The translations under genes were made by a program, and so were the position numbers. Below the pieces are notes generated by a model that worked only from the letters and a program-made list of their open reading frames with translations, did no database searches and had not been told where the DNA came from. Shown here one piece after another: positions 1 to 64,000 of a DNA stretch of 64,000 nucleotides (position 1 is its first letter; the number at the start of each line of letters is the position of its first letter). The stretch is from an uncultured Nitrospiraceae bacterium (lineage in GTDB: Bacteria; Nitrospirota; Thermodesulfovibrionia; Thermodesulfovibrionales; Dissulfurispiraceae): assembly GCA_903822005.1 (NCBI GenBank), contig CAIJNL010000023.1, forward strand, positions 1-64,000. Reading direction: 5' to 3'.

Positions 1-90
1 CCGTGGTAGACCACCACGTCGATAGGCTGGAGGTGTAAGCGCAGTAATGTGTTCAGCTTACCAGTACTAATAGACCGTGCGCCTTGACCA
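1..90 (+). rRNA. rrl: 23S rRNA gene, 3' end (partial)
   Basis: The first ~90 bases match the universal 3' end of bacterial 23S rRNA: the GGTAGACCACCACGT-type stretch, then GATAGGCTGG, GTGTAAGCGCAGTAATG, then CCAGTACTAATAGACCGTG and GCCTTGACC. The rest of the gene lies left of the window. The 3' end at about base 89-90 is estimated from the conserved terminal helix. No 5S rRNA gene is visible before rpoD starts at 224, which is unusual for a standard 16S-23S-5S operon. Confidence 0.93.
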
Positions 91-129
91 TTTATTTCCC
101 CTTCTCTCCCCCTTTTGTCAATTTTTTGC

Positions 130-157
130 TTGCAATATTAAAAATTCAGTATATAAT
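130..157 (+). promoter_or_regulatory. Candidate sigma-70 promoter of rpoD
   Basis: TTGCAA (130-135), a 16-base spacer and a perfect TATAAT (152-157) lie 67 bases upstream of the rpoD start codon, in the AT-rich gap between the 23S end and rpoD. The call rests on consensus match and position only. Confidence 0.55.
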
Positions 158-223
158 TGATTAAAGAGAGGTATTTTGATCCTTTCTTTAATTTTTTTTT
201 GGTAGGCAGTCCAGAGGGGGCGT

Positions 224-1645
<1,422 letters not shown>

Positions 1646-1658
1646 ACAAATTAAAGAC

Positions 1659-1694
1659 AAAAAAAGGCCCCCCTGATCAGGAGGGCCTTTTTTT
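1659..1694. terminator. Bidirectional rho-independent terminator between rpoD and the LysM gene
   Basis: A run of A, then GGCCC...GGGCC arms around CTGATCAG, then a run of T. The hairpin is symmetrical, so it can terminate both rpoD (plus) and the convergent LysM gene (minus). Confidence 0.9.
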
Positions 1695-1697
1695 AGG

Positions 1698-2702
1698 TCA
1701 ATTACCGAACGTGTCCCCTGGGTTGACCTCGGATGTCGCTTTTTTTATGACTGCGACAGAGGCCTCATCAAAAACCGAAAATACCTGGAGGGTGCCGATA
1801 AAAGGATGCGGAGACTTGCCCAAGGAGACGGTGAATATATCTCCAATTTCAATCCCCTGCCTTGAACCTTTATTTATATATACCACATCACTTCTTCCGC
1901 CCGGATTACGTTTGTCTCCGACCCCCATCACAACACCTGTCAATTGCGGTTTTCTTTCAATCACCGGCTCAAAAGGCAACGAAACCGGATAATAATTCAG
2001 AATTACATCGCCGACATTAATCTCTTTCAAGTTTTCTGTGATTATGCCTTTGGTGTTGCCGTTTTCCTCACCGGAGATTTGCAGTATTCCCTTGATCCTT
2101 ACCAGATATCCTACAATCTCATTTTCACCTACAGGATTATGAATGGCCTCTGCCTTATCCCCTATATAGAATTTTGTGTCTGGGATAAGTCTGGAAGAAG
2201 CATTAACATATACAACGTCTCCGTTGCCGAATACTGTCCTATCAGGGTCGCGGCTTGCAATTTTTCCCTCAGGCACAAAGCTGCGCGAAAAATAGCCGCT
2301 GTCGAGAAGAACTTCTCTGGAGACTATCGGTTTCCTCGGACCGGCAGGCAGATATCTGGATGAGATTATATTGGCAGGAACCAGTCTTTTATTAGTGTTG
2401 AGTCTGACTCCAGGCGACCTTTCCATCTCGCCTCTTAAAGAGTCTTTTAACAGTTCTCCAGGTATCAGGATTATCTGATCAGGGAATATCAGATGCGGAT
2501 TATGAACCTTGGGATTCGCCTCCCATAATTTTGGCCATAAAAAAGGGTCCTTAAGTTTCCCGGACGAAATGGTCCACAGAGTGTCACCTTTTTGTATGGT
2601 ATATTCAATACTTTTATCCTCAGCCATCAGGGTGGCAGGTATCAATAATAGCAAGATGGCATAGAGGAGAATAAATCTCTTCATACAGAGTATTGTCTTC
2701 AT
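1698..2702 (-). CDS. Exported LysM-domain protein
   Basis: A 334-residue protein, probably periplasmic or envelope-associated. The N-terminus is a signal peptide (hydrophobic FILLYAILLLLIPATLMA). A single LysM domain follows at about residues 33-82 (YTIQKGDTLWTISSGKL ... NPHLIFPDQIILIPG), the module that binds N-acetylglucosamine in peptidoglycan. The remaining ~240 residues are beta-rich with repeated Gly-Asp motifs (YLVRIKGILQI, GVVMGVGDKRNPGG) and have no name that I recognise. This resembles the LysM-plus-unknown-C-terminus proteins common in Nitrospirota and Desulfobacterota. ATG at 2702 has a good upstream GGGGAGGA. A second Met 7 codons in is possible. It converges on rpoD and shares its terminator. 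Confidence 0.8.
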   Translation of the reverse strand: MKTILCMKRFILLYAILLLLIPATLMAEDKSIEYTIQKGDTLWTISSGKLKDPFLWPKLWEANPKVHNPHLIFPDQIILIPGELLKDSLRGEMERSPGVRLNTNKRLVPANIISSRYLPAGPRKPIVSREVLLDSGYFSRSFVPEGKIASRDPDRTVFGNGDVVYVNASSRLIPDTKFYIGDKAEAIHNPVGENEIVGYLVRIKGILQISGEENGNTKGIITENLKEINVGDVILNYYPVSLPFEPVIERKPQLTGVVMGVGDKRNPGGRSDVVYINKGSRQGIEIGDIFTVSLGKSPHPFIGTLQVFSVFDEASVAVIKKATSEVNPGDTFGN

Positions 2703-2734
2703 TGTTCCTCCCCGACAGATAAAATATGCATATT

Positions 2735-4120
2735 CTAATATTTTCCGGTGACTTCAATAACAGATTGTTTCAGTGCCCGCATAAAATAAGCGAGATTATT
2801 ATCGCTTATTGCAAGCGGCGGCATTACTACCAGTATATGACCAAGCGGTCTTATTATAACGCCGCGCTTTCTCATATCGAAAGCAACCTGCCAGCCTATA
2901 CGTTCTTTCCAGTCATAGGCGGTCCGGGTTACAGTATCCTTTACAAGCTCCACGCCTGCCATCATTCCTTTACATCTAACATTGCCTACGCGCGGCAATT
3001 GCGCTATATCTGCCAACGCATTCTGCATTATACCATTTTTTCGTGGCATATTCTGTAATGTCGCGTCCGATTCAAAAATATCCAATGAGGCCACGGCGGC
3101 GGCACAAGCCAGGGGATTTCCAGTATAGGAATGACCATGAAAAAAAGTCTTAAGTTCGCTGAATTCACCAAGAAATGCCGAATAAACCTGCTCTGTTGTC
3201 AAAGTGACCGCGAGCGGCATATATCCGTTAGTAATCCCTTTTGACAGGCACATAATATCGGGCGTGATCTGTTCATGCTCGCAAGCGAACATCCTGCCGG
3301 TCCGGCCGAATCCGGTAGCGACCTCATCAGCAATGAGCAGAACATCATACTTTGTGCATAACTCACGAACCCCGCGCAGATATCCTTCTGGCCAGACGAT
3401 CATGCCGCCGGCTGCCTGGACGAGCGGTTCAAGTATGACAGCGGCTGATTCTTTCGCATGCCGTTCAAGAAGTCGCTCCATGGCACCAAGACAGGCAAGG
3501 CCGCAATCAGGAAAGTTTTGTCCGAACTCGCACCGATAGCAATAAGGAGAAGGCGCCTTGATGGTGTCAAAGAATAGCGGTCCAAATGTTGCGTGAAATA
3601 TGTCCACACTGCCCACACTCATGGCGCCGACCGTATCACCATGATATCCATTTTTTATAGCAATAAATTTCTGCTTTCTGGGCCGGCTCTTATGTATCCA
3701 GAACTGAAAAGCCATTTTCAGGGCGACTTCCACGGCGGTCGATCCATTATCGGAATAAAAAACTTTTGAGAGACGCGGCACAAGTCCCGAAAACCGACTA
3801 TCCGTGAGGCCAATCAGCTTTTCGGCCAGGAGTATCGAAGGCTCATTGCAGAGGCCGAGAAGTGTTGAATGGGCAATTTTGTCGAGCTGCGCCCTGACGG
3901 CATTATCGATTGACTCGCGTCGGTGTCCATGAATATTGACCCAAAGGGAGGACACTCCATCGAGGTACCATTTTCCGTCAGAGTCTTTAATAAAGCAATC
4001 CTTGCCCTCGGTAATGATTAGGGGTCTTTCATCCAACCAGTCCCGCATCTGGGTAAATGGGTGCCATATGAAGTCTTTATCTGCCTTCTCAAGGCACTGT
4101 ATCTGTTCAATATAGTTCAT
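2735..4120 (-). CDS. bioA: Adenosylmethionine-8-amino-7-oxononanoate aminotransferase BioA
   Basis: PLP-dependent class III aminotransferase of biotin synthesis. It converts 7-keto-8-aminopelargonate to 7,8-diaminopelargonate with S-adenosylmethionine as amino donor. Diagnostic features are the N-terminal WHPFTQM motif, YLDGVSSLWVNIHGH, NGYHGDTVGAMSVG, the PLP aspartate segment LLIADEVATGFGRTG, and the Schiff-base lysine in CLSKGITNGYMPLA. Full length at about 461 residues. ATG at 4120 is preferred over 4129 because AAGGA at 4130-4134 sits 9 bases before 4120 and abuts 4129. No other bio genes are in the window. It ends 32 bases upstream of the LysM gene on the same strand. Confidence 0.93.
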   Translation of the reverse strand: MNYIEQIQCLEKADKDFIWHPFTQMRDWLDERPLIITEGKDCFIKDSDGKWYLDGVSSLWVNIHGHRRESIDNAVRAQLDKIAHSTLLGLCNEPSILLAEKLIGLTDSRFSGLVPRLSKVFYSDNGSTAVEVALKMAFQFWIHKSRPRKQKFIAIKNGYHGDTVGAMSVGSVDIFHATFGPLFFDTIKAPSPYCYRCEFGQNFPDCGLACLGAMERLLERHAKESAAVILEPLVQAAGGMIVWPEGYLRGVRELCTKYDVLLIADEVATGFGRTGRMFACEHEQITPDIMCLSKGITNGYMPLAVTLTTEQVYSAFLGEFSELKTFFHGHSYTGNPLACAAAVASLDIFESDATLQNMPRKNGIMQNALADIAQLPRVGNVRCKGMMAGVELVKDTVTRTAYDWKERIGWQVAFDMRKRGVIIRPLGHILVVMPPLAISDNNLAYFMRALKQSVIEVTGKY

Positions 4121-4221
4121 TTGGAGCATTCCTTTTTATTAGAATCCAATATATATATTAACAAATTTGTCAAAGGTTATTTGGCACTGGACAGAAAATT
4201 TAACTGCCAATAACATTTTTG

Positions 4222-4250
4222 TTGACATTGTGACCGTACTCATTTAAAAT
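4222..4250 (+). promoter_or_regulatory. Strong sigma-70 promoter upstream of the OmpA-like lipoprotein
   Basis: TTGACA (4222-4227), a 17-base spacer and TAAAAT (4245-4250) give a near-consensus promoter about 165 bases upstream of the start at 4420. A second perfect TATAAT at 4309-4314 lacks a good -35. The long leader may carry extra regulation, but I see no clear structure in it. Confidence 0.6.
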
Positions 4251-4419
4251 TGGTTTGTCAGGAATACCCGGTTTGTTGCTATAAATAGGGTTTTCAGACG
4301 CTTTGCAGTATAATTATTAATAGATTCGACTCCAGGACTTTGTCCACGGCGTCTTACACAGGCACCCGGCATAGGGCTCGGGTGATTTATAATCCCTACT
4401 AAAGGAAGGGGGAGCATTT

Positions 4420-5082
4420 ATGAAGAGAGCATTATTCTTATTAGTAGTAGCAGTTGTTGCATTTGGTCTGCTTTCAGGCTGTATGAAGTATACCCAGGGT
4501 GAAAAGTATACATATGCTTTTTATCCGGCTGCTCTTGTTGATTCCGAGCAGGATCTTGCAGATGCAAAGGCAAGAGGTGCCGACAAGAAGTGCCCGGCAA
4601 AGTATAAGGCTGTGGCGAAACAGATTGATGATGCATATGCAACATATTATTCCTGCAGGACCCAGGATGCTATTGATATGGCGCTGGCAGCATCTGACAA
4701 GGCCAAGGCTCTTTGCGATGGCAAGATTGCCAAGCCGGTAGAAAAGATTGTCCTTTTGCTGCATTTCGACACAAACAAGTCGGATATCAAGCAGAATGAC
4801 ATTCCGGAGCTTGAGAAGGCCGTTGAATTTATCAACCGCCACAAGGGATCCAAGATAAGGGTTGAGGGCCATACTGACAGTGTCGCGTCTGCTCAATACA
4901 ATCAGGGACTGTCGGAGAGAAGGGCAAAGGCAGTTGCTGACTATTTTGTAAAGAAGGGCGCTGTGAAGAGGGCTGATATTAAATCCGTTGGTTATGGTCT
5001 GAGCAAGCCGGTTGCGAAGAATGATACTGAAGCCGGGCGTGCACAGAACAGGCGCGTTGAAGTTCAGATAATGGGCCAGTAG
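4420..5082 (+). CDS. OmpA/Pal-family outer-membrane lipoprotein
   Basis: A 220-residue lipoprotein. The signal peptide ends in the lipobox LLSGC with the lipidated Cys at residue 21. Residues 22-105 are an alpha-helical spacer with many Ala and Lys. Residues ~107-218 form an OmpA C-terminal peptidoglycan-binding domain: HFDTNKSDIK, VEGHTDSVASAQYNQGLSERRA and RAQNRRVEVQI, with the conserved NxxLSxxRA-type and RR diaminopimelate-contacting segments. This class anchors the outer membrane to the wall. AAAGGAAGGGGGAG precedes the ATG. It is monocistronic, with its own promoter and terminator, and probably abundant. It is not next to tolB, so I do not call it pal itself. Confidence 0.88.
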   Translation: MKRALFLLVVAVVAFGLLSGCMKYTQGEKYTYAFYPAALVDSEQDLADAKARGADKKCPAKYKAVAKQIDDAYATYYSCRTQDAIDMALAASDKAKALCDGKIAKPVEKIVLLLHFDTNKSDIKQNDIPELEKAVEFINRHKGSKIRVEGHTDSVASAQYNQGLSERRAKAVADYFVKKGAVKRADIKSVGYGLSKPVAKNDTEAGRAQNRRVEVQIMGQ

Positions 5083-5130
5083 TATTAAATTCGCAGGGGT
5101 ATCAAAGCCCCGGCAGTTGAATGAGAAAAG

Positions 5131-5167
5131 GGGTGCACAGATTATTTTCTGTGCACCCTGTTTTTTT
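5131..5167 (+). terminator. Rho-independent terminator after the OmpA-like gene
   Basis: GGGTGCACAG, a short AT loop, then CTGTGCACCC followed by a run of T. This is a perfect 10-bp stem. Confidence 0.92.
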
Positions 5168-5203
5168 ATTTAGAGTAAAGGTTTTCGAAGACTCTGATTC
5201 TGA

Positions 5204-6193
5204 TTACGACAAGCCCATAATCTGTCTTACGGTTTGCATGGTTTCTTCAGCCGTAATTGCAGCCTTTTGAGAGCCTTTTATGGCTATATCACGAAGCGTA
5301 TCAGGGCGGCTGATTAATTCCTCGCGCCTCCTCCAGATCGGCTCAAGGTATGAGAAGACATTTTTAATGAGGATTTTTTTGCAGTCAATACAGCCTATGC
5401 CCGCGCTTTTGCATCCTTCAGCAACGCTCGCAAGTTCTGCCGGTGTCGAGAATATCTTGTGCAGCTGGTAAACAGGCGATTTTTCGGGATCTCCGATATC
5501 AGTGCGTCTGATCCTGGCGGGATCGGTCGTCATTTGTCTTATCTTTTTGTCAACAATCTCAGGAGTGTCGGCTAGGTATATGGCGTTATCATAACTTTTC
5601 GACATCTTGCGTCCGTCAAGACCGCTGACCTTCGGAAATTCAGTAAGCAGGCCTTCCGGATCAGGAAAGAAATCGGTTTTATAGATATGATTAAATCTGC
5701 GCGCTATCTCTCTGGATATTTCGAGGTGCGGCATTTGATCAATCCCCACCGGAACATGAGTTGCCTTGTATATAATGATGTCCGCCGTCTGCAATAAGGG
5801 ATAACCAAGAAATCCATAGGTCGAAAGATCGCGTTCCTCCAGATTATCCTGTTTTTCCTTGTATGTGGGAACCCGCTCCAGCCAGCCAAGGGGCGTAATC
5901 ATTGAGAGAAGCAGATGCAGCTCAGCATGCTGAGGCACCATGGACTGGATAAATATTGTCGATTTGTCAGGATCAAGTCCGGCCGCGAGGAAGTTCAGCA
6001 GCAGATCATTAGTACTCTCTTTAATGTTTGAAGGATCAGCATATCCCGTAGTCAGGGCATGCCAGTCTGCAACAAAATAAAAACAGTCATATCTGTCCTG
6101 AAGACTTACCCAGTTATCCAGTGCGCCTACCAGGTTTCCGAGATGAACCATACCGCTCGGCTGCATACCGCTTAAGACTCTTTTTTTATTCAT
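5204..6193 (-). CDS. trpS: Tryptophanyl-tRNA synthetase
   Basis: Class I aminoacyl-tRNA synthetase that charges tRNA-Trp with ATP and tryptophan. The HIGH-like motif appears as SGMVHLGN near the N-terminus, and the KMSKS loop is GLDGRKMSKSYDN. VPVGIDQMPHLEISREIARRFN and TDPARIRRTDIG are also typical of TrpS. The length of 329 residues is standard for bacteria. GGAGGAT lies just before the ATG. It follows the M50 protease gene by 87 bases on the same strand, a pairing common in Gram-negative anaerobes. Confidence 0.97.
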   Translation of the reverse strand: MNKKRVLSGMQPSGMVHLGNLVGALDNWVSLQDRYDCFYFVADWHALTTGYADPSNIKESTNDLLLNFLAAGLDPDKSTIFIQSMVPQHAELHLLLSMITPLGWLERVPTYKEKQDNLEERDLSTYGFLGYPLLQTADIIIYKATHVPVGIDQMPHLEISREIARRFNHIYKTDFFPDPEGLLTEFPKVSGLDGRKMSKSYDNAIYLADTPEIVDKKIRQMTTDPARIRRTDIGDPEKSPVYQLHKIFSTPAELASVAEGCKSAGIGCIDCKKILIKNVFSYLEPIWRRREELISRPDTLRDIAIKGSQKAAITAEETMQTVRQIMGLS

Positions 6194-6280
6194 ATACTAT
6201 CCTCCACAACGGTAATCCCGCAGCCAGATCCTTAGAATAGTGGAACGGAAGGGGGATTATAAGTTTGATTGCCGCTCCAT

Positions 6281-6949
6281 TTAGAGCATATACAATAATC
6301 GCAAAATCATCTTGATGACAGGGAATATAAAGAAATCCGCAATGTGAGTGACCGCAAGAAGTATTACGATCATGAAACCATAAGGCTCGATCCTGCTCAG
6401 CGCCATGGCTTGCCGGTAGGGGAGCATGCCGGTCAATACCCTGCCTCCGTCAAGGGGGGGTATTGGTATCATATTAAACACAGCCAGCACCACATTGATA
6501 ATTATGCATGCCCTTAACATCAGTGCCAGCGGGTTCAAAATAGTTGTTACAGTTGACAATTCAGCAATATCTGCAAGCGGAGCCAAAATATGTTTAAGCA
6601 ACAGCATGCTTATCATGGCAATTATAATGTTCGTAACTGGCCCTGCCGCTGCTGAAATCGCCATATCACGCTTCGGGTTTTTAAAATTGTAGGCATTTAT
6701 CGGCACAGGCTTTGCGTAGCCGAATACGAATGACCCATCGCTCATCACATATAGAACAAGCGGCATTAATATGGTGCCAAGGATATCTATATGAGAAATC
6801 GGATTCAGCGTCAGCCGTCCCATCATTTTTGCAGTAGGGTCTCCCAGCCTGTAAGCCACATAGCCATGGGAAACCTCATGGAGTATAACAGCCAGCATAA
6901 TCGGGACGATTGATATGATAATCTGTTGTATTATGTGACCAAAATCCAT
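6281..6949 (-). CDS. Site-2-protease-type M50 zinc metalloprotease (membrane)
   Basis: A 222-residue membrane protein of peptidase family M50, the compact prokaryotic S2P class often called site-2 protease family protein. The zinc-binding HExxH is visible as LHEVSHGYVAYRLGD near residue 24, and the third ligand region is IPPLDGGRVL near residue 170. Several hydrophobic helices fit intramembrane proteolysis. It lacks PDZ and CBS domains. The substrate is unknown. It lies upstream of trpS on the same strand and is probably cotranscribed. The ribosome-binding site is weak. Confidence 0.85.
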   Translation of the reverse strand: MDFGHIIQQIIISIVPIMLAVILHEVSHGYVAYRLGDPTAKMMGRLTLNPISHIDILGTILMPLVLYVMSDGSFVFGYAKPVPINAYNFKNPKRDMAISAAAGPVTNIIIAMISMLLLKHILAPLADIAELSTVTTILNPLALMLRACIIINVVLAVFNMIPIPPLDGGRVLTGMLPYRQAMALSRIEPYGFMIVILLAVTHIADFFIFPVIKMILRLLYML

Positions 6950-7117
6950 CGGCTTTATCCTATCTTCACAAGGACTTTAAAAGTTCTTTGCAGTCTCGGG
7001 AAATTCCCTGTGTTATTTCTCCCATGTCGGCGATGAAAATTAATTTAAACATAAGCTATATTATTACATTTTTTTGCTTATATAACAAAATATTTTTAAT
7101 ATATTTCCCTATACGTG

Positions 7118-7123
7118 TATAAT
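7118..7123 (+). promoter_or_regulatory. -10 element of the PEPCK promoter
   Basis: A perfect TATAAT 35 bases upstream of the PEPCK start, in a very AT-rich stretch (7040-7130). No clear -35 is present, only TTTAAT or TTAATA near 7095. Confidence 0.35.
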
Positions 7124-7157
7124 AATATAAATCTGCAAGCAAGAAAAGGAGGGGAAT

Positions 7158-9053
7158 ATGGACCCGAAAGTATTGAATTCATTGAAAAATCGACTAAATA
7201 AAGAAAGTTTTGACAGGGTCAAGCGTATAGAGAGTCCTGCCCTACACGGGTTTATTGACGAATATATAGACCTATGTTCCCCTGCCAGTGTATTTGTTAA
7301 CGACGACAGCCCGGAGTCACTTGATTATATCAGGAATGCCGCGCTAAAAAGGGGCGAGGAAACGAAACTCGCAATTCCTGGCCATACATTTCATTTTGAT
7401 GCCTATGGCGATCAGGGCCGGGATAAAGACAATACACGTATTCTGGTGCCGCCGGGCGTTGATCTCGGTCATGCCATAGACACAAAGGACCGCGAAGAGG
7501 GCTGTAAAGAGGTCCGGGGGATACTAAAAGAGAGCATGAAGGGGCGTGAACTGTTTATCTCGTTTTTTTGCCTCGGACCGGCGGGATCTCAATTTACAAT
7601 CCCATGTGTTCAGCTGACTGACTCGAGTTATGTAATCCATAATGAATTTCTGCTGTACCGACCGGGTTATGCTGAATTTGCCCGCCAGGCCGGTAGTGGG
7701 ATACTGGACGTCTTCTTCCGGTTTGTCCATTCGCAGGGTGAGGTAGATGAACGAAATGTAAGCAAAGACCTGGCGAAGCGACGTATCTTTATAGACCTTT
7801 ACCACAACACGGTATTCTGCACAAATACCCAATATGGAGGTAATTCAATAGGTCTCAAGAAGCTGGCCATGCGCCTTGCGATCCTTAAGGCCTCCCGGGA
7901 AGATTGGCTGACCGAGCATATGCTGATCCTGGGCATTAAAGGACCGCGTGGCAGGACAACGTATTTTACCGGGGCATATCCCTCGATGTGCGGCAAAACA
8001 TCTACGGCCATGATAGAGGGTGAAAGCATGGTCGGCGACGATATTGCATACCTGCGAAGGGGAGACAGCGAGGTGCGGGCGGCCAATGCGGAAAGAGGCA
8101 TGTTCGGCATACTGCAGGGAGTCAATGCAAAGGACGATCCGCTTTTATGGGGCATTCTCAATGGGCCGGGCGAGGTCATTATGTCGAATATTCTCGTTTC
8201 AGAAACCGGGGATGTGTATTGGAATGAAAAGGGAGTCATAGCGCCTGAAACCGGGCGGAACCATTCAGGCGAATGGACAAAGGACAAGAAGGACGCGGCA
8301 GGACGCGACATCCCGCCGTCGCATCCTAACGGCCGGTTTACCATCAGTCTGGACAGGCTGCCAAATGTTGACCCGAGGATAGATGACCCGGAAGGCTTCA
8401 AGATAGGCGGCATGGTATATGGGGGAAGGGATTCAGACACATGTGTACCTGTCGAAGAGGCATTTGACTGGGTGCATGGCATTATCATGAAGGGTGCCGG
8501 GCTTGAATCGGAAACGACTGCTGCCACGCTTGGCGCGGAAGGCGTGAGGGAGATCAATCCTATGGCGAATCTCGATTTTCTTTCGGTTCCAATAGGTAAA
8601 TACATCCAGATGAACCTCGATTTTGGTATGGGGCTAAAGAAAGCACCACTGATTTTTTCGGTCAATTACTTTTTGTTGGACAAAAACGGCAAATGGCTGA
8701 ATGCGCGTAATGATAAAAAGGCTTGGTTTCAATGGATGGAACTGAGGGTAAACGACGACGTGAATGCAATCACCACTCCTACCGGCCGGATTCCATTGTA
8801 TGCCGATCTGAAGCTGATTTACAAGGAGTCGCTGCGCAAAGAATATTCTGAGGCTGACTATATCAGACAGTTTACTGTGCGGGTACCCGAAAACCTGGCC
8901 AAGATCGAGAGGTTGATGAAATTTTACAAAGCAGAGGTTAAGGACACCCCGGCAGCGTTGTTTACCGTGCTGGAGGGGCAAAAAAAGCGGCTGATGGATG
9001 CAAAAACGCATTTTGGGGATTACATACCGCCTTATGTTCTTGGGCAGCAATAA
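7158..9053 (+). CDS. pckG: Phosphoenolpyruvate carboxykinase (GTP)
   Basis: GTP-dependent PEPCK, which interconverts oxaloacetate and PEP plus CO2 in gluconeogenesis or anaplerosis. The 631-residue protein carries the GTP-type P-loop YPSMCGKTSTAM (about 274-285) with its reactive Cys, the metal-binding VGDDIAYLRR, and IMSNILVSE. It lacks the ATP-type PEPCK signatures. AAGGAGGGGAAT precedes the ATG. Family homology supports the cofactor class. Three small genes (RAM domain, TOPRIM, yraN) follow closely and may be cotranscribed. Confidence 0.95.
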   Translation: MDPKVLNSLKNRLNKESFDRVKRIESPALHGFIDEYIDLCSPASVFVNDDSPESLDYIRNAALKRGEETKLAIPGHTFHFDAYGDQGRDKDNTRILVPPGVDLGHAIDTKDREEGCKEVRGILKESMKGRELFISFFCLGPAGSQFTIPCVQLTDSSYVIHNEFLLYRPGYAEFARQAGSGILDVFFRFVHSQGEVDERNVSKDLAKRRIFIDLYHNTVFCTNTQYGGNSIGLKKLAMRLAILKASREDWLTEHMLILGIKGPRGRTTYFTGAYPSMCGKTSTAMIEGESMVGDDIAYLRRGDSEVRAANAERGMFGILQGVNAKDDPLLWGILNGPGEVIMSNILVSETGDVYWNEKGVIAPETGRNHSGEWTKDKKDAAGRDIPPSHPNGRFTISLDRLPNVDPRIDDPEGFKIGGMVYGGRDSDTCVPVEEAFDWVHGIIMKGAGLESETTAATLGAEGVREINPMANLDFLSVPIGKYIQMNLDFGMGLKKAPLIFSVNYFLLDKNGKWLNARNDKKAWFQWMELRVNDDVNAITTPTGRIPLYADLKLIYKESLRKEYSEADYIRQFTVRVPENLAKIERLMKFYKAEVKDTPAALFTVLEGQKKRLMDAKTHFGDYIPPYVLGQQ

Positions 9054-9067
9054 TTGGGGGGGGACTT

Positions 9068-9298
9068 ATGGCAAGAGTGTATATTCTGGCAAACGTGCTT
9101 CCGGGCAAGGACAGGGAAATCAGGGAGGCTTTAAGGGCAACAAAGGGCGTCGCCATGGCCGATGTAGTGACAGGCCATTACGACATAGTAGCCGTCCTTG
9201 AGGCAGAGTCGATGTCGATAATATTCGACAACATATTGAAAAAGGTGAGAGGCATTAAGGGTATCAACCGCACCGAAACCTTTGTTGCGGTTGAATAG
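9068..9298 (+). CDS. Stand-alone Lrp/AsnC ligand-binding (RAM) domain protein
   Basis: A 76-residue protein that is only the regulation-of-amino-acid-metabolism domain of Lrp/AsnC regulators. It starts ARVYILANVLPGK, has GVAMADVVTGHYDIVAVLEA, and ends GINRTETFVAVE. There is no helix-turn-helix. Such SraM proteins form dimer-of-dimer beta sandwiches that bind amino acids or small effectors. The start has TTGGGGGGGGAC upstream. It sits 14 bases behind PEPCK, which suggests cotranscription and a possible metabolite-sensing role, but no function is proven. Confidence 0.85.
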   Translation: MARVYILANVLPGKDREIREALRATKGVAMADVVTGHYDIVAVLEAESMSIIFDNILKKVRGIKGINRTETFVAVE

Positions 9299-9304
9299 CG
9301 GCTG

Positions 9305-9829
9305 ATGAAGCAGCGGCCCTCTATCGCGGACAAGCGGAAGGCCTCTGCAAAGCTGCAGGACCAGCGGGCGCTCTGCTACAGGCATGCAGATATCTCCGTG
9401 GGCATGCCTGTTTACAGCCTTGATGCTGACCGGGCCAACAGGCTGAAGGAGGGTTTACAGGCTGCTTACGAGGCAAACAAAAGTGTTCCTGTGATCGTCG
9501 AGGGACGCCGGGATGCTCACGCGCTCCGCAAGCTCGGCTTCAGCGGTGAAATAATCACCCTTCATTCCGGGAAATCCATCTATGAATTTTGTGAAGAACT
9601 GACGCAAAAATATGACCAGGTCATCCTTCTATTGGACTGGGACGAAAAAGGCGATAAGTTATACAGCACCCTTACAGAAAATCTGCGCGGTTATTGGGAA
9701 GAGTTTTCTGTTTTCAGAGAGAACATCAGGGCCCTCTGCCAGAAAGACATTAAAGACATAGAAAGCATTCCAGGTCTTCTTGAACGGCTCTCCGGAACGG
9801 AAATTAGTATTGAAGACCAATGTTTATGA
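9305..9829 (+). CDS. Small TOPRIM-domain protein
   Basis: A 174-residue protein with a TOPRIM fold at about residues 60-130. VPVIVEGRRDAHALRKLGF holds the conserved Glu, and VILLLDWDEKGDKL holds the DxD motif. TOPRIM folds bind Mg2+ and handle phosphodiester chemistry in primases, topoisomerases and RNase M5. This compact form resembles the UPF0292/RNase M5-like families, so I leave the function open. The N-terminal ~33 residues are basic, and a later ATG at 9404 is possible because neither start has a clear ribosome-binding site. It overlaps the start of yraN. Confidence 0.75.
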   Translation: MKQRPSIADKRKASAKLQDQRALCYRHADISVGMPVYSLDADRANRLKEGLQAAYEANKSVPVIVEGRRDAHALRKLGFSGEIITLHSGKSIYEFCEELTQKYDQVILLLDWDEKGDKLYSTLTENLRGYWEEFSVFRENIRALCQKDIKDIESIPGLLERLSGTEISIEDQCL

Positions 9830-10179
9830 AATCACAAAACAGTCTCCTCGGTCCTGAAGGTGAGGATCTCGCGGTCAGTTACCTCAAAGAAAAAGGTTTC
9901 ACTATCATCTGCCGTAACTATAAAACGCCGCTTGGCGAGGCTGACATCGTGGCTGCGGATAAAGGAGTAACCGTATTTCTCGAGGTCAAGACGCGCAGCA
10001 ACGAAAGGTTTGGGGAACCGTTTGAGGCTGTCAATGCGCGAAAGCGTGAGAAACTGAAAAAAATAGCCTTATATTATCAGAAACATAAAGACGTCAAGGC
10101 AGCTATCAGATTCGATGTGGTTAGCATCAAGCTCAAGGACAGCGGGTATTTGATTGAGCATATAGAAGAGGCTTTTTGA
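9826..10179 (+). CDS. yraN: YraN / UPF0102 family nuclease-fold protein
   Basis: A UPF0102 protein with an endonuclease-like restriction fold and unknown physiological role. It contains GPEGEDLAVSYLKEKGF, the PD-(D/E)xK-like core RNYKTPLGEADIVAAD ... VFLEVKTRS, and KREKLKKIALYY. ATG at 9826 overlaps the preceding stop as ATGA, and an in-frame ATG at 9820 is an alternative. About 117 residues, the normal size. It is the last gene of the PEPCK group and the last housekeeping gene before the polysaccharide island. Confidence 0.9.
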   Translation: MKSQNSLLGPEGEDLAVSYLKEKGFTIICRNYKTPLGEADIVAADKGVTVFLEVKTRSNERFGEPFEAVNARKREKLKKIALYYQKHKDVKAAIRFDVVSIKLKDSGYLIEHIEEAF

Positions 10180-10315
10180 AGGTATTAGCCAAGACGGTAT
10201 GATATAATTTATTGAAGCATTGTAGTCTTTAAAGACTTAATATACTTAAATTCCTCCTGGGCAGATTGTAACCGAGAGGGCGGAGCAGCAAAAAAAATAG
10301 CACAGAGAAATAATA

Positions 10316-11086
10316 ATGAGAAATGAGATAGTAGCACTTGTAGTTCACTTTAATATGTGGTTTCTGCTTGGATGGTTTGATATAAGGCATCGCTATCGGA
10401 GATCTATTATAGGACCATTTTGGATAACAATCAGCACAGGGGTTATGGTAGTCGGCATAGGATTGATGTTTTCTGTTATTTTCAAATCGCCAATACAGGA
10501 GTTTCTGCCGTATTTTGCAATCGGGCAAATAGTCTGGCTCTTTATCTCTACTCAAATAAATGACGCATGCTCAACCTTTGTGCAGTATCAGGCAATTATT
10601 AAACAAATTTCGATTCCATTATCGGTTCATGTAATGCGAAAATTGTGGAATAATCTGATCTTGTTTTGCCACAATATTATTATTGTGGTTGTTCTAATGC
10701 TTATGTACTGCGGCATTTCATGGCAGAGCATGTATGTAGTGCCGGCATTAATTATGATCTTGTTATTGCTGTTCATGGTTTCAATTGTACTGGCAATTGT
10801 CTGCACCAGATTCAGGGATATCATCCAGATTGTCGCCGTTTTGCTGCAGCTTATTTATTTTTTTACACCTGTTTTCTGGATGAAAAATGCATTACCTTCC
10901 GGCTACTCGTGGATCACTGATTATAATCCGTTTAACCATATTATTGAACTGATACGCTCTCCTATTCTCGGAAAGACTCCGCACATGGATCTATGGGGGT
11001 TTATGGCGGCATATATAGTAATAGCCACGCTACTTGCAATATATGCTTTAAGGCGGTATAGACATCGAGTGGCGTACTGGTTATAG
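10316..11086 (+). CDS. ABC-2 type polysaccharide exporter, permease subunit (Wzm-like)
   Basis: A 256-residue integral membrane protein of the ABC-2 family with six predicted helices. It has the N-terminal signature WFDIRHRYRRSIIGPFWITIS typical of O-antigen and teichoic-acid exporters, and ends ALRRYRHRVAYWL. It would form the channel for an undecaprenyl-linked glycan across the inner membrane. It pairs with the ATPase gene 5 bases downstream. There is no clear ribosome-binding site before ATG 10316. It is the first gene of an island with lower GC than its flanks. Confidence 0.88.
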   Translation: MRNEIVALVVHFNMWFLLGWFDIRHRYRRSIIGPFWITISTGVMVVGIGLMFSVIFKSPIQEFLPYFAIGQIVWLFISTQINDACSTFVQYQAIIKQISIPLSVHVMRKLWNNLILFCHNIIIVVVLMLMYCGISWQSMYVVPALIMILLLLFMVSIVLAIVCTRFRDIIQIVAVLLQLIYFFTPVFWMKNALPSGYSWITDYNPFNHIIELIRSPILGKTPHMDLWGFMAAYIVIATLLAIYALRRYRHRVAYWL

Positions 11087-11091
11087 ATTCC

Positions 11092-11793
11092 ATGGTTAAA
11101 ATTGAAGCTAGAGAAGTTTCTCTGAGTTATCCGGTATATGATTCCGTTAGCCGGTCACTCAAGAAAAAACTTGTATGCGCTGCTACAGGCGGGCGCATAG
11201 CCAATGATTCCAGTGGAACCTGCATTCGGGCACTTGAGGATATATCTTTTTTATTTAAAAAAGGTGACAGAGTCGGCCTTATTGGGCATAATGGAGCGGG
11301 TAAATCCACTTTACTAAAAGTGATCGCGGGTGTTTACAGGCCATCATCAGGTAGCCTGGCGGTTAAGGGGACTATAGCGTCCCTGCTTGACCTTTCGCTG
11401 GGCATGGATGGTGAATTCACCGGCTATGAGAATATTATAATGCGGTCCATTCTTATGGGGATATCAATGGATGTTATAAAGAAGAGTATTGATGATATTA
11501 TCGAGTTTTCCGAACTAGGGGAGTATATTAATATGCCAATGCGTATATACTCATCAGGCATGTTGCTACGTCTCGCTTTTTCAACCTGCACTGCGTTTCA
11601 TGCTGATATCATACTCATGGATGAATGGCTTTCCGTTGGAGATGCAGAATTCAGCAAAAAAGCTGAAGACAGACTTATGAAGTATATAAATAAGGCATCA
11701 ATTTTAGTGATGGCATCGCATTCTATTGAGCTGGTTAATAAGATGTGTAACCGGATATTACATATGGAGCATGGCAAGATGTCAGAGGTATAA
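11092..11793 (+). CDS. ABC polysaccharide exporter, ATPase subunit (Wzt-like, short)
   Basis: A 233-residue nucleotide-binding subunit. Walker A is GHNGAGKST, the signature loop is YSSGMLLRLAFS and Walker B is ADIILMDEWLSVGD, with the H-loop in MASHSIEL. SLSYPVYDSVSRSLKKK at the N-terminus is typical of Wzt, TagH and RfbE proteins. It lacks the C-terminal carbohydrate-recognition domain of large Wzt proteins, so export probably does not depend on recognition of a capped glycan terminus. It lies 5 bases after the permease gene. Confidence 0.9.
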   Translation: MVKIEAREVSLSYPVYDSVSRSLKKKLVCAATGGRIANDSSGTCIRALEDISFLFKKGDRVGLIGHNGAGKSTLLKVIAGVYRPSSGSLAVKGTIASLLDLSLGMDGEFTGYENIIMRSILMGISMDVIKKSIDDIIEFSELGEYINMPMRIYSSGMLLRLAFSTCTAFHADIILMDEWLSVGDAEFSKKAEDRLMKYINKASILVMASHSIELVNKMCNRILHMEHGKMSEV

Positions 11794-11945
11794 CCGGTAA
11801 AAGTGCATATCGCAGTCAAGAATGAAAATGGTATGATGCATTGAATGTGCACCAGATTTTTATTATTATGTTTTAGCTTGGGAAAGTGTATTTGCAGTTC
11901 ATTCTATTCTATTGAAAGATAGAATAATAAAGGAGATAAATTCCA

Positions 11946-13245
11946 ATGCAGCCGATCAAATTGGTTCACGATGGAATACAGTATAGCCGGGACAACGTCT
12001 CCGAAGAAAAGTACCAGAACTTTGTGCTTATTACAAATGAAGCCCTGAACACAAGAGACTTCACCGTCAGCGGTTTTCCATTCATGCTTCAGGTTGAGCC
12101 AACGAGTCTTTGCAATCTCTCATGTATCCTGTGCCCCACCGGCAGGCGCGAGCTTAACCGACCTTACCGGCATATGCGGCTGAATGAATTCAGGTCGCTG
12201 ATTGACGATATGGAGCGCTACTGCTCTTTCTCGTTCTTTGGGATTGTGGAGAACCACTTATGAACCCTGAATTGCCGTCGATGATTCGCTATGCGTCGGA
12301 ACGCGGTATCAAGAGCGTTACCAGTACAAACGCCCATTTTTCAATGATGAAGCCTACACGGAAGAGCTGCTGAAATCAGGGCTGACCACCCTTATTGTGG
12401 CCGTGGATTCTGTTTCGGCGGATAACTACGCGATCTATCGGAAGAGCGGCGACCTCGATTGCGTTCTCGGCGGACTGCGTAAGGCAATATCAATTAAAAA
12501 GCGTACCGGGTCAAAAACACTGATTAACGTCCGCATGGTGATTATGAAGCAAAATGAACATGAAATTTCAGCAATTGAATGTATGGCGCGAGATGCTGGA
12601 GCTGACGTTTTTACGATCAAGAGCCTGAACCCGAGCCATGGCGTTATCGCAAAGGACGAAGAATTGCTACCCACCGATCCTCAATATCGGCGTTATGAAT
12701 ACATCCCAGGCACTTTTGAGAGGGTGAGAGCAGATGCTATTTGCCGCAGAGTCTGGACAATGTCGAATATACTCTCTAACGGGGATGTGGTTCCCTGTAC
12801 TTATGATTACGACTCTGAAATGAAGGTAGGCAATGTTTTCGAGACACCCTTTACACAGATTTGGAATAGTTCCGCATACAGTGAACTGAGAAAAAGGATT
12901 TATCACGACATGCAAGCTATTCCTAAATGCAGCCGCTGCGGAGTCAATTTTATGCTTACGGAGTATAGATGGTTTGTAAAGGCGAGTGACTTAAGATTCG
13001 GGAATAGGCTGGCGATTTCTGTGGACAATCCAGACGTCGAGATAACGAGGCTCACCGATAAAGTTTTTCAGTACGCAGAGACGCTTGCCGCGCTGAAGGG
13101 GCAAATTGATGCGATACAATCAAGTATCGGGTGGAAAATGCTTGAGAGACTGCGCTTATTGCGTAATGCCCTCATTCCGGAATCGGTATATCTTCGACTG
13201 AGAAAATATTTATTGCGAGTACAAAAGAAAGAGACGAGAGTTTAA
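11946..13245 (+). pseudogene. Radical SAM/SPASM protein, interrupted by two single-base frameshifts
   Basis: The reading frame opens at ATG 11946 (AAAGGAG upstream) and carries the radical SAM cluster CNLSCILC near residue 58. It then goes out of frame twice. At about 12246-12250 one G seems missing: the next frame reads GEPLMNPELPSMIRYASERG. At the T run 12341-12345 one T seems missing: the third frame reads NDEAYTEELLKSGL and continues to 13245. The C-terminal part has SPASM-type cysteines (VVPCTYDYD, CSRCG) and a WNSSAYSELR motif. A glycosyltransferase-like tail (IGWKMLERLRLLR) ends it. Restoring two bases gives one continuous protein of ~434 residues. Either real decay or homopolymer sequencing error; other genes in this island show the same type of lesion. 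Confidence 0.82.
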
Positions 13246-13274
13246 TTACCATACAGGTCTCATTTTCCATTATA

Positions 13275-16073
13275 ATGCCGACATACAATCGCGAGGATTG
13301 CATTAAAAATGCTATTGATTCTCTTTTGGCTCAAACTTATCAACGCTTTGAACTTATAGTTATTGATGACGGGTCAACGGACGGAACGGATAAATATTTA
13401 AAAGAAATTTATAAAGTGGCAATAAAAAAAAGAAAGATAAAATATTTTAAGCTGCGCAATAATAAAGGAGCGGCTTTTGCCAGAAATGAAGGTCTCAGAA
13501 AAGCTAAATATAATTGGATTGGATATTTGGATACTGACAATCTGATGCATGAGCACTTCCTTGAAACATTTGCTGATGGCATAGAAAAAAACACAAATTA
13601 TGACATTTTTTATGCACAAATAAAGCATCGCCAGTCACAAGCTATAATCGGTCGTCCATTTAATTTTGATGAATTAGTTCAATTTAATTATATTGATTTG
13701 GGAGTATTTGTTCATGCTGCTGCAATTTACAAAGAACTTGGCGGATTCGATGTTAAGTTGAACAGACTGATAGACTGGGATTTGATAATAAAATATACAG
13801 AAAAATATCCTGCTAAATTTATTGAGAAAATATTATTAGACTATGACAACGACCCTATATTTTTAAGAATTTCAAATAATGCGTCCTTTGAAAATGCATA
13901 TAAGCGGGTTATTCTGAATTTTTTCAAAAGAATTCCGGCACCACTTTTCATCGAAAAATATACCGGGCAGATACAGCACTTAAAAGGATCAGTTGCCGAT
14001 CTGAATCGCGAGATATCCAGTCTCAACCTTGCAGTCTCCGAGTGCGAAGGCGAGATAGCCAGTTTAAAACAAACAATGGCTTACCGTGACAAACTAATAG
14101 ATGAATTTGTTAATTCCAATAGTTGGCGAATTACCAGACCTCTGCGCATTGTTGGACACCAGTTTAAAAGATGCCGATGCGTTGTTGCATACGCCATGAC
14201 TTATATTAAGCATAGCGGCGGTTTTCATGGCATTCTTAAGAAAATAATACGGAGATATCGGCGGGAGGGCTTTGCCGGCATTAAGCGTGGTTTCGATACA
14301 GCTGACAGATCTGAACCAAGTCGAAATAATTATGTTGAGTGGATTCGTCGTTATGACACCCTTACAGACGAAGCGCGTTCAGCCATGCGATTGCGCATAG
14401 ATAATTTTGGACGCAGGCCGCTGATTTCTGTATTGATGCCAGCATATAATCCCAAACCGGAATGGTTGATTGAAGCCATAGAATCAGTCCGGAAACAGAT
14501 CTATCCTTATTGGGAATTATATGTTGCTGCTGAAGCTTCCACAAACAAAAAAATCCGCGGGATTTTGGAGCATTATTTCAGGGAAGATTCGCGTATTAAA
14601 GTTGTTTACGGGGAAAATAATGATCACATTTCCCCCTCGTTCAACAACGCCTTGATGCTGACCGCAGGAGAGTGGGTAGCATTACTTGGTCATGAGGATC
14701 GACTGACCGAACATGCCCTGTTTTGGGTAGCTGATGCCATCAATAAAAATCAGGAGGCCAAGCTGGTTTATTCAGACGAAGATAAAATTGACGATTCCGG
14801 CCGGAGATATGATCCATATTTCAAGAGCGACTGGAATAAGGATTTATTCTATGCCCACAATATGATCGCACATTTGGGCATATATCGTTCTGATCTTTTA
14901 AAAGAAGTTAGCAATATTAGAGAAGGGTTGCCAGCCGCGCAGGATTACGATCTTGCAGTTAGCATCATTGAACAAATTGAACCTGGGCAGATTTATCATA
15001 TACCCCGAGTGCTTTATCACTGGCGGGTGCGCGCTGAAAGCAAAGCTAAATCAGGCACCGCCAAACTCTATGCCATGCGGGCAGGCGAAAAAGCGCTGAA
15101 TGAACATTTTAAAAGGCAAGGGGTAAATGCTATGGCTGAGCCTCTTGCTTCCGGAATGTATCGCATACGCTACTTTTTACCGCACAACTTGCCATTGGTC
15201 AGTCTGATGATACCTACCAGGAACGGATTGCAATTATTAAAGAAATGCATAGAAAGCATCCTGAAGAAGACGACCTATCCAAAATATGAAATTCTTATAA
15301 TTGATAATGCCTCAGATGATCCCGCAAGTTTGTCTTATTTTAAAGAAATAGAAGCTGAAGAAAAGGTGCGGATTGTGAGAGCTGATGGTCCATTTAATTT
15401 TTCAGCATTGAACAATAGTGCAATCAAGTTGGCGAGAGGCGAGATTGTTGGATTGCTGAATAATGATATTGAAGTCATCTCACCCGATTGGTTGTCCGAA
15501 ATGGTTGCCCATGCGTTAAGGCCAGAAGTTGGTGCTGTCGGAGCAAGATTATGGTATCCAGAAGAGACACTCCAGCACGCAGGAGTTGTGCTGGGAATGG
15601 GGCTCGGCCGCGTAGCCGGGCATGTGCATGGTCACCTGCCCCGGCACAATAACGGCTACTTCGGCCGCGCGAGCGTTACACAGGAATTTTCAGCTGTAAC
15701 GGCCGCATGTCTGGTTATAAGAAAGGCAGTTTATGAAGAAGTCGGTGGATTCAATGAATCGGATCTTCAGGTAGCTTTTAATGATATAGATTTCTGTTTG
15801 CGTCTCGGCAAGGCAGGGTATAGCAATATATGGACCCCTTATGCAGAGCTATACCATCATGAATCCGCCACACGAGGTCAAGAAGATACTCCAGAAAAGC
15901 GAAAACGGTTCGAAAATGAGGTGACATATATGAAACATAAATGGGGTAATGTTCTGTTGACAGATCCTGCCTACAGCCCGAATCTCAGTTTAGATTATGC
16001 TGATTTCAGTCTGGCCTGGCCACCGAGAGTTGATTTGATAGCCCTACCGCATGCCAAGCTGGAATATAGGTAA
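13275..16073 (+). CDS. Multi-domain family 2 glycosyltransferase
   Basis: A 932-residue protein with three GT2-type modules. Module 1 (about 1-230) begins MPTYNREDCIKNAIDSLL and has VIDDGSTDGTDKYL. A coiled coil follows (about 235-280). Module 2 (about 375-620) has VLMPAYNPKPEWLIEAIESV and SDEDKID, but its first acidic motif is degenerate (AAEASTNKK). Module 3 (about 640-900) has LMIPTRNGLQLLKKCIESIL, IIDNASDDP, LNNDIEVI and GGFNE. It probably adds sugars to the exported glycan. ATG 13275 falls in the middle of the first beta strand: the in-frame codons upstream read VSFSII, so translation may start further up at a non-ATG codon. The first 700 bases are markedly AT-rich. Confidence 0.85.
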   Translation: MPTYNREDCIKNAIDSLLAQTYQRFELIVIDDGSTDGTDKYLKEIYKVAIKKRKIKYFKLRNNKGAAFARNEGLRKAKYNWIGYLDTDNLMHEHFLETFADGIEKNTNYDIFYAQIKHRQSQAIIGRPFNFDELVQFNYIDLGVFVHAAAIYKELGGFDVKLNRLIDWDLIIKYTEKYPAKFIEKILLDYDNDPIFLRISNNASFENAYKRVILNFFKRIPAPLFIEKYTGQIQHLKGSVADLNREISSLNLAVSECEGEIASLKQTMAYRDKLIDEFVNSNSWRITRPLRIVGHQFKRCRCVVAYAMTYIKHSGGFHGILKKIIRRYRREGFAGIKRGFDTADRSEPSRNNYVEWIRRYDTLTDEARSAMRLRIDNFGRRPLISVLMPAYNPKPEWLIEAIESVRKQIYPYWELYVAAEASTNKKIRGILEHYFREDSRIKVVYGENNDHISPSFNNALMLTAGEWVALLGHEDRLTEHALFWVADAINKNQEAKLVYSDEDKIDDSGRRYDPYFKSDWNKDLFYAHNMIAHLGIYRSDLLKEVSNIREGLPAAQDYDLAVSIIEQIEPGQIYHIPRVLYHWRVRAESKAKSGTAKLYAMRAGEKALNEHFKRQGVNAMAEPLASGMYRIRYFLPHNLPLVSLMIPTRNGLQLLKKCIESILKKTTYPKYEILIIDNASDDPASLSYFKEIEAEEKVRIVRADGPFNFSALNNSAIKLARGEIVGLLNNDIEVISPDWLSEMVAHALRPEVGAVGARLWYPEETLQHAGVVLGMGLGRVAGHVHGHLPRHNNGYFGRASVTQEFSAVTAACLVIRKAVYEEVGGFNESDLQVAFNDIDFCLRLGKAGYSNIWTPYAELYHHESATRGQEDTPEKRKRFENEVTYMKHKWGNVLLTDPAYSPNLSLDYADFSLAWPPRVDLIALPHAKLEYR

Positions 16074-16094
16074 TAGTGTTATTTAGGAGTGCAG

Positions 16095-18560
16095 ATGACT
16101 TTTAATCGTATAGTAATCAGTGTTTTCTCTATTTGCTCATTTTTTATAGCAACAGTAATCGTATATGACGATTACTGCAACTATAGACAATTAAGATTTG
16201 TTGTTTGTATGGAGTCATCACAGCCCGGCATAAGTCAGATCTTTTTTAATGCAGGACGTGGATACAATGAGCAAGACTCCTACTCAATAACAATTGCAGA
16301 TGGAAAACAGCAGTACGTTTTCCCATTGACTTGGAAAGCAATAAAAAAACTTCGTTTTGATCCGATCAATGTGACGGCAACGGTTCAAATAAAGGACGCC
16401 AGGATTGAAAATAAGCAGGGTAACATCATAAAACAATTTTCAGCACAATCCTTTCGATCGGTACAACAAATTGCCCAAATGGATACCATGGCGGGTACAG
16501 TGATCGTTCATACGATTCAAGATGCAAATGATCCCGTACTGGAAATAGAAGATTCCGCGATTAAGAATCCAGCTGGCTGGAGGGATTATATAATGGAGCG
16601 GGGATGGATAATTGCCGTATACAGCTTGATAAGTTTTATTTTCCTGAGTGGTCTGATTTATTTTGTCATTTTTGATAAAGGCCGCCAATATATTATTCAC
16701 GGAATTCGGAGCTTTAAAATTTATTTAACAGAAAACCCCAAGAAAAGCCTGGTATTTTATTTCTGGTTTTTCACGGCTATGCTTTTGGGCATCAAATTAT
16801 GGCTGATTGGCACCTATGGTAATGCAACGCCATTTTGGGATCAATGGGATACCGAAGCAGCTGCAATCTATAAATCATACCTTGAAGGTACTCTTGTCTG
16901 GACTGACTTAATCACTCCACACAATGAGCATCGCATACTTACAGAACGACTGCTTGCACTAGCCATACTCAAAAGTAATGGCATCTGGAACCCCTTGCTG
17001 CAGATGGTTGTAAATGCTGTTCTCCACATTTTCACACTGGTAGTCTGCATCATATTAATAATGCGCGTAATTGGCCGCAATTGTCTGCCGATCCTGATAT
17101 TATTTTCGCTAGTACTCTTTGGCATTCCATCTGGTTGGGAAAACACATTGATGGGATGTGAGTCATTGTTTTATTTTGTCTTGTTATTCAGTATTATGGG
17201 TTTGTGGTTGACCGTAACCCAAGAACCACTTTCAGTTTATTGGTGGAGTGGAGTGGTTTGTGGGATATTAGCCTTCTTTTCTCTTGCATCAGGCATTGTC
17301 GCCTTTGCTGCGGCTGTAATTAGTGGTCTTATATTCTATGCGATGAGGCTGCGTAAAACTTGCAGTCAGTTGCTGGCGGTTGTTATTCTATCAGGACTGT
17401 TTACTCTTGGAGTCGCAATGACACCGACTATAGCGCACCACGCAGCTTTAAAGGCATCTACGCTCCCGCAGTTTCTGGATGCCATGATGCATGTTTTCGG
17501 ATGGCCGATTTCGTCGAATGCATTTGGAGCGCTAATTCGTAATTTACCGGCCCTGGTTTTTCTCGGTGTGATGCTATGGAAACGTCCACCGGCGGATGAT
17601 AGAAAATGGTTTCTACTAGCACTCGCAGTCTGGTCGTTTGGTCAGGATGTAAGCATTGCCTATGGTCGCGCAGTTGGCAATCTTGCCTCGCGCTATCTGG
17701 ATTTATTCACGGTCGGTATTCTGATCAACTTTGCATGCTTGATTTCTATTGCCCAAGAACATATTAGTAAACAGAAGGGCTGGACAACGCTATGTGTGAG
17801 TTTTTGGACGTTAACGGTTTTAATTTCGCTGGGACTGTATGCCGGGAAACATGTTCCGGCGGACCTTGCCGCAAGACGCGATACCGCGATTGCGCAGGAA
17901 ATCAACACTCGCAATTATTTGCTGACTGGAGATTTCAGTCATTTGAAAGACAAACCTTTTTTCCATGTGCCCTACCCCAATTCGGAACGTTTAGCTTTAA
18001 TACTTGAGTCACCAGTCATCCGTTCGATTTTGCCGACTAATCTTCGCAGCCCGCTAGCCCACACTTCAATTGAGAGTGAACCGGACAATGTTTTTGTTCC
18101 GGACGGCTACTATCCCACCACTCCGAAGCGAAACGGCATGACATTGGGCAGTTACGGTGTCCTTGGTAATGAGGCAACCGGAGAAGCCCGAATAAGATTC
18201 GATGCCAACAGGCAGAGCAACCTGTTGGCAATTCCAGTGGCCGGGTATCCGCTAAGCAACGGTATCAATGTTGAAGTGGAACAAAATTATAAAAAAATCC
18301 GCGTAAGTATAAAAACCAATCCAAAAGAATCTTGGGACATGGCTTATTTCAGGGTGGAGAATGGCGCCTTTTCCATCCATATTACCGATTCCAGCACTAC
18401 TGCTTGGCTGGCGGTAGGCGCCCCATTTGTGACAGGGAGGCTCGATGCGTTCATCAATGACTTGCTTTCCAGCTATTTTATGTTTATTTTAATAGGGTTT
18501 GTGCCTGTTGTTGTATTGCTGACACAATGTGGCCTCACTAACCACGAAAAAAATCTATAA
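16095..18560 (+). CDS. Large polytopic membrane protein of the polysaccharide island
   Basis: About 821 residues. An N-terminal membrane anchor is followed by a ~130-residue extracytoplasmic beta-rich part. About ten or more transmembrane helices then run from ~165 to ~620, with a helix at the very C-terminus after another ~180-residue soluble segment. The layout resembles GT-C glycosyltransferase or polymerase-type proteins (ATPFWDQWDTEA and TPHNEHRILTERLL sit in the first periplasmic loop, where GT-C enzymes keep catalytic acids), but I cannot assign a family. ATG 16095 is preferred over GTG 16089 because GGAG lies at the right distance. It follows the large glycosyltransferase by 21 bases. 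Confidence 0.75.
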   Translation: MTFNRIVISVFSICSFFIATVIVYDDYCNYRQLRFVVCMESSQPGISQIFFNAGRGYNEQDSYSITIADGKQQYVFPLTWKAIKKLRFDPINVTATVQIKDARIENKQGNIIKQFSAQSFRSVQQIAQMDTMAGTVIVHTIQDANDPVLEIEDSAIKNPAGWRDYIMERGWIIAVYSLISFIFLSGLIYFVIFDKGRQYIIHGIRSFKIYLTENPKKSLVFYFWFFTAMLLGIKLWLIGTYGNATPFWDQWDTEAAAIYKSYLEGTLVWTDLITPHNEHRILTERLLALAILKSNGIWNPLLQMVVNAVLHIFTLVVCIILIMRVIGRNCLPILILFSLVLFGIPSGWENTLMGCESLFYFVLLFSIMGLWLTVTQEPLSVYWWSGVVCGILAFFSLASGIVAFAAAVISGLIFYAMRLRKTCSQLLAVVILSGLFTLGVAMTPTIAHHAALKASTLPQFLDAMMHVFGWPISSNAFGALIRNLPALVFLGVMLWKRPPADDRKWFLLALAVWSFGQDVSIAYGRAVGNLASRYLDLFTVGILINFACLISIAQEHISKQKGWTTLCVSFWTLTVLISLGLYAGKHVPADLAARRDTAIAQEINTRNYLLTGDFSHLKDKPFFHVPYPNSERLALILESPVIRSILPTNLRSPLAHTSIESEPDNVFVPDGYYPTTPKRNGMTLGSYGVLGNEATGEARIRFDANRQSNLLAIPVAGYPLSNGINVEVEQNYKKIRVSIKTNPKESWDMAYFRVENGAFSIHITDSSTTAWLAVGAPFVTGRLDAFINDLLSSYFMFILIGFVPVVVLLTQCGLTNHEKNL

Positions 18561-18580
18561 AAGACTGATTATAGGACAAA

Positions 18581-19503
18581 ATGAGAGAGAAGAAAACAGC
18601 TGCTGTCATAATAACGTATTTTCCGACGTTTCCGACTTTTAGCTCATTGTTAGAGGTGATAGCGGAGCAGGTTGATTTGTTTGCAGTTGTCGACAACGGG
18701 TCTTTCCTGATGTTTTGGAATTAGTAGAAAACTGCTGTTCTCGATATAGCAACAATCATCTTATAAGGCGCAAAGAAAATCTCGGTGTGGCAACCGCACA
18801 AAATATAGGCAGTGAATGGGCTAAAGATCAGGGGGCTGAATATATTATTCTATTTGACCAAGATAGTCTTCCTGCTCCCGATTTGGTTGCTCAGCTAATG
18901 AAGGCTTATAATTCAATAGCCGCGCAAGGGGAAAACATTAGCGCCGTAGGGCCTGTTATACGGGATGTAAGGACTGCCACGACCGCACCGTTTATACGGA
19001 TAGGATGGTTCGGCACCAGACGAATCTTTCCGGATGCAGAGCCGGTAATAGCAGCTGATTTTCTGATCTCATCAGGCATGTTATGTTCCATTGAGACATT
19101 CCAGCCAGTCGGCCTTATGCGAGAAGAACTATTTATTGATCATGTTGACACAGACTGGTTTTTGAGAGCTGGGGCAGCCGGATATAATGCATGGGGTGTT
19201 CGGGATGCAACTATGCATCACAGTCTTGGGGAAGAAGTGCGCAGCTACAGTATTTTTAAAGGGCGGTTAATGTATATGCACAAGCCGTTTCGATATTACT
19301 ATACTTTCAGAAACAGCATTAATTTATACAGAAAGAAATATGCTACCGCAAAGTGGATCTCGGGAGATATAGTCAGGCTATGCAAGATTCTAGTTGTTAT
19401 TCTTTTTAATAAAAACAGATATGAATGTTATAAAATGATAGTCATCGGATTATTGCATGGCCTTATCGGGCGAAGCGGCAGATATAGGGGAGAATCCAAC
19501 TAA
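18581..19503 (+). pseudogene. GT2 rhamnosyltransferase-like gene with one frameshift
   Basis: An ORF from ATG 18581 reads TAAVIITYFPTFP ... LFAVVDNGS and then goes out of frame at the T run about 18703-18705. Adding one T restores SFPDVLELVENC and the long downstream frame to 19503. That frame has VATAQNIGSEWAKDQGAEYI, LFDQDSLPAPDL (the DxD-like metal site), DHVDTDWFLRAGAAGY and the Arg-rich end FRNSINLYRKKY. The restored protein has ~307 residues, the usual size of RfbF/WbbL-type rhamnosyltransferases. The lesion is a one-base loss in a homopolymer, the same type as in the radical SAM gene. Whether it is real or an assembly error cannot be told here. Confidence 0.82.
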
Positions 19504-19778
19504 TGACTTTTATCATTAGTATTATTACATATTAACCATGTATGAATATGTTAGAGAAAACTACATCCGCTCTGGCGCGTTCAATAAAGGAAGCAGGCAT
19601 TCTGGGACAGCTTTACATTATGGACAATAGCGATAGTGTATTAGGCAGAAACTCAGAGTTTATAGAAAACTACGGGCTGAATGTTCTCTATATCCGGCAG
19701 CATGGAACTATCGGATATGGTATGGGTCACAATCTTGCCATTGCATTAAGTCATGCGCAATCTATTCTGGTATATTGA
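19503..19778 (+). pseudogene. GT2 glycosyltransferase remnant (nonsense codon and 3' truncation)
   Basis: ATG 19503 overlaps the previous stop as TAATG and reads MTFIISIITY, a normal GT2 first strand. An in-frame TAA then follows at 19533-19535. The same frame continues with MNMLEKTTSALARS, LYIMDNSDS and IRQHGTIGYGMGHNLAIALS, the expected N-terminal third of a GT2 enzyme. It ends at 19778 inside the 3' end of lptG. The catalytic half is missing. This marks the right edge of the polysaccharide island, probably a deletion or insertion joint near 19760-19780. Confidence 0.75.
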
Positions 19779-20883
19779 TATACAGGTATGTTGTAAGTAA
19801 CGAGAAAAGTACGGGTATGATCCACGGGGCAACTATTGGCGGTACTGCTCCTGAATAGCCCAGCGAAAGCGAAAATGAATAGCCCAGCCAGTAGGCAACA
19901 CTTATCACCAGCCCCAATCCTGCCGAGAGCATTCCGACATGCGAGTGCGCGCCCTGCATCTTTGTCCTGAATATCTTTTCAAGGCCCTTCTGCTCACCAC
20001 CTACCGACAGGGATATGCCGAGCAGCAGCATAAAAAGGTTGATTATCGGGTATGAAAGCCGCGAGCTGACATCGACAGAGAGCTTGGCATTTTTGAAGCC
20101 TGCATCAGACAACCTGTTTTTATACGTGATGAGTTCAAGTATGGTCATCTCTTCTACCTTCAGGACATCCTCCCTGAATATATTGGCAGACTCGATTCCA
20201 TCGTAGATCATTTCCTCCATTACAGAATACTTTCCGTCCGCAAGGCCATATGACGATATGTTTTTTAGCCGCCAGGCGGTGCCTTCCCATATCGCAGTCT
20301 CTGCGTCTATCCGCTCGGTCATCACACCATTCGAATATTTAAAGATGCTTATACCCTTGGAAAGATTCTGTTCAGGCAGGTACAGCGCAATTTTGACGAT
20401 GGCCCCGTCCTTGCCCCGCATATAGAGGGCGCCTTCTTTGAAAAGGGCTGTTTTGTTTGAACCCTTTCCGGTTATTTCACCTGCAACATCGCGAACCATG
20501 AATGCAGTAACAGGCACAATAAATTCGCCAAGGACAAAGCCGGAAATCGTCAGGAGAAGGCCGATGACTATAAACGGCGCGAGCATTTTTTTCATCTTGC
20601 CGCCTGATGTTTTTATGGCCACTATCTCCCTTCGCTTTATAGCAAGAGAAAAGACGAACAGGCTGCTGAGCAGGGCCCCCATCGGCAGGAAATAGAGGAC
20701 ATAGCGCGGTATGCTTGCAGCGGCATATTGAGCCAGCTGGATAATCGAAGGATCATATTGAGAAAATTCCGCCAGCTTTTCTGAAAGGCCAAGGATGCCG
20801 AATAGAATGGACATACCGATCGTTAAAATAAAAAGCACCTTGAAAAACTCAACAATATAGAGTCTCTGAACCTTGATGATCAT
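19762..20883 (-). CDS. lptG: LPS export permease LptG-like
   Basis: A 373-residue YjgP/YjgQ-family permease of the LptB2FGC transporter, which extracts lipopolysaccharide from the inner membrane and pushes it to the LptA bridge. Three N-terminal helices, a large periplasmic beta-jellyroll domain (about 130-260) and three C-terminal helices are visible, the standard layout. It is the second of two adjacent paralogs and overlaps the first by 4 bases (ATGA). The F/G split is made by order and is tentative. lptB, lptA and lptC are not in the window. Its 3' end abuts the truncated glycosyltransferase remnant. Confidence 0.88.
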   Translation of the reverse strand: MIIKVQRLYIVEFFKVLFILTIGMSILFGILGLSEKLAEFSQYDPSIIQLAQYAAASIPRYVLYFLPMGALLSSLFVFSLAIKRREIVAIKTSGGKMKKMLAPFIVIGLLLTISGFVLGEFIVPVTAFMVRDVAGEITGKGSNKTALFKEGALYMRGKDGAIVKIALYLPEQNLSKGISIFKYSNGVMTERIDAETAIWEGTAWRLKNISSYGLADGKYSVMEEMIYDGIESANIFREDVLKVEEMTILELITYKNRLSDAGFKNAKLSVDVSSRLSYPIINLFMLLLGISLSVGGEQKGLEKIFRTKMQGAHSHVGMLSAGLGLVISVAYWLGYSFSLSLGYSGAVPPIVAPWIIPVLFSLLTTYLYINIPE

Positions 20884-21941
20884 TTTTTATTGACCCTTTC
20901 AAAAGCCATAATTGAAAAGACGGCCAGGATAACAAATGAAAGCCAGGCGCCGACAAAGTGGGGCAGTGAGCCGCCCTTGGCAAGGTTTTCACCGTAGATC
21001 ATTATCACATAGTATGTCGCGAAAATGAGAAGGCCAACCGTTAGTCCCCCCAGGCGGCCGGACTTTCCGGAAAGAAGCGCCAGGGAAGGGCCCAGAAATA
21101 TTATTATCAGGCACAAGGCCGGCATGGACAGCCTCCTGTGAAGCTCCAGAAGAAAGGCAATTCTTCTGTTCGGCTGGGCAGCAGATTCCGAAATAAGCTC
21201 CAAAGGCGTGTATTCCGCTATATTCCTGTCGCCACTCTTCATGGAGGGAATAAGTTTGAAATAATAAGCGCCAAAGCGAATTTCTGTAAGAGTGTCCTTG
21301 CTGGTAACATAAACGCGGCCATCCGAAAGCGCGAAGCTGAGAGAATCCTTTTCGGACAATATACGGCCCTCATTTGCTACAATTATTTTCGATTCGTCCT
21401 TGTTGCGCTCGTCGGATATAAATATGCCAGAGATAACATCAGGGGCCGGTTTTTCCCTTATCATTATTACCATGTCCTTGAAAGAGGAGTTGAAGATACC
21501 TTCTTCAATGGCAAGAGGTGCCCTTGATACCAGGATATTGGTGATTTTCTCACGGAGCATGACGCTGCCGAGCGGGCCGAGATAAAAGCTTATCAAAATG
21601 TTCAAAGCAAAAAAGGCAATCCCTGTATACATAACCGGTCTTGAGATAAGTCTGAAAGGCATACCTATACTTTTCATTATTACAAGTTCATTGTCGCCAT
21701 TGAGCCTGCCGTAGGTAAGCAATACAGAGAGCAGCATCGACATAGGTATTGTGAGGATCAGCAGTTGTGGCTGAATGTAAAGGATGACCTGCGTGATATC
21801 GAGCGCCGACGCGCCGACGCTCGAAAGCAGTTTGCTCAACTTCATCAGCTTTTCCATCATTAAAGTGGAGTTCAGGAATATGACGGAAAGGACGAAGGAA
21901 ACTACCAATTCCCTGATAATAAAACGGTGTAGTATGAACAT
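20880..21941 (-). CDS. lptF: LPS export permease LptF-like
   Basis: A 353-residue YjgP/YjgQ-family permease, the partner of the downstream paralog. It begins MFILHRFIIRELVVSFVLSV and has the conserved GRLNGDNELVIMKSIGMP coupling-helix region that contacts LptB. A periplasmic domain (about 125-250) and a C-terminal three-helix bundle ending in YGENLAKGGSLPHFVGAW follow. Its stop overlaps the start of the next gene, so the two are translationally coupled. Confidence 0.9.
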   Translation of the reverse strand: MFILHRFIIRELVVSFVLSVIFLNSTLMMEKLMKLSKLLSSVGASALDITQVILYIQPQLLILTIPMSMLLSVLLTYGRLNGDNELVIMKSIGMPFRLISRPVMYTGIAFFALNILISFYLGPLGSVMLREKITNILVSRAPLAIEEGIFNSSFKDMVIMIREKPAPDVISGIFISDERNKDESKIIVANEGRILSEKDSLSFALSDGRVYVTSKDTLTEIRFGAYYFKLIPSMKSGDRNIAEYTPLELISESAAQPNRRIAFLLELHRRLSMPALCLIIIFLGPSLALLSGKSGRLGGLTVGLLIFATYYVIMIYGENLAKGGSLPHFVGAWLSFVILAVFSIMAFERVNKK

Positions 21942-21989
21942 AACTGCTTAGATTATCTTATAGCGGGCCAAAAGGTCAAAATTTGCTTT

Positions 21990-22017
21990 TTGAAACAACG
22001 TTACATTATGCTAAAAT
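21990..22017 (+). promoter_or_regulatory. Candidate sigma-70 promoter of the IscA/HesB-like gene
   Basis: TTGAAA (21990-21995), a 16-base spacer and TAAAAT (22012-22017) lie 22 bases before the GTG start at 22040. Confidence 0.5.
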
Positions 22018-22039
22018 TATCAAAACGGTGGAGGTTAGT

Positions 22040-22366
22040 GTGTTTACCATAACAGAAAAAGCGGCCGAAAAGGCCAAGATGTTTATGGCCGAAGAAGGCA
22101 GGCAAGGCTGGGGTATGAGGATTTTTCAGGCAGGAGAGAGCTGCTGCGGACCATCCTTTGGCCTGGACATTGCCGAAAACCCGGCTGTTGGAGATGAAGT
22201 GTTCGAAAAGGACGGCCTGAGGGTCTTTGTTGACAAGAACTGCAGCGAAGGGCTTGCCGATATGCAGCTTGATTTTCACGAAGACGGGGAAGAGTCGGGT
22301 TTTGTTCTTAATGGGGGCAAAGAGTCTTCCTGCGGTTCAGGTTCAGACTGCAGCGCCTGCGGATAA
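22040..22366 (+). CDS. IscA/HesB-like iron-sulfur assembly protein with Cys-rich tail
   Basis: A 108-residue protein with a HesB/YadR fold: FTITEKAAEKAKMFMAEEG, then GMRIFQAGESCCGPSFGL and LRVFVDKNCSEGL. The fold is that of A-type Fe-S carriers, but the Cys pattern differs from classical IscA (CCGP in place of GCSG). The protein ends in an extra CGSGSDCSACG tail that may hold metal. GTG 22040 is chosen because GGAGGT precedes it at the ideal distance; upstream ATG 21983 would add residues that overlap the promoter. It is followed by hemB. Confidence 0.78.
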   Translation: MFTITEKAAEKAKMFMAEEGRQGWGMRIFQAGESCCGPSFGLDIAENPAVGDEVFEKDGLRVFVDKNCSEGLADMQLDFHEDGEESGFVLNGGKESSCGSGSDCSACG

Positions 22367-22500
22367 AAACGAAAACGGGTATACGGGCGGAGGAACAAAA
22401 GCCAAATGGGTAACAGTATGGTAAAACCGTTGTTACTGTATTTATGCTCTTCTGTCCCTTTGCCTGTGAACGCTTTCACAGCCGTATTACTTCACTAAGC

Positions 22501-23469
22501 ATGTTTCCGGCCCATCGATACAGAAGGCTCAGGCTAAACTCTGCCATTCGCAGAATGGTACGAGAAACGTCACTGTCGCCTGATAACTTTATCTATCCCC
22601 TGTTTGTTACTGCCGGCAAAGGAATCAGAAAAGAGATTTCTTCCATGCCCGGCTGCTATCAGGAATCAGTTGATGAAGCTGCCCGAAACGCAAAAGAGGT
22701 CCAGTCGCTTGGAATTCCATCAGTCATTCTCTTTGGGGTGCCCCAAAGCAAGGACGAACTTGCCACTGGTGCATACAGTGAAAACGGTATTGTTCAGCAG
22801 GCCGTCAAGGCGATAAAAGATGCGGCCCCTGAGCTCTGCGTTATAACGGATGTCTGTCTCTGTGAGTATACAAACCACGGCCATTGCGGCCTTATTGATA
22901 AAGGCGAAGTTGATAATGATAAAACCCTTGGGTTGTTGTCGCTTGCGGCTGTCTCGCATGCAAGGGCAGGCGCTGACATAGTGGCGCCGTCAGACATGAT
23001 GGACGGAAGGGTCGGCGCAATAAGAACCGCACTCGACAAGGAAGGGTTCAGCAATACAGCTATCATGTCTTATGCAGCAAAATATGCCTCTGCTTTTTAC
23101 GGGCCTTTCAGGGAAGCGGCAGAATGTGCACCGCAATTCGGCGACAGGCGTTCATACCAGATGGATCCAGCAAACCGGCGCGAGGCGCTGAAAGAGGTCT
23201 CCCTGGATATTGCCGAAGGAGCGGATATTGTCATGGTGAAGCCTGCTCTTGCCTACCTTGATATTATCTCGGATGTCAGAAACACGTTCAACCTGCCTGT
23301 TGCAGCTTATAATGTAAGCGGCGAATATTCTCTTGTAAAGGCGGCAGCTCAGCTTGGCTGGATTGATGAATCGAAAGTGATGATGGAAATCCTGACCTCG
23401 ATCAGGCGTGCAGGGGCCGATCTGATACTGTCCTACTTTTCGAAAGACGCAGCCAAAATACTCGGTTGA
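22501..23469 (+). CDS. hemB: Delta-aminolevulinic acid dehydratase (porphobilinogen synthase)
   Basis: Condenses two 5-aminolevulinate molecules to porphobilinogen in heme/siroheme/cobalamin synthesis. The 322-residue protein starts [11 protein letters not shown], exactly at the family's normal start. The zinc-binding cysteines are in [14 protein letters not shown]. The two active-site lysines are in [17 protein letters not shown] and [13 protein letters not shown]. An upstream ATG at 22444 is open in frame but adds 19 unrelated residues. The ribosome-binding site is weak. Heme supply fits the many cytochromes encoded 2-10 kb downstream. Confidence 0.95.
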
Positions 23470-23574
23470 TCAGCACAGTTATAGTTATACTGTATATATG
23501 AATCTGCGACACTTAATGTTCATATAAATTTCGGACGAAAATAGTCGCGCGAGACTCTGTCGGGAAAGCGTACC

Positions 23575-23580
23575 TATAAT
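23575..23580 (+). promoter_or_regulatory. -10 element upstream of the DUF4410-like gene
   Basis: A perfect TATAAT 27 bases before ATG 23608. No convincing -35 is seen. Confidence 0.35.
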
Positions 23581-23607
23581 AAAATCAACTCGGAATCAGG
23601 AGGGAAC

Positions 23608-24222
23608 ATGAAAAGCAAATACTCGGTCCAGGCAGTTTCTCTTTTACTGGTATTATGCGTAATGGCTGCGTTGGCAATGTTAACAAGTGACACTTTCGCC
23701 GGCGTCCTGCCCGAATGCGATTCGGTTGATATGTCAAAGGACAGACGGATAGGGAATATATGGGCAAAGCCCGGATTTAATATTAAGCAGTTCAGCGCGA
23801 TAGTTGTTGACAGGCCGGGCATATCGAGTCTGCCGGAGAATGCAAAGCTGAATTATAACGAGTATGCCGAGATCTTCCAGTTTAATATGATGGACAAGCT
23901 CAAGACTTCAGGCTATTTCAAGAGCGTAACCTCGAACAAGACTGCTGTAGACAATAATACACTGCTGTTAAAGTCAGAGATCATAGAGATGAATCCGGGC
24001 AGTACGGCCGCGAGATGGGCTGTCGGATTCGGTGCCGGCAGGGGTGCTGTCAGCGTTAAATCATGCCTGCTTGCAGGCGGCACAGAGGTTGTAATGTGCT
24101 GGCACGGCAGAAATGTGGATATCTCAAGCCTGAACGGAAGGGCATTGCTTGACAGGGGAACATCCGTACTGGCCGACCGGCTATATATGTACATCGACAG
24201 GCTATATAACACGGGCCAGTAG
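23608..24222 (+). CDS. Exported DUF4410-like protein
   Basis: A 204-residue protein with a Sec signal peptide (VSLLLVLCVMAALAML) and no lipobox. The mature part has a LNYNEYAEIFQFNMMDKLKTSGYF segment and the glycine-rich GSTAARWAVGFGAGRGAVSVK. That combination is typical of DUF4410, a periplasmic or outer-membrane-associated family with no known function. AGGAGG precedes the ATG. It is monocistronic between hemB and a cold-shock gene. Confidence 0.7.
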   Translation: MKSKYSVQAVSLLLVLCVMAALAMLTSDTFAGVLPECDSVDMSKDRRIGNIWAKPGFNIKQFSAIVVDRPGISSLPENAKLNYNEYAEIFQFNMMDKLKTSGYFKSVTSNKTAVDNNTLLLKSEIIEMNPGSTAARWAVGFGAGRGAVSVKSCLLAGGTEVVMCWHGRNVDISSLNGRALLDRGTSVLADRLYMYIDRLYNTGQ

Positions 24223-24251
24223 GACATGTTGCCGACGGGCCTCTGCAGGCA

Positions 24252-24280
24252 TTGATTTCTTGTTTGGGTAATGATATACT
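24252..24280 (+). promoter_or_regulatory. Sigma-70 promoter of the first cold-shock gene
   Basis: TTGATT (24252-24257), a 17-base spacer and TATACT (24275-24280). The expected transcription start (~24287) coincides with the first base pair of the structured leader, which supports both calls. Confidence 0.65.
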
Positions 24281-24285
24281 CAGTC

Positions 24286-24357
24286 AAGATTTTAGAAGTG
24301 TTTATCCGTGGGAGGCGACAGAGACTTTTAACTTTGTAGCTTTTTTTCTGAAATCTT
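24286..24357 (+). promoter_or_regulatory. Structured 5' leader of cold-shock gene 1 (paralogous RNA element, copy 1)
   Basis: An outer stem pairs AAGATTTTAGAA (24286-24297) with TTCTGAAATCTT (24346-24357): 12 pairs with one G-U. An inner hairpin (24315-24340) has loop ACTTTTAA and is followed by seven T. The same architecture with different bases precedes the second cold-shock gene at 47867-47940. The inner hairpin plus T run looks like an intrinsic terminator, while the outer stem could sequester part of it, so a temperature- or transcription-dependent switch is plausible. Function is inferred. Confidence 0.7.
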
Positions 24358-24383
24358 AAAACATTATTAGGAGGCAGTAATCA

Positions 24384-24584
24384 ATGGCTTCAGGAAAAGT
24401 AAAGTGGTTCAATGAGTCCAAAGGTTTCGGATTCATAACTGGCGACGATGGCAGTGACGTGTTTGTTCACTATTCGTCCATCGACGGTGGCGGGTTCAAG
24501 ACCCTTGCTGAGGGTGACAGCGTGACCTTTGAGGTGGAGAATGGCCCGAAGGGCCCCAAGGCAATCAATGTAGTCAAAAGCTAA
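24384..24584 (+). CDS. Cold-shock protein (CspA family)
   Basis: A 66-residue single OB-fold RNA/DNA chaperone. It has the RNP1 motif KGFGFI and the RNP2 motif VFVHYSSI, starts [16 protein letters not shown], and ends [16 protein letters not shown] lies just upstream. The copy at 47964 is ~80% identical in protein and shares the structured leader. It is monocistronic with its own terminator. Confidence 0.97.
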
Positions 24585-24597
24585 GGATTGTACGACT

Positions 24598-24630
24598 GTG
24601 CCCCCTGTCTCGGCAGGGGGCCTTTTTTTT
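24598..24630 (+). terminator. Rho-independent terminator of cold-shock gene 1
   Basis: CCCCCTG, a 6-base loop and CAGGGGG followed by CC and eight T. Confidence 0.92.
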
Positions 24631-24653
24631 GCCGCACTGAATTAACCGGCTGT

Positions 24654-24998
24654 CTACGACCGGATCATCACCAGCAGCATCTTGAATTTTTTTAAGGCTT
24701 TTAATGAGTGAGGTTTGCCGGCAGGCATTATGATAATATCCCCGCCTTTCAGCTGATTCGGCTTACCTGAAATAGTGATATCTGCCTCACCTTCAATCAG
24801 CTGCACCAAAGCATCGAAAGGTGCGGTATGTTCACTCAGGCCCTGTCCCTCGTCAAATGCAAAAAGGGTGACGGTGCCGGTATCTTTCTTGATGATCTCC
24901 CTGCTTACAACAGCCTGATTCTGATAACTGACCATCCCGCTCAGCTGAATGGCGCCTGCGTCTATGAACTCATTCTTCACATCTCCGCTGCCTGACAT
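24654..24998 (-). CDS. Small cupin-domain protein
   Basis: A 114-residue single-domain cupin. Motif 1 is degenerate (EHTAPFDALVQLIEGEADITISG) and motif 2 is GGDIIIMPAGKPHSLKA, giving about three potential metal ligands (His, Glu, His). Such short cupins are often stress- or sugar-binding proteins; the function is unknown. ATG 24998 is chosen because TGGAGGA sits just upstream; the longer frame to 25085 has no ribosome-binding site. It converges on the cold-shock gene. Confidence 0.8.
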   Translation of the reverse strand: MSGSGDVKNEFIDAGAIQLSGMVSYQNQAVVSREIIKKDTGTVTLFAFDEGQGLSEHTAPFDALVQLIEGEADITISGKPNQLKGGDIIIMPAGKPHSLKALKKFKMLLVMIRS

Positions 24999-25101
24999 AT
25001 TATTCCTCCATTTACATTTAATACAAGCCACGATTATTGAATGTCTTCGCGTTAATATGCTATCCAATATGCGAGGTGCAGTCAACCGGTCAATCCCTAA
25101 T

Positions 25102-25130
25102 TTGATAAGTGCACAGTATTTTGTTACATT
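25102..25130 (+). promoter_or_regulatory. Candidate promoter of the caa3-sulfite dehydrogenase operon
   Basis: TTGATA (25102-25107), a 17-base spacer and TACATT (25125-25130), 33 bases before the SCO1 start. It is the only good sigma-70 match upstream of the cytochrome operon. Confidence 0.5.
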
Positions 25131-25163
25131 AAACCAGTATACGGGGAGGTGAAATTCCGGACC

Positions 25164-26006
25164 ATGAAAACTATCAGATTATTGTTCATCTTCGCGATCA
25201 TACTCACCGCAGGCGTGGCACAGGGACATCAGGATAGTGCTGCTGAGAATCCGGGTATTTCAGAAAAGACCGGTGAGTACGCCCCGCTCAACCTTACCTT
25301 CCGCGATGAAAACGATTATCCGTTGAAATTAAGCTCAATAGTTACAAAGCCGACTATTCTTGTTCTGGCCTATTTTACCTGTGACAGCATCTGTCCCCAG
25401 ATATTGGGTGGGCTCGCAAACGCTGTCGGCAATATTAAGCTGCTTCCCGGAAAGGACTATAAAATTATAACAATCAGCTTTGATGAAGATGATATGCCGC
25501 TGCTTGCAAAGCAACAGAAGGTAAACTATCTCAAGGCAACCGGCCTGAATATTCCCTCCGATGCATGGCACTTTCTGACCGGCGACAGGGAAAACATTAA
25601 ACGGCTGACTGAGGCAGTTGGATTCCGGTTTAAAAAAGAGCTGATAACGGGCACGATCGGCTTCAGCACGCGTCGGGAGTCCCGCGGTTTTACACACCCG
25701 TCTGTCCTGATATTCTTAGCTCCGGATGGCAAGATCACGCGGTATCTCTATGTCGAGCAGTCCCACTACGGAACTCTTGCGCCGATCGCTTTTTCTACTG
25801 TAGATATTACGGCCTCTCTCCAGGCGGCAGCGAAGGGAAAGGCATGGCCGCGCACAATAAACCCGCTTCTCCTCTGTTTCCCCGGATTGTCGGCCAACGA
25901 GGCCCGTTTCTATACCTTGACGGCAAGTATCGGAACAGCGACGCTGATCTGCATACTCGCCTTTTATATTTATCTCAGGCGCACCAGCAAAAAAAGGGAG
26001 CAGTGA
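25164..26006 (+). CDS. SCO1/SenC-type copper chaperone for cytochrome c oxidase
   Basis: A thioredoxin-fold copper protein that helps build the CuA site of subunit II. About 280 residues: an N-terminal signal peptide or anchor, the copper-binding CDSICP (Cys73, Cys77) after ILVLAYFT, the conserved His in GFTHPS, and an extra C-terminal helix (about 250-270) that could anchor it. ATG 25164 has GGGGAGG 14 bases upstream, rather far; GTG 25149 overlaps that site and is less likely. It is the first gene of the caa3 operon, the usual place for SCO. Confidence 0.9.
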   Translation: MKTIRLLFIFAIILTAGVAQGHQDSAAENPGISEKTGEYAPLNLTFRDENDYPLKLSSIVTKPTILVLAYFTCDSICPQILGGLANAVGNIKLLPGKDYKIITISFDEDDMPLLAKQQKVNYLKATGLNIPSDAWHFLTGDRENIKRLTEAVGFRFKKELITGTIGFSTRRESRGFTHPSVLIFLAPDGKITRYLYVEQSHYGTLAPIAFSTVDITASLQAAAKGKAWPRTINPLLLCFPGLSANEARFYTLTASIGTATLICILAFYIYLRRTSKKREQ

Positions 26007-26023
26007 CAACAGGAGTGCCTCAG

Positions 26024-27628
26024 ATGAATGAAATAGAAGAAAAGAGTTTTTATCAGGCAATGGGCAGATATCGCGGCATCCTTGGCTGGCTCATATCAAC
26101 GGACCATAAAAAAATCGGGATAATGTACCTTGGGGCGCTTCTCTGCTTTTTTTCTGTTGGAGTTACGCTCGGTATTCTCATACGTCTCAGCCTGATAGCA
26201 CCCGGCATGTTTTTAAGTGCCCAGCACTATAATCAGCTGTTTACAGTCCATGGGATTGTAATGATATTCCTCTTCATCATTCCTGGTATCCCGGTAGCTT
26301 TTGGCAATTTTTTATTGCCTCTGATGATTGGGGCCAAAGATGTTGCTTTTCCGCGTCTTAACCGGTTTACATGGTGGCTCTACCTGGCCGGAGCATTTAT
26401 CGTGCTGCTTGCGCTCGCAACCGGAGGCGGACCCCCTGATACGGGATGGACTTTTTACGCGCCTTACAGCATAGAGAGCAAGACCAATGTATCACTCGCG
26501 GTATTCGGGGTTTTTGTCCTCGGCTTTTCCTCAATTTTCACAGGTCTGAATTTTGTAACGACAATCCATCGTATGAGGGCGCCGGGGATGGAATGGTTCC
26601 GCATGCCGCTTTTCGTTTGGACTCTGTATGCCACCGGATGGGTGCAGATTCTCGCTACACCTGTTCTGGCCATAACGCTTCTCTTCATAGTGCTGGGCAG
26701 ATTTATCGGCATCGGCTTCTTCGACCCAACGCGGGGCGGAGATCCCATTCTTTACGAGCATCTCTTCTGGATTTATTCACATCCGGCTGTCTATATCATG
26801 GTGCTGCCTGCAATGGGCATCATAAGCGAGATAGTACCGGTGTTTGCACGAAAAAGGATCTTCGGTTACCATGCCATAGCACTGTCCGCTCTGGCAATAG
26901 CCAGCGTAGGATATCTGGTCTGGGGACATCACATGTTTACCAGCGGCATGAGTGATACGGCCAGGGTCATCTTTTCCTTTATCACCTTTCTCGTTGCAGT
27001 GCCGAGCGGGGTAAAGATATTCAACTGGGTGTCTACCCTTTATAAAGGATCGATAGAGGTAGCCGCTCCGCTTCTGTTCGCGCTCTCCTTTATATTCCTT
27101 TTTTCGATAGGAGGGCTGACAGGGCTGATTATCGGATCGCTTGCCCCCAGCCTGCACCTACATGGCACCTATTTCATAGTTGCGCATTTCCATTACGTAA
27201 TGTTCGGGGGCGCTGGCTTTTCCTTCTTTGCCGGACTGCATTACTGGTTTCCAAAGATGTTCGGAAAGATGTACAGCGAAAAATGGGCCAAGAGAGGCTG
27301 GTTTTTTCTCTTTGTCGGATTTAATGTCCTTTATTTCAGCATGTTCATCCTTGGATATGAGGGCATGCCGCGCAGATATTTTGAACCGCCCCCGCAGTAT
27401 CACGGATGGTCGGTGATCTCCACTATCGGCTCCTGGCTTCTTGCCACAGGTATCCTGATCATCCTCAGCAATCTCGTAAGGGCGCTCTTCAAGGGCGAGA
27501 AGGCTTCAGCGAATCCATGGGGAGGCAGGACACTCGAATGGACAGTTTCCTCGCCGCCTCCACGAGAAAATTTTATTCATGGGCCGGTGATTGCAACTGA
27601 TCCATACGGTTTTGAGGGGAAGAAGTGA
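26024..27628 (+). CDS. ctaD: Heme-copper (A2-type caa3) oxidase subunit I
   Basis: Catalytic subunit of a proton-pumping terminal oxidase with low-spin heme, heme-CuB site and 12 helices. 534 residues. The CuB/heme ligands sit in FWIYSHPAVYIMVLPAMG, VWGHHMFTSGM and the helix X region HFHYVMFGGAGFSFFAGLHYWFP. The YSHPAVY sequence, in place of the GHPEVY of A1 oxidases, identifies the A2 subclass, where Tyr-Ser replaces the glutamate at the end of the D-channel (established for Rhodothermus and Thermus caa3). ATG 26024 has AGGAG at 9 bases. It lies between SCO and subunit III. Confidence 0.95.
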   Translation: MNEIEEKSFYQAMGRYRGILGWLISTDHKKIGIMYLGALLCFFSVGVTLGILIRLSLIAPGMFLSAQHYNQLFTVHGIVMIFLFIIPGIPVAFGNFLLPLMIGAKDVAFPRLNRFTWWLYLAGAFIVLLALATGGGPPDTGWTFYAPYSIESKTNVSLAVFGVFVLGFSSIFTGLNFVTTIHRMRAPGMEWFRMPLFVWTLYATGWVQILATPVLAITLLFIVLGRFIGIGFFDPTRGGDPILYEHLFWIYSHPAVYIMVLPAMGIISEIVPVFARKRIFGYHAIALSALAIASVGYLVWGHHMFTSGMSDTARVIFSFITFLVAVPSGVKIFNWVSTLYKGSIEVAAPLLFALSFIFLFSIGGLTGLIIGSLAPSLHLHGTYFIVAHFHYVMFGGAGFSFFAGLHYWFPKMFGKMYSEKWAKRGWFFLFVGFNVLYFSMFILGYEGMPRRYFEPPPQYHGWSVISTIGSWLLATGILIILSNLVRALFKGEKASANPWGGRTLEWTVSSPPPRENFIHGPVIATDPYGFEGKK

Positions 27629-27629
27629 T

Positions 27630-28250
27630 ATGATAGAGCCTTTGCAAGCAAAAGGTGAGAGCGGCATCGATTACACAGGCAAGAAGATCGGCATGTGGAT
27701 ATTCCTGTTTACGGAGCTGCTCTTTTTTGGCGGCATGTTTCTGCTCTATTCGATTTTCCGGGCGCAGTATCCGTCAGAATTTCATATCTCTGCGCGTGAA
27801 GAGAATCTTGTCCTGGGCACAATAAATACTTTTGCTCTGCTGACAAGCAGCCTGTTCATAGCACTCTCAATTGCCGCCATCAGAAGGGGGAACAAAAAAC
27901 AGTCGCTATGGCTTCAGGGGCTTACGATATTATGCGGCATTATATTTCTGGTCATAAAATATTTTGAATGGAGTGAGAAAATAGCAAAAGGCATATATCC
28001 GGATTCACCTGTGCTGCTGGGCATGGGAAGCGGAGAAACGCTTTTCTTCGGACTCTATTATATGATGACTGGTATCCACGGGCTGCATGTGCTGATAGGC
28101 ATTCTGGTAATAGCGGTAATGCTGCATTTTACGAGACAGGATACAATCACCTCACAGAATTATGTGAAGCTTGAGAACACCGGACTTTATTGGCACTTTG
28201 TCGATATAGTCTGGATTTATCTGTTCCCGCTTTTTTATCTCATTACATAG
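27630..28250 (+). CDS. ctaE: Cytochrome c oxidase subunit III
   Basis: A 206-residue membrane subunit with five predicted helices, the bacterial short form. It carries GMWIFLFTELLFFGGMFLLY, NTFALLTSSLFIALS, the family motif FFGLYYMMTGIHGLHVLIG and the end GLYWHFVDIVWIYLFPLFYL. ATG 27630 overlaps nothing and starts one base after the subunit I stop (TGATATG), so the two are tightly coupled. Confidence 0.93.
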   Translation: MIEPLQAKGESGIDYTGKKIGMWIFLFTELLFFGGMFLLYSIFRAQYPSEFHISAREENLVLGTINTFALLTSSLFIALSIAAIRRGNKKQSLWLQGLTILCGIIFLVIKYFEWSEKIAKGIYPDSPVLLGMGSGETLFFGLYYMMTGIHGLHVLIGILVIAVMLHFTRQDTITSQNYVKLENTGLYWHFVDIVWIYLFPLFYLIT

Positions 28251-28261
28251 GAGCAGGCCGG

Positions 28262-28552
28262 GTGAGAGAGAATATAGAGGCGCATCAGGTTGCTTACATG
28301 ACATATGTCGTTGTATGGGTAATGCTCCTGGCGCTTCTGGGCCTGACAATCACTGTGGTGAGGCTTAACCTGTTCGAAAATTACAGTGTACTGGCAAGCC
28401 TCATAATAGCTTCACTTAAATCGCTGCTGGTTCTCTTTTATTTCATGCATCTTAAATATGAAGGACGGCTGGTGAAAGGCATGCTCGCGCTTGCGGTAGG
28501 CACCCTCACGCTTATTATCATACTCACCTTTTCGGATGTCTGGTACCGGTGA
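28262..28552 (+). CDS. ctaF: Cytochrome c oxidase subunit IV (caa3 type)
   Basis: A 96-residue small subunit with three hydrophobic helices: YVVVWVMLLALLGLTITVV, VLASLIIASLKSLLVLFYFMHLKYE and a C-terminal helix. LKSLLVLFYFMHLKYE is the family hallmark. It starts at GTG 28262 with AGGAG nine bases upstream. Its TGA overlaps the ATG of subunit II. Confidence 0.88.
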   Translation: MRENIEAHQVAYMTYVVVWVMLLALLGLTITVVRLNLFENYSVLASLIIASLKSLLVLFYFMHLKYEGRLVKGMLALAVGTLTLIIILTFSDVWYR

Positions 28553-29463
28553 TGCCGACAATGTTACTCGGACCCGCAAATACATCCGGAAGAGTCGACG
28601 AAACATTTATATACATAGTCGGCATTTCAGCAGTCCTGCTGCTCCTTGTAACCGGTTGCATGATATATTTTGTTGTCAGATACAGCAGGAAAAGGCATCC
28701 ACAGGCTGAAGAGGTAAAGGAGAGTGTCTGGCTGGAGGTCTTCTGGACAGTTGTGCCCACTCTCCTGGCGCTTTCGATGTTCTATTTCGGATGGGTAAAT
28801 TTTAAATATATTCGTACGCCTGTCAAAGACGCCATAAGTGTTAATGTTGTAGCCAGCAAATGGGCATGGCTTTTTATTTATGAAAATGGGAAACGCAGTG
28901 ATGTTCTTCGCGTGCCGGTAAACAAGCCGGTAAGGCTGGTTTTGACTTCGGCTGACGTCATTCACAGCCTCTACATTCCGGCCTTCAGGATCAAAGAGGA
29001 TTGTGTTCCGGGCATAAAAACTTATCTCGGATTCAATGCGAATGAAACCGGGACATACGACATCTTTTGCACTGAATATTGCGGCGTTGGACATTCCCAA
29101 ATGCTTTCGAAGGTTATCGTGATATCGGGTGAAGAATTTGCGAAATGGTATGAAACAACTGAGGCTTCCGGAGCGGCAAAAAAAGGGCAGTTGTTACTTC
29201 AGGACAAAGGCTGCTTGGGCTGCCACAGCATTGACGGGTCCAAAAAGGCCGGACCGTCTTTCAAGGGCCTTTATAGGGCTCGGGAGACAGTTATCACTAA
29301 TGGCGCAGAACGCACTGTCATTGTTGATGATGCATATATCAAGGACTATGTACGTCATCCAAATATTGATATTGTTAAGGGATATCAGCCTATCATGCCT
29401 GTGATACCTGTTACCGATGCTGAACTTGCCCTGCTCGTTGAATACATAAAGACATTGAAATGA
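28552..29463 (+). CDS. ctaC: Cytochrome c oxidase subunit II with fused cytochrome c (caa3)
   Basis: A 303-residue subunit. Two N-terminal helices are followed by a cupredoxin domain with the binuclear CuA ligands CTEYCGVGHSQM (Cys173, Cys177, His181, Met184) and upstream His in DVIHSLYI. A class I cytochrome c domain has CLGCH (about 220) and a distal Met in the PIMPVIPVT segment. The fused heme makes this a caa3-type enzyme that accepts electrons from soluble cytochromes. It is placed last among the oxidase genes (order I-III-IV-II), unlike the common II-I-III-IV. Confidence 0.95.
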   Translation: MPTMLLGPANTSGRVDETFIYIVGISAVLLLLVTGCMIYFVVRYSRKRHPQAEEVKESVWLEVFWTVVPTLLALSMFYFGWVNFKYIRTPVKDAISVNVVASKWAWLFIYENGKRSDVLRVPVNKPVRLVLTSADVIHSLYIPAFRIKEDCVPGIKTYLGFNANETGTYDIFCTEYCGVGHSQMLSKVIVISGEEFAKWYETTEASGAAKKGQLLLQDKGCLGCHSIDGSKKAGPSFKGLYRARETVITNGAERTVIVDDAYIKDYVRHPNIDIVKGYQPIMPVIPVTDAELALLVEYIKTLK

Positions 29464-30401
29464 AAAATATCAGACCAGGCCGGATATCCGATTACATGCA
29501 ATTATGCAGGCCGGGGATATCTTTATTTGCCGCGTTTTCTTCCGGCTGCAGTTACATGCTGTCCGGTCAGCACAATATATCGCTGCTATCCCTGCTGTTG
29601 CTGTCAGGCGGCGTTTTTGTGCTTGCTTCAGGAGCTTCCTGTATGAACCAGTACCAGGAGAAGGCCACAGATGCCCTGATGGCGCGTACCAGACGAAGGC
29701 CGCTTCCCTCCGGTAGGCTCAGCCCTCGTCACGCGTTATATCTTGCTTCCGCGGCCGTAATGGCCGGTCTCAGCATACTCATTGCATCGGCCGGCCCGAT
29801 TTCAGCCGCTATCGGACTATTCGCCCTCATATGGTACAACGGCATTTATACTTATCTGAAAAGAATCACCGCATTTGCGGCTGTTCCCGGGGGACTGACT
29901 GGTTCACTCATACCTGCCATAGGCTGGGCGGCTGGCGGAGGCAGCCTGACCGACCCGCGCCTGCTTGCCCTGTCCATTTTCTTTGGAATGTGGCAGGTGC
30001 CCCATTTCTGGCTGCTTGCCTTTGAACATGGCAAGGAATATGAAGCGGCAGGGCTTCCCTCTCTCACCCAAATATTCGGGCCGGAACAGATAACGAGGCT
30101 CATTTTTGCCTGGCTGGCAGCCACCGCTGTATGCGGGCTGATGCTCTGCCTTTTCAGCATGGCTTACACATCCGTAGTCCGTTATTTCATACTTGCTTTT
30201 TCAATATGGCTAGTATGGCAGGGAGGCAGATTTATGGTATCGAACGGGAAAGGGAGCAGTTTATTATTCGTAAAGCTAAATATTTATGTGGTTGCAATCT
30301 TGGGCCTGCTTTGTTCTGACACTCTATATACTCGCAGTATTGATCTCATACCCCGTTTCATTGACCAAGTCGCTTTGAAGGCGCACTATTTCCGTTTATA
30401 A
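29460..30401 (+). CDS. ctaB: Protoheme IX farnesyltransferase (heme O synthase)
   Basis: A UbiA-family membrane enzyme that adds farnesyl to heme b to give heme O for the oxidase. 313 residues, about eight helices. The first polyprenyl-diphosphate site reads NQYQEKATDALMARTRRRPLPSGR: Asn, Asp and the ARTRRRPLPSGR signature are present, with Glu replacing one Asp of the usual NxxxD. The second site is less clear. It overlaps subunit II by 4 bases (ATGA), which confirms its assignment to this operon. No ctaA is visible, so the heme type (O or A) is open. Confidence 0.88.
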   Translation: MKNIRPGRISDYMQLCRPGISLFAAFSSGCSYMLSGQHNISLLSLLLLSGGVFVLASGASCMNQYQEKATDALMARTRRRPLPSGRLSPRHALYLASAAVMAGLSILIASAGPISAAIGLFALIWYNGIYTYLKRITAFAAVPGGLTGSLIPAIGWAAGGGSLTDPRLLALSIFFGMWQVPHFWLLAFEHGKEYEAAGLPSLTQIFGPEQITRLIFAWLAATAVCGLMLCLFSMAYTSVVRYFILAFSIWLVWQGGRFMVSNGKGSSLLFVKLNIYVVAILGLLCSDTLYTRSIDLIPRFIDQVALKAHYFRL

Positions 30402-30440
30402 TTAATTCATATTTAATTTTGTCCTCAGGAGGTACCCTGG

Positions 30441-31628
30441 ATGGAAGATTTCAGCTTGACCCGCCGTAATCTGTTAAAAGGAGCAGGTGCATTTGTAGCG
30501 CTTTCTGCGCTCGGAGGTCTGCCTGACATAGTGTCAGCTGGACCACGTATGGTGCGTTTCCCGGAAAAGACAGACATGATCCTGCTGACCAACAGGCCGC
30601 CGCAGCTCGAGACGCCGCTGCCATTTTTCAAGGAAATGATAACCCCCAATGAAGCTGTATTTGTGAGATGGCATATTTCGCAGTTACCGACAGCGGTTAA
30701 CCTGGCCACCTGGAGGATCAAGGTCAGCGGCAATGTCGAAAACGAGCTATCCCTTTCCATGGATGACTTGAAGAAATTCGAAAAGGTGGGGTATACCGCT
30801 GTCTTGCAATGTTCAGGTAATGGCAGGAGCTTTGCAGAGCCTCGGGTCCTTGGAGGCCAGTGGGGCAACGGAGCTATGGCCAATGTCACCTGGGCCGGCG
30901 CGCGTCTGAAGGACATTCTTAATAAGGCCGGTATTAAGGCTGGATCTGTTGACATATCATTCAATGGGCTCGACAAACCCCCCTTGCCAACCGTGCCGGA
31001 TTTTGTAAAGAGCCTTGCTGTTGACAAGGCGATGGAGGACGACATTATTGTCGCCTATGAGATGAACGGCAAAGAACTCCCCATGCTGAATGGTTTCCCC
31101 GCTCGTCTGGTGGTACCGGGCTGGTATGGCACATACTGGGTGAAATGCCTGAGCGACATTACCGTTCTTGCCGCTCCTTTTGATGGCTTCTGGGTAAAGT
31201 CGGCCTACCGCGTGCCTGACACCGATTGCGGCTGTATAGAACCCGGCACCGCCCCAAAGAAGACCGTGCCGGTTACCCGCATGAACACGCGTACACTTAT
31301 CGTGAATCCCATGGACGGCACGACGTTAAAGGCAAAAGCGGACGCTGAAATAATGGGGCTCGCCTTTTCTTCAAACCACAGCATAGTGGACGTAATCGTC
31401 TCTGTTGACGGCGGCACGACATGGAAAAAAGCGAGACTTGGTAAAGATATGGGCAGATATTCATGGATCCAGTTCTTCTTCCCCTGGAAGCCTGAAAAAC
31501 CGGGCAGATATACCATTATGGCCAAGGCGACTAACAGTGTTGGCGAGTCGCAGCCATTTGATGCGACGTGGAATCCACCCGGATATTATTGGAACAAGGT
31601 AGAGAAGACCGTTGTGACGGTCAAGTAG
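30441..31628 (+). CDS. Sulfite dehydrogenase molybdopterin subunit (SorA/SoxC-like)
   Basis: A 395-residue Tat-exported molybdoenzyme (LTRRNLLKGAG signal) of the sulfite oxidase family, which oxidises sulfite to sulfate in the periplasm. The Moco-binding domain holds the Mo-ligating Cys in LQCSGNGRS (about 123) and VPGWYGTYWVKCLSDI. A C-terminal Mo-co dimerisation domain (about 280-390) contains FSSNHSIVDVIVSVDGG. The next gene encodes a small cytochrome c, the SorAB arrangement. In this operon, electrons would pass to the caa3 oxidase. Sulfite as substrate is inferred from family and context. AGGAGGTACC lies near the start. Confidence 0.88.
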   Translation: MEDFSLTRRNLLKGAGAFVALSALGGLPDIVSAGPRMVRFPEKTDMILLTNRPPQLETPLPFFKEMITPNEAVFVRWHISQLPTAVNLATWRIKVSGNVENELSLSMDDLKKFEKVGYTAVLQCSGNGRSFAEPRVLGGQWGNGAMANVTWAGARLKDILNKAGIKAGSVDISFNGLDKPPLPTVPDFVKSLAVDKAMEDDIIVAYEMNGKELPMLNGFPARLVVPGWYGTYWVKCLSDITVLAAPFDGFWVKSAYRVPDTDCGCIEPGTAPKKTVPVTRMNTRTLIVNPMDGTTLKAKADAEIMGLAFSSNHSIVDVIVSVDGGTTWKKARLGKDMGRYSWIQFFFPWKPEKPGRYTIMAKATNSVGESQPFDATWNPPGYYWNKVEKTVVTVK

Positions 31629-31638
31629 GAGGGGGACC

Positions 31639-31947
31639 ATGAAAAGATTATTCATTATTATAATAGCAATCTGTGTAGCAGCAGGCTTTGCTTTTGCCCA
31701 GGAAAAGCAGCTGACAGTTCCTGTGGTAAAGATAGAGCTGACGGCAGGGCCGGGCCAGGAACAGACCTCAACGCTATGCAACATATGCCACAGCGCAGAT
31801 TACATTACGATGCAGCCCAAATCTTCAAAAGCGACATGGGCGGGATCTGTCACCAAGATGAGGAAGGTATTTGGTGCGCCGATTTCTGATGCCGAGGCAG
31901 AAACCATAACAAATTATCTGTCAGCCAATTATGGCAACGGGAAATAG
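31639..31947 (+). CDS. SorB-like monoheme cytochrome c subunit
   Basis: A 102-residue exported cytochrome with a signal peptide (FIIIIAICVAAGFAFA), a single heme motif CNICH near residue 47, and a Met or His ligand candidate in the MQPKSSKATWAGSVTKM segment. Ten bases separate it from the molybdoenzyme gene. The size and position match SorB, the electron-accepting subunit of sulfite dehydrogenase. Confidence 0.85.
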   Translation: MKRLFIIIIAICVAAGFAFAQEKQLTVPVVKIELTAGPGQEQTSTLCNICHSADYITMQPKSSKATWAGSVTKMRKVFGAPISDAEAETITNYLSANYGNGK

Positions 31948-31980
31948 GACTGCTGGAGGCAAGGGAGGCAAGAGGACCAT

Positions 31981-33033
31981 ATGAATTTCATAAAATCATA
32001 CCAAAAGACCCTCTATATCTGCTTTGTAGTGTTTGCGCTGGTATTTGTGGCAGGACTCTCCTTCAGCGATGATATGGATCAGGGGTTGCTGAAAAAGACA
32101 CAGCAGTTATTCAGTCCTCTGCCAAAGGTAATGGAGTCAGCGCAAAATCCGGTCACGCCTGAAAAAATTAAACTCGGCAAGATGCTCTTTTTTGAATCCA
32201 GGATCTCGATAGACGGCACAGTCAGCTGCTCAAAATGCCATCCGTTCAGCCTATATGCGGCTGATGGCCTGAAAACAGCCGTGGGTAATAATTGCAAGCC
32301 AAACCCGAGGAATACTCCCACTGTCTTAAATGCCGCTTCGCAAATCTCGCAGCACTGGATCGGCAACAGGGCAAGTGTGGAAGATCAGGCCAAGCAGGCT
32401 GTCGTTGGACCCGCTGCATTCGGCATGGTGAAATATGAAGACGTCGAGAACCGGCTGAAAAGATACTCGGCGTATGTGGCACTATTTAAGGGGGCTTTCC
32501 CGGAAGATAAGGACCCGGTAACGGTCGACAATTTCGCAAAGGCCATAGGTGCTTTCGAGCGCACTCTTGTTACACCCGCGCCTTTTGATGCCTATCTCAA
32601 AGGCGACAATAAGGCCTTGACAGCAGGGCAAAAACAGGGCCTGAAGCTCTTTATTGACAGTGGTTGCGGAGTCTGCCATTCAGGGACTTATCTTGGCGGT
32701 CAGATGTACAAGAAATTCGGGATTATAGAACCCTACTGGACATATACGAAGAGCGAAAAGATTGACGAAGGAAGATTTGCGATCACAAAAAATGAGGCAG
32801 ACAAATATGTATTCAAGGTGCCGATACTCAGGAATGTAGCTAAGACCCCGCCTTATTTTCACGATGGTTCAGTCGAAAGCTTGGCAAGCTCAGTCATAAT
32901 AATGGGCAAGGTCCAGCTTGGCAGGGACATAAATGAAAAGCAGGCAGCGCAAATAGTTGAATTTCTGAGATCATTGACAGGCGAGATCCCAAAGGATCTC
33001 CTGGAAGTGCCTGTATTGCCGACGCTTGATTGA
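31981..33033 (+). CDS. Di-heme cytochrome c peroxidase / MauG-family protein
   Basis: A 350-residue exported protein with two heme motifs, CSKCH (about 83-87) and CGVCH (about 229-233). The conserved NPRNTPTVLNAA, SVEDQAKQAVVGPAAFGM and PILRNVAKTPPYFHDGS are those of the bacterial CCP/MauG family. It either removes H2O2 with cytochrome electrons or performs a MauG-like oxidation. An N-terminal membrane anchor or signal is at residues 8-28. Its placement after the sulfite dehydrogenase suggests handling of peroxide formed during respiration, which is inference. Confidence 0.88.
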   Translation: MNFIKSYQKTLYICFVVFALVFVAGLSFSDDMDQGLLKKTQQLFSPLPKVMESAQNPVTPEKIKLGKMLFFESRISIDGTVSCSKCHPFSLYAADGLKTAVGNNCKPNPRNTPTVLNAASQISQHWIGNRASVEDQAKQAVVGPAAFGMVKYEDVENRLKRYSAYVALFKGAFPEDKDPVTVDNFAKAIGAFERTLVTPAPFDAYLKGDNKALTAGQKQGLKLFIDSGCGVCHSGTYLGGQMYKKFGIIEPYWTYTKSEKIDEGRFAITKNEADKYVFKVPILRNVAKTPPYFHDGSVESLASSVIIMGKVQLGRDINEKQAAQIVEFLRSLTGEIPKDLLEVPVLPTLD

Positions 33034-33123
33034 GCATTGGAGGATTGCTGAGAAAGATAAGACGGCAAAAGGCTGCTTTTGGCATTAGTAACGACTAACA
33101 AATCTGAAAGGAGTGAGCATAGC

Positions 33124-33459
33124 ATGAAGAAATTCTTGGCAATATCAGTGGCAGCATTGGCTCTGTGTGCCTTTATCGCCGTCGGTTCAATGGCGGCTGA
33201 GGAAAAAACCATGAAAGCGTCAGGTGAAAAGGAATTCAACGAGCATTGCGCCGTCTGTCATCCTGCCGGCGGCAATATCATCGATTCAGCAAAGACCCTT
33301 AAGAAAAAAGATCTTGATGCCAACGGCATTAAGACCTCGGCAGATATCGTAAAGCTGATCAGAAATCCCAAGGCGGGCATGACAAAGTTCGGGAAAAAAA
33401 CAATCTCGGATAAAAACGCAAAGGCCATTGCAGGATATATTATGACGACTTTTAAATAA
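33124..33459 (+). CDS. Small class I cytochrome c
   Basis: A 111-residue periplasmic cytochrome with a signal peptide (LAISVAALALCAFIAVGSMA) and a single CAVCH heme motif. The C-terminal GMTKFGKKTISDKNAKAIAGYI carries a likely Met ligand, as in cytochrome c6/c553. AAGGAG precedes ATG 33124; an upstream in-frame ATG at 33079 is not supported. It is last in the respiratory operon and could shuttle electrons to the caa3 oxidase. Confidence 0.88.
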   Translation: MKKFLAISVAALALCAFIAVGSMAAEEKTMKASGEKEFNEHCAVCHPAGGNIIDSAKTLKKKDLDANGIKTSADIVKLIRNPKAGMTKFGKKTISDKNAKAIAGYIMTTFK

Positions 33460-33486
33460 TATGCTCTGAAATGCCGTTCAGGGACA

Positions 33487-33520
33487 CGGGGTATGCGTTC
33501 AGCATGCCCCGAATATTTTT
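33487..33520. terminator. Terminator hairpin at the convergent ends of the cytochrome operon and glcD
   Basis: CGGGGTATGC and GCATGCCCCG form a 10-bp stem with one G-U, followed by ATATTTTT. The stop codon of the minus-strand GlcD gene (33499-33501) lies in the loop, so the same hairpin includes glcD's last codons. Confidence 0.8.
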
Positions 33521-34863
33521 CCGGGGTTCATTATATTCTTCGGGTCTATAAGCCGCTTGACATCTTTCATCAGCCGCATCTCACGCTCTTTTATTTCCAT
33601 GTCGATATAGGGCAGTTTTGCGATGCCGATGCCATGCTCTCCGGAAAGTGAACCGCCCAGCGACAGCACGAGTTCGAAGATCTTCTTTATCAATCCGAGT
33701 CCGCGGGCATACTCTTCTTTATCAGCATTGTCGACCATTATATTCACATGAATATTGCCGTCTCCGGCATGTCCGAAGCAGACAATCGGTATATCATTTT
33801 CGAGAGAGAGGGCGCGAAGACTGGTAAGTGTGGCCGCGATCTGGTCCCTCGGCACAACGATATCTTCATTAATCTTAAAAGGCTTGAGGTGATAAAGGGC
33901 AGGCGATATGGCCCTTCGCGCCTCCCACAATTTATCGCGGGCGGCTTTATCTCCGGCAACAGCGGTTTCTCCTCCAAGGGCGCGGCAGACCTGCACGACT
34001 TTTTCAGCCTCCTTCTGGATGGTTGCCGGATGACCGTCAAGCTCGACAAGCAGAAGCGCCGCTGTCCCAGACGGGAGGCCGGTAGGCTTGTATTGTTCAA
34101 GAGCTTTAATGGCAGAGCCGTCAATAAACTCCATTGTCCTCGGGATCACCTTGGCGCTGATTATTTTTGATACCGCCTCACCGGCAGCAGAAAGATCGTT
34201 GAACTGGACCAGGAGCGTAATGACATCTTCCGGCAGCGGCAGCACCTTCATCGTTATTTTGGTAATGGCCGCGAGTGTGCCCTCGGCCCCGATGAGCAGC
34301 TGTTTAAGATCGTAGCCTACGACGCGTTTATATGTCTTACCGCCAAGTGTGACTATACTGCCGTCGGGCAACACGGCTTCAAGTTCCAGGACATAGTCTC
34401 TTGTTACCCCGTATTTAACCGCGCATGGACCGCCCGCATTTGTGGCAACATTGCCGCCCAGCGTGCATATGCTGAGACTGGCAGGGTCAGGAGGATAGAA
34501 AAGGTCCAGGCGCTGAAGCTCTCTCTGCAGCCTGGAGTTTATCATGCCGGGCTCAAGTGTGACGGTCATGTTATCCGGGTTTATCTCAATGACCTTGCGC
34601 ATTTTTTCAAAGCTGAGGATAATCGAGTCGGCAAGATGAGGAACGGAAGCGCCCGCCATTCCTGTGCCGGCGCCGCGGGGGACAATCCTGAGCCCCTGGT
34701 CAGAGGCATATGCAACAATCCTTGAGACTTCGTCAGCCGACTTAGGCCATGCAACTCCCCATGGCAGACCACTGTCCGCTATTGATGCATCAAAACCATA
34801 GCAGATCAGGTCCTCATATTCGTTTGATATCTCTATGCCTTTTAGGCAATCTGAATTTTTCAT
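33499..34863 (-). CDS. GlcD-type FAD-linked oxidase (2-hydroxyacid dehydrogenase)
   Basis: A 454-residue protein of the FAD-binding_4 / FAD-oxidase C family (GlcD, D-lactate dehydrogenase). The FAD site PRGAGTGMAGASVPH and TLGGNVATNAGGPCAVKYG are in the N-terminal half, and CFGHAGDGNIHVNIM and LSGEHGIGIAKLPY are in the C-terminal half. It should oxidise a D-2-hydroxyacid such as D-lactate or glycolate; the substrate is not determined. No GlcE/GlcF partners are adjacent. ATG 34863 is preferred; TTG 34887 is an alternative. It lies behind the sensor kinase gene with a ~38-base gap and is probably cotranscribed. Confidence 0.88.
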   Translation of the reverse strand: MKNSDCLKGIEISNEYEDLICYGFDASIADSGLPWGVAWPKSADEVSRIVAYASDQGLRIVPRGAGTGMAGASVPHLADSIILSFEKMRKVIEINPDNMTVTLEPGMINSRLQRELQRLDLFYPPDPASLSICTLGGNVATNAGGPCAVKYGVTRDYVLELEAVLPDGSIVTLGGKTYKRVVGYDLKQLLIGAEGTLAAITKITMKVLPLPEDVITLLVQFNDLSAAGEAVSKIISAKVIPRTMEFIDGSAIKALEQYKPTGLPSGTAALLLVELDGHPATIQKEAEKVVQVCRALGGETAVAGDKAARDKLWEARRAISPALYHLKPFKINEDIVVPRDQIAATLTSLRALSLENDIPIVCFGHAGDGNIHVNIMVDNADKEEYARGLGLIKKIFELVLSLGGSLSGEHGIGIAKLPYIDMEIKEREMRLMKDVKRLIDPKNIMNPGKIFGAC

Positions 34864-34901
34864 ATTGAAATTACCATTCCATATCAAGGGAACCGGCGAA
34901 A

Positions 34902-37181
34902 TTATTTCGCAGCCCCAAGGACCTCCCTGATTTTGCTCGCAAGAGGCTGGAGAGAGTAGGGCTTTCCTATAAAATTCAGATTTGGATCAATCACGCCGTG
35001 GTGAACGATTATATTTTCGGTATATCCCGACGTAAACAATATCTTCATCTCAGGATGGATCCTCGTCAGCTTTTCTGACAACTCCCGGCCGTTTATTCCT
35101 GGCATGATAATATCCGTCATCAGTAGATCTATATTATCAGTATACCTTTCCGCAAGCATAAGTGCCTCGTCTCCATTCCGGGCTTCTATGGTTTTATACC
35201 CCAAATCGTTCAGGATCGTGACCCCAACTTGCCGCACGCTGGAATCGTCCTCAACAAACAAGATCGTCTCACTGCCTTTTAATATGTCAACAGAAAGTTT
35301 TTCCTTTACGAGTTTTTCCGCCCGCTTTTCTATAAGGGGCAGGCGTATCTTGAAAATAGTGCCTCTGCCCACCTCGGAATGGACTTCAATAGTTCCCAAA
35401 GACTGTTTTACCACGCCAAAGATCGTTGCCAGTCCGAGTCCTGTTCCATGACCAATGGTTTTAGTCGTAAAGAAAGGCTCGAAGAGGTGTTCCTTAACTT
35501 CTTCGCTCATGCCATGTCCGGTATCGCTTACGGCAAGCATGACGAAAGTGCCGGGCTGGGCCTGAGAATGGCCGGCGCAATAAATTTCATCAAGGGTTAC
35601 ATTTGCTGTTTCTATTATGAGTTTGCCGCCCTGCGGCATCGCGTCCCGGGCGTTGACAGCCAGATTTACCAGCACCTGCTCGAATTGTCCGGGGTCAATC
35701 CTGACAGAGCCCAGGTCTGGGCTGAGAGAGATATTAAGCTCGATATTTTCGCCTATAAGACGCAAAAGCATCTGCCTCACATTAAGCACGATATCATTAA
35801 GATTCAGAATTTTAGGTTCAATGATCTGCTTGCGCGAAAAAGCGAGAAGCTGGCGTGTTAAAGATGCGGCGCTGTTGGAAGCCTTCATTGCATGATTCAG
35901 GTAACGGACAAGGGGATCTGCCGGATTTAGCGCCATCCTGGCCAGATCAACATTGCCGGTTATGACTGTAAGAATATTGTTGAAATCGTGTGCCACGCCC
36001 CCGGCCAATCTTCCGATTGCCTCCATTTTCATGGCCTGCTGCAATTGTTCCTGTAGCCGATTCCTTTCAGAGACATCCCTGATGTTAACCACAACTGCTT
36101 TTACTATCGGATCATGCAGAAGATTTGAACCGACTGCCTCCAGAGAGATCCACTTGCCGTTTTTATGCAGATGGCGGTATTCGACGGTATTAATGGAGCC
36201 GGGGTTATTAACAGTTTTGATAAATGCTTTTTTGACATGTTCCGTATCATCCGGGTGGATGAGATCAAAGGCATTTTTGCCAATTAATTCAGCAGGTTTG
36301 TAGCCGAGAATTCGTTCTGACGGGCCGCTTATGGCCGTTGCTATGCCATTCTCATCCAGCAGATCAATAATATCGTTGGAATTCTGGACCAGGCGCTTGA
36401 ATCGTTCCTCGCTTTCTGCCCTGGATTGCTCGGCCTTCTTGTTTTCTGTTATGTCCCAGTGAATGCCATGCATCCTGACCGGCAAGCCGTCATCATCCTT
36501 GACCACCTTACCGCGTCCTGTGATGTAGTGAATGCTTCCATCAGGCCATATCACGCGGTATTCGGAAGTATAAGGAGCGTCCTGTTCAATCGCGTGTGCA
36601 AGGGAATTTCTTATTTTTTCGCGGTCCTCCGGATGTACCACTCCATAAAATTCCTCCCTGGTTCCTTTGAATGTTGCCGGATCGATGCCTAGGATACGAA
36701 AGGCCTGTTCATCGAAATCACGCCTGTTATTGAGAATGTCGTAATGCCAGACACCCATATTGGCTGATTTCAGCGCGAGATCGAGGCGTTCCAGATCATC
36801 TCTTAATGCATCGCTTTTCTGCTCGCGTTCGGTTATGTCCCGCTGGATCCCCTGATATGCGATTATATTGCCTTCATTGTCCTTTACGGCAGTGGCAGTT
36901 ACGAGTACGATCAGCTTTTCACCGTCTTTTCGCTTCAGCTCCAGCTTATAATCTTTAACATATCCCTTTTCATTGAGTTTTTGTGAATAAATCTTTCTTT
37001 CGGCAGGATCAGCAAAAATGTCAGTGGCGATATCCAGGGCCAGCATTTCTTCCCTTGAGGCATATCCAAAAAGCTCTACCCCTGCGGGATTAATATCTAC
37101 ATAGCGCCCCTCCGGCGTGGTAATAAAAACAGCGGCTTTGGAATGCTCAAAGAGGTGCTGGTATCTTTCTGCAAATGTCAT
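34902..37181 (-). CDS. Hybrid sensor histidine kinase with three PAS domains and a receiver
   Basis: A 759-residue soluble kinase with no transmembrane segment. The PAS domains are at about 5-120, 130-255 and 265-385, each closing with a PAC-like DITE or DVSE linker. The dimerisation/phosphoacceptor domain has His in GGVAHDFNNILTVI (about 400), and the ATPase domain has NLAVNARDAM, DTGHGM and GTGLGLATIFGVVKQ. The C-terminal receiver has its phosphorylatable Asp in LLMTDIIMPG (about 688). It likely senses a cytoplasmic redox or ligand signal. No separate response regulator is adjacent. It lies 19 bases after smc. Confidence 0.93.
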   Translation of the reverse strand: MTFAERYQHLFEHSKAAVFITTPEGRYVDINPAGVELFGYASREEMLALDIATDIFADPAERKIYSQKLNEKGYVKDYKLELKRKDGEKLIVLVTATAVKDNEGNIIAYQGIQRDITEREQKSDALRDDLERLDLALKSANMGVWHYDILNNRRDFDEQAFRILGIDPATFKGTREEFYGVVHPEDREKIRNSLAHAIEQDAPYTSEYRVIWPDGSIHYITGRGKVVKDDDGLPVRMHGIHWDITENKKAEQSRAESEERFKRLVQNSNDIIDLLDENGIATAISGPSERILGYKPAELIGKNAFDLIHPDDTEHVKKAFIKTVNNPGSINTVEYRHLHKNGKWISLEAVGSNLLHDPIVKAVVVNIRDVSERNRLQEQLQQAMKMEAIGRLAGGVAHDFNNILTVITGNVDLARMALNPADPLVRYLNHAMKASNSAASLTRQLLAFSRKQIIEPKILNLNDIVLNVRQMLLRLIGENIELNISLSPDLGSVRIDPGQFEQVLVNLAVNARDAMPQGGKLIIETANVTLDEIYCAGHSQAQPGTFVMLAVSDTGHGMSEEVKEHLFEPFFTTKTIGHGTGLGLATIFGVVKQSLGTIEVHSEVGRGTIFKIRLPLIEKRAEKLVKEKLSVDILKGSETILFVEDDSSVRQVGVTILNDLGYKTIEARNGDEALMLAERYTDNIDLLMTDIIMPGINGRELSEKLTRIHPEMKILFTSGYTENIIVHHGVIDPNLNFIGKPYSLQPLASKIREVLGAAK

Positions 37182-37200
37182 ATATGTTCGGCTCCCGTGA

Positions 37201-40200
37201 TCAGGCCGGAGTTATGCTTTGGGCTTCGCTGAATCTCAGGGATATTGCCTTTGAAATGCCGGGTTCTTCCATAGTTATGCCGTAAATATAATCAGCGGCC
37301 TCCATGGTAGTGCGGTTATGAGTGATAATAATAAACTGGGTCTCGGACGCGAGGTTTCTTATCATCTGGGCAAACCTTACCGTGTTGGACTCATCGAGCG
37401 GCGCGTCAGCTTCGTCAAGTATACAAAGCGGCGAGGGTTTTATCAGGAAACCCGCAAACAGCAGTGCCAGAGACGTGAGAGCCTTTTCTCCGCCCGAGAG
37501 CAGGTTTATATTTTGAAGTTTTTTCCCGGGCGGCTGTGCGATGACATCGAGCCCGGCCTCGAGTATATTGTCGGTTTCTGTAAGCAGCAAATCGGCCTTT
37601 CCGCCGCCGAAGAGCGTATTGAATACTTCCTGGAACTTTCCCCTCAGGGCCTCATAGGCCTCCTGGAGTTTTTTCTTCGTTGTCGTGTTTATGCGGGCTA
37701 TTGCCTCTTCCAGTTCGGCTATGGACATGGTCAGGTCCTGCTGCTGTTTTGAAAGGAAATCATAGCGCGTTTTGAGCTCTTCATATTCCTCAATCGCCCC
37801 GACATTGACAGGGCCCATTGCCTGGATAGATTCATTAAGTTCCTGCGCCTTTTTTTCGTCTTCATCAGGATCAAAGCCTTCGATCTCTATCTGTTCCATC
37901 TTTATTTCTACATTATACTTTTGCGTCATAGTCGTCTCGATATTTTCGATGCGTACGCGGTTCTCTGCAAACGTGGTATTGTTTTCCGCCAGTTGCTCGG
38001 AAAGTGTGTCGATCTCTACGCGGAAACCCTTCAAGGTTTCATCCTGGGAGACAAGTTCGCTGTTATCGGAGTTGATTATCTCGCGTTTTTCCGACCTCTC
38101 TTTTTCTATTTCGCCTGCTTCTGTGACCATTACCCTGACCGACGCGTCAATCTTTTCGAGTTCTGATACGGAAGAGGTTATTTTTTCCTCGGCCGCCGCT
38201 ATATCGTCTTTTGAAGAGATTTTTTTTATATCGAGCTCTTCAATCGTCTCTGATACAACAGAGCGCTCTTTTTTCAGGGCTTCGAGTTTTTCCCTGTATG
38301 CGGCGAGTCTTGCCTTGAGTTCCTCAAGAAATGACCGCTGGTTATCATATTCTCCCCTTACCTCGGCAAGAGAAGCCTGCAGGGCCTCAGTATTATCATT
38401 CAGTTCGTTTCTCTGACTGTCCAGTCCGTCAATCTCTTCCGTCTTTACGCTGACAGCGCCGCGCAGAGATTCTTTCTCGGAGGCTATTGCCGAAAGTTCT
38501 GTCTCAAGGATTGAGAGCCTCCTCTTCATCCTCTCGGTCTCTTCATTCTTGCCCTGCAGGGAATGGGCTGAAAGAGATATATCTTTTTCCAGTTCGATCA
38601 AATCGCCCTCAACCGCTTTCAGGGCCTCGTTTTTTGCGCTGATCTGGTCCATGGCAGCAAGAATGTCCCGGTCCATTTGCGCTATCAGTGACTGGCGGTT
38701 GTCGATCTCCTGCTGGAGCTCCCTGATCTCCCTCTTCCTCTTGAGTATGTCCCTGCCTTTTCCGGCTATGATAAAGCCGTCTGCCGTAACGAGTTCACCG
38801 GCCTGGGTCGCAAAGGTCACATCGCGGTACTTAGGGTCTTTTCTGTATTCAATTGCGGTTTTGAGATCTGCTGCTATAAAGACATTCTTCAGTACTGCGC
38901 GGGCCATGGAGCCTGCCTCTGAATCATCCAGATTTACAAAATCAGATGCCCTGCCGATTATACCTTCCGCAGATGACGAGGCAGCCCTGTCCTCATCAGC
39001 GAATGATACGCAGATGTCTGTAAAGAGAATGGAGGTTTTGCCGAGGTTTTTATCTTTAATTATGCTGATAGCAGAAAAGACATCGTCAATCTTGTCGATT
39101 ATTATCGAATTTATCTTTTCTGAAAGGGCCGATTCCACCGCAACCTCATACTCCTTGCCGGCGCTGATGATATTGGAGAGGATGGCCGGAGAGAGATGCT
39201 TGCTCTCTTCGGACTCCGCGAGAAATTCATAAAGCGATTTATCAACGATAAGCTCTTTCAGCGAGCCGAGTCTCGAAAGATTACCGGCCAGCTCTTCTTT
39301 TTCCCTTGAGAGCAGCTCTTTTCTGCTTTCTGCTTCAAGGCGCAGTCCGTCGACCTCTGCAATCAGGGCGTCTTTCAGTTCATTTTTTCGGTCGATCTCG
39401 CTTTTCTTGTTTTCAATGCCGCCGCTCAGGTCCGCTATCATCGCAGCGCTCTCATCGAGACCTTTGCCAATGCCTTCCCTGTCGCGAAGCGAAGCAGACT
39501 CGCGGTATTCCAGTGTTTCGAGAGAAGACTGGAGCTTGCTGAGGTCATTTCTTCTGCTGCTTATCGTGTCCGACAGCCTGAAGAGTTCTTTCCTTTTTTG
39601 TTCGAGTTCGGCTTCCTTCCCGCTGATGTCTGTCTCAATGCCCGCTGCGCCTTCCTTCTTTTCCCTGAAATGCTCGCCGACTTCATTCATATCAGCTAGC
39701 AGGGTCCGCTCGGCCTCATCAAGTTCAAGCCCCTTGTTTATAAGAGACTCTTTCTTGGAGTCGAGCTCGTCAATATAGTTAATCAGACGGGTAATGTCAT
39801 CTTTACGGTTCTCTATGACATTCTTCAGTACAGCCGCTTCTTTATCGAGGTCTGAAATAAGCCGCGCCTTTTCACCGAGCTGATGTTCGAGTTCAGCAAG
39901 TATCTTCTCCTTTTCGAGGATGGCAATCCTTTTTGACGCGATACTGTTTTCAAGGGTCGAGAATGCGGACCGCCTGGCAGAGAGAGATTCCCTTAATTTA
40001 TCGATCCCGGCCCCAAGTTCATCGAGCAGGTTCCTGAGCCTGGCGTACTCCCTTTTTCCGATCCTGAGGTCCAGCTCCCTGTAGTCATCGAGCAGCCGTT
40101 TGTAACGTTCAGCTTTTTTTGCGAGCCTGTCCAGACTGTTGATCTGTCGCTTGACCTCAACGGTTATATCATTAATCCTCTGGAGATTTTCCTTTGAAGA

Positions 40201-40779
40201 GCTGAGCTTGGAAAGGGCCTCTGCCTTTCTGACCTTGTATTTCATGACCCCCGCGACTTCTTCGATCAGAAACCTTCTGTCAAGGGGTTTTGCATTGAGT
40301 ATTTCGGCTATCCTGCCCTGGTCGAGTATGGAATAACTCTTTACATCAAGTCCGGTGTCCAGGAATATGTCCCTGATATCTTTCAGCCTGCATGAACGCT
40401 TGTTCAGAATATATTCGCTTTCTCCCGAGCGGTAAAGACGTCTCGCAACCTCGATCTTGTCCTGCGGGGAATCATCGGCAGTATCAGAGCCGTTGTCACC
40501 CTCTTTGATCTTCGGCACGGCTGTCGATATGTTAAGGCGTACCTCTGCCATGCCCTTTGATTTTTTGGTGGCCGAACCCTGGAAAATCACCTCTTCCATC
40601 TTCTCGCCTCTCAGACTCTTGGCGCTTTGCTCACCCAGGACCCATCTGAAGGCATCGACAACATTACTCTTGCCGCATCCGTTAGGTCCAACTATGCAGG
40701 TAATGCCGTCATGGAGCTGCAGGGTGGTTTTGTCTCCAAAAGATTTAAATCCGACGAGGTCGATTTCCTTAATTTTCAT
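37201..40779 (-). CDS. smc: Chromosome segregation ATPase SMC
   Basis: A 1192-residue condensin subunit that compacts and segregates chromosomes with ScpA/ScpB (not in the window). Walker A is GPNGCGKSN (about 32). Long coiled coils flank a hinge at about 510-660. At the C-terminus are the signature LLSGGEKALTSLALLFA and Walker B CILDEADAPLDE. Standard length. The promoter candidate puts the transcript start about two bases before the ATG, and there is no ribosome-binding site, so the mRNA may be leaderless. It is first in the smc - sensor kinase - glcD run. Confidence 0.97.
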   Translation of the reverse strand: MKIKEIDLVGFKSFGDKTTLQLHDGITCIVGPNGCGKSNVVDAFRWVLGEQSAKSLRGEKMEEVIFQGSATKKSKGMAEVRLNISTAVPKIKEGDNGSDTADDSPQDKIEVARRLYRSGESEYILNKRSCRLKDIRDIFLDTGLDVKSYSILDQGRIAEILNAKPLDRRFLIEEVAGVMKYKVRKAEALSKLSSSKENLQRINDITVEVKRQINSLDRLAKKAERYKRLLDDYRELDLRIGKREYARLRNLLDELGAGIDKLRESLSARRSAFSTLENSIASKRIAILEKEKILAELEHQLGEKARLISDLDKEAAVLKNVIENRKDDITRLINYIDELDSKKESLINKGLELDEAERTLLADMNEVGEHFREKKEGAAGIETDISGKEAELEQKRKELFRLSDTISSRRNDLSKLQSSLETLEYRESASLRDREGIGKGLDESAAMIADLSGGIENKKSEIDRKNELKDALIAEVDGLRLEAESRKELLSREKEELAGNLSRLGSLKELIVDKSLYEFLAESEESKHLSPAILSNIISAGKEYEVAVESALSEKINSIIIDKIDDVFSAISIIKDKNLGKTSILFTDICVSFADEDRAASSSAEGIIGRASDFVNLDDSEAGSMARAVLKNVFIAADLKTAIEYRKDPKYRDVTFATQAGELVTADGFIIAGKGRDILKRKREIRELQQEIDNRQSLIAQMDRDILAAMDQISAKNEALKAVEGDLIELEKDISLSAHSLQGKNEETERMKRRLSILETELSAIASEKESLRGAVSVKTEEIDGLDSQRNELNDNTEALQASLAEVRGEYDNQRSFLEELKARLAAYREKLEALKKERSVVSETIEELDIKKISSKDDIAAAEEKITSSVSELEKIDASVRVMVTEAGEIEKERSEKREIINSDNSELVSQDETLKGFRVEIDTLSEQLAENNTTFAENRVRIENIETTMTQKYNVEIKMEQIEIEGFDPDEDEKKAQELNESIQAMGPVNVGAIEEYEELKTRYDFLSKQQQDLTMSIAELEEAIARINTTTKKKLQEAYEALRGKFQEVFNTLFGGGKADLLLTETDNILEAGLDVIAQPPGKKLQNINLLSGGEKALTSLALLFAGFLIKPSPLCILDEADAPLDESNTVRFAQMIRNLASETQFIIITHNRTTMEAADYIYGITMEEPGISKAISLRFSEAQSITPA

Positions 40780-40787
40780 AGCCTATA

Positions 40788-40817
40788 ATTGTACGGTGTA
40801 GGAGTGATAGCGGTCAA
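40788..40817 (-). promoter_or_regulatory. Candidate smc promoter giving a near-leaderless transcript
   Basis: On the minus strand TTGACC (40817-40812), an 18-base spacer and TACAAT (40793-40788). The start ATG is at 40779, so the predicted transcript start is only a few bases upstream. Confidence 0.45.
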
Positions 40818-40894
40818 GTTAATCGCAGCTTTTTTGAAGGCGCATAAATAAACCATATTGAACAATCACATAGACAGCATATTTTTCAGGGCAT

Positions 40895-40932
40895 AAAAAA
40901 AGCCGCATCCTGTAATGCTGACCGGATGCGGC
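40895..40932 (-). terminator. Terminator of the Dcu-type transporter gene
   Basis: Read on the minus strand, GCCGCATCC and GGATGCGGC form a perfect 9-bp stem followed by seven T. Confidence 0.9.
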
Positions 40933-40963
40933 CTGAACGGAGGGCATTTTGATGCCTGAAGCC

Positions 40964-42298
40964 CTACATTTTCAGAAAAAAGGCCCCAATTATATAACCT
41001 ATTACGGTCGCGGTACCGACGCCGATAAGTCCCGGGATCATAAAACTGTGGTTAAACAGATACTTGCCGATACGGGTCGTGCCTGTACGGTCAAAGTTGA
41101 TGGCTGAGAGATCGCTCGGATAAAAACAGAAGAAGAAGTATGCGTAACAGGCCGGTATCATGCCGATTATCAGATTTATCGGTATGTTGAGGGCAAAAGC
41201 GACCGGCACCATGATAACCAGCGTGGCTGCCTGGCTCTTGACAAAGGCAGATACGCAGAACATGGCAACAGCGAAAAGCCATGAGTACTGTTCTACCATG
41301 GCCTTCATGTTAGCAACCAGGAAATTCTTGTGATGGTCTATGAAGGTATCGCTCATCCATGCTATGCCCAAAATGGCTATTGCCGCTACCATGCCTGCAT
41401 GAAATACAGATGAAGAGGCGATCTGCTGGGCCTTGACTTTCGCATAAAAGAGCACGAGCGCGCCCGCTGAAAGCATTACGATCTGTACTATAAGCACCAT
41501 CGACAGCGGCTTCTTGTCGAATACCGGCACAAGTTCTTTGCTGAAGATCGCGAGCAGTATGATAGCTATGACACCCGCAAAAAAGATCAGTACCGACCTC
41601 TTTGCCTTTGTTGTTACGCCCTTGCTGAGAAGCGTGGCGCTTTCCTCAAGCTGTGCGCGGAATGCGGGGTCTTTCATCCTCTCCTGAAACTCGGGATCTT
41701 TATCGAGGTCCTTACCGCGTCGCATGCTCCAGAGCGCTGACAGCATAACGCCTATGAATGTTGCCGGCACGGTCACTATCAGTATGTCGAACAGGCTGAC
41801 CGTGTATCCCTGTTTGAGCGACATCGCCAGGAAGCTTGTTGCCGCCGCAGCGATCGGGCTGGCCGTGATACCCATCTGAGAGGCGATGGATGAGACGCCC
41901 ATGGCGCGCTCTGGCCGTATCCCGGTCTTATATGCGACGTCCGCGATGATCGGCTGCAGCAAATAAACGGAATGACCGGTGCCTACTGCAATGGTCAGAA
42001 GCCATGTGCAAAACGGGGCGAGCAAAACAATATACTTGGGATGCTTGCGGAGCAGTTTTTCGGCCAGCTGGACCATATAGGTCAAACCGCCCGCTGCGTG
42101 GAGTGTGGCAGATGCTGCTACCACCGCGATAATGATGAAAATGACATCAGTCGGCGGTGCGCCCGGCTTCATGCCGAACCCAAAGACAAATACAGTCACG
42201 CCGGCGCCGCCGACAAGACCCAACCCTATACCGCCTACGCGGATACCGAGGTAGATCGCCAGCAGCAGAATACCAAAATGAATCCAGAACATCTCCAT
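40964..42298 (-). CDS. Anaerobic C4-dicarboxylate carrier (DcuA/DcuB family)
   Basis: A 444-residue inner-membrane transporter with ~10-12 helices. The family signatures are GTGHSVYLLQPIIADVA, GVSSIASQMGITASPIAAA and CYAYFFFCFYPSDLSAINFDRTGTTRIG. Dcu carriers exchange fumarate, aspartate or malate for succinate during anaerobic growth. It has its own terminator and no regulator next to it. A loop of ~40 charged residues (about 195-235) is cytoplasmic. Substrate direction cannot be told from the sequence. Confidence 0.88.
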   Translation of the reverse strand: MEMFWIHFGILLLAIYLGIRVGGIGLGLVGGAGVTVFVFGFGMKPGAPPTDVIFIIIAVVAASATLHAAGGLTYMVQLAEKLLRKHPKYIVLLAPFCTWLLTIAVGTGHSVYLLQPIIADVAYKTGIRPERAMGVSSIASQMGITASPIAAAATSFLAMSLKQGYTVSLFDILIVTVPATFIGVMLSALWSMRRGKDLDKDPEFQERMKDPAFRAQLEESATLLSKGVTTKAKRSVLIFFAGVIAIILLAIFSKELVPVFDKKPLSMVLIVQIVMLSAGALVLFYAKVKAQQIASSSVFHAGMVAAIAILGIAWMSDTFIDHHKNFLVANMKAMVEQYSWLFAVAMFCVSAFVKSQAATLVIMVPVAFALNIPINLIIGMIPACYAYFFFCFYPSDLSAINFDRTGTTRIGKYLFNHSFMIPGLIGVGTATVIGYIIGAFFLKM

Positions 42299-42414
42299 AG
42301 AAAATTCCTCCTTTTAAGAAATAATAAAAAAATATTTACTATTAGAATATGCCTATATTACATTATCTGTCCATATCCGATGCAATTACTCTAACAATGA
42401 AGAGTTTATTATGA

Positions 42415-42459
42415 AAATGCCCTTTCATGCATTATATTACCATGCATTAAAGGGCATTT
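42415..42459 (-). terminator. Large hairpin downstream of the Ala/Ser-rich protein gene
   Basis: AAATGCCCTTTCATGCAT (42415-42432) pairs with ATGCATTAAAGGGCATTT (42442-42459): an 18-bp stem with one mismatch and a 9-base loop. It lacks a long T tract. It most likely ends the minus-strand gene at 42481-43068. Confidence 0.65.
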
Positions 42460-42480
42460 GTAGTGAAAAGAATACCGGTT

Positions 42481-43068
42481 TTATCCAATCGGAATTTTCA
42501 GGCCAAGAAAAACTCCTTTTGAGAGCAGCGATGAACTGCCCCTGGTATTAAGGGCAACAGAATCCATTTTATATCTGTCCCACCCGCTATTGCCAGCATT
42601 CTGATTTTGCGAAGGTGGAATAACGACAAGGCTCGGATTATCGCCCGCAATTTTAATCTGGTTGGAAGAGTCTGCCGTCGCTGCTGCCTGATTCACCGTA
42701 TTGGTCACGTCGATGTATTGTGAAGAATTTGGTTTTGAGACAGCACTGCTGCCGTTTACGGGCAAAAGCATGATGCCCGGCGTTATTGTGCTGGCAGCAG
42801 ATGAGGTCAGTTTTTCCTTTGCTATATTAGCTGCAGCAGAGAGAGCCTTGGTGAAATCAGCTGAAGTCGCCTTTGACGTTTCTGCTGCGACAGCTCCTGT
42901 AGCTGTTTGTGCAGTAGCGCCTGCACGTGAATCGAGTTCCGATTTCAGTATGCTCGAGAACGATCCCTGGGCAGATGTAGCATCCTGCCCTGCTGCAGGC
43001 TTTTTGGAAAACAGTTCGGCAAGCGCCGGTAGTGCAACCCCCTGGATTAAATGCGGTAAAAAAACCAT
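42481..43068 (-). CDS. Hypothetical Ala/Ser/Thr-rich protein
   Basis: A 195-residue protein that I do not recognise. Residues 1-25 are hydrophobic (MVFLPHLIQGVALPALAELF) but not a clear signal peptide. Residues ~25-110 are low-complexity and rich in Ala, Ser and Thr, with Gln and Lys. The C-terminal part is Asn/Ser-rich and ends LLSKGVFLGLKIPIG. The composition recalls flagellar hook-length or secreted disordered proteins, but nothing proves this. GGGAGGAT immediately before the ATG and the terminator hairpin after it argue that the gene is real. No functional link to neighbours is visible. Confidence 0.65.
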   Translation of the reverse strand: MVFLPHLIQGVALPALAELFSKKPAAGQDATSAQGSFSSILKSELDSRAGATAQTATGAVAAETSKATSADFTKALSAAANIAKEKLTSSAASTITPGIMLLPVNGSSAVSKPNSSQYIDVTNTVNQAAATADSSNQIKIAGDNPSLVVIPPSQNQNAGNSGWDRYKMDSVALNTRGSSSLLSKGVFLGLKIPIG

Positions 43069-43286
43069 AAGCTTATCCTCCCGTCTGGTGAATACATTAT
43101 CAATATGTTAGCAATCACCGTGCCACCTTAAAAAGCTTAATTATCAAGGTGTAGCCTCAAAATAATTATGTACTTATTTGCCTATGCGGAAAAAATTTCC
43201 CACGTAAAGGCCAGTAAAAGCTGCTGAGAACACAACTGGCGCCTTTTCCGTTGACTAATAAACAGCGCTGCGTGTAATATTTTCAT

Positions 43287-46200
43287 ATGCAGCACTCGGA
43301 TTTTGTACCCCTCCATTTGCATACGGAATACAGCCTCCTTGACGGCGCCATCAAGATCGACGAGCTTATAGAGCAGGCGGTTCTCTATAAGATGCCTGCG
43401 GTCGCTATTACTGATCATGGCAATCTCTGCGGGGCGATAGAGTTTTATGCAAAGGCCAGGAAAAAGGGCATCAAACCGATTATCGGGTGCGAGGTTTATG
43501 TTGCCCCTCAAAGCCATAAAGACAGGGTAAAGACCAGCATAGACAACCTTTCTGAAGAGGCGGCCTTTCATCTTATACTACTGGCCCGCGACCTCCAGGG
43601 GTACAGGAATCTCACTTCACTTGTAACCAAGGCTTATCTTGACGGCTTTTATTACAAGCCGCGGATAGACAAGGACCTGCTCGGACAATACAGCGGCGGG
43701 CTGATAGGCTTGTCGGCATGCCTGAAGGGTGAAGTAGCTTATTACCTCAAAAGCGGCAATGTCGCTTCAGCGCGCGAGGTCGCCCTCCAATACAAGAACC
43801 TCTTTGGTCCCGATAATTATTATCTCGAAATCCAGGGCAACGGCATGCCCGAGCAGGAAGAGGTCAACAAGCTGCTGATCGACCTCGGCAAAGACCTCCA
43901 CATTCCTCTGGTCGCCACCAACGACTGCCATTATTTGATGAAGGATGACGCCAAAGCACACGAGATACTCCTTTGCATCCAGACCGGCAAAACGGTCAAG
44001 GATGAAAAGAGGATGCGCTTCTCGACAGAGGAGTTCTACTTCAAATCACCGGATGAGATGAAAAGTGCGTTCAGTGAAACGCCGGAAGCCATCAGCAATA
44101 CGATTGCAATAGCCGAAAGGTGCAATGTCGATTTCGAACTCGGCAAATTTTTGCTGCCGAAGTACCAGCCTCCTGACGGACTGAAGCCATCGGTCTATCT
44201 CGAAAAGCTCGCCCTTGAAGGTCTGCATAATAAGTTCGGAGAATACCCGCCGCAGGAATATCACGACCGCCTTACGCTTGAACTCGCGGTCATAAAGAAC
44301 ATGGGGTTTGCTTCCTATTTTCTTATTGTCTGGGACTTTATCAACTATGCCAGAACACAGGGTATCCCTGTTGGTCCGGGGCGTGGCTCTGCAGCAGGAA
44401 GCCTTGTGGCATACTGCCTCAAGATTACAGAGATTGATCCGATCAAATACAAGCTGCTTTTTGAACGTTTTCTCAATCCTGACCGTATAAGCATGCCTGA
44501 CATAGATGTGGATTTTTGCAAGGACCGCCGCCAGGAGGTCATCTCCTATGTATCCGATAAATACGGCGCCGACAATGTTGCCCAGATCATAACCTTCGGT
44601 ACCATGGCCTCAAGGGCGGCTGTTCGGGATGTAGGCCGCGTTCTCGATATCCCCTATGCCGAAGTCGACAAGGTGGCGAAACTTATCCCTGCCGGGCCGG
44701 AGGTAAAGAGCCTTGATGATGCGATGAGGCTCGAGCCGCGCATTCAGGAGCTGTATGACTCTGATCCGCAGATGAAGGAGATGCTCGATATCGCAAAGAG
44801 ACTCGAGGGACTTTCGCGGCATGCCTCGACCCATGCGGCGGGAGTTGTCATTGCGCCCGAGCCGCTGACCCATTTCACCGCGCTGTACAAGAACCCTTCT
44901 GAAGATGTTGTAACGACCCAGTTCGACATGAAGTCTATCGAAAATATGGGGCTGCTTAAATTCGATTTTCTCGGCCTCAAGACCCTCACGATCATGGACA
45001 AGACCGTGCAATTCATTAAACAGCAAGGGGGGAATCTGGTTCTTTCTGATATACCCCTGGATGATCCGGAAACCTACAAATTTCTGACTTCAGGCGATAC
45101 CATCGGAATATTCCAGCTCGAAAGCGCGGGTATGCGAGACATCCTGGTAAGGATGCAGGCCAGCAGGTTCGAAGACCTGATAGCGCTGGTTGCCCTGTAT
45201 CGACCCGGACCGATGGCATGGATTGACGATTTTATCAAAAATAAAAAAGGCGAGGCGGTCGTCACCTATGACCTGCCGCAGCTGCAGGAGATACTGGACG
45301 AGACTTACGGCATCATACTTTATCAGGAACAGGTAATGATGATAGCCAACAGGATAGCCAATTTCTCGATGGGACAGGCCGATCTGCTCAGGCGCGCCAT
45401 GGGCAAGAAAAAGCCGGAGGAAATGGCGAAGCAGAAAGAGGACTTCATTGACGGCGCTGTGAAAAACGGCATAGCCGAAAAGCAGGCGAGAGACCTGTTT
45501 GTCAAGATGGAACCCTTTGCTCAATACGGCTTCAACAAGTCTCATTCAGCCGCGTATGCCTACATTGCTTACCAGACCGCGTATCTGAAGGTGCATTATC
45601 CGGTCGAATTCATGACAGCCAATTTCAGCGCCGACATGGGCGACACCGACAGGATCGTCAAACTTATCAGCGAATGCCGGAATATGAACATCGCCATCCT
45701 CCCTCCTGATATCAACGAAAGCGAGCGCGAATTCAAGATAGACGGCGTATCGGTGCGATTCGGGCTCGAGGCGGTCAAGGGAGTCGGCGGCGCCGCGCTC
45801 GAAATAATATTTGCAGAGCGCCAGAAGGGCAAGTTCGATGCCTTTGAAGATTTCCTGGGCAGGATAGACAGCAGGAAGGTAAACAAGAAGGTGATAGAGG
45901 GACTTATAAAAGCGGGCGCTTTTGATTCTCTTTACAGGAAGCCGGACGCTGACGGCACGCTATGCGGTCCGAGTTCTTCCTATTCCAGGGCCATGGCCAT
46001 GGAGGCAATGGCATCGCTTGGAAAGGCGGTATCAAAAGGTCCCGGTCTCTTTGGAGATATGGAACCCGAAAAAGAGAGTCTTCAGCCCTGGGATGAAAAG
46101 AGCCTGCTGGCTGCCGAGAAAGAGGCGCTCGGATTTTATATATCCGGGCACCCGATGACAAGATACCGTAAAACGCTCTCGCGGATGCACATATCACCGA

Positions 46201-46757
46201 TCTCGGAGATAGTCGAAAACCACGAGGCGGCTGACGAGAACGGCGGATACAGCCGCAGCTACTCAGAGGAAAGGGTAGATGTTGTTATAGCGGGCATAAT
46301 AAGCGACATAAAGACCCGGGCAAAGGAAAAGAGCGTAACCGCTTACATCCAGATCGAGGATGAGACAGGCAGCACAGAGGCCCTGGCTTTTTCGGACCTT
46401 TACCGCAAGAACGCGGACCTGCTCAAGAAGGGCAATGTCATCATGATCAGGGGGCAGTTGACAAGGGCCGAAAAGGGGGCCAAGCTCATTACCCGCGAGA
46501 TAACCGACATATCGGGTATGGAGATTGAGGTCAAATATGAGGTATCATTAAGGGGCGAGAGCCCGGACAGCCTTGAAAGGCTCAGGAACATACGGGCGCT
46601 GTTCAACGGCACGCCGGACGGCAAGGAAAACGGCTCCTTCCAGCTGAGGCTGCTGATGAAGGATTTCTGTATTGTTTTAATTTCGCCGCTCCAGCCCTGC
46701 CCGAATTTTGCTGCTGAGGTCGAGAGGATCACGGGCGAAAAGGTCAGGATATACTAA
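43287..46757 (+). CDS. dnaE: DNA polymerase III alpha subunit
   Basis: Catalytic replicative polymerase, 1156 residues. An N-terminal PHP domain (HLHTEYSLLDGAI, AITDHGN) is followed by the polymerase core with the catalytic acids in MPDIDVDFCKDRR (about residue 405) and VGPGRGSAAGSLVAYCL. FGFNKSH-type NKSHSAAYAYIAYQTAYLK and C-terminal helix-hairpin-helix and OB (VTAYIQIEDETGSTEALAF) parts follow. Length and order are those of the DnaE1 type. It lacks an exonuclease domain, so DnaQ is encoded elsewhere. The ribosome-binding site at ATG 43287 is weak. accA follows 66 bases downstream, a common pairing. Confidence 0.97.
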   Translation: MQHSDFVPLHLHTEYSLLDGAIKIDELIEQAVLYKMPAVAITDHGNLCGAIEFYAKARKKGIKPIIGCEVYVAPQSHKDRVKTSIDNLSEEAAFHLILLARDLQGYRNLTSLVTKAYLDGFYYKPRIDKDLLGQYSGGLIGLSACLKGEVAYYLKSGNVASAREVALQYKNLFGPDNYYLEIQGNGMPEQEEVNKLLIDLGKDLHIPLVATNDCHYLMKDDAKAHEILLCIQTGKTVKDEKRMRFSTEEFYFKSPDEMKSAFSETPEAISNTIAIAERCNVDFELGKFLLPKYQPPDGLKPSVYLEKLALEGLHNKFGEYPPQEYHDRLTLELAVIKNMGFASYFLIVWDFINYARTQGIPVGPGRGSAAGSLVAYCLKITEIDPIKYKLLFERFLNPDRISMPDIDVDFCKDRRQEVISYVSDKYGADNVAQIITFGTMASRAAVRDVGRVLDIPYAEVDKVAKLIPAGPEVKSLDDAMRLEPRIQELYDSDPQMKEMLDIAKRLEGLSRHASTHAAGVVIAPEPLTHFTALYKNPSEDVVTTQFDMKSIENMGLLKFDFLGLKTLTIMDKTVQFIKQQGGNLVLSDIPLDDPETYKFLTSGDTIGIFQLESAGMRDILVRMQASRFEDLIALVALYRPGPMAWIDDFIKNKKGEAVVTYDLPQLQEILDETYGIILYQEQVMMIANRIANFSMGQADLLRRAMGKKKPEEMAKQKEDFIDGAVKNGIAEKQARDLFVKMEPFAQYGFNKSHSAAYAYIAYQTAYLKVHYPVEFMTANFSADMGDTDRIVKLISECRNMNIAILPPDINESEREFKIDGVSVRFGLEAVKGVGGAALEIIFAERQKGKFDAFEDFLGRIDSRKVNKKVIEGLIKAGAFDSLYRKPDADGTLCGPSSSYSRAMAMEAMASLGKAVSKGPGLFGDMEPEKESLQPWDEKSLLAAEKEALGFYISGHPMTRYRKTLSRMHISPISEIVENHEAADENGGYSRSYSEERVDVVIAGIISDIKTRAKEKSVTAYIQIEDETGSTEALAFSDLYRKNADLLKKGNVIMIRGQLTRAEKGAKLITREITDISGMEIEVKYEVSLRGESPDSLERLRNIRALFNGTPDGKENGSFQLRLLMKDFCIVLISPLQPCPNFAAEVERITGEKVRIY

Positions 46758-46770
46758 AATACGGTTTAAC

Positions 46771-46799
46771 AGTCCGGCACGCGCAGCAGGCCGGACAGA
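46771..46799 (+). other. Hairpin between dnaE and accA
   Basis: GTCCGGC, ten bases, then GGCCGGAC form a stem of 7 bp with a one-base slip. There is no T run, so it is more likely an mRNA processing or stability element than a terminator. Confidence 0.4.
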
Positions 46800-46823
46800 A
46801 CCAGATTCCGGAGATGACAGACA

Positions 46824-47801
46824 ATGGCTTATTATCTTGATTTTGAGAAACCGATAGAAGAGCTCGATACAAAGATCCAGGAACTTAAGAGGCTTTCCGA
46901 CGGGCAGGAGATAGACATAACGTCCGAGATAAAAAAGCTCGAAAAAAAGGCAAAAGACCTGCGCTCGGATATCTTTTCCGCGCTCAGCCCCTGGCAGAGG
47001 ACGCAGATCGCCCGCCATCCCGAAAGACCATACACCCTCGACTATATAGGCATGATCGCGACTGATTTCGTAGAGATGCATGGCGACAGGCGGTTCGGAG
47101 ACGACCCGGCTATAGTCGGCGGCATAGGCACTATTTCTGGCATTTCCATGGTGATTATCGGGCATCAGAAAGGCCGCGGTACCAAAGAGCGCATATCAAG
47201 AAACTTCGGACAGCCCAATCCCGAGGGTTACAGAAAGGCGCTGCGCCTTATGAAGCTGGCTGAGAGATTCAAGCGGCCGGTCCTGACCCTGGTCGACACC
47301 CCCGGTGCATATCCGGGCGTAGGCGCTGAAGAGCGCGGGCAGGCAGAGGCGATTGCAAACAATCTCATGGAGATGGCCAGGCTCAAGACACCGATAGTCA
47401 CCATCGTAATCGGCGAGGGAGGAAGCGGCGGTGCGCTTGGTCTCAGCGTTTCAGACAGGCTCTATATGCTCGAAAATTCGATCTATTCCGTGATTTCGCC
47501 TGAAGGCTGCGCAGCGATCCTCTGGCGCAGGGGCGGCACCGAGGTGGGACTGGCAGATTATGCAAAGGCGGCTGACGCTCTGAAGCTGACGGCGCCTGAT
47601 CTGAAGGCCCTGAAGATCATCGACGATGTAATACCTGAACCTCTTGGCGGAGCACATAGAGACCCAGAGGCTGTCGCCAAAAAGATGACTGAGGTGATAG
47701 TTAAATCTCTTGAAGCGCTGCGCGGCAAGACACCCGCAAAGCTGCTTGAGGAGAGATATAAAAAACTCAAAAAGATAGGCAGCGTTTCTGTAGTGGAGTG
47801 A
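46824..47801 (+). CDS. accA: Acetyl-CoA carboxylase carboxyltransferase subunit alpha
   Basis: A 325-residue subunit that, with AccD, transfers CO2 from carboxybiotin to acetyl-CoA, giving malonyl-CoA for fatty acid synthesis. It starts [15 protein letters not shown] and has [38 protein letters not shown] and the oxyanion-forming [16 protein letters not shown]. Normal length. It lies downstream of dnaE on the same strand, an arrangement conserved in many bacteria. Confidence 0.96.
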
Positions 47802-47866
47802 GCGGCATAACGGCATTGCCTTGCCCTATATACATTATTGCCCCGCTTATGCTAAGGTAGATACAG

Positions 47867-47940
47867 AGTTTCAGAAGTGTTTGTCAGCGGAACGCCACAA
47901 AGACTTTTAGCTTTGTGGCGATTTTTTATTTCTGAGAACT
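47867..47940 (+). promoter_or_regulatory. Structured 5' leader of cold-shock gene 2 (paralogous RNA element, copy 2)
   Basis: The outer stem pairs AGTTTCAGAA (47867-47876) with TTCTGAGAACT (47930-47940): ten pairs and one bulged G. The inner hairpin pairs CGCCACAAAG with CTTTGTGGCG (47893-47920) around loop ACTTTTAG, followed by a T-rich stretch. It shares loop sequence, spacing and layout with copy 1 at 24286-24357, but the paired bases differ in both stems. No strong promoter is seen upstream. Confidence 0.72.
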
Positions 47941-47963
47941 CATTTTGTAGTAGGAGGCAGCAA

Positions 47964-48164
47964 ATGGCTTTAGGAAAAGTGAAGTGGTTTAATGAATCAA
48001 AGGGTTTTGGTTTTATTACGGGAGAGGATGGAGAAGATCTTTTTGTTCATTATTCGTCAATCCAGAGCAACGGGTTTAAATCCCTTGCAGAGGGTGACAG
48101 CGTAAGCTATGAAGTCGAGAAAGGCCCGAAAGGCCCCAAGGCGATCAACGTAGCCAAACAGTAA
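47964..48164 (+). CDS. Cold-shock protein (CspA family), second copy
   Basis: A 66-residue OB-fold nucleic-acid chaperone with [11 protein letters not shown] (RNP1) and LFVHYSSI (RNP2), ending [16 protein letters not shown] precedes ATG 47964; a longer in-frame ORF from 47877 runs through the structured leader and is not real. The copy at 24384 is closely similar, and the shared leader suggests that they arose by duplication and keep common control. Confidence 0.96.
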
Positions 48165-48188
48165 AACAAATAACTGCTGAACCAACTC

Positions 48189-48222
48189 AAAAGGCTTCCT
48201 GCCAGTCAGGGGGCCTTTTTTT
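48189..48222 (+). terminator. Terminator of cold-shock gene 2
   Basis: AAAGGC-TT-CCTG pairs with CAGG-GG-GCCTTT, with a 5-base loop and trailing T. Confidence 0.8.
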
Positions 48223-48278
48223 AATCCGAAAAGGTGTAACATAGTGACTGGTTAATAATCGGGCTGAAGGGAGCCACC

Positions 48279-49049
48279 ATGTTTATATTTCTTGCAATGC
48301 TTATAATGGGTTTTATGATCGGCTTTGCCGGTGCCGGTGGGTCCGGTCTGGTCATCGCGATCCTGACCGTATTTTTCGGGGTGCCTATTCATACCGCCCT
48401 TGGAACGGCCCTAGGTTCGATGGTATTCACAACAATGTCGGGCGCCTACAGCCATTTCAGGGAAGATAATGTAGCGCTCAAAGATGGTATTGCTGTTGGA
48501 ATATTTGGAGGTGCCGGAGCTTATATCGGAGTCAAAATAGCTGCCGTTATGCCGGCTCACCATCTTACCTGGCTTGCCGCCACCATGCTGATCCTGTCAG
48601 CAGGTTTGCTGGCTATCCGTATTATATTTTTCTCAAAGGGTTTTGTTAAAGTTAAGGATGGCAAAGAGAAAAGGGGCAGCGTGCGCTTCTGGCTATCCGC
48701 ATGCGGATTGGGACTTGTCACCGGGATATTATCAGGGACCTTCGGGATCGGAGCGGCGCCATATATTCAGATAGGACTGCTGATCCTCTTCGGTTTGACC
48801 ATACAGAAAGTTGCGGGAACCACGATGCTTGTAATTCTGCCTATTGCCATACTGGGTGGAATAGGGTATTTGGCGGAAGGCTTTATGGATATGTGGTTGT
48901 TCATTCAGGTCAGCACGGGATTGACCATCGGCACTTATATCGGAGCAAAATTCACTAAACGCGTTCACCCTGTTATTTTAAAGGTCGCCATGGTATGCGT
49001 GCCCTTATCTGCCGGTCTTCTGTTGTTGTTCGGTTCCCACATTCACTGA
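48279..49049 (+). CDS. TauE/SafE-family sulfite/sulfonate exporter-like membrane protein
   Basis: A 256-residue permease with about eight helices of the TauE/SafE family. It has GFAGAGGSGLVIAILTVFFGVPIHTALGT at the start and the repeat-related GILSGTFGIGAAPYIQIGLL in the second half. Members export sulfite, sulfoacetate or related anions, but most are uncharacterised. A sulfite dehydrogenase is encoded 17 kb away, so sulfite transport is a reasonable guess and no more. Monocistronic. Confidence 0.82.
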   Translation: MFIFLAMLIMGFMIGFAGAGGSGLVIAILTVFFGVPIHTALGTALGSMVFTTMSGAYSHFREDNVALKDGIAVGIFGGAGAYIGVKIAAVMPAHHLTWLAATMLILSAGLLAIRIIFFSKGFVKVKDGKEKRGSVRFWLSACGLGLVTGILSGTFGIGAAPYIQIGLLILFGLTIQKVAGTTMLVILPIAILGGIGYLAEGFMDMWLFIQVSTGLTIGTYIGAKFTKRVHPVILKVAMVCVPLSAGLLLLFGSHIH

Positions 49050-49079
49050 AATAGCGCCGGGATTTAAAACGCGCAGATG

Positions 49080-49145
49080 GCAGGGTCGAAACGATCCACT
49101 ATCAGAGTGGCAGCTGCGCCCAATGTGGCAGCGTGTCGACCCTGC
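49080..49145. other. GC-rich three-way-junction-like inverted repeat
   Basis: Arms GCAGGGTCGA (49080-49089) and TCGACCCTGC (49136-49145) form a perfect 10-bp helix. Inside it are two hairpins, CCACT/AGTGG (49096-49110) and GCTGC/GCAGC (49113-49132). It lies in the gap between two convergent genes and has no T run. It could be a structured RNA, a recombination-site remnant or a decayed mobile element. Confidence 0.45.
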
Positions 49146-49229
49146 ACACGCAGACCAGGCGTTCATATCCACCCCGATAGCGGTCATTTCGTTTGTTGAC
49201 GGGACGTTCCGTGCCCCTTCACATAACAG

Positions 49230-50216
49230 TTAAATCCGGAAAATAATCTTGATAGCAGTATCATCCTTGTCGGCCATTTCAAAACCGGCTTTTATATCTT
49301 CAAGCTTGAACTCGTTGGTAATTAGCGGCCTGATCTTGACCTGTCCCTGGATGATTGGGCGAAATGTCGCAGGCGTCCAGACATACCTTTCCCTCCATGA
49401 ATGATGAACCAGACAGGTATTTACAAATTCGATGCCGTCGTCGTGCCAGCGGCTGATGTTCAGCTTTATCGGCTGGGTGACCCAGCTATAAAAAACAAAT
49501 TTGCCGTTGTGCCTGACGATCTCCGACGCTGTGTTGAAAGAGCTTTCTGATCCGGCAGCCTCTACCACAACATCGGCCCCTTCTCCTTTTGTAAGGTCTG
49601 CTACAATTTCATTCAAATTTTCCCTTTTAAGGTTGACCGTGACATCGGCCCCAAGTTCCTTGGCAAGCTTGAGTTTGCCGTCAAGCACATCAGCTACAAC
49701 CACCTTATAGGCGCCCTTTAACTTTGCGCATTGCGCGATGATCAACCCGGCGAAACCGCCGCCCATAACGACGACCACATCGCCCAGCTGGACACCAGAA
49801 TTCAGTCCGGAATACATTGCGCATGAGATGGGCTCCCCCAGTGCGACAAAATCCATCTCCAGCCCTTCCGGCGCAGGCTGCAGCTGGAAATCCTTTGCAA
49901 CGAAATAAGTCGCGTAGTTATTGTTCCACCCAAAGCATATGACCTTGTCACCAGGCTTGAAGTCCCTGACCTTTGATCCGACTTCAACCACTGTTCCGCC
50001 GCTTTCATGCCCCAGATAAAAAGGGAAGCTTGGCGCCTGTCTGAATTCAGCCGTCTTTGGAGGAAGCTGGCCGCGGTAAAAGCTCTTGTCAGATCCGCAG
50101 ATACCTACCAAATGGTTCTTTACAATGACTTCATCTTCCTCGCAGGTCAGTTCACGATCTACGAGTTCGATCTCATAGGGTGCTTTTAATAATGCTGCCT
50201 TTGTTTTAATGCCCAT
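49230..50216 (-). CDS. Zinc-dependent medium-chain alcohol/polyol dehydrogenase
   Basis: A 328-residue MDR-family dehydrogenase. The catalytic-zinc region has GICGSDKSFYRG and LGHESGGTVVEVGSKV. The Rossmann nucleotide site is VVVVMGGGFAGLIIAQCAKLKG (about 150-170). The four-Cys structural-zinc loop is absent (it reads NNNYATYFVAKDF in that region), as in some sorbitol/threonine-type dehydrogenases. It should oxidise a secondary alcohol or sugar acid with NAD(P). Start at ATG 50216 with GGAAGGAG upstream. It is the last gene of the minus-strand cluster, after the MFS gene. Confidence 0.88.
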   Translation of the reverse strand: MGIKTKAALLKAPYEIELVDRELTCEEDEVIVKNHLVGICGSDKSFYRGQLPPKTAEFRQAPSFPFYLGHESGGTVVEVGSKVRDFKPGDKVICFGWNNNYATYFVAKDFQLQPAPEGLEMDFVALGEPISCAMYSGLNSGVQLGDVVVVMGGGFAGLIIAQCAKLKGAYKVVVADVLDGKLKLAKELGADVTVNLKRENLNEIVADLTKGEGADVVVEAAGSESSFNTASEIVRHNGKFVFYSWVTQPIKLNISRWHDDGIEFVNTCLVHHSWRERYVWTPATFRPIIQGQVKIRPLITNEFKLEDIKAGFEMADKDDTAIKIIFRI

Positions 50217-50290
50217 TGTTGAAACTCCTTCCATCCGGCGGAATGCATACCCCCGGAAATTTGTCTTGAATTACCTTTGTGGTGCTGCTG

Positions 50291-50320
50291 TCCGGGCCTG
50301 CATGCAGGTACAGGCCCGGA
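50291..50320 (-). other. Hairpin between the MFS transporter and dehydrogenase genes
   Basis: TCCGGGCCTG and CAGGCCCGGA form a perfect 10-bp stem with a 10-base loop. No T run follows, so it may set relative expression of the last gene rather than fully terminate. Confidence 0.5.
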
Positions 50321-50325
50321 GAATT

Positions 50326-51609
50326 TTATTTGAGCGAAAGTTCGTCCGCAATCGATAATTCCGGATCGATACGCAGCCATAACAGTCCCCCGACCACCAG
50401 CAATGCGCTCGCAATGATGAATGGATACACCCAAGAACCGGTCGTTTGAACAATAATGCCAAAGGCCAACGGCGTCAGAAAAGAGCCGATGTTACCGACG
50501 GAATTCATCATTCCTGATACTGTGCCAGCATATTCATGTCCTATATCGAGACAGACGGCCCAATAAACGCCCACGGCCATCTCAAGGCCAAAAAGTGAAC
50601 ATGCGAGGAAGAAGACTGCCAGGTTGGCAGAGTCTGTCATGGCTCCCGGGATCATGAACGCAGCGGCCACAAAAAGACCGCACATTGCGACTATGCGGCG
50701 CGAAAATTTGCCCTTGCCGGTCCATTGCCAAAGTTTGTCGGAAAGCCATCCGCCCAGCGTGTCGCCGATAGTGCCTGCCAGCAGCGGCAGACTTGCAAAT
50801 ATACCCATCTTGAGGATCGTGAAGCCGCGGGCGTCCACAAGATACGTCGGCAGCCATGTCAGGTATATCCAGATGGTGTAGCAGTAGCAGAAGTATCCGA
50901 CGCAGAGGAACCACATATTCTTGCTTTTTATCATCTGCCGGAACGGCAATTTGATCGCCGTTTTTTTCTCTCCTTTGCCCTCATTGATGACATCCATCTC
51001 AGCCTGGTTGAGCGTGCCCCATCTCTCCTTGTATTCTGACGGCTTGTCACGATACCAGTAATACCAGCCGGCCGCCCAGATCAGACCGACTGCAGCGCAT
51101 ATATAGAACGGCTGGCGCCATCCAAGGTAGACCATAAGGGGCGCGAGTATCATCGGTGTCAACGCACCTCCGGCGCGTGCGAAGGCATGTGTAATACCCT
51201 GAGCAAAACCACGCAGTGTGGGCGGTATCCAGTGCGAAAAAGCACGGGTCGCATTAGGAAACGCGCCCGCTTCTCCCATCCCCATAAAAAAGCGTATGAC
51301 CATAAAAGAGCTGAGGCTCCAGGCCATTGCTGTCACCGCAGTCATGACCGACCAGAATGCGACCAGTCCGCCAAGGATCTTGCGCGGGCCAAACTTGTCG
51401 CCCATCATGCCCATCGGTATCTGGAAAAGAAAATATGCTAACGCGAATGCAGAAAAAATGGCACCCAGTTCCGTCTTGCTGATATCATACTCTTTCATGA
51501 AAATCGGCGCGGCAACCGCAATGTTTACGCGGTCGAGATAGGTTATAAAATAAACCAGGCATACTACAAAAAGTACCAAAAAACGAATCCGTGTCGGTTT
51601 TTCGTTCAC
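50326..51609 (-). CDS. MFS transporter, anion:cation symporter (sugar-acid type)
   Basis: A 427-residue 12-helix major-facilitator protein close to the ACS family (glucarate/GudP, tartrate, phthalate). Key segments are YFITYLDRVNIAVAAP, the loop 2-3 motif GMMGDKFGPRKIL and FFMGMGEAGAFPNATRAFSHW. The family takes up organic acids with protons. The substrate of the neighbouring catabolic genes is therefore probably a hydroxy- or sugar acid. ATG 51609 has GGAG upstream at eight bases. The 135-base gap before it holds no clear promoter. Confidence 0.88.
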   Translation of the reverse strand: MNEKPTRIRFLVLFVVCLVYFITYLDRVNIAVAAPIFMKEYDISKTELGAIFSAFALAYFLFQIPMGMMGDKFGPRKILGGLVAFWSVMTAVTAMAWSLSSFMVIRFFMGMGEAGAFPNATRAFSHWIPPTLRGFAQGITHAFARAGGALTPMILAPLMVYLGWRQPFYICAAVGLIWAAGWYYWYRDKPSEYKERWGTLNQAEMDVINEGKGEKKTAIKLPFRQMIKSKNMWFLCVGYFCYCYTIWIYLTWLPTYLVDARGFTILKMGIFASLPLLAGTIGDTLGGWLSDKLWQWTGKGKFSRRIVAMCGLFVAAAFMIPGAMTDSANLAVFFLACSLFGLEMAVGVYWAVCLDIGHEYAGTVSGMMNSVGNIGSFLTPLAFGIIVQTTGSWVYPFIIASALLVVGGLLWLRIDPELSIADELSLK

Positions 51610-51744
51610 GATAATCTCCTTTGAGAATTTCCGGTTAATAGTTCATTGCGGAGTTTATTCCCCGCCCTGTCAGGACTGAAAGCCAGAACAGACCTCTCTG
51701 CCAAATTGTCCCCCGCCGAAATCCAGCGGCTGAGGGATTCCTTT

Positions 51745-52959
51745 TCAGACGGCGATAAGGTCCGCATATCTGAAAAACGGCGAAACGAGCTTTTCGACAT
51801 TTTCAATCTCCATCTGCCTTAACACGAGCCCGCCGATCACGCCCGCCTGCCTTATATCTCCAAGACAGATAACTCCGCGCGCGATTTTTCCGCGCATTAC
51901 AATTTTACGGTAAGTTCCGTTACGCCGGTCAATGAAGATATCGTCACCCGGCTGGCCAATGACATCTCCAACTGAAACAAGTGGAATGCCTGCTATTTCC
52001 ACCGAATTCATGGCGACACTCCCTCCAAAAAGCGTCTTGTATCCGGCCATGTTATAGGCTGCCACACTCCCTTGTTCTACGGCAACAGGCCATGTGGCCT
52101 GTATTGTCTGACTTCCGGACAGGTTATCTACTGCCTCGGCACAATCGCCGGCAGCGAAGATGTCCTGGTCCGACGTCTGCTGAAATTCGTTGACCGTTAT
52201 CCCCTTCCCGACGGCAAGTCCTGCTGCGGCTGCCAGTTCGGTGTTGGGCCTTACGCCGAGAGCCATGATAACCATGTCAGCAGGCATTGTTCTGCCAGCC
52301 ACCTTCACTCCCTTCACAGCCCCGTCCGAAACTTCAATTTCTTCCATAGCGGAGCCGGTGATTATCTCAACCCCGCAGCTCCTCACTTTTTCAGCCAGCA
52401 GACCAGAGCCCTCGCTGTCGAGCTGACGGGGCATTATACTCGCCATTTTTTCCACTAACGTCACCTTCAGGCCGCGAGCGGCAAGCGCAAGTGCCGTCTT
52501 GAGACCGATCAGCCCCGCCCCGACGACAACAACAGACTTCGCAGTACCGGCAGCAGCTGCAATGTCTCTCGCCTGGGCCATTGTCCACAAACTATATACG
52601 CCTTTCGCACCAATGCCCGGAATCGCCGGTAAAACCGATGATGACCCTGTAGCCAGCAACAATTTCCCGTAGCGTAGCACTTTACCAGATTTCAGGCTTA
52701 CCGTTTTATCCCCAGGCGAAATTGCCTCAACCATCTCACCCATGCGGCAATCTATGCCAAGATTCACAAAATCCTCAGCTTGCTGGAGAACAGAAGCGGA
52801 AGGCTCATACTTTCCGGCAATGATGTCCGGCAGGTCTATCCGGCTGTAGAAATAGTCCTGCTCTCCGGTAATTATGGTTACCGGGGTGAGTGGGGCCATC
52901 TGTCTAAGCAGATTGGCAGCCGCGGTCCCCGCCGCCCCCTGACCAATTATGATATGCAT
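51745..52959 (-). CDS. NAD(P)/FAD-dependent oxidoreductase (FNOR of a CooS-CooF type set)
   Basis: A 404-residue pyridine-nucleotide-disulfide-family reductase. The FAD site is IIIGQGAAGTAAAN at the N-terminus, the NAD site is VVVVGAGLIGLKTALALA (about 143-160), and the second FAD segment is FAAGDCAEA. It resembles rubredoxin or NADH-dependent reductases. The gene order CooF - CooS - FNOR is an established arrangement in CO-dehydrogenase operons, in which electrons pass from ferredoxin to NAD(P). Here the CooS is a shortened form. Start ATG 52959 has GGAGG upstream, 16 bases after the CooS-like gene. Confidence 0.87.
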   Translation of the reverse strand: MHIIIGQGAAGTAAANLLRQMAPLTPVTIITGEQDYFYSRIDLPDIIAGKYEPSASVLQQAEDFVNLGIDCRMGEMVEAISPGDKTVSLKSGKVLRYGKLLLATGSSSVLPAIPGIGAKGVYSLWTMAQARDIAAAAGTAKSVVVVGAGLIGLKTALALAARGLKVTLVEKMASIMPRQLDSEGSGLLAEKVRSCGVEIITGSAMEEIEVSDGAVKGVKVAGRTMPADMVIMALGVRPNTELAAAAGLAVGKGITVNEFQQTSDQDIFAAGDCAEAVDNLSGSQTIQATWPVAVEQGSVAAYNMAGYKTLFGGSVAMNSVEIAGIPLVSVGDVIGQPGDDIFIDRRNGTYRKIVMRGKIARGVICLGDIRQAGVIGGLVLRQMEIENVEKLVSPFFRYADLIAV

Positions 52960-52975
52960 CGCCCTACCTCCACTC

Positions 52976-54430
52976 TTATTTTACCGCCGCAGCTTCGCCA
53001 AAAACACCGGATACCTTCCCGAAGTCTGATACTGACCGCAACTTCCCCTTCATCCCGAGATCAGTGTCGGAGGTTGCCTCTCCCGAATCAATAAACGTGG
53101 TAATGCCGGCTGACACGAAGGCAATCGAAGTAGCCAGTATTTTGTTATGGACCGTCTCAGGCATGAAAGCATAAACCGGCATACCGCTCTCTTTGACCGC
53201 CCGCGCAATCGCGAGAAATTCTCCGGCGTCATTGCACGCGCCGATATAAAGAACCGGCGGCACGCCAGCCGGCAGCACGCCCTTGAGAGCAGTTCCTGCC
53301 GCGTAATCCGCACTGCACATGCCTGTCTTCGCGAGCGCGGCACCTGCACACCCGCCGGTGACTATGAAATATTTGTCGGCCAACAGCTTTTCGACGAGCT
53401 GAACAAATTGCGCGTCCTGGGTCTCTGACACGGAACCGCATCCGCCGATATACGCAGTGCCCTTCAGTGAACCTTTGCCATAGGCAGCATTCAGGGCCGT
53501 AAAAAGGGGCTTATTTCCGGCAGCGGTGTAACCATAGCATACCTTCTCGGCACACGCCGGAATATCGACACTTTTTCCCTTGCGTATCTGGTAGGCGTCA
53601 GAAGCAGTTTTGACCGCATTGTTTATTTCACTTTCGCTGGACAGATCAGATGCCTTTATGACCACCACATTGGCCGCGCGGGCCAGCGTCAGAAGAGCTG
53701 GCATTACGCACTGTGACCCTGCGACCAGCAGGTCAACTGACCCTGTGACAAGAGGGGCTTCCTGCGAACAATAATTTGTCAGCACCGGCATGTTCAACCC
53801 GCCATTGGTCTCGCTGCCGCACATTGCTGTAATGTTTACCGGGGTACCGCTCTTTGCCGCAGCTTCCGTAAGTTTTTTTATGATCTTTGGAGCTATATGC
53901 CCATGCAGCACAATATTCACAGAATCTGCCTTCAGGGAACCCAGGTTCGCCGTTGTTTCAGAGGGCTTTGACTTTCCATAGGTCATTTCCTTTACGGAGC
54001 TGATAGCCTTCAGCGCAGATGCGGCCGCGCCGCCTATTTCGGAAAGACGGGCAGAAAGATCAGACGGTGCCAGCATTGCATCTCTTGATATGCATAAGGT
54101 TTTAAAGACAGAGTTGTCAATTTCAGCCTCAAATTCGGCTGCGAGGCCTGCCAATGCTACAGCGCCGTCAATTGCCTGACCTAGAAAGCGGCTGGCAACA
54201 AGTTCCTGCTGGCTGCGTCCGCATACTGAACGCCCGGGATCTGCATCGAACGGGCTCGTCCGGCAGGGGCCGTCAGCGCAGTCAGTACAGCATATGCTCA
54301 TGCGGCCAAACCCGCACTGCGGCTGCATGGCTTCAGACCGGTCCCACGCAAGTTCTATATGCTGACGATTTGCCTTTACAAGAACGGCATTGGTTGCTTT
54401 ATCAATTGATTTTTTCTTTACGACTTTCAT
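52976..54430 (-). CDS. Shortened Ni-Fe-S carbon monoxide dehydrogenase-like protein (CooS-like)
   Basis: A 484-residue CooS homolog, ~150 shorter than normal CooS. Cysteines at 39, 47, 48, 51, 56 and 70 (QCGFGRMSICCTDCADGPC ... VCG) match D- and B-cluster ligands in the same spacing as CooS-II. C-cluster candidates are all present: His in LHGHIAPKI (178), then Cys in MCGSETNG, SQCVMPALL, GGCGSVSE, TGGCAGAA and IGACNDAG, plus the catalytic-type Lys in VHNK. About 83 residues are missing between the B-cluster and the first C-cluster ligand, and the proton-relay His of AAHSDHGR in CooS-II is replaced by AGLAAEF. So cluster C may form, but CO oxidation is uncertain. Start ATG 54430. It lies between CooF and FNOR. 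Confidence 0.86.
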   Translation of the reverse strand: MKVVKKKSIDKATNAVLVKANRQHIELAWDRSEAMQPQCGFGRMSICCTDCADGPCRTSPFDADPGRSVCGRSQQELVASRFLGQAIDGAVALAGLAAEFEAEIDNSVFKTLCISRDAMLAPSDLSARLSEIGGAAASALKAISSVKEMTYGKSKPSETTANLGSLKADSVNIVLHGHIAPKIIKKLTEAAAKSGTPVNITAMCGSETNGGLNMPVLTNYCSQEAPLVTGSVDLLVAGSQCVMPALLTLARAANVVVIKASDLSSESEINNAVKTASDAYQIRKGKSVDIPACAEKVCYGYTAAGNKPLFTALNAAYGKGSLKGTAYIGGCGSVSETQDAQFVQLVEKLLADKYFIVTGGCAGAALAKTGMCSADYAAGTALKGVLPAGVPPVLYIGACNDAGEFLAIARAVKESGMPVYAFMPETVHNKILATSIAFVSAGITTFIDSGEATSDTDLGMKGKLRSVSDFGKVSGVFGEAAAVK

Positions 54431-54433
54431 GAT

Positions 54434-54988
54434 TTATCGATCCTCCCGTAATAATTCGATGCTGACAATACCGGATGGTTTGCCTTCCGTCAGGGAGGCT
54501 GCCATTACGGCTATGCTGCCGCGCCTTGCCGTCAGTACCTTACTGTAGCTTGACTCGTCACCATATACAAGCGCACCAGTCGGGCAGGAAGCCACGCAGG
54601 CAGGCTCCTCCATATGCATGCAGGCATCACACTTTAGCGCAACCTTATATTCTGTCGAAGGCGTTATGCAGCCAAAAGGACAGGCCATGACGCACATCCA
54701 GCAGCCGCGGCATTTATCCTGGTTGGCAGCTATATTCCCTTTTTCGGTATCGCGCTGCATGGCGCCTGCAGGGCAAACTTTAAGGCACATGGCATCCTGA
54801 CAATGGCGGCACTGAAGCGGAAAACTCGAACCGCTGGGCCCGAAAACCCCCACTCTCGCGACCGGCTTCGGATCTTCCTTTACTGCCTCGACCAGCATTT
54901 TGGATACCGAACCGCGCTCCACGGCGCACTGCAACTCGCATGTCTTGCAGCCGAGGCATTTATCACTATCAACCCAAACACGTTTCAT
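54434..54988 (-). CDS. CooF-like ferredoxin with four 4Fe-4S clusters
   Basis: A 184-residue electron carrier of the HycB/CooF family. Cluster motifs appear as CLGCKTCELQC, CRHCQDAMCLKVCPAGAM, CRGCWMCVMACPFGC and CDACMHMEEPACVASCPTGAL. It should take electrons from the adjacent CooS-like protein and pass them to the FAD/NAD oxidoreductase. GGAGG lies before ATG 54988. It ends four bases from the CooS-like gene. Confidence 0.9.
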   Translation of the reverse strand: MKRVWVDSDKCLGCKTCELQCAVERGSVSKMLVEAVKEDPKPVARVGVFGPSGSSFPLQCRHCQDAMCLKVCPAGAMQRDTEKGNIAANQDKCRGCWMCVMACPFGCITPSTEYKVALKCDACMHMEEPACVASCPTGALVYGDESSYSKVLTARRGSIAVMAASLTEGKPSGIVSIELLREDR

Positions 54989-55020
54989 ACTGTTCCTCCA
55001 TCCTAAAACTTACTCGCTGC

Positions 55021-55662
55021 CTATGCAACTGTTACGCCCCAAAGGCATAATATCTCTTCCAGCATCTCCTCTGCCCTTACCGGGTTGAAGACGCCGCACT
55101 GGCAGGGCTTTGAGAGTTCTTCCGCGGCTTCACGGGCCGTGCGTCGCCCGGCCTTTATGTCCTCGATCATCTTTATTACGAGATTGAACGGGACCTGGCC
55201 GTGTCCGCACATTGTGCTGAACCGGAGGACATCTTCGTCAGGCAGGCGTTCCGTTTTACCCCAGATTCCCAGTGAGGTTTCGCAGGTATGCCTGTTAAGT
55301 CCCGCTTCTTTGCAGCATGAATCCACATCATCCAGCAGCCCGGAGACAATGACAGAAATCCCGAGGTCCGCCTCCTTTATCGCCTGCATCGCCTTGATCA
55401 ACGTTTCACGGTTGTCGAACACGCCGTGAACTATGGACGTGTCCTGTGTGCTGTTGACTATCACCTCTTTTGACCTGATGAAGCTGTTGCCGGTCCGCAT
55501 GTCGCCGAGATTAACAGGATTGAAGCTGCTGACGATCTCGAGAAAACGCTTTAATTTTACCTTTGAGTCTACCTCGTTGATGCCCTTTGCCGACATGGCG
55601 AAGATGACGTAGTCGTTCTTGAGGCTTTCGGAGGTTCCCCTTCTGTGTAATGTGTGGCTCAT
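55021..55662 (-). CDS. Conserved Cys-rich protein of unknown function
   Basis: A 213-residue protein that I do not recognise. Notable conserved-looking parts are SGLLDDVDSCCKEAGLNRHT with a CC pair, FSTMCGHGQVPFNLV, and the C-terminal CQCGVFNPVRAEEMLEE. The Cys spacing could hold a metal or Fe-S centre. No signal peptide. Its start overlaps the preceding gene by ATGA, so the two are coupled and probably work together. It sits between the ferredoxin-domain protein and CooF. Confidence 0.75.
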   Translation of the reverse strand: MSHTLHRRGTSESLKNDYVIFAMSAKGINEVDSKVKLKRFLEIVSSFNPVNLGDMRTGNSFIRSKEVIVNSTQDTSIVHGVFDNRETLIKAMQAIKEADLGISVIVSGLLDDVDSCCKEAGLNRHTCETSLGIWGKTERLPDEDVLRFSTMCGHGQVPFNLVIKMIEDIKAGRRTAREAAEELSKPCQCGVFNPVRAEEMLEEILCLWGVTVA

Positions 55663-56405
55663 TTCTGCACCTCCTCTAAAAAGAACGGCCTGCCAAGACC
55701 TACATTGGTTTTACCGTTTGGCGTCGGCACCACTCCTGCTTCACGTGCCAGGTCAAAAGCAAGCGTCTTGTTGTCAGACCTGACCTTGCAGGTAAGGTCG
55801 AAACTGCATACGGTCGAAATTTCTTTTGTTACTTTTTTCACAACAGCTATTATTTCCGGTACCCTTTCCAGGGGGACTGTCATCTCGATGATGCCCGACA
55901 GCACTTTCTCATCCATCAGTTCGGGATTCATCTTCCCGGTGGCCTTGTCAATCATCAGTCCGGTGATCGGGTTCTGACGCTCGAAAGCTATGCCGCCGAG
56001 TGCCGCAATTGCCATGGCGACCTTTTCGATGTCCCTGAAACGAGCGCCGGTGCTGGGACGGCCCATTTCAATAGCCATGCCGGCCTCGCCGAACTTGAAC
56101 CGGCCGGTTATATCGTTGGTTTTCATCTCTTCGGTTCCCCTGCCGGGCACGCGTGTCTCCTTGTGCTCTATAAGGGGATTGCTGAAGGTGCCTCTGACCG
56201 AGCGGGGCCATTCAGGCTTGGGTTCGTATAAAGCCTCCACCGGGCATACTTCGGCCCTGTAACAGACTCCGCAGTCCACGCATTCGTGCTGGTCCACTTC
56301 GGCGCAGACCTTTCCATGCCTTTCACGCATGAATGCGATTGCCCCCATGGTGCAGTAGGTACGGCAACGCCCGCATCCAACACATTTGGTCTCATCTACT
56401 TTCAC
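55659..56405 (-). CDS. Di-cluster ferredoxin fused to an unrecognised domain
   Basis: A 248-residue protein. The N-terminus has two 4Fe-4S motifs, CVGCGRCRTYC and CVDCGVCYRAEVC. Residues ~85-248 form a domain that I cannot name, with FKFGEAGMAIEMGRPSTGARF, LDEKVLSGIIEMTVPLERVP and a Cys pair in STVCSFDLTCKV. Start GTG 56405 with AAGGAG upstream. It is the first gene of the run that leads to CooF and the CooS-like protein. A redox or electron-bifurcating role with the next Cys-rich protein is a guess. Confidence 0.78.
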   Translation of the reverse strand: MKVDETKCVGCGRCRTYCTMGAIAFMRERHGKVCAEVDQHECVDCGVCYRAEVCPVEALYEPKPEWPRSVRGTFSNPLIEHKETRVPGRGTEEMKTNDITGRFKFGEAGMAIEMGRPSTGARFRDIEKVAMAIAALGGIAFERQNPITGLMIDKATGKMNPELMDEKVLSGIIEMTVPLERVPEIIAVVKKVTKEISTVCSFDLTCKVRSDNKTLAFDLAREAGVVPTPNGKTNVGLGRPFFLEEVQK

Positions 56406-56562
56406 TCTTTTTCTCCTTTCTGCCGGATCAATGTATCTATAATTCCTGCTCCCGGATGTCAGGAATAATATCCGTTACCAACCGCTCCATACTTTATTAT
56501 TGACACTGAATATTTGATCCTGAATTTCATCCTGTATAACCATGGAAGTCTTAATCATTCAG

Positions 56563-56607
56563 TCAGGATGATTCCGGGCATCACATGCCTGCCCGAAATC
56601 ATCCTGA
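56563..56607 (-). other. Long hairpin between the decarboxylase and the ferredoxin-domain gene
   Basis: TCAGGATGATTCCGGGCA (56563-56580) pairs with TGCCCGAAATCATCCTGA (56590-56607): an 18-bp stem with one mismatch and a 9-base loop. No T run follows on either strand, so it may be an attenuator, an RNA-stability element or a processing site that separates the two parts of the operon. Confidence 0.6.
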
Positions 56608-56653
56608 TCTTATGTGGTTGCCGGCCAGTTGCCTGTCGTGACCGGTCGGGATG

Positions 56654-57442
56654 TTATTTCTTCTGATAGGGTACTGCCAGGTCTATCTTTTTCGCGCCTT
56701 CGTTTGTCGGCATCTTTATCAGCATCTGCGACAGATACTGGATCTGCACCTTTGCCTCATCAAACTTCACCTCCAGTATATGCCCGCCCTGCTTCTTGTC
56801 GTCGGTGATAAAATGCAAATGGTAACCTGGTGCGTAAACATTCTTGATAAAATGGGGAAGACGCACGCCGACGAAAGTTCCCTTCACATCTTTCACCTCG
56901 AATATTGACTGAGTGGCGATGACCTGGGACAGGGGCGGATATGGCTGATCCTGCTTGTCTGTGCTGCGGTACTTGACGTAGCTGAATTTCGCGTTAATCT
57001 TGAAGGCGTAGAAATTATTTATGTTGGGAAGTAAAGCATCGATACTCTTCATCATTTCTTCGTAGCTGTTGATATTGTTCAGCGTGGTTGTCTTGCTTGC
57101 CTTGAAGAATGAGACCGCCCCGTAGGTTATGGGCGCCTTGTCATCCATCAGAACCACTGAGCCGTCATACATTCCGTTATAGGCCTTGCCGTTTATGAGA
57201 ATCAGTTCGCCGTCCATATGCTCGAAAGCGCCAACACCGAAATCACCATGCTTCTTGAGTTCACCTACAGTTGTAGTAGGGAAAAAGACACCATGCTCAA
57301 GACCTGCGAGAGATGAAATCTGATAAACAACATCGTATTTGTCTGCGGCCAGGGCGAAACCGACCAGGCATGTTGCAATCAGCAGAACAGATAAAAAAAT
57401 CCTTGCCACTACCGCTTTTGATCTCTTCAATGAAATTTGCAT
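56654..57442 (-). CDS. budA: Exported alpha-acetolactate decarboxylase
   Basis: A 262-residue enzyme that converts acetolactate to acetoin. The zinc ligands are visible as GYHLHFITDDKKQGGH (His-x-His ... His), with the conserved Arg in GVRLPHF and Glu in FEHMDGELILINGKAY. A Sec signal peptide (FLSVLLIATCLVGFALA) sends it to the periplasm, which is unusual for Gram-negatives. AAAGGAG precedes ATG 57442. It lies directly downstream of the sigma-54 promoter candidate. Why a periplasmic ALDC sits in a redox cluster is unknown; it may act on a related branched 2-hydroxy-3-oxoacid. Confidence 0.88.
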   Translation of the reverse strand: MQISLKRSKAVVARIFLSVLLIATCLVGFALAADKYDVVYQISSLAGLEHGVFFPTTTVGELKKHGDFGVGAFEHMDGELILINGKAYNGMYDGSVVLMDDKAPITYGAVSFFKASKTTTLNNINSYEEMMKSIDALLPNINNFYAFKINAKFSYVKYRSTDKQDQPYPPLSQVIATQSIFEVKDVKGTFVGVRLPHFIKNVYAPGYHLHFITDDKKQGGHILEVKFDEAKVQIQYLSQMLIKMPTNEGAKKIDLAVPYQKK

Positions 57443-57602
57443 AAATTGACTCCTTTCGCTGCTGCAGTTGTCAGATTTCTGAGTTTACAGACAGACACTA
57501 AACTGCCCCTGTCTTCCTTTTTCGCCGGCTCGATTCATTGTGCAAGCCGCCGGTTGGCAAACAATCCCCCCTCCTTCTTCGGAACTATAGCTTTAGAATT
57601 AC

Positions 57603-57619
57603 AGCAAGAAAAATACCAA
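57603..57619 (-). promoter_or_regulatory. Candidate sigma-54 (-24/-12) promoter
   Basis: On the minus strand TTGGTAT-N-TTGCT: GG and GC are exactly ten bases apart (CCAA at 57616-57619, AGCAA at 57603-57607 on the plus strand). It lies ~150 bases upstream of the decarboxylase and next to a gene for a sigma-54 activator. The -24 half is imperfect. Confidence 0.55.
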
Positions 57620-57678
57620 GTGCGGCATATTGATTTATTTGACTTATAATTGCCTGCTAACATAAATGAAGCAAGCAA

Positions 57679-57720
57679 ATGCAACATAATGTTTCTTTTG
57701 TTCAATTTGTTTCACAATTG
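57679..57720 (-). promoter_or_regulatory. Palindromes likely to be activator-binding sites
   Basis: Two palindrome-like sequences lie 70-110 bases upstream of the -24/-12 element: GCAACAT-A-ATGTTTC and CAATTTGTTTCACAATTG (TTGT/ACAA arms). This is where sigma-54 activators normally bind. The activator gene ends 37 bases further upstream. In this 314-base gap I see nothing else. Confidence 0.45.
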
Positions 57721-57756
57721 GATTAGAGAAGGAAAAACAGGCGGGGGATCATCAGA

Positions 57757-59670
57757 TCATGAAAGGTCTTCACACTCTTTAAGACGTCTCCATAGCGTGG
57801 TCCGGCTGATCCCGAGTTTGGCGGCCGCCTTACCATAGTGATAATTGGACTCCTCCAGGACCTGAATCAGCAGCGAATGGTTTAAATTACCTCTTCCGGC
57901 TTCAGCATTAAGGGATCTATTATTCGCTCCAACCTTTAATGCACTCTTCTTGGCAGAAGATTGCAGCAGCATGCTCTCAACATCTTCGGGCCTGATGCCT
58001 CCGATCTTTCCGAGCACGGCCAGGCGCTCTGCCACGTTGCGCAATTCCCGCACATTTCCAGGCCAGTGATAATCACGCAGGATCTTCTGTGTATCGAAAT
58101 CTAGTTCCATGAAATCTTTGTTTGAGCGCAGACAGTAGAATTTGAGGAAATGCATCATCATAGGCACAATATCCTCTGGCCTTTCCCTGAGCGGAGGAAC
58201 TACCAGCCTCAGTATGTCTACTCTGTAATAAAGGTCTTCACGGAAATGACTTTCCTGCATCAGTGCGAAGAGGTCCCTGTTCGTTGCAGTGAAGATGCGG
58301 ACGTCGACAGGAATCACACGGTCATCCCCAAGACGCATTATTTCGCGCTCCTGAAGCACGCGGAGAAGCCTTCCCTGGAGCTTTGGTGAAATTTCGGAGA
58401 TCTCATCGAGAAAGATCGTGCCACGATGACCCATCTCAAAGAGTCCCATTTTACCACCCTTCGAAGCGCCCGTAAACGCGCCCTCGGCATAGCCGAACAG
58501 TTCGCTTTCGAGCAGATTTTCGGGCAGCGCAGCGCAGTTGACGGCGACGAACGGTCCTTTTCTCCTGCTGCTCGCATTATGTATGCTCTGCGCGAAAATC
58601 TCCTTGCCTGTGCCGCTCTCACCCATTATCAGCACGTTCGAGTTGACCTCGCTGTACTCCTTCGCAACAGCTATCGCCCTCTTGATTGCAAGACTGTCGC
58701 CGAGGATATCGGAAAATGAGAGCTTTGCCACATGGCCGCGCTGATAGATTATCTGGCGTATCTTGCCTTCCAGTTCCTGAATCGCGGCCACAGGCTGGAA
58801 TGTGGCCACAGCGCCGGCTGTCAGGTTTCCGACCACAATCGGGACCCTGTTTACAGCCAGCTGCTGCCCATTAATCGACACTATTTCACCGAGTTCGGTG
58901 CGCCCGGTCTCGAGAACGCGCTTCAACCCGAGCTGCGGCAGGATTTTTTCAGCAAGATGTCCTATGGGATCATCCTTAAGATCAGCCAGTTTCATGGCAG
59001 CCGCATTTGCAAGATTTATGACCCCGGCCGAATCAACAGCCACTACCCCTTCAACCGAATAATCGAGTATGGCCCTGAACTGTTCGGCACGCTCCTGCTC
59101 CCATCGCCGTATCCGGGCCACGCGCTTTGCCTCTCTCAATGCGTGATAGATGGCTTCGCGGCCCGTTCTGATGAAGACTGTGCTCATCCCAAGCCTTTCG
59201 GCAATGAGGGTGGACATTACCCCTCCGATCACAACAGTTATGCCGCTGTCCTTTATGCGCTGGATGCTCGGCTCAGCTTCGTCCTCATCCTGGACCTCAG
59301 CCACAACCAGCTCTATGTCCATAATATCTTCAATGCCCTTTACGCCGTAAATCATGTCCCGGTACCCGACAATGCCGACCTTCCTGACAGCAAACTTTTC
59401 CTGGCATTCCTGGACCGCACGCAGAATATCATAGCCGCTTACCGGCAGGTCAACAACAGGCGTTCCTTTCACGAGCCTCTTGGCAGCCGCAGCCGTCACA
59501 CCGCGGGCCACAATAACGTCCGTGTTTTCACCCTTCCATTTGGCGATTTCACGCACATAATTGGCCAAAATAATTTCGAGTTCCCATTCGCCGTCACAGA
59601 GCTCATCAAAAATTTCTTTTACAGTGACGCCGATTTCCGGATAAGGAATAAAAAAAGTTATCTTGCCCAC
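57757..59670 (-). CDS. PrpR_N-type sigma-54-dependent transcriptional activator
   Basis: A 637-residue enhancer-binding protein. A PrpR_N sensor domain (about 1-175; FFIPYPEIGVTVKEI, GVTAAAAKRLVKGTPVVDL) is of the type that binds small carboxylates or their CoA-derived metabolites. A PAS domain (about 195-300) precedes the AAA+ domain, which has Walker A GESGTGKE (348), the sigma-54 contact loop GAFTGAS (~397) and Walker B FLDEISEIS. The C-terminal Fis-type helix-turn-helix is KAAAKLGISRTTLWRRLKE. GTG 59670 is chosen because AAGGGAG lies just upstream. It likely controls the decarboxylase-to-dehydrogenase genes. Confidence 0.92.
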   Translation of the reverse strand: MGKITFFIPYPEIGVTVKEIFDELCDGEWELEIILANYVREIAKWKGENTDVIVARGVTAAAAKRLVKGTPVVDLPVSGYDILRAVQECQEKFAVRKVGIVGYRDMIYGVKGIEDIMDIELVVAEVQDEDEAEPSIQRIKDSGITVVIGGVMSTLIAERLGMSTVFIRTGREAIYHALREAKRVARIRRWEQERAEQFRAILDYSVEGVVAVDSAGVINLANAAAMKLADLKDDPIGHLAEKILPQLGLKRVLETGRTELGEIVSINGQQLAVNRVPIVVGNLTAGAVATFQPVAAIQELEGKIRQIIYQRGHVAKLSFSDILGDSLAIKRAIAVAKEYSEVNSNVLIMGESGTGKEIFAQSIHNASSRRKGPFVAVNCAALPENLLESELFGYAEGAFTGASKGGKMGLFEMGHRGTIFLDEISEISPKLQGRLLRVLQEREIMRLGDDRVIPVDVRIFTATNRDLFALMQESHFREDLYYRVDILRLVVPPLRERPEDIVPMMMHFLKFYCLRSNKDFMELDFDTQKILRDYHWPGNVRELRNVAERLAVLGKIGGIRPEDVESMLLQSSAKKSALKVGANNRSLNAEAGRGNLNHSLLIQVLEESNYHYGKAAAKLGISRTTLWRRLKECEDLS

Positions 59671-59840
59671 AAAATCTCCCTTCAAGATGCCTGCTGCCGC
59701 ACAGCTTGAGCGCATAGCTGAGTTAGTCTACGCCGGAAAACTGATCAAACGCAAGACAGCCATTGTGCCATGGCCTTGATTGAAGAGGTAGTCCCCATTG
59801 TTTGGACAGTCTTGGGGCGGATAGTACCACAGGATCAGAT

Positions 59841-60836
59841 TTACTTAACCTTAAACGCAGCCATTTTCGACGCTATCATAACAGCTCTTTCCGTAGCGTC
59901 TATATTAGCCACTCCTCTGCCGGCGATATCAAAGGCCGTTCCGTGCGCAGGCGTAGCAATCGGGTAAGGCATACCTCCGGTCACAGTTACCCCGAACTGG
60001 AAGCCCATCAATTTCATGGCGATTTGACCCTGGTCATGATACATTGTCACAACAACGTCATACATCCCTTTAAAGGCATTTATAAAAACTGTGTCTGCCG
60101 AAAAAGGTCCCGCTACATTCATGCCCTGGCTTGCTGCTGTTTGCACCGCGGGCGCAATAATGTCGATTTCCTCGCGGCCGCACAGCCCGCTTTCTCCAGC
60201 ATGAGGATTCAGAGCAGATACAGCTATCCGCGGCTTGTCATAACCGGTGCGGATCAGCGTCGCATTTGCCAGACCTACGGCCCGCAGAATATTGTCCACA
60301 GTAAGATTTTTTGCCACTTCACTGATTGGAATGTGGCTGGTCACCCTTGAAGTCCAGAGTTTGTCCAGTACATTGATCTCACCGAACGGTTTATCCCATT
60401 TGAGATAATGAGCGAACATCTTGTGTTCGTCAGAAAATTCGTGCCCGCCCTTTTTAAGACCTGCTTTGTTAAGCGGGGCAAATGTGAGACCCTCAATTTT
60501 CCCTGACTGCAGAAGCTCCAGTCCTTTGACCAGCGTATCGCCTGTTGCCTTGCCTGATTTGGCATCAAGAGTGCCCATTTGGACCGCAGCCGGATCTATG
60601 TTTTTAAGATCTATGATCGGTATGGGGCCTTCCCATTCAATACCGTCTATGCTGTCAACGACTCTGAATGTAAAATCGACTTTTGCAATTTTCTGCGCGG
60701 CTGTCAAGACACGCACATCCCCTATCAGCACCGGTCGGCAGTAAGGTCGCAGCCTGTTCTGCGCGCAAAGCTTCGCGATAATCTCCGGCCCAATTCCGGC
60801 CGTCTCCCCCATCGTAACCCCAATCACCGGCTTCAT
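59841..60836 (-). CDS. PdxA-family 4-phospho-hydroxyacid dehydrogenase (PdxA2-like)
   Basis: A 331-residue enzyme of the PdxA family, which oxidises and decarboxylates 4-phosphohydroxy acids such as 4-phosphohydroxy-L-threonine, or in PdxA2 4-phospho-threonate or erythronate. It has GETAGIGPEIIAKL in place of the usual GDPAGIGPE, and the metal His residues in SALNPHAGESGL, VVTMYHDQGQIAMKL and PAHGTAFDIAG. Location next to a PrpR_N activator and a sugar-acid transporter favours the catabolic PdxA2 role over vitamin B6 synthesis. No DUF1537 kinase is seen in the window. ATG 60836 has GGAGG upstream. Confidence 0.88.
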   Translation of the reverse strand: MKPVIGVTMGETAGIGPEIIAKLCAQNRLRPYCRPVLIGDVRVLTAAQKIAKVDFTFRVVDSIDGIEWEGPIPIIDLKNIDPAAVQMGTLDAKSGKATGDTLVKGLELLQSGKIEGLTFAPLNKAGLKKGGHEFSDEHKMFAHYLKWDKPFGEINVLDKLWTSRVTSHIPISEVAKNLTVDNILRAVGLANATLIRTGYDKPRIAVSALNPHAGESGLCGREEIDIIAPAVQTAASQGMNVAGPFSADTVFINAFKGMYDVVVTMYHDQGQIAMKLMGFQFGVTVTGGMPYPIATPAHGTAFDIAGRGVANIDATERAVMIASKMAAFKVK

Positions 60837-60960
60837 AAAAGATCCTCCTGTTCACTGTTTGAGTGATTACCGCTGCAAGAAAAAATTCCACTCGGCGAAT
60901 CGAATCCGAGCAGCATTTGCAGTTCTTTCATGGTAATTCCATTCTCATTAACCCGGAAAG

Positions 60961-61008
60961 GCTATCGCGAGATATTTGTTGCTGCGCGATATTATTTATC
61001 TCGCTAGC
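60961..61008. promoter_or_regulatory. Alternative inverted repeats upstream of pdxA2
   Basis: GCTA-TC-GCGAGATA pairs with TATCTCGC-TAGC (60961-61008), while TATCGCG and CGCGATA (60963-60969 / 60985-60991) can form a competing hairpin. The two are mutually exclusive. It lies about 125-170 bases upstream of pdxA2. It could be an operator or an RNA switch. The rest of the 440-base gap to msrA has a second imperfect repeat and the msrA promoter. Confidence 0.4.
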
Positions 61009-61096
61009 TTAGCATGACATTGCGCTATTGTGTCAAAGAAGGGCCGCAATTCCGCAAAGGCATTTCTTTTTTTATGTCTCGGCTAAATCACCATCA

Positions 61097-61142
61097 GTAG
61101 CAACGCGTAGTTCCTATCTCTTGTTATGACAGGAATTGCTAC
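61097..61142. repeat. Imperfect inverted repeat in the pdxA2-msrA gap
   Basis: GTAGCAA (61097-61103) and TTCCT (61111-61115) pair with AGGAA and TTGCTAC (61131-61142), leaving a 7-base bulge CGCGTAG. Function unknown. Confidence 0.4.
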
Positions 61143-61233
61143 CTTACGAAGGGTGTCCCGATTTAGCCTGAAGCCTTTCCAACTGAAATTAGAAAAGTGA
61201 TCAGCCCGGTCTTTTTTGAACCTCGCCCTGAAA

Positions 61234-61262
61234 TTGATACAATGTATCTTGTAGAGTATCTT
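61234..61262 (+). promoter_or_regulatory. Candidate sigma-70 promoter of msrA
   Basis: TTGATA (61234-61239), a 17-base spacer and TATCTT (61257-61262). It is close to the AGGAGG site at 61268, so the leader would be very short. Confidence 0.4.
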
Positions 61263-61277
61263 ACTTAGGAGGCGGGT

Positions 61278-61877
61278 ATGAAAACATTTACTTTAACGAT
61301 GATGGGCCTTTCAGCCATGTTTTTAACGGCTGCTACGGTATTTGCGGCGAATAATGTAGAAAAAGCGACCTTTGCCGGAGGCTGTTTCTGGTGCATGGAA
61401 CACCCGTTTGACCAGCTTCCCGGGGTAGTGTCCGTTACCCCTGGCTATACAGGAGGGCAGAAGCTTAATCCTACCTATGAGGAAGTATCCGCAGGCGGAA
61501 CCGGGCATGCCGAGTCAGTACAGATAGTCTATGATCCTTCAAAGGTCACATATGAGAAGCTCCTGGACGTCTTCTGGCACAACATCGACCCGACTACCAA
61601 AGACCGCCAATTCTGCGACGTCGGAAACCAGTACAGAAGCGCCATTTTTTATCACAGCGAGAAGCAGCGCCTGGCGGCAATAAAATCCAAAGAGATGCTG
61701 GAGCAGAAGCATTCCCCCATTGTCACACAGATCGTGGCCGCCACCGAGTTCTACCCCGCTGAGGAATACCATCAGCATTATTACAAGAAGAACCCGTTCC
61801 GGTACAAGATCTATCGCGGCAGCTGCGGACGCGACAGCAGGCTTAAGGAAATATGGGGAGCTGAGGCCGGTCACTGA
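61278..61877 (+). CDS. msrA: Periplasmic peptide-methionine (S)-S-oxide reductase MsrA
   Basis: Repairs oxidised methionine (S-epimer). The 199-residue protein has a Sec signal peptide (MMGLSAMFLTAATVFA) and the catalytic motif FAGGCFWCMEHPF with Cys in GCFWC. GTGHAESVQIVYDP, YRSAIFYHSEKQ and the resolving Cys candidate in GSCGRDSRL follow. An exported MsrA protects periplasmic proteins, consistent with the oxidative load of sulfite and peroxide metabolism in this genome. AGGAGG precedes the ATG. Confidence 0.95.
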   Translation: MKTFTLTMMGLSAMFLTAATVFAANNVEKATFAGGCFWCMEHPFDQLPGVVSVTPGYTGGQKLNPTYEEVSAGGTGHAESVQIVYDPSKVTYEKLLDVFWHNIDPTTKDRQFCDVGNQYRSAIFYHSEKQRLAAIKSKEMLEQKHSPIVTQIVAATEFYPAEEYHQHYYKKNPFRYKIYRGSCGRDSRLKEIWGAEAGH

Positions 61878-61993
61878 GTAAAGCAGGTCCCACCGCGCTG
61901 TTGCGGCTGTTTACAGCCCTGGGGAACCAATTTATTATCCAAATAGTTTAAAATATTCAAGTTGGTCTTATATCCAGGGAAAAGGAGATTGAG

Positions 61994-62344
61994 ATGAAGA
62001 TAATACATTATTCCGAGGTTGAACCGACCCATTTTGAGGGCGCCGCGGTAAAGGGAGTAGCTGCCCGTGTTGTTATAGGCAAGAAAGACGGCGCCGATAA
62101 TTTCTGCATGAGGGTCTTTGAGATTGCGTCAGGAGGCAACACCCCAAAGCATGCCCACGACTGGGAGCATGAGATGTTTATTCATTCAGGCAAGGGCGAG
62201 ATTTTCTGCGATGGGGCCTGGCATCCTGTTGAGGCAGGCAGGGTTGCACTGATCCCGGCCAATGCGGAACATCAGATTAAAAATCAGGGTGCTGAAAAAC
62301 TTGTTTTGGCATGCCTTGTACCTTCCAAGGCCCCTGAGTTATAG
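61994..62344 (+). CDS. Small cupin-domain protein
   Basis: A 116-residue single-domain cupin. Motif 1 is PKHAHDWEHEMFIHSGKGEIFCDG, with His-x-His and Glu-x-x metal ligands. Motif 2 is GRVALIPANAEHQIKN, with the last His. It should bind a divalent metal and perhaps a small molecule. Function unknown. AAAGGAG precedes the ATG. It differs from the cupin at 24654, which has a weaker motif 1. Confidence 0.88.
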   Translation: MKIIHYSEVEPTHFEGAAVKGVAARVVIGKKDGADNFCMRVFEIASGGNTPKHAHDWEHEMFIHSGKGEIFCDGAWHPVEAGRVALIPANAEHQIKNQGAEKLVLACLVPSKAPEL

Positions 62345-62424
62345 AAACCTCTTAATAAAAATCAACTGCAGGTGGCAGTGCCTGCGCATAGCAATCGCAG
62401 GCTTTCCCGGATATAATTTAAGCC

Positions 62425-64000
62425 ATGGACCAGGAAAGCCTGCATGAGCATTTATTGCAGCCCTCTTTTTACCCCGAAAAGCCGTCTTCGGTCACATTTA
62501 GGGAAACTCATATATCGCGCGTCTATATCCTGGATCGGCATGTCTATAAGATGAAGAAGCCTGTCAATCTCGGGTTTCTTGACTTCTCTTCACTCGAGCG
62601 TCGGCGCTTTTTCTGCGAAGAAGAGGTGCGGTTAAACAGCCGCTTCTCCACTGATACGTATCTTTGCGTAGTGCCCGTCTGCAGGGACAACGGCGGTCTG
62701 CATATAGGACTGCCGGGCGAAACGGTCGAATACCTGGTAAAGATGAGGCGTCTGCCGGAAGAGCTGATGCTTAGCCGGAGGCTCGAAGAACAAAAAGTTG
62801 ATCTTCATCCGGAAATGGCGAGGATTGCCAGACACCTTGCTGACCTGCATATTTCCGAGCCGGTAAGCAATCACGATGAAGGTTACAGCGATCTCATGCA
62901 TATCAGGCGCAACTGGGAAGAGAATTTCAGCCAGACCATGACGCACATAGAATCATCCATCAGTCCAGACGGCTTCGCTGCCCTGCGAAGCTATGTAAAG
63001 CGCTTTCTTGAAGACCATGAAGAGCTGATCGACCAAAGGGAAAGAGACGGCTGGGTGCGCGAGTGCCATGGCGACCTGCATGCCGAGCATATCTGCCTTA
63101 CAGACCCTGTGCGCATCTATGACTGCATAGAGTTCAACCGCCGCTTCAGGGTCAGCGATATACTGGCCGACATCGCATTTCTGCTAATGGATATCGACTG
63201 CCATGGCAGATATGATCTTTCCGACGCACTCTGGCAGGCTTACCTTGACAGGCTGGCAGCCCCGGCGCCCGAAGAACTGGTGCGCTTTTATAAGGTCTAC
63301 CGCGCGTATGTTCGCGGCAAGGTCGCGGCCATCTCGGGCTCAGAGCCCGAGGTATCAGAGGACCTTCGCGGAAAGGCCTGGCATAGTGCAAGCGGATACT
63401 TCAACCTGGCCCTGGGTTATATTTTGCCTCCCGCGCTCCTGATCACCTGCGGTCTCATGGGCACCGGCAAATCGAGCCTGGCAGCCGAGCTTGCGACAGC
63501 GCTACGCGCAGAATTGATCCGTTCCGACCTGCTTCGCCTCCAGTTCAAGAACGGGCCGGGCACTGGGGAGCAGGCAGCCTATATGGATGGGGCGTATCGC
63601 AGCGAATTGACCGAAAAGGTGTATGGGCAGATGGCCGAACAGGCCCGCGAGCATCTGAAGGCAGGTCGTACAGTTATCCTTGATGCAAGCTTTGCCAATG
63701 CAGGGCATCGCCACAGCATGCAGCAGCTTGCGGCCGGGTGCAGCGTGCCGTTTGCAGTGCTATATTGCCAATGTTCACGCGAGACGGCGCTGATGCGGCT
63801 GTACGGGCGCATGCAGGAGGGAACAGATGTCTCTGATGGCAGGGTAGAGCTTTACGACATACAGAGAATCCATTTTGAGACGCCGACAGATAATGAGCCG
63901 GTCATTGAGATAAAGACCTCAGGCCGGGTGGACTATACAGTCAACAGGTTGCTCGGCAGAATGCCTGCAATTATTGGAGAGACCGGGCTGAAAAAACAGA
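62425..64000 (+). CDS. Fused phosphotransferase-like / P-loop kinase protein (3' end beyond window)
   Basis: An open frame from ATG 62425 runs to the window edge (525 codons). The N-terminal half (about 1-330) resembles the aminoglycoside-phosphotransferase fold: RVYILDRHVYKMKKPVNLGFLDF and the catalytic-loop-type WVRECHGDLHAEHICL ... YDCIEFN. The C-terminal part from ~335 is a P-loop kinase with LLITCGLMGTGKSSLAAELA and VILDASFANAGHR. Proteins with this order are widespread, and the substrate is unknown. No clear ribosome-binding site. It would end a short distance beyond the window. Confidence 0.85.
   Translation, partial: MDQESLHEHLLQPSFYPEKPSSVTFRETHISRVYILDRHVYKMKKPVNLGFLDFSSLERRRFFCEEEVRLNSRFSTDTYLCVVPVCRDNGGLHIGLPGETVEYLVKMRRLPEELMLSRRLEEQKVDLHPEMARIARHLADLHISEPVSNHDEGYSDLMHIRRNWEENFSQTMTHIESSISPDGFAALRSYVKRFLEDHEELIDQRERDGWVRECHGDLHAEHICLTDPVRIYDCIEFNRRFRVSDILADIAFLLMDIDCHGRYDLSDALWQAYLDRLAAPAPEELVRFYKVYRAYVRGKVAAISGSEPEVSEDLRGKAWHSASGYFNLALGYILPPALLITCGLMGTGKSSLAAELATALRAELIRSDLLRLQFKNGPGTGEQAAYMDGAYRSELTEKVYGQMAEQAREHLKAGRTVILDASFANAGHRHSMQQLAAGCSVPFAVLYCQCSRETALMRLYGRMQEGTDVSDGRVELYDIQRIHFETPTDNEPVIEIKTSGRVDYTVNRLLGRMPAIIGETGLKKQ

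Follow-up and report, generated by a model that had tools for sequence, protein, structure and literature searches.

What does the structured stretch between the promoter and the coding region of a csp gene do in an uncultured Nitrospiraceae bacterium, and is it peculiar to one locus? The window considered here, that is, the whole stretch of 64,000 nucleotides analyzed, opens with the 3' end of a 23S rRNA gene (positions 1-91). At 24286-24357, between a sigma-70-like promoter and the csp gene at 24384, the layout described in the initial annotation is present: a perfect outer stem of 12 pairs (24286-24297 with 24346-24357) encloses the unpaired segment GTGTTTATC (24298-24306) and a hairpin, which is followed by seven T residues. 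The promoter, with its spacer of 17, places the predicted transcription start at about 24287, within the first pairs of the outer stem, again as had been proposed. The elements of this leader, copy 1, are as follows.

24252..24280, + strand: sigma-70-like promoter TTGATT-17-TATACT (promoter scan; its position clusters relative to the box in relatives)
24286..24297, + strand: outer stem, 5' strand (folding, covariation, swap test)
24294..24304, + strand: box AGAAGTGTTTA, proposed 5' strand of an antiterminator; the core GTGTTTA resembles the CspB heptamer
24315..24340, + strand: inner terminator-like hairpin with loop ACTTTTAA (24324-24331) and one G.A mismatch
24319..24329, + strand: segment CAGAGACTTTT of the hairpin 5' arm and loop, partner of the box
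24341..24347, + strand: T7 tail (T runs occur in relatives too)
24346..24357, + strand: outer stem, 3' strand (folding, covariation, swap test)
24369..24374, + strand: Shine-Dalgarno site AGGAGG (sequence)
24384..24584, + strand: csp gene 1, 66 aa, PF00313 (Pfam)

Folded alone, copy 1 is only modestly better than its shuffles (z -1.84), and its hairpin, which contains the internal G.A mismatch, was not reported by a simple terminator scan; judged by its sequence, copy 1 itself is a weak terminator. Because neither the fold nor the hairpin of copy 1 is striking in isolation, comparative evidence was needed. A second leader in the window (copy 2, 47866-47941) differs in its bases but shares the layout.

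47866..47878, + strand: outer stem, 5' strand (folding)
47873..47883, + strand: box AGAAGTGTTTG (box:arm complementarity)
47893..47920, + strand: terminator hairpin (terminator scan), with a T run at 47922-47927
47928..47941, + strand: outer stem, 3' strand, with one bulge (folding)
47964..48164, + strand: csp gene 2, PF00313 (Pfam)

The two leaders are members of a conserved RNA family ahead of csp genes. Their earlier description as a pair of paralogous copies captured the shared layout but not its extent, as the family is spread over the Nitrospirota and has five members in this genome alone. A covariance model built from 32 leaders (R1) places the leader at five of the six csp genes of the genome, namely both copies in the window, one each on contigs C12 and C26, and a divergent one on C2. 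Among the csp genes most similar to that of copy 1, the hairpin lies upstream in 33 of 34 readable cases, most of them from the same family and order. At the level of the class, 163 of 200 sampled genomes have an R1 match, with at most eight copies per genome; at the level of the phylum, 112 of 295 sampled genomes do, among them members of groups that do not belong to the class. Named genomes were also scanned with a pattern that ignores csp. Most of the records hit bore the name Nitrospirae or Nitrospirota, and 66 matches had model support, 64 of them with readable flanks: csp follows directly in 61, and the remaining three directly precede the gene of a protein of about 128 aa. Four matches come from records labeled otherwise, three as Deltaproteobacteria MAGs and one as a Schekmanbacteria MAG, which may reflect errors of MAG naming or binning. 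A further 15 matches in scattered taxa were set aside; they are without model support, and about 16 would be expected by chance in the collection on a rough estimate. Within group f10/g25, none of the sampled genomes (G039, G051, G073, G077, G079, G081, G084 and G088) has an R1 match, although csp is present in both genomes checked, G039 and G051. A weak model match at L051:1101-1218 (minus strand), comprising a hairpin with a T run, lies between csp and another gene, whose product begins MGKKIYVGNL, a start resembling that of an RRM RNA-binding protein. Since the layout recurs in five of six csp leaders of the genome and in hundreds of relatives, we regard the leader as real; chance or simple duplication as the origin of the likeness is ruled out by the phylum-wide matches together with the covariation described below.

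Is this a known family under another guise? No Rfam family matches the leaders in the window, as the initial annotation had anticipated. Searched as whole mRNAs, two of 20 relatives (L053 and L246) reached RF01766, the cspA family, and we considered membership on that ground. It was rejected for L053, the one sequence that we split: its coding part alone scored 98.1 bits compared with 85.4 bits when the leader was included, and its leader alone gave no RF01766 match at E values up to 10. The proposed distinction from the E. coli cspA thermoregulator is thereby borne out. A limited literature search returned no description of the leader, so that "unnamed" here refers to Rfam 15 and to the literature covered. 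The family is thus real and apparently unnamed, apparently a variant of the known csp leader switches.

Both stems are supported by covariation. Across 51 divergent leaders, 22 of the 25 pairs of the outer stem and hairpin have changed on both sides, with 97 double-changed cells compared with 36 in shuffles, and 87% of native positions pair compared with 43-59% in slid versions; covariation is well above both kinds of control, and the earlier observation that pairing is kept with different bases is borne out. Two other alignments showed a similar excess. Because alignments A5 and A3 were fitted to the model structure, we added a partner-swap test that is free of alignment. In 75 leaders, the 5' strand of the outer stem pairs with its own 3' region at a mean of -13.1 kcal/mol and with swapped regions at -10.7 kcal/mol, and swapped partners were as good as native ones in none of 20000 permutations. 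The hairpin is followed by at least five T residues in 100 of 108 leaders. Its suspected resemblance to a terminator is borne out by these T runs and by copy 2, which the terminator scan flagged, but copy 1 escaped that scan. By sequence, the inner hairpin is of intrinsic-terminator shape and stands with its T run between promoter and gene, where an attenuator would have it. In about three quarters of the same 108 leaders, 13-17 nt separate the end of the best -10 element from the box, which puts the predicted start at the foot of the outer stem. The promoter score alone was uninformative in this AT-rich DNA (101 of 108 leaders compared with 73 in shuffles).

A third helix competes with these two. 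The box, with the consensus AGAAGUUUUUG (in copy 1, AGAAGUGUUUA, core GTGTTTA), is the most conserved upstream element of the leader and is complementary to the 5' arm and loop of the hairpin, CAAAGACUUUU. The segment GTGTTTATC had been noted as present, but not its overlap with a box able to base-pair with the loop and 5' arm of the terminator; this pairing, which had been missed, would be the key to a transcription switch. In 112 leaders, 96.9% of the cells in the box:arm helix pair. When the RNA is cut before the 3' arm, at least eight box:arm pairs form in 95.6% of leaders, dropping to 38.5% after dinucleotide shuffling of the 5' region, and both copies in the window fold this helix when the RNA ends at that point. 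Because the helix shares the 5' arm with the hairpin and AGAA with the outer stem, it excludes both of them, which makes it a candidate antiterminator.

In the first 32 leaders, covariation of this helix was too thin; since box and arm hardly vary within the order, divergent members were added. Compensatory changes were then seen in L259 and L270, where box GGAGUAUUUUG accompanies arm CAAAGUAUUC, in a clade in which A-U has become U-A (box GGAUGU, arm GACA), and in L003 of the present genome, while in L110 the box and both hairpin arms are altered together. Among 25 divergent types, permuted box:arm partners equalled the native ones in 48 of 20000 permutations, and no partner signal came from sequence upstream of the box in the same test; a spacer-versus-arm control was left out, as the spacers are too short, as was a version overlapping the box. 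On alignment A5, antiterminator covariation exceeded all 500 shuffles, with a nearly invariant box and double changes mostly at one pair in one clade. The helix carries a G.G mismatch in the genus of the window. Complementarity of box and arm is thus well supported, and formation of an antiterminator in the cell appears plausible from it. The box would provide the upstream strand that excludes the terminator, as in attenuators, with limited covariation for this helix.

Based on these features, we propose that the leader is a cis-regulatory transcription attenuator of csp, probably favored by cold and tuned by Csp, a reading to which we assign a probability of about 0.62. Transcription would begin at the foot of the outer stem, as the promoter position predicts, and in the nascent RNA the box would pair with the hairpin's 5' arm and loop to form the antiterminator. 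Should this helix be lost or overtaken, the inner hairpin would close before the T run and transcription would stop after about 60 nt; if it persists, polymerase would read into csp. In the read-through mRNA, the outer stem would then take up the box and cap the 5' end, leaving the Shine-Dalgarno site downstream. Equilibrium folding favors the terminator over the antiterminator at every temperature tried, and the switch must therefore be kinetic or protein-assisted. Cold would stabilize the AU-rich antiterminator and slow strand exchange. Csp has a preference for GUCUUUG or U-rich single strands; by binding the box or rearranging the helices, it could promote termination. The result would be a homeostatic feedback: scarcity of Csp or cold would switch csp on, and an ample supply of Csp would switch it off.

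Could the leader instead act after transcription, its stems protecting the 5' end or setting translation by temperature-dependent refolding while the T run does little? The outer stem, a structure by virtue of its covariation, which is the strongest in the leader, can form only in read-through RNA, and copy 1 is weak as a terminator. A natural deletion, L252:1501-1579, is a csp leader that retains the outer stem and box without the terminator hairpin; this suggests an independent role for the outer stem, perhaps protection of the 5' end, and such a protective role would be compatible with attenuation as well. Precedents exist in the csp thermoswitches of E. coli, Listeria and S. aureus (reviewed in PMC8155936). 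A purely post-transcriptional leader, however, would make both the T run in 100 of 108 leaders and the complementarity of box and arm superfluous, and the Shine-Dalgarno site lies outside the stems. We consider this explanation rather unlikely, though it is the one that fares best beside attenuation.

A second alternative keeps the attenuator but reverses the sign, with Csp melting the terminator to raise its own read-through and the box serving mainly as a loading site for Csp. The core GTNTT[TC][GA] (GUNUUUG or GUNUUUA) occurs in 126 of 153 leaders, and three divergent leaders have exactly GUCUUUG. It resembles the published heptamer bound by B. subtilis CspB, whose consensus is d(GTCTTTG/C) and which was solved in complex with the RNA GUCUUUA (PMC7825780); E. 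coli CspE and CspC bind U-rich RNA (PMC4520561). The likeness of the core to these ligands makes binding of the leader by Csp plausible under either sign of feedback, and a GUNUUUG-like core would suit a loading site. E. coli CspA, CspC, CspE and CspD reduce intrinsic termination (PMC11648934), and E. coli Csps usually antiterminate (PMC11648934; PMC8307031), whereas B. subtilis CspB and CspD favor termination (PMC8307031). Reversal of the sign would also leave unexplained why the box is complementary to, and covaries with, the hairpin arm and loop. We favor negative feedback because binding of the box by Csp should free the terminator arm, and judge the reversed arrangement unlikely, although the usual behavior of the E. 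coli proteins points the other way. That the terminated leader is itself the product, a short U-rich Csp sponge or sRNA with csp read-through at a constant fraction, is improbable: the predicted RNA, about 60 nt long and containing a U-rich box and a U tail, would fit, as would up to eight leader copies per genome, but the conserved 3' strand of the outer stem beyond the terminator would go unexplained.

How does the attenuator that we propose relate to known systems? Like the E. coli cspA thermoregulator (RF01766), it is a structured leader within a Csp-encoding mRNA, but it is a short one that contains a terminator-like hairpin together with a putative antiterminator box. Protein-feedback attenuators such as that of B. 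subtilis pyr, controlled by PyrR, place a mutually exclusive terminator and antiterminator in the leader of the regulated gene. The leaders described here differ from pyr in sequence and gene, in the proposed effector, which would be an RNA chaperone, and in an extra outer stem that would lock the box in read-through mRNA. The thermoswitches of Listeria cspA and S. aureus cspB and cspC, compared by description only, also involve alternative structures in a csp leader, but act on translation, and no terminator is described for them (PMC8155936). The cold-shock boxes of B. subtilis cspB and cspC, likewise compared by description, are conserved elements of csp 5' UTRs whose mutation alters expression; excerpts of PMC8307031 report effects of Csps on termination at several sites in that species and, within those excerpts, describe no terminator/antiterminator leader for these genes.

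Many Nitrospirota have, no more than about 70 nt downstream of csp, a gene that encodes a conserved protein of about 128 aa. It occurs in the genome of the window (G000:C12:44829-45212 and G000:C26:3388-3735) and in relatives (L214-L233). The protein had no match in Pfam, NCBIfam, PDB sequence or fold searches. Three Cys and one His are invariant among 15 sequences, which suggests metal binding. At L114:2357-2473, L139:2129-2245 and L128:4056-4162, the leader stands directly before this gene with no csp in between, and the protein therefore seems to be part of the same regulon.

What is the relevance of such a leader? Csps are abundant RNA chaperones, and little is known of how their level is controlled outside E. 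coli and a few Firmicutes. Here csp is preceded, in a phylum that is mostly uncultured, by a strongly covarying RNA family that appears to be unnamed; the covariance-model search proposed at the outset found many further csp leaders with the motif. The anatomy of the leader suggests that Csps may regulate themselves through their effect on transcription termination. More tentatively, and with less confidence than for the attenuator itself, we speculate that a three-helix attenuator operates across much of the phylum, in which Csp would sense its own free level by reshuffling or occupying the antiterminator of its own leader, and cold would turn csp on by kinetic trapping of that helix. The leader would offer a compact system for direct tests of how cold and Csps affect co-transcriptional folding.

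Follow-up and report, generated by a model that had tools for sequence, protein, structure and literature searches.

The window, a stretch of 64,000 nucleotides from contig CAIJNL010000023.1 of an uncultured Nitrospiraceae bacterium, contains an operon of five genes on the minus strand. In the 5' to 3' direction, they encode a 248-aa double 4Fe-4S protein, a 213-aa protein, CooF, a short CooS-like protein (mini-CooS), and FNOR, and the intergenic gaps are -4, 32, 3, and 16 bases. The 248-aa protein (55659..56405) is composed of an N-terminal 2x[4Fe-4S] ferredoxin domain and an unannotated C-terminal domain. Its gene starts with GTG, shares 4 bases with the following gene, and is likely the first of the operon. 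The 213-aa protein (55021..55662) represents an unannotated family, in which Cys117/152/187/189 and His6/125/154 are invariant among five homologues. The CooF-like 4Fe-4S polyferredoxin (54434..54988, 184 aa) is encoded 3 bases upstream of mini-CooS, and FNOR, an FAD/NAD(P) pyridine nucleotide-disulfide oxidoreductase (51745..52959, 404 aa), is encoded 16 bases downstream. The mini-CooS gene, the fourth of the operon, had been noticed as an open reading frame at 52976..54430 in an earlier reading of the sequence alone (the sequence-only reading). The frame is real and intact, and codes for 484 aa on the minus strand. The flanking CooF and FNOR fit the remark in that reading that electron transfer seems intended.

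Upstream of the operon, a PrpR-type sigma-54 activator is encoded on the same strand at 57757..59715, and it is possible that this activator regulates the region. A sigma-54-like site, TGGTATTTTTCTTGCT, is seen at 57603-57618, between the PrpR-type gene and an acetolactate decarboxylase gene; in a scan of the window for sigma-54 promoters, matches occur at the chance frequency, with no excess. The acetolactate decarboxylase gene is separated from the mini-CooS operon by a region with a strong 18-bp inverted repeat (56561-56607), which has no clear T-run and whose RNA fold is -34.2 kcal/mol (z -5.1). The 3' end of a 23S rRNA gene occupies positions 1-91 of the window, at the contig edge. ORFs at 25844-30401 resemble, by eye, cytochrome c oxidase subunits and haem farnesyltransferase; based on this resemblance, the organism may respire oxygen despite its anaerobic C1 genes.

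Mini-CooS matches the Pfam family Prismane/CODH with an E-value of 1.2e-42. Its score against TIGR01702, the CODH model of NCBIfam, is 175.6 bits, well below the curated cut-off of 478. Its AlphaFold2 model, which is biased to the CooS fold because the alignment used (A4, with 28 full-length CooS proteins) consists of CooS proteins, has a mean pLDDT of 78.9 and a pTM of 0.83. The pLDDT is below 50 at residues 34-62, the D/B cluster loop. Superposition of a predicted structure on CooS-II had been suggested as a check, and the model does superpose (Z 33, rmsd 2.4-2.5 A over about 466 residues). The values for CODH-II are Z 33.3 and an rmsd of 2.4 A over 466 residues, and those for a class III hybrid cluster protein (HCP; 7e0l) are Z 27.1 and 3.7 A over 392 residues. 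The profile match and the predicted model together establish the CODH fold of mini-CooS.

The numbering of CooS-II was transferred to alignment A4 via an aligned CooS-II-like protein (L017; offset 15). Cys39/47 of the D-cluster and Cys48/51/56/70 of the B-cluster show exactly the CooS-II spacing, as had been claimed. The sequence-only reading also credited the protein with every expected C-cluster ligand and the lysine. This holds for His178, Cys241, Cys331, Cys361, Cys399, and Lys430, which align with His261, Cys333, Cys446, Cys476, Cys526, and the catalytic Lys563, respectively. It does not hold for the Cys294-Cys295 pair, which is reduced to the single Cys204. CC is seen at this site in 28/28 full-length CooS proteins, and also in AcsA proteins of relatives, but in neither of the two minis. 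The single-Cys site is ITAMCGSE in the window mini and FSSLCGNE in the mini of Anaerospora hongkongensis, the only other mini found, with two residues deleted. Of six C-cluster ligands (His261, Cys295, Cys333, Cys446, Cys476, and Cys526), five are present in the mini, and Cys295 corresponds to Cys204 or is absent. Glu207 aligns with the invariant Glu299 and the deletion falls at 295-296, so there is no Glu replacing Cys295. The D/B-cluster Cys, His178, Cys204/241/331/361/399, and Lys430 are all conserved in the Anaerospora mini.

Other residues conserved in full-length CooS are lost from both minis. His93 and His96, seen in 28/28 full-length proteins, are deleted along with the whole of residues 93-122, which bears out the claimed absence of the His proton relay. 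Asp219 (27/28) is also deleted, and Ile567 (28/28) is changed to Thr; these two losses were not mentioned earlier. The deficit of about 83 residues noted in the sequence-only reading is correct, the distance from Cys70 to the His being 108 versus 191 in CooS-II. It is, however, not a single missing helical segment as proposed there. The deletions include 93-122, 146-176, and 198-219, and the model retains helices 74-99 and 122-151. Residues 262-269, 295-296, 356-369, 412-420, and C-terminal parts are missing as well, and the total is 153 residues.

The Cys294-Cys295 site has been studied in several CODHs. Cys295 binds Fe1, and Glu at 295 marks CooS-V, from which both Ni and CO activity are absent; the C295A and C295E variants of CODH-II are likewise Ni-deficient and without CO activity (PMC9311411). 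Among CODHs, the first Cys of the pair (Cys301 in DvCODH, aligned with Ch294) is strictly conserved. DvCODH C301S is Ni-free, inactive, and not activatable, and the equivalent Moorella mutant is inactive and seemingly lacks an intact C-cluster (PMC6168284). Each Cys of the pair is thus needed for Ni in characterised CODHs, and the mini lacks one such Cys, whichever was kept. Because the published mutants of either Cys are Ni-free and inactive, canonical CO chemistry is unlikely for mini-CooS. The idea that the protein carries out a CO-independent or impaired reaction at a metal centre of the CODH type, first based on the His relay, is strengthened by the changes at the Cys pair, Asp219, and Ile567, while its other element, a Ni-Fe-S centre, is insecure, since loss of either Cys gives a Ni-free enzyme (PMC6168284, PMC9311411).

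Only one mini (L001) was found among 37 loci recovered from 84,980 species genomes, by a scan with exact 8-residue patterns that reaches close relatives only. It is the mini of Anaerospora hongkongensis (L001:10001-11413), which has 470 aa and is 45% identical to the window mini. Among the sampled genomes of the phylum (1/396) and of the order (1/176), the window's own is the one with a mini (E<=1e-40). A CooS (L043) from a genome of this order (G089) is identical to one from a Nitrospirae MAG (L004), which points to Nitrospirota as the phylum. No further mini was found in 33 genomes with full-length CooS, a set without a positive control, or on plasmids, and a family search around Anaerospora gave no match besides Anaerospora itself. 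The Anaerospora genome (G405) also encodes two full-length CODHs and a CooS-V-like protein (L062), which has Cys-Glu for Cys294-Cys295 and a long N-terminal extension.

The Anaerospora mini is accompanied by the same four partners, in the order CooF, mini-CooS, FNOR, 4Fe-4S protein, and 213-aa type. The identities between the two modules are 65% for CooF, 52% for FNOR, 51% for the 4Fe-4S protein, and 46% for the 213-aa type. Nearly every full-length CooS locus has a neighbouring CooF, and about a third have a neighbouring FNOR. The pair of the 213-aa and 248-aa families adjoins both minis and none of the compared full-length CooS loci, whose flanks differ in length. cooC is absent from both mini operons. 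Searches of Pfam and NCBIfam with the two families gave nothing beyond Fer4, and profile searches of PDB gave ferredoxin domains or no match; fold matches of the 248-aa protein model were discarded, its mean pLDDT being 47. A second copy of the pair is present in the window's genome (L077:8578-10149; G000:C33) without CODH, where its neighbours are a PrpR-type regulator, a MatC-type carrier, and a 2-oxoacid:ferredoxin oxidoreductase (POR). Three further genomes of this phylum carry distant homologues of the pair, again without CODH (L078:7498-9002, L079:2151-3703, and L080:3153-4657), and two of these adjoin TRAP-transporter-like genes. The occurrence of the pair without CODH indicates a separable module, which is probably an organic-acid related Fe-S module.

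In the tree, the two minis group together as a clade with a support of 100/100. Its stem measures 3.89 changes per site, versus 0.77 for the AcsA group, and the position of this clade among CooS has a support of 85/64 only. The phylogeny that would have explained the protein by simple sequencing loss, a position inside full-length CooS, was not recovered. Sequencing or assembly loss was rejected based on the identical deletions in a mini from another phylum and the very long stem of the clade. A foreign contig in the bin was also rejected, as the window and the other contigs of the genome share their tetranucleotide signature (r 0.92-0.95). In 465 full-length module pairs, which are not mutually independent, CooS exceeds CooF in conservation by 12 points on average, whereas the mini pair falls short of its CooF by 20 points. 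This reversal indicates altered constraint on mini-CooS. Divergence faster than that of its own CooF would agree with a degenerate CODH heading for loss and kept by chance with the operon, but the ORF is intact, and the deletions, the cluster ligands, the Lys, and the four partners are common to two phyla at 45% identity. Such degeneration is very unlikely. Mini-CooS belongs genuinely to the CODH/HCP scaffold, of which it is an ancient, shortened form.

The reading favoured here is that mini-CooS would be a non-CODH, NAD(P)H-linked redox enzyme on a CODH scaffold, whose C-site lacks or does not use the canonical Ni-Fe C-cluster (probability roughly 0.55). It is based on the single Cys, the deletion of His93, His96, and Asp219, the change of Ile567 to Thr, and the low TIGR01702 score, together with the superposition on CODH-II and, weaker, on HCP, the long-stem clade, the altered constraint, and the five-gene module. 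The comparison is between two minis, and the mini-CooS of Thermosinus stands outside it. Against this reading, Lys563 and all but one of the six C-cluster ligands are kept, among them Cys526, which binds Ni, Cys204 could yet act as the Fe1 ligand, the CooF/FNOR companions are of the same kinds as those of true CooS, and the metal-cluster motif of mini-CooS has been described as complete (PMC8776680).

The alternative of a true but slow or specialised CODH draws on the same retained equivalents (His261, Cys333, Cys446, Cys476, Cys526, and Lys563). Here Cys204 would serve as Cys295, Ni would be supplied via CooC encoded elsewhere, another residue (e.g., His428 near Lys430) would act as the relay, and electrons from CO would reach NAD(P)+ through CooF and FNOR. 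CooS-CooF-FNOR is a known CO-to-NAD(P)H module (PMC8776680), in keeping with the frequency of CooF and FNOR near full-length CooS, and cooC does exist in the window's genome. But neither mini operon has cooC, and one Cys of the pair, His93, His96, Asp219, and Ile567 have been lost together. A true CODH is thus considered rather unlikely.

Mini-CooS is predicted to form a homodimer, and electrons would follow a path that links NAD(P)H via FNOR, CooF, and the D/B clusters to the C-site. The residues suggest that the canonical Ni-Fe C-cluster is unformed or unused, and the protein would then be no normal CO dehydrogenase. The likeliest reaction could be the reduction of a small molecule, as in HCP or CooS-V, or another two-electron reaction, linked to NAD(P)H. 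The products of 55021-56405, both of Fe-S type, might cooperate. It is possible, though less likely than not, that the minis are Ni-free or rebuilt-cluster NAD(P)H-linked enzymes, not CODHs, which act with these two unnamed Fe-S-type families in a conserved module.

Mini-CooS is the sole CooS-family gene of its genome, in which the other weak match is an HCP-like protein. On a different contig, the genome contains the acs operon cooC-acsE-acsD-acsC-acsB, without acsA, in continuous sequence (L085:3306-9660; G000:C11). In a genome of the same genus and five other family members (six examined), acsA is located immediately 3' of acsB. AcsB of the window's genome is 60-63% identical to those of relatives, versus at least 73% among the relatives, and this gap is wider than for AcsC, AcsD, AcsE, and CooC. 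The absence of acsA from an otherwise intact operon, in a genome with one CooS-family gene, would be in line with mini-CooS having replaced AcsA and producing or removing CO for the organism's acetyl-CoA synthase. However, acs operons without acsA (acsE-D-C-B, with or without cooC) are also seen in three further genomes of the order (L093, L094, and L095), and no CODH was found elsewhere in these genomes, one of which is a single contig. These genomes indicate that the loss of acsA is independent of carrying a mini. Anaerospora has a full acs operon with acsA plus a mini, and the separate contigs and the catalytic residues absent from the mini speak against the replacement as well, which is very improbable.

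The name mini-CooS dates from 2012, and the group was assigned to CODH clade G in 2022 (PMC8776680); its type member is WP_007288589 of Thermosinus carboxydivorans (Techtmann 2012, cited in PMC8776680). A 2026 operon survey omitted clade G (PMC13056359). No measurement of activity was found in the literature for any member. The 484-aa window protein is short and CooS-like, has most cluster motifs, and falls outside the full-length sequences; it is a further member of this small, already named, uncharacterised group. New here are a member from Nitrospirota, a five-gene module conserved with Anaerospora, and a mini as the sole CooS homologue in an acs genome lacking acsA. So far, mini-CooS proteins have been counted as Ni-CODHs because of their ligand motif. 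If the absent Cys, His relay, and Asp/Ile mean that they have no Ni C-cluster, the CODH scaffold would have turned to different chemistry again, after HCP and CooS-V, and the minis should be removed from surveys of CO metabolism. They also provide a natural experiment on the residues that a C-cluster requires.

Among known systems, mini-CooS of Thermosinus carboxydivorans is likewise a short, divergent CooS with a cluster-ligand motif, a likeness by description and not by sequence; the window mini differs in belonging to Nitrospirota and in being the only CooS homologue of its genome. The Anaerospora mini shares the identical deletions, the single Cys, and the five-gene set, but the gene order differs and the host carries three full-length CODH-family genes besides. 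With CooS-II of Carboxydothermus hydrogenoformans, a Ni-CODH of structural group F-1, the mini has in common the fold, the D/B Cys, five of the six C-cluster ligands, and Lys563; it differs in being some 153 residues shorter and in having lost His93/96, Asp219, Ile567, and one Cys of 294-295. CooS-V of C. hydrogenoformans, which has an Fe-S-O hybrid cluster and no CO activity, also combines the CODH scaffold with an altered Cys294/295 site. CooS-V has Glu at 295 and is of full length, whereas the mini has a deletion at the site. The class III HCP (7e0l) has a short scaffold of the common superfamily (Z 27) and is a weaker match than CODH; the CooS-type N-terminal D/B motifs belong to the mini.
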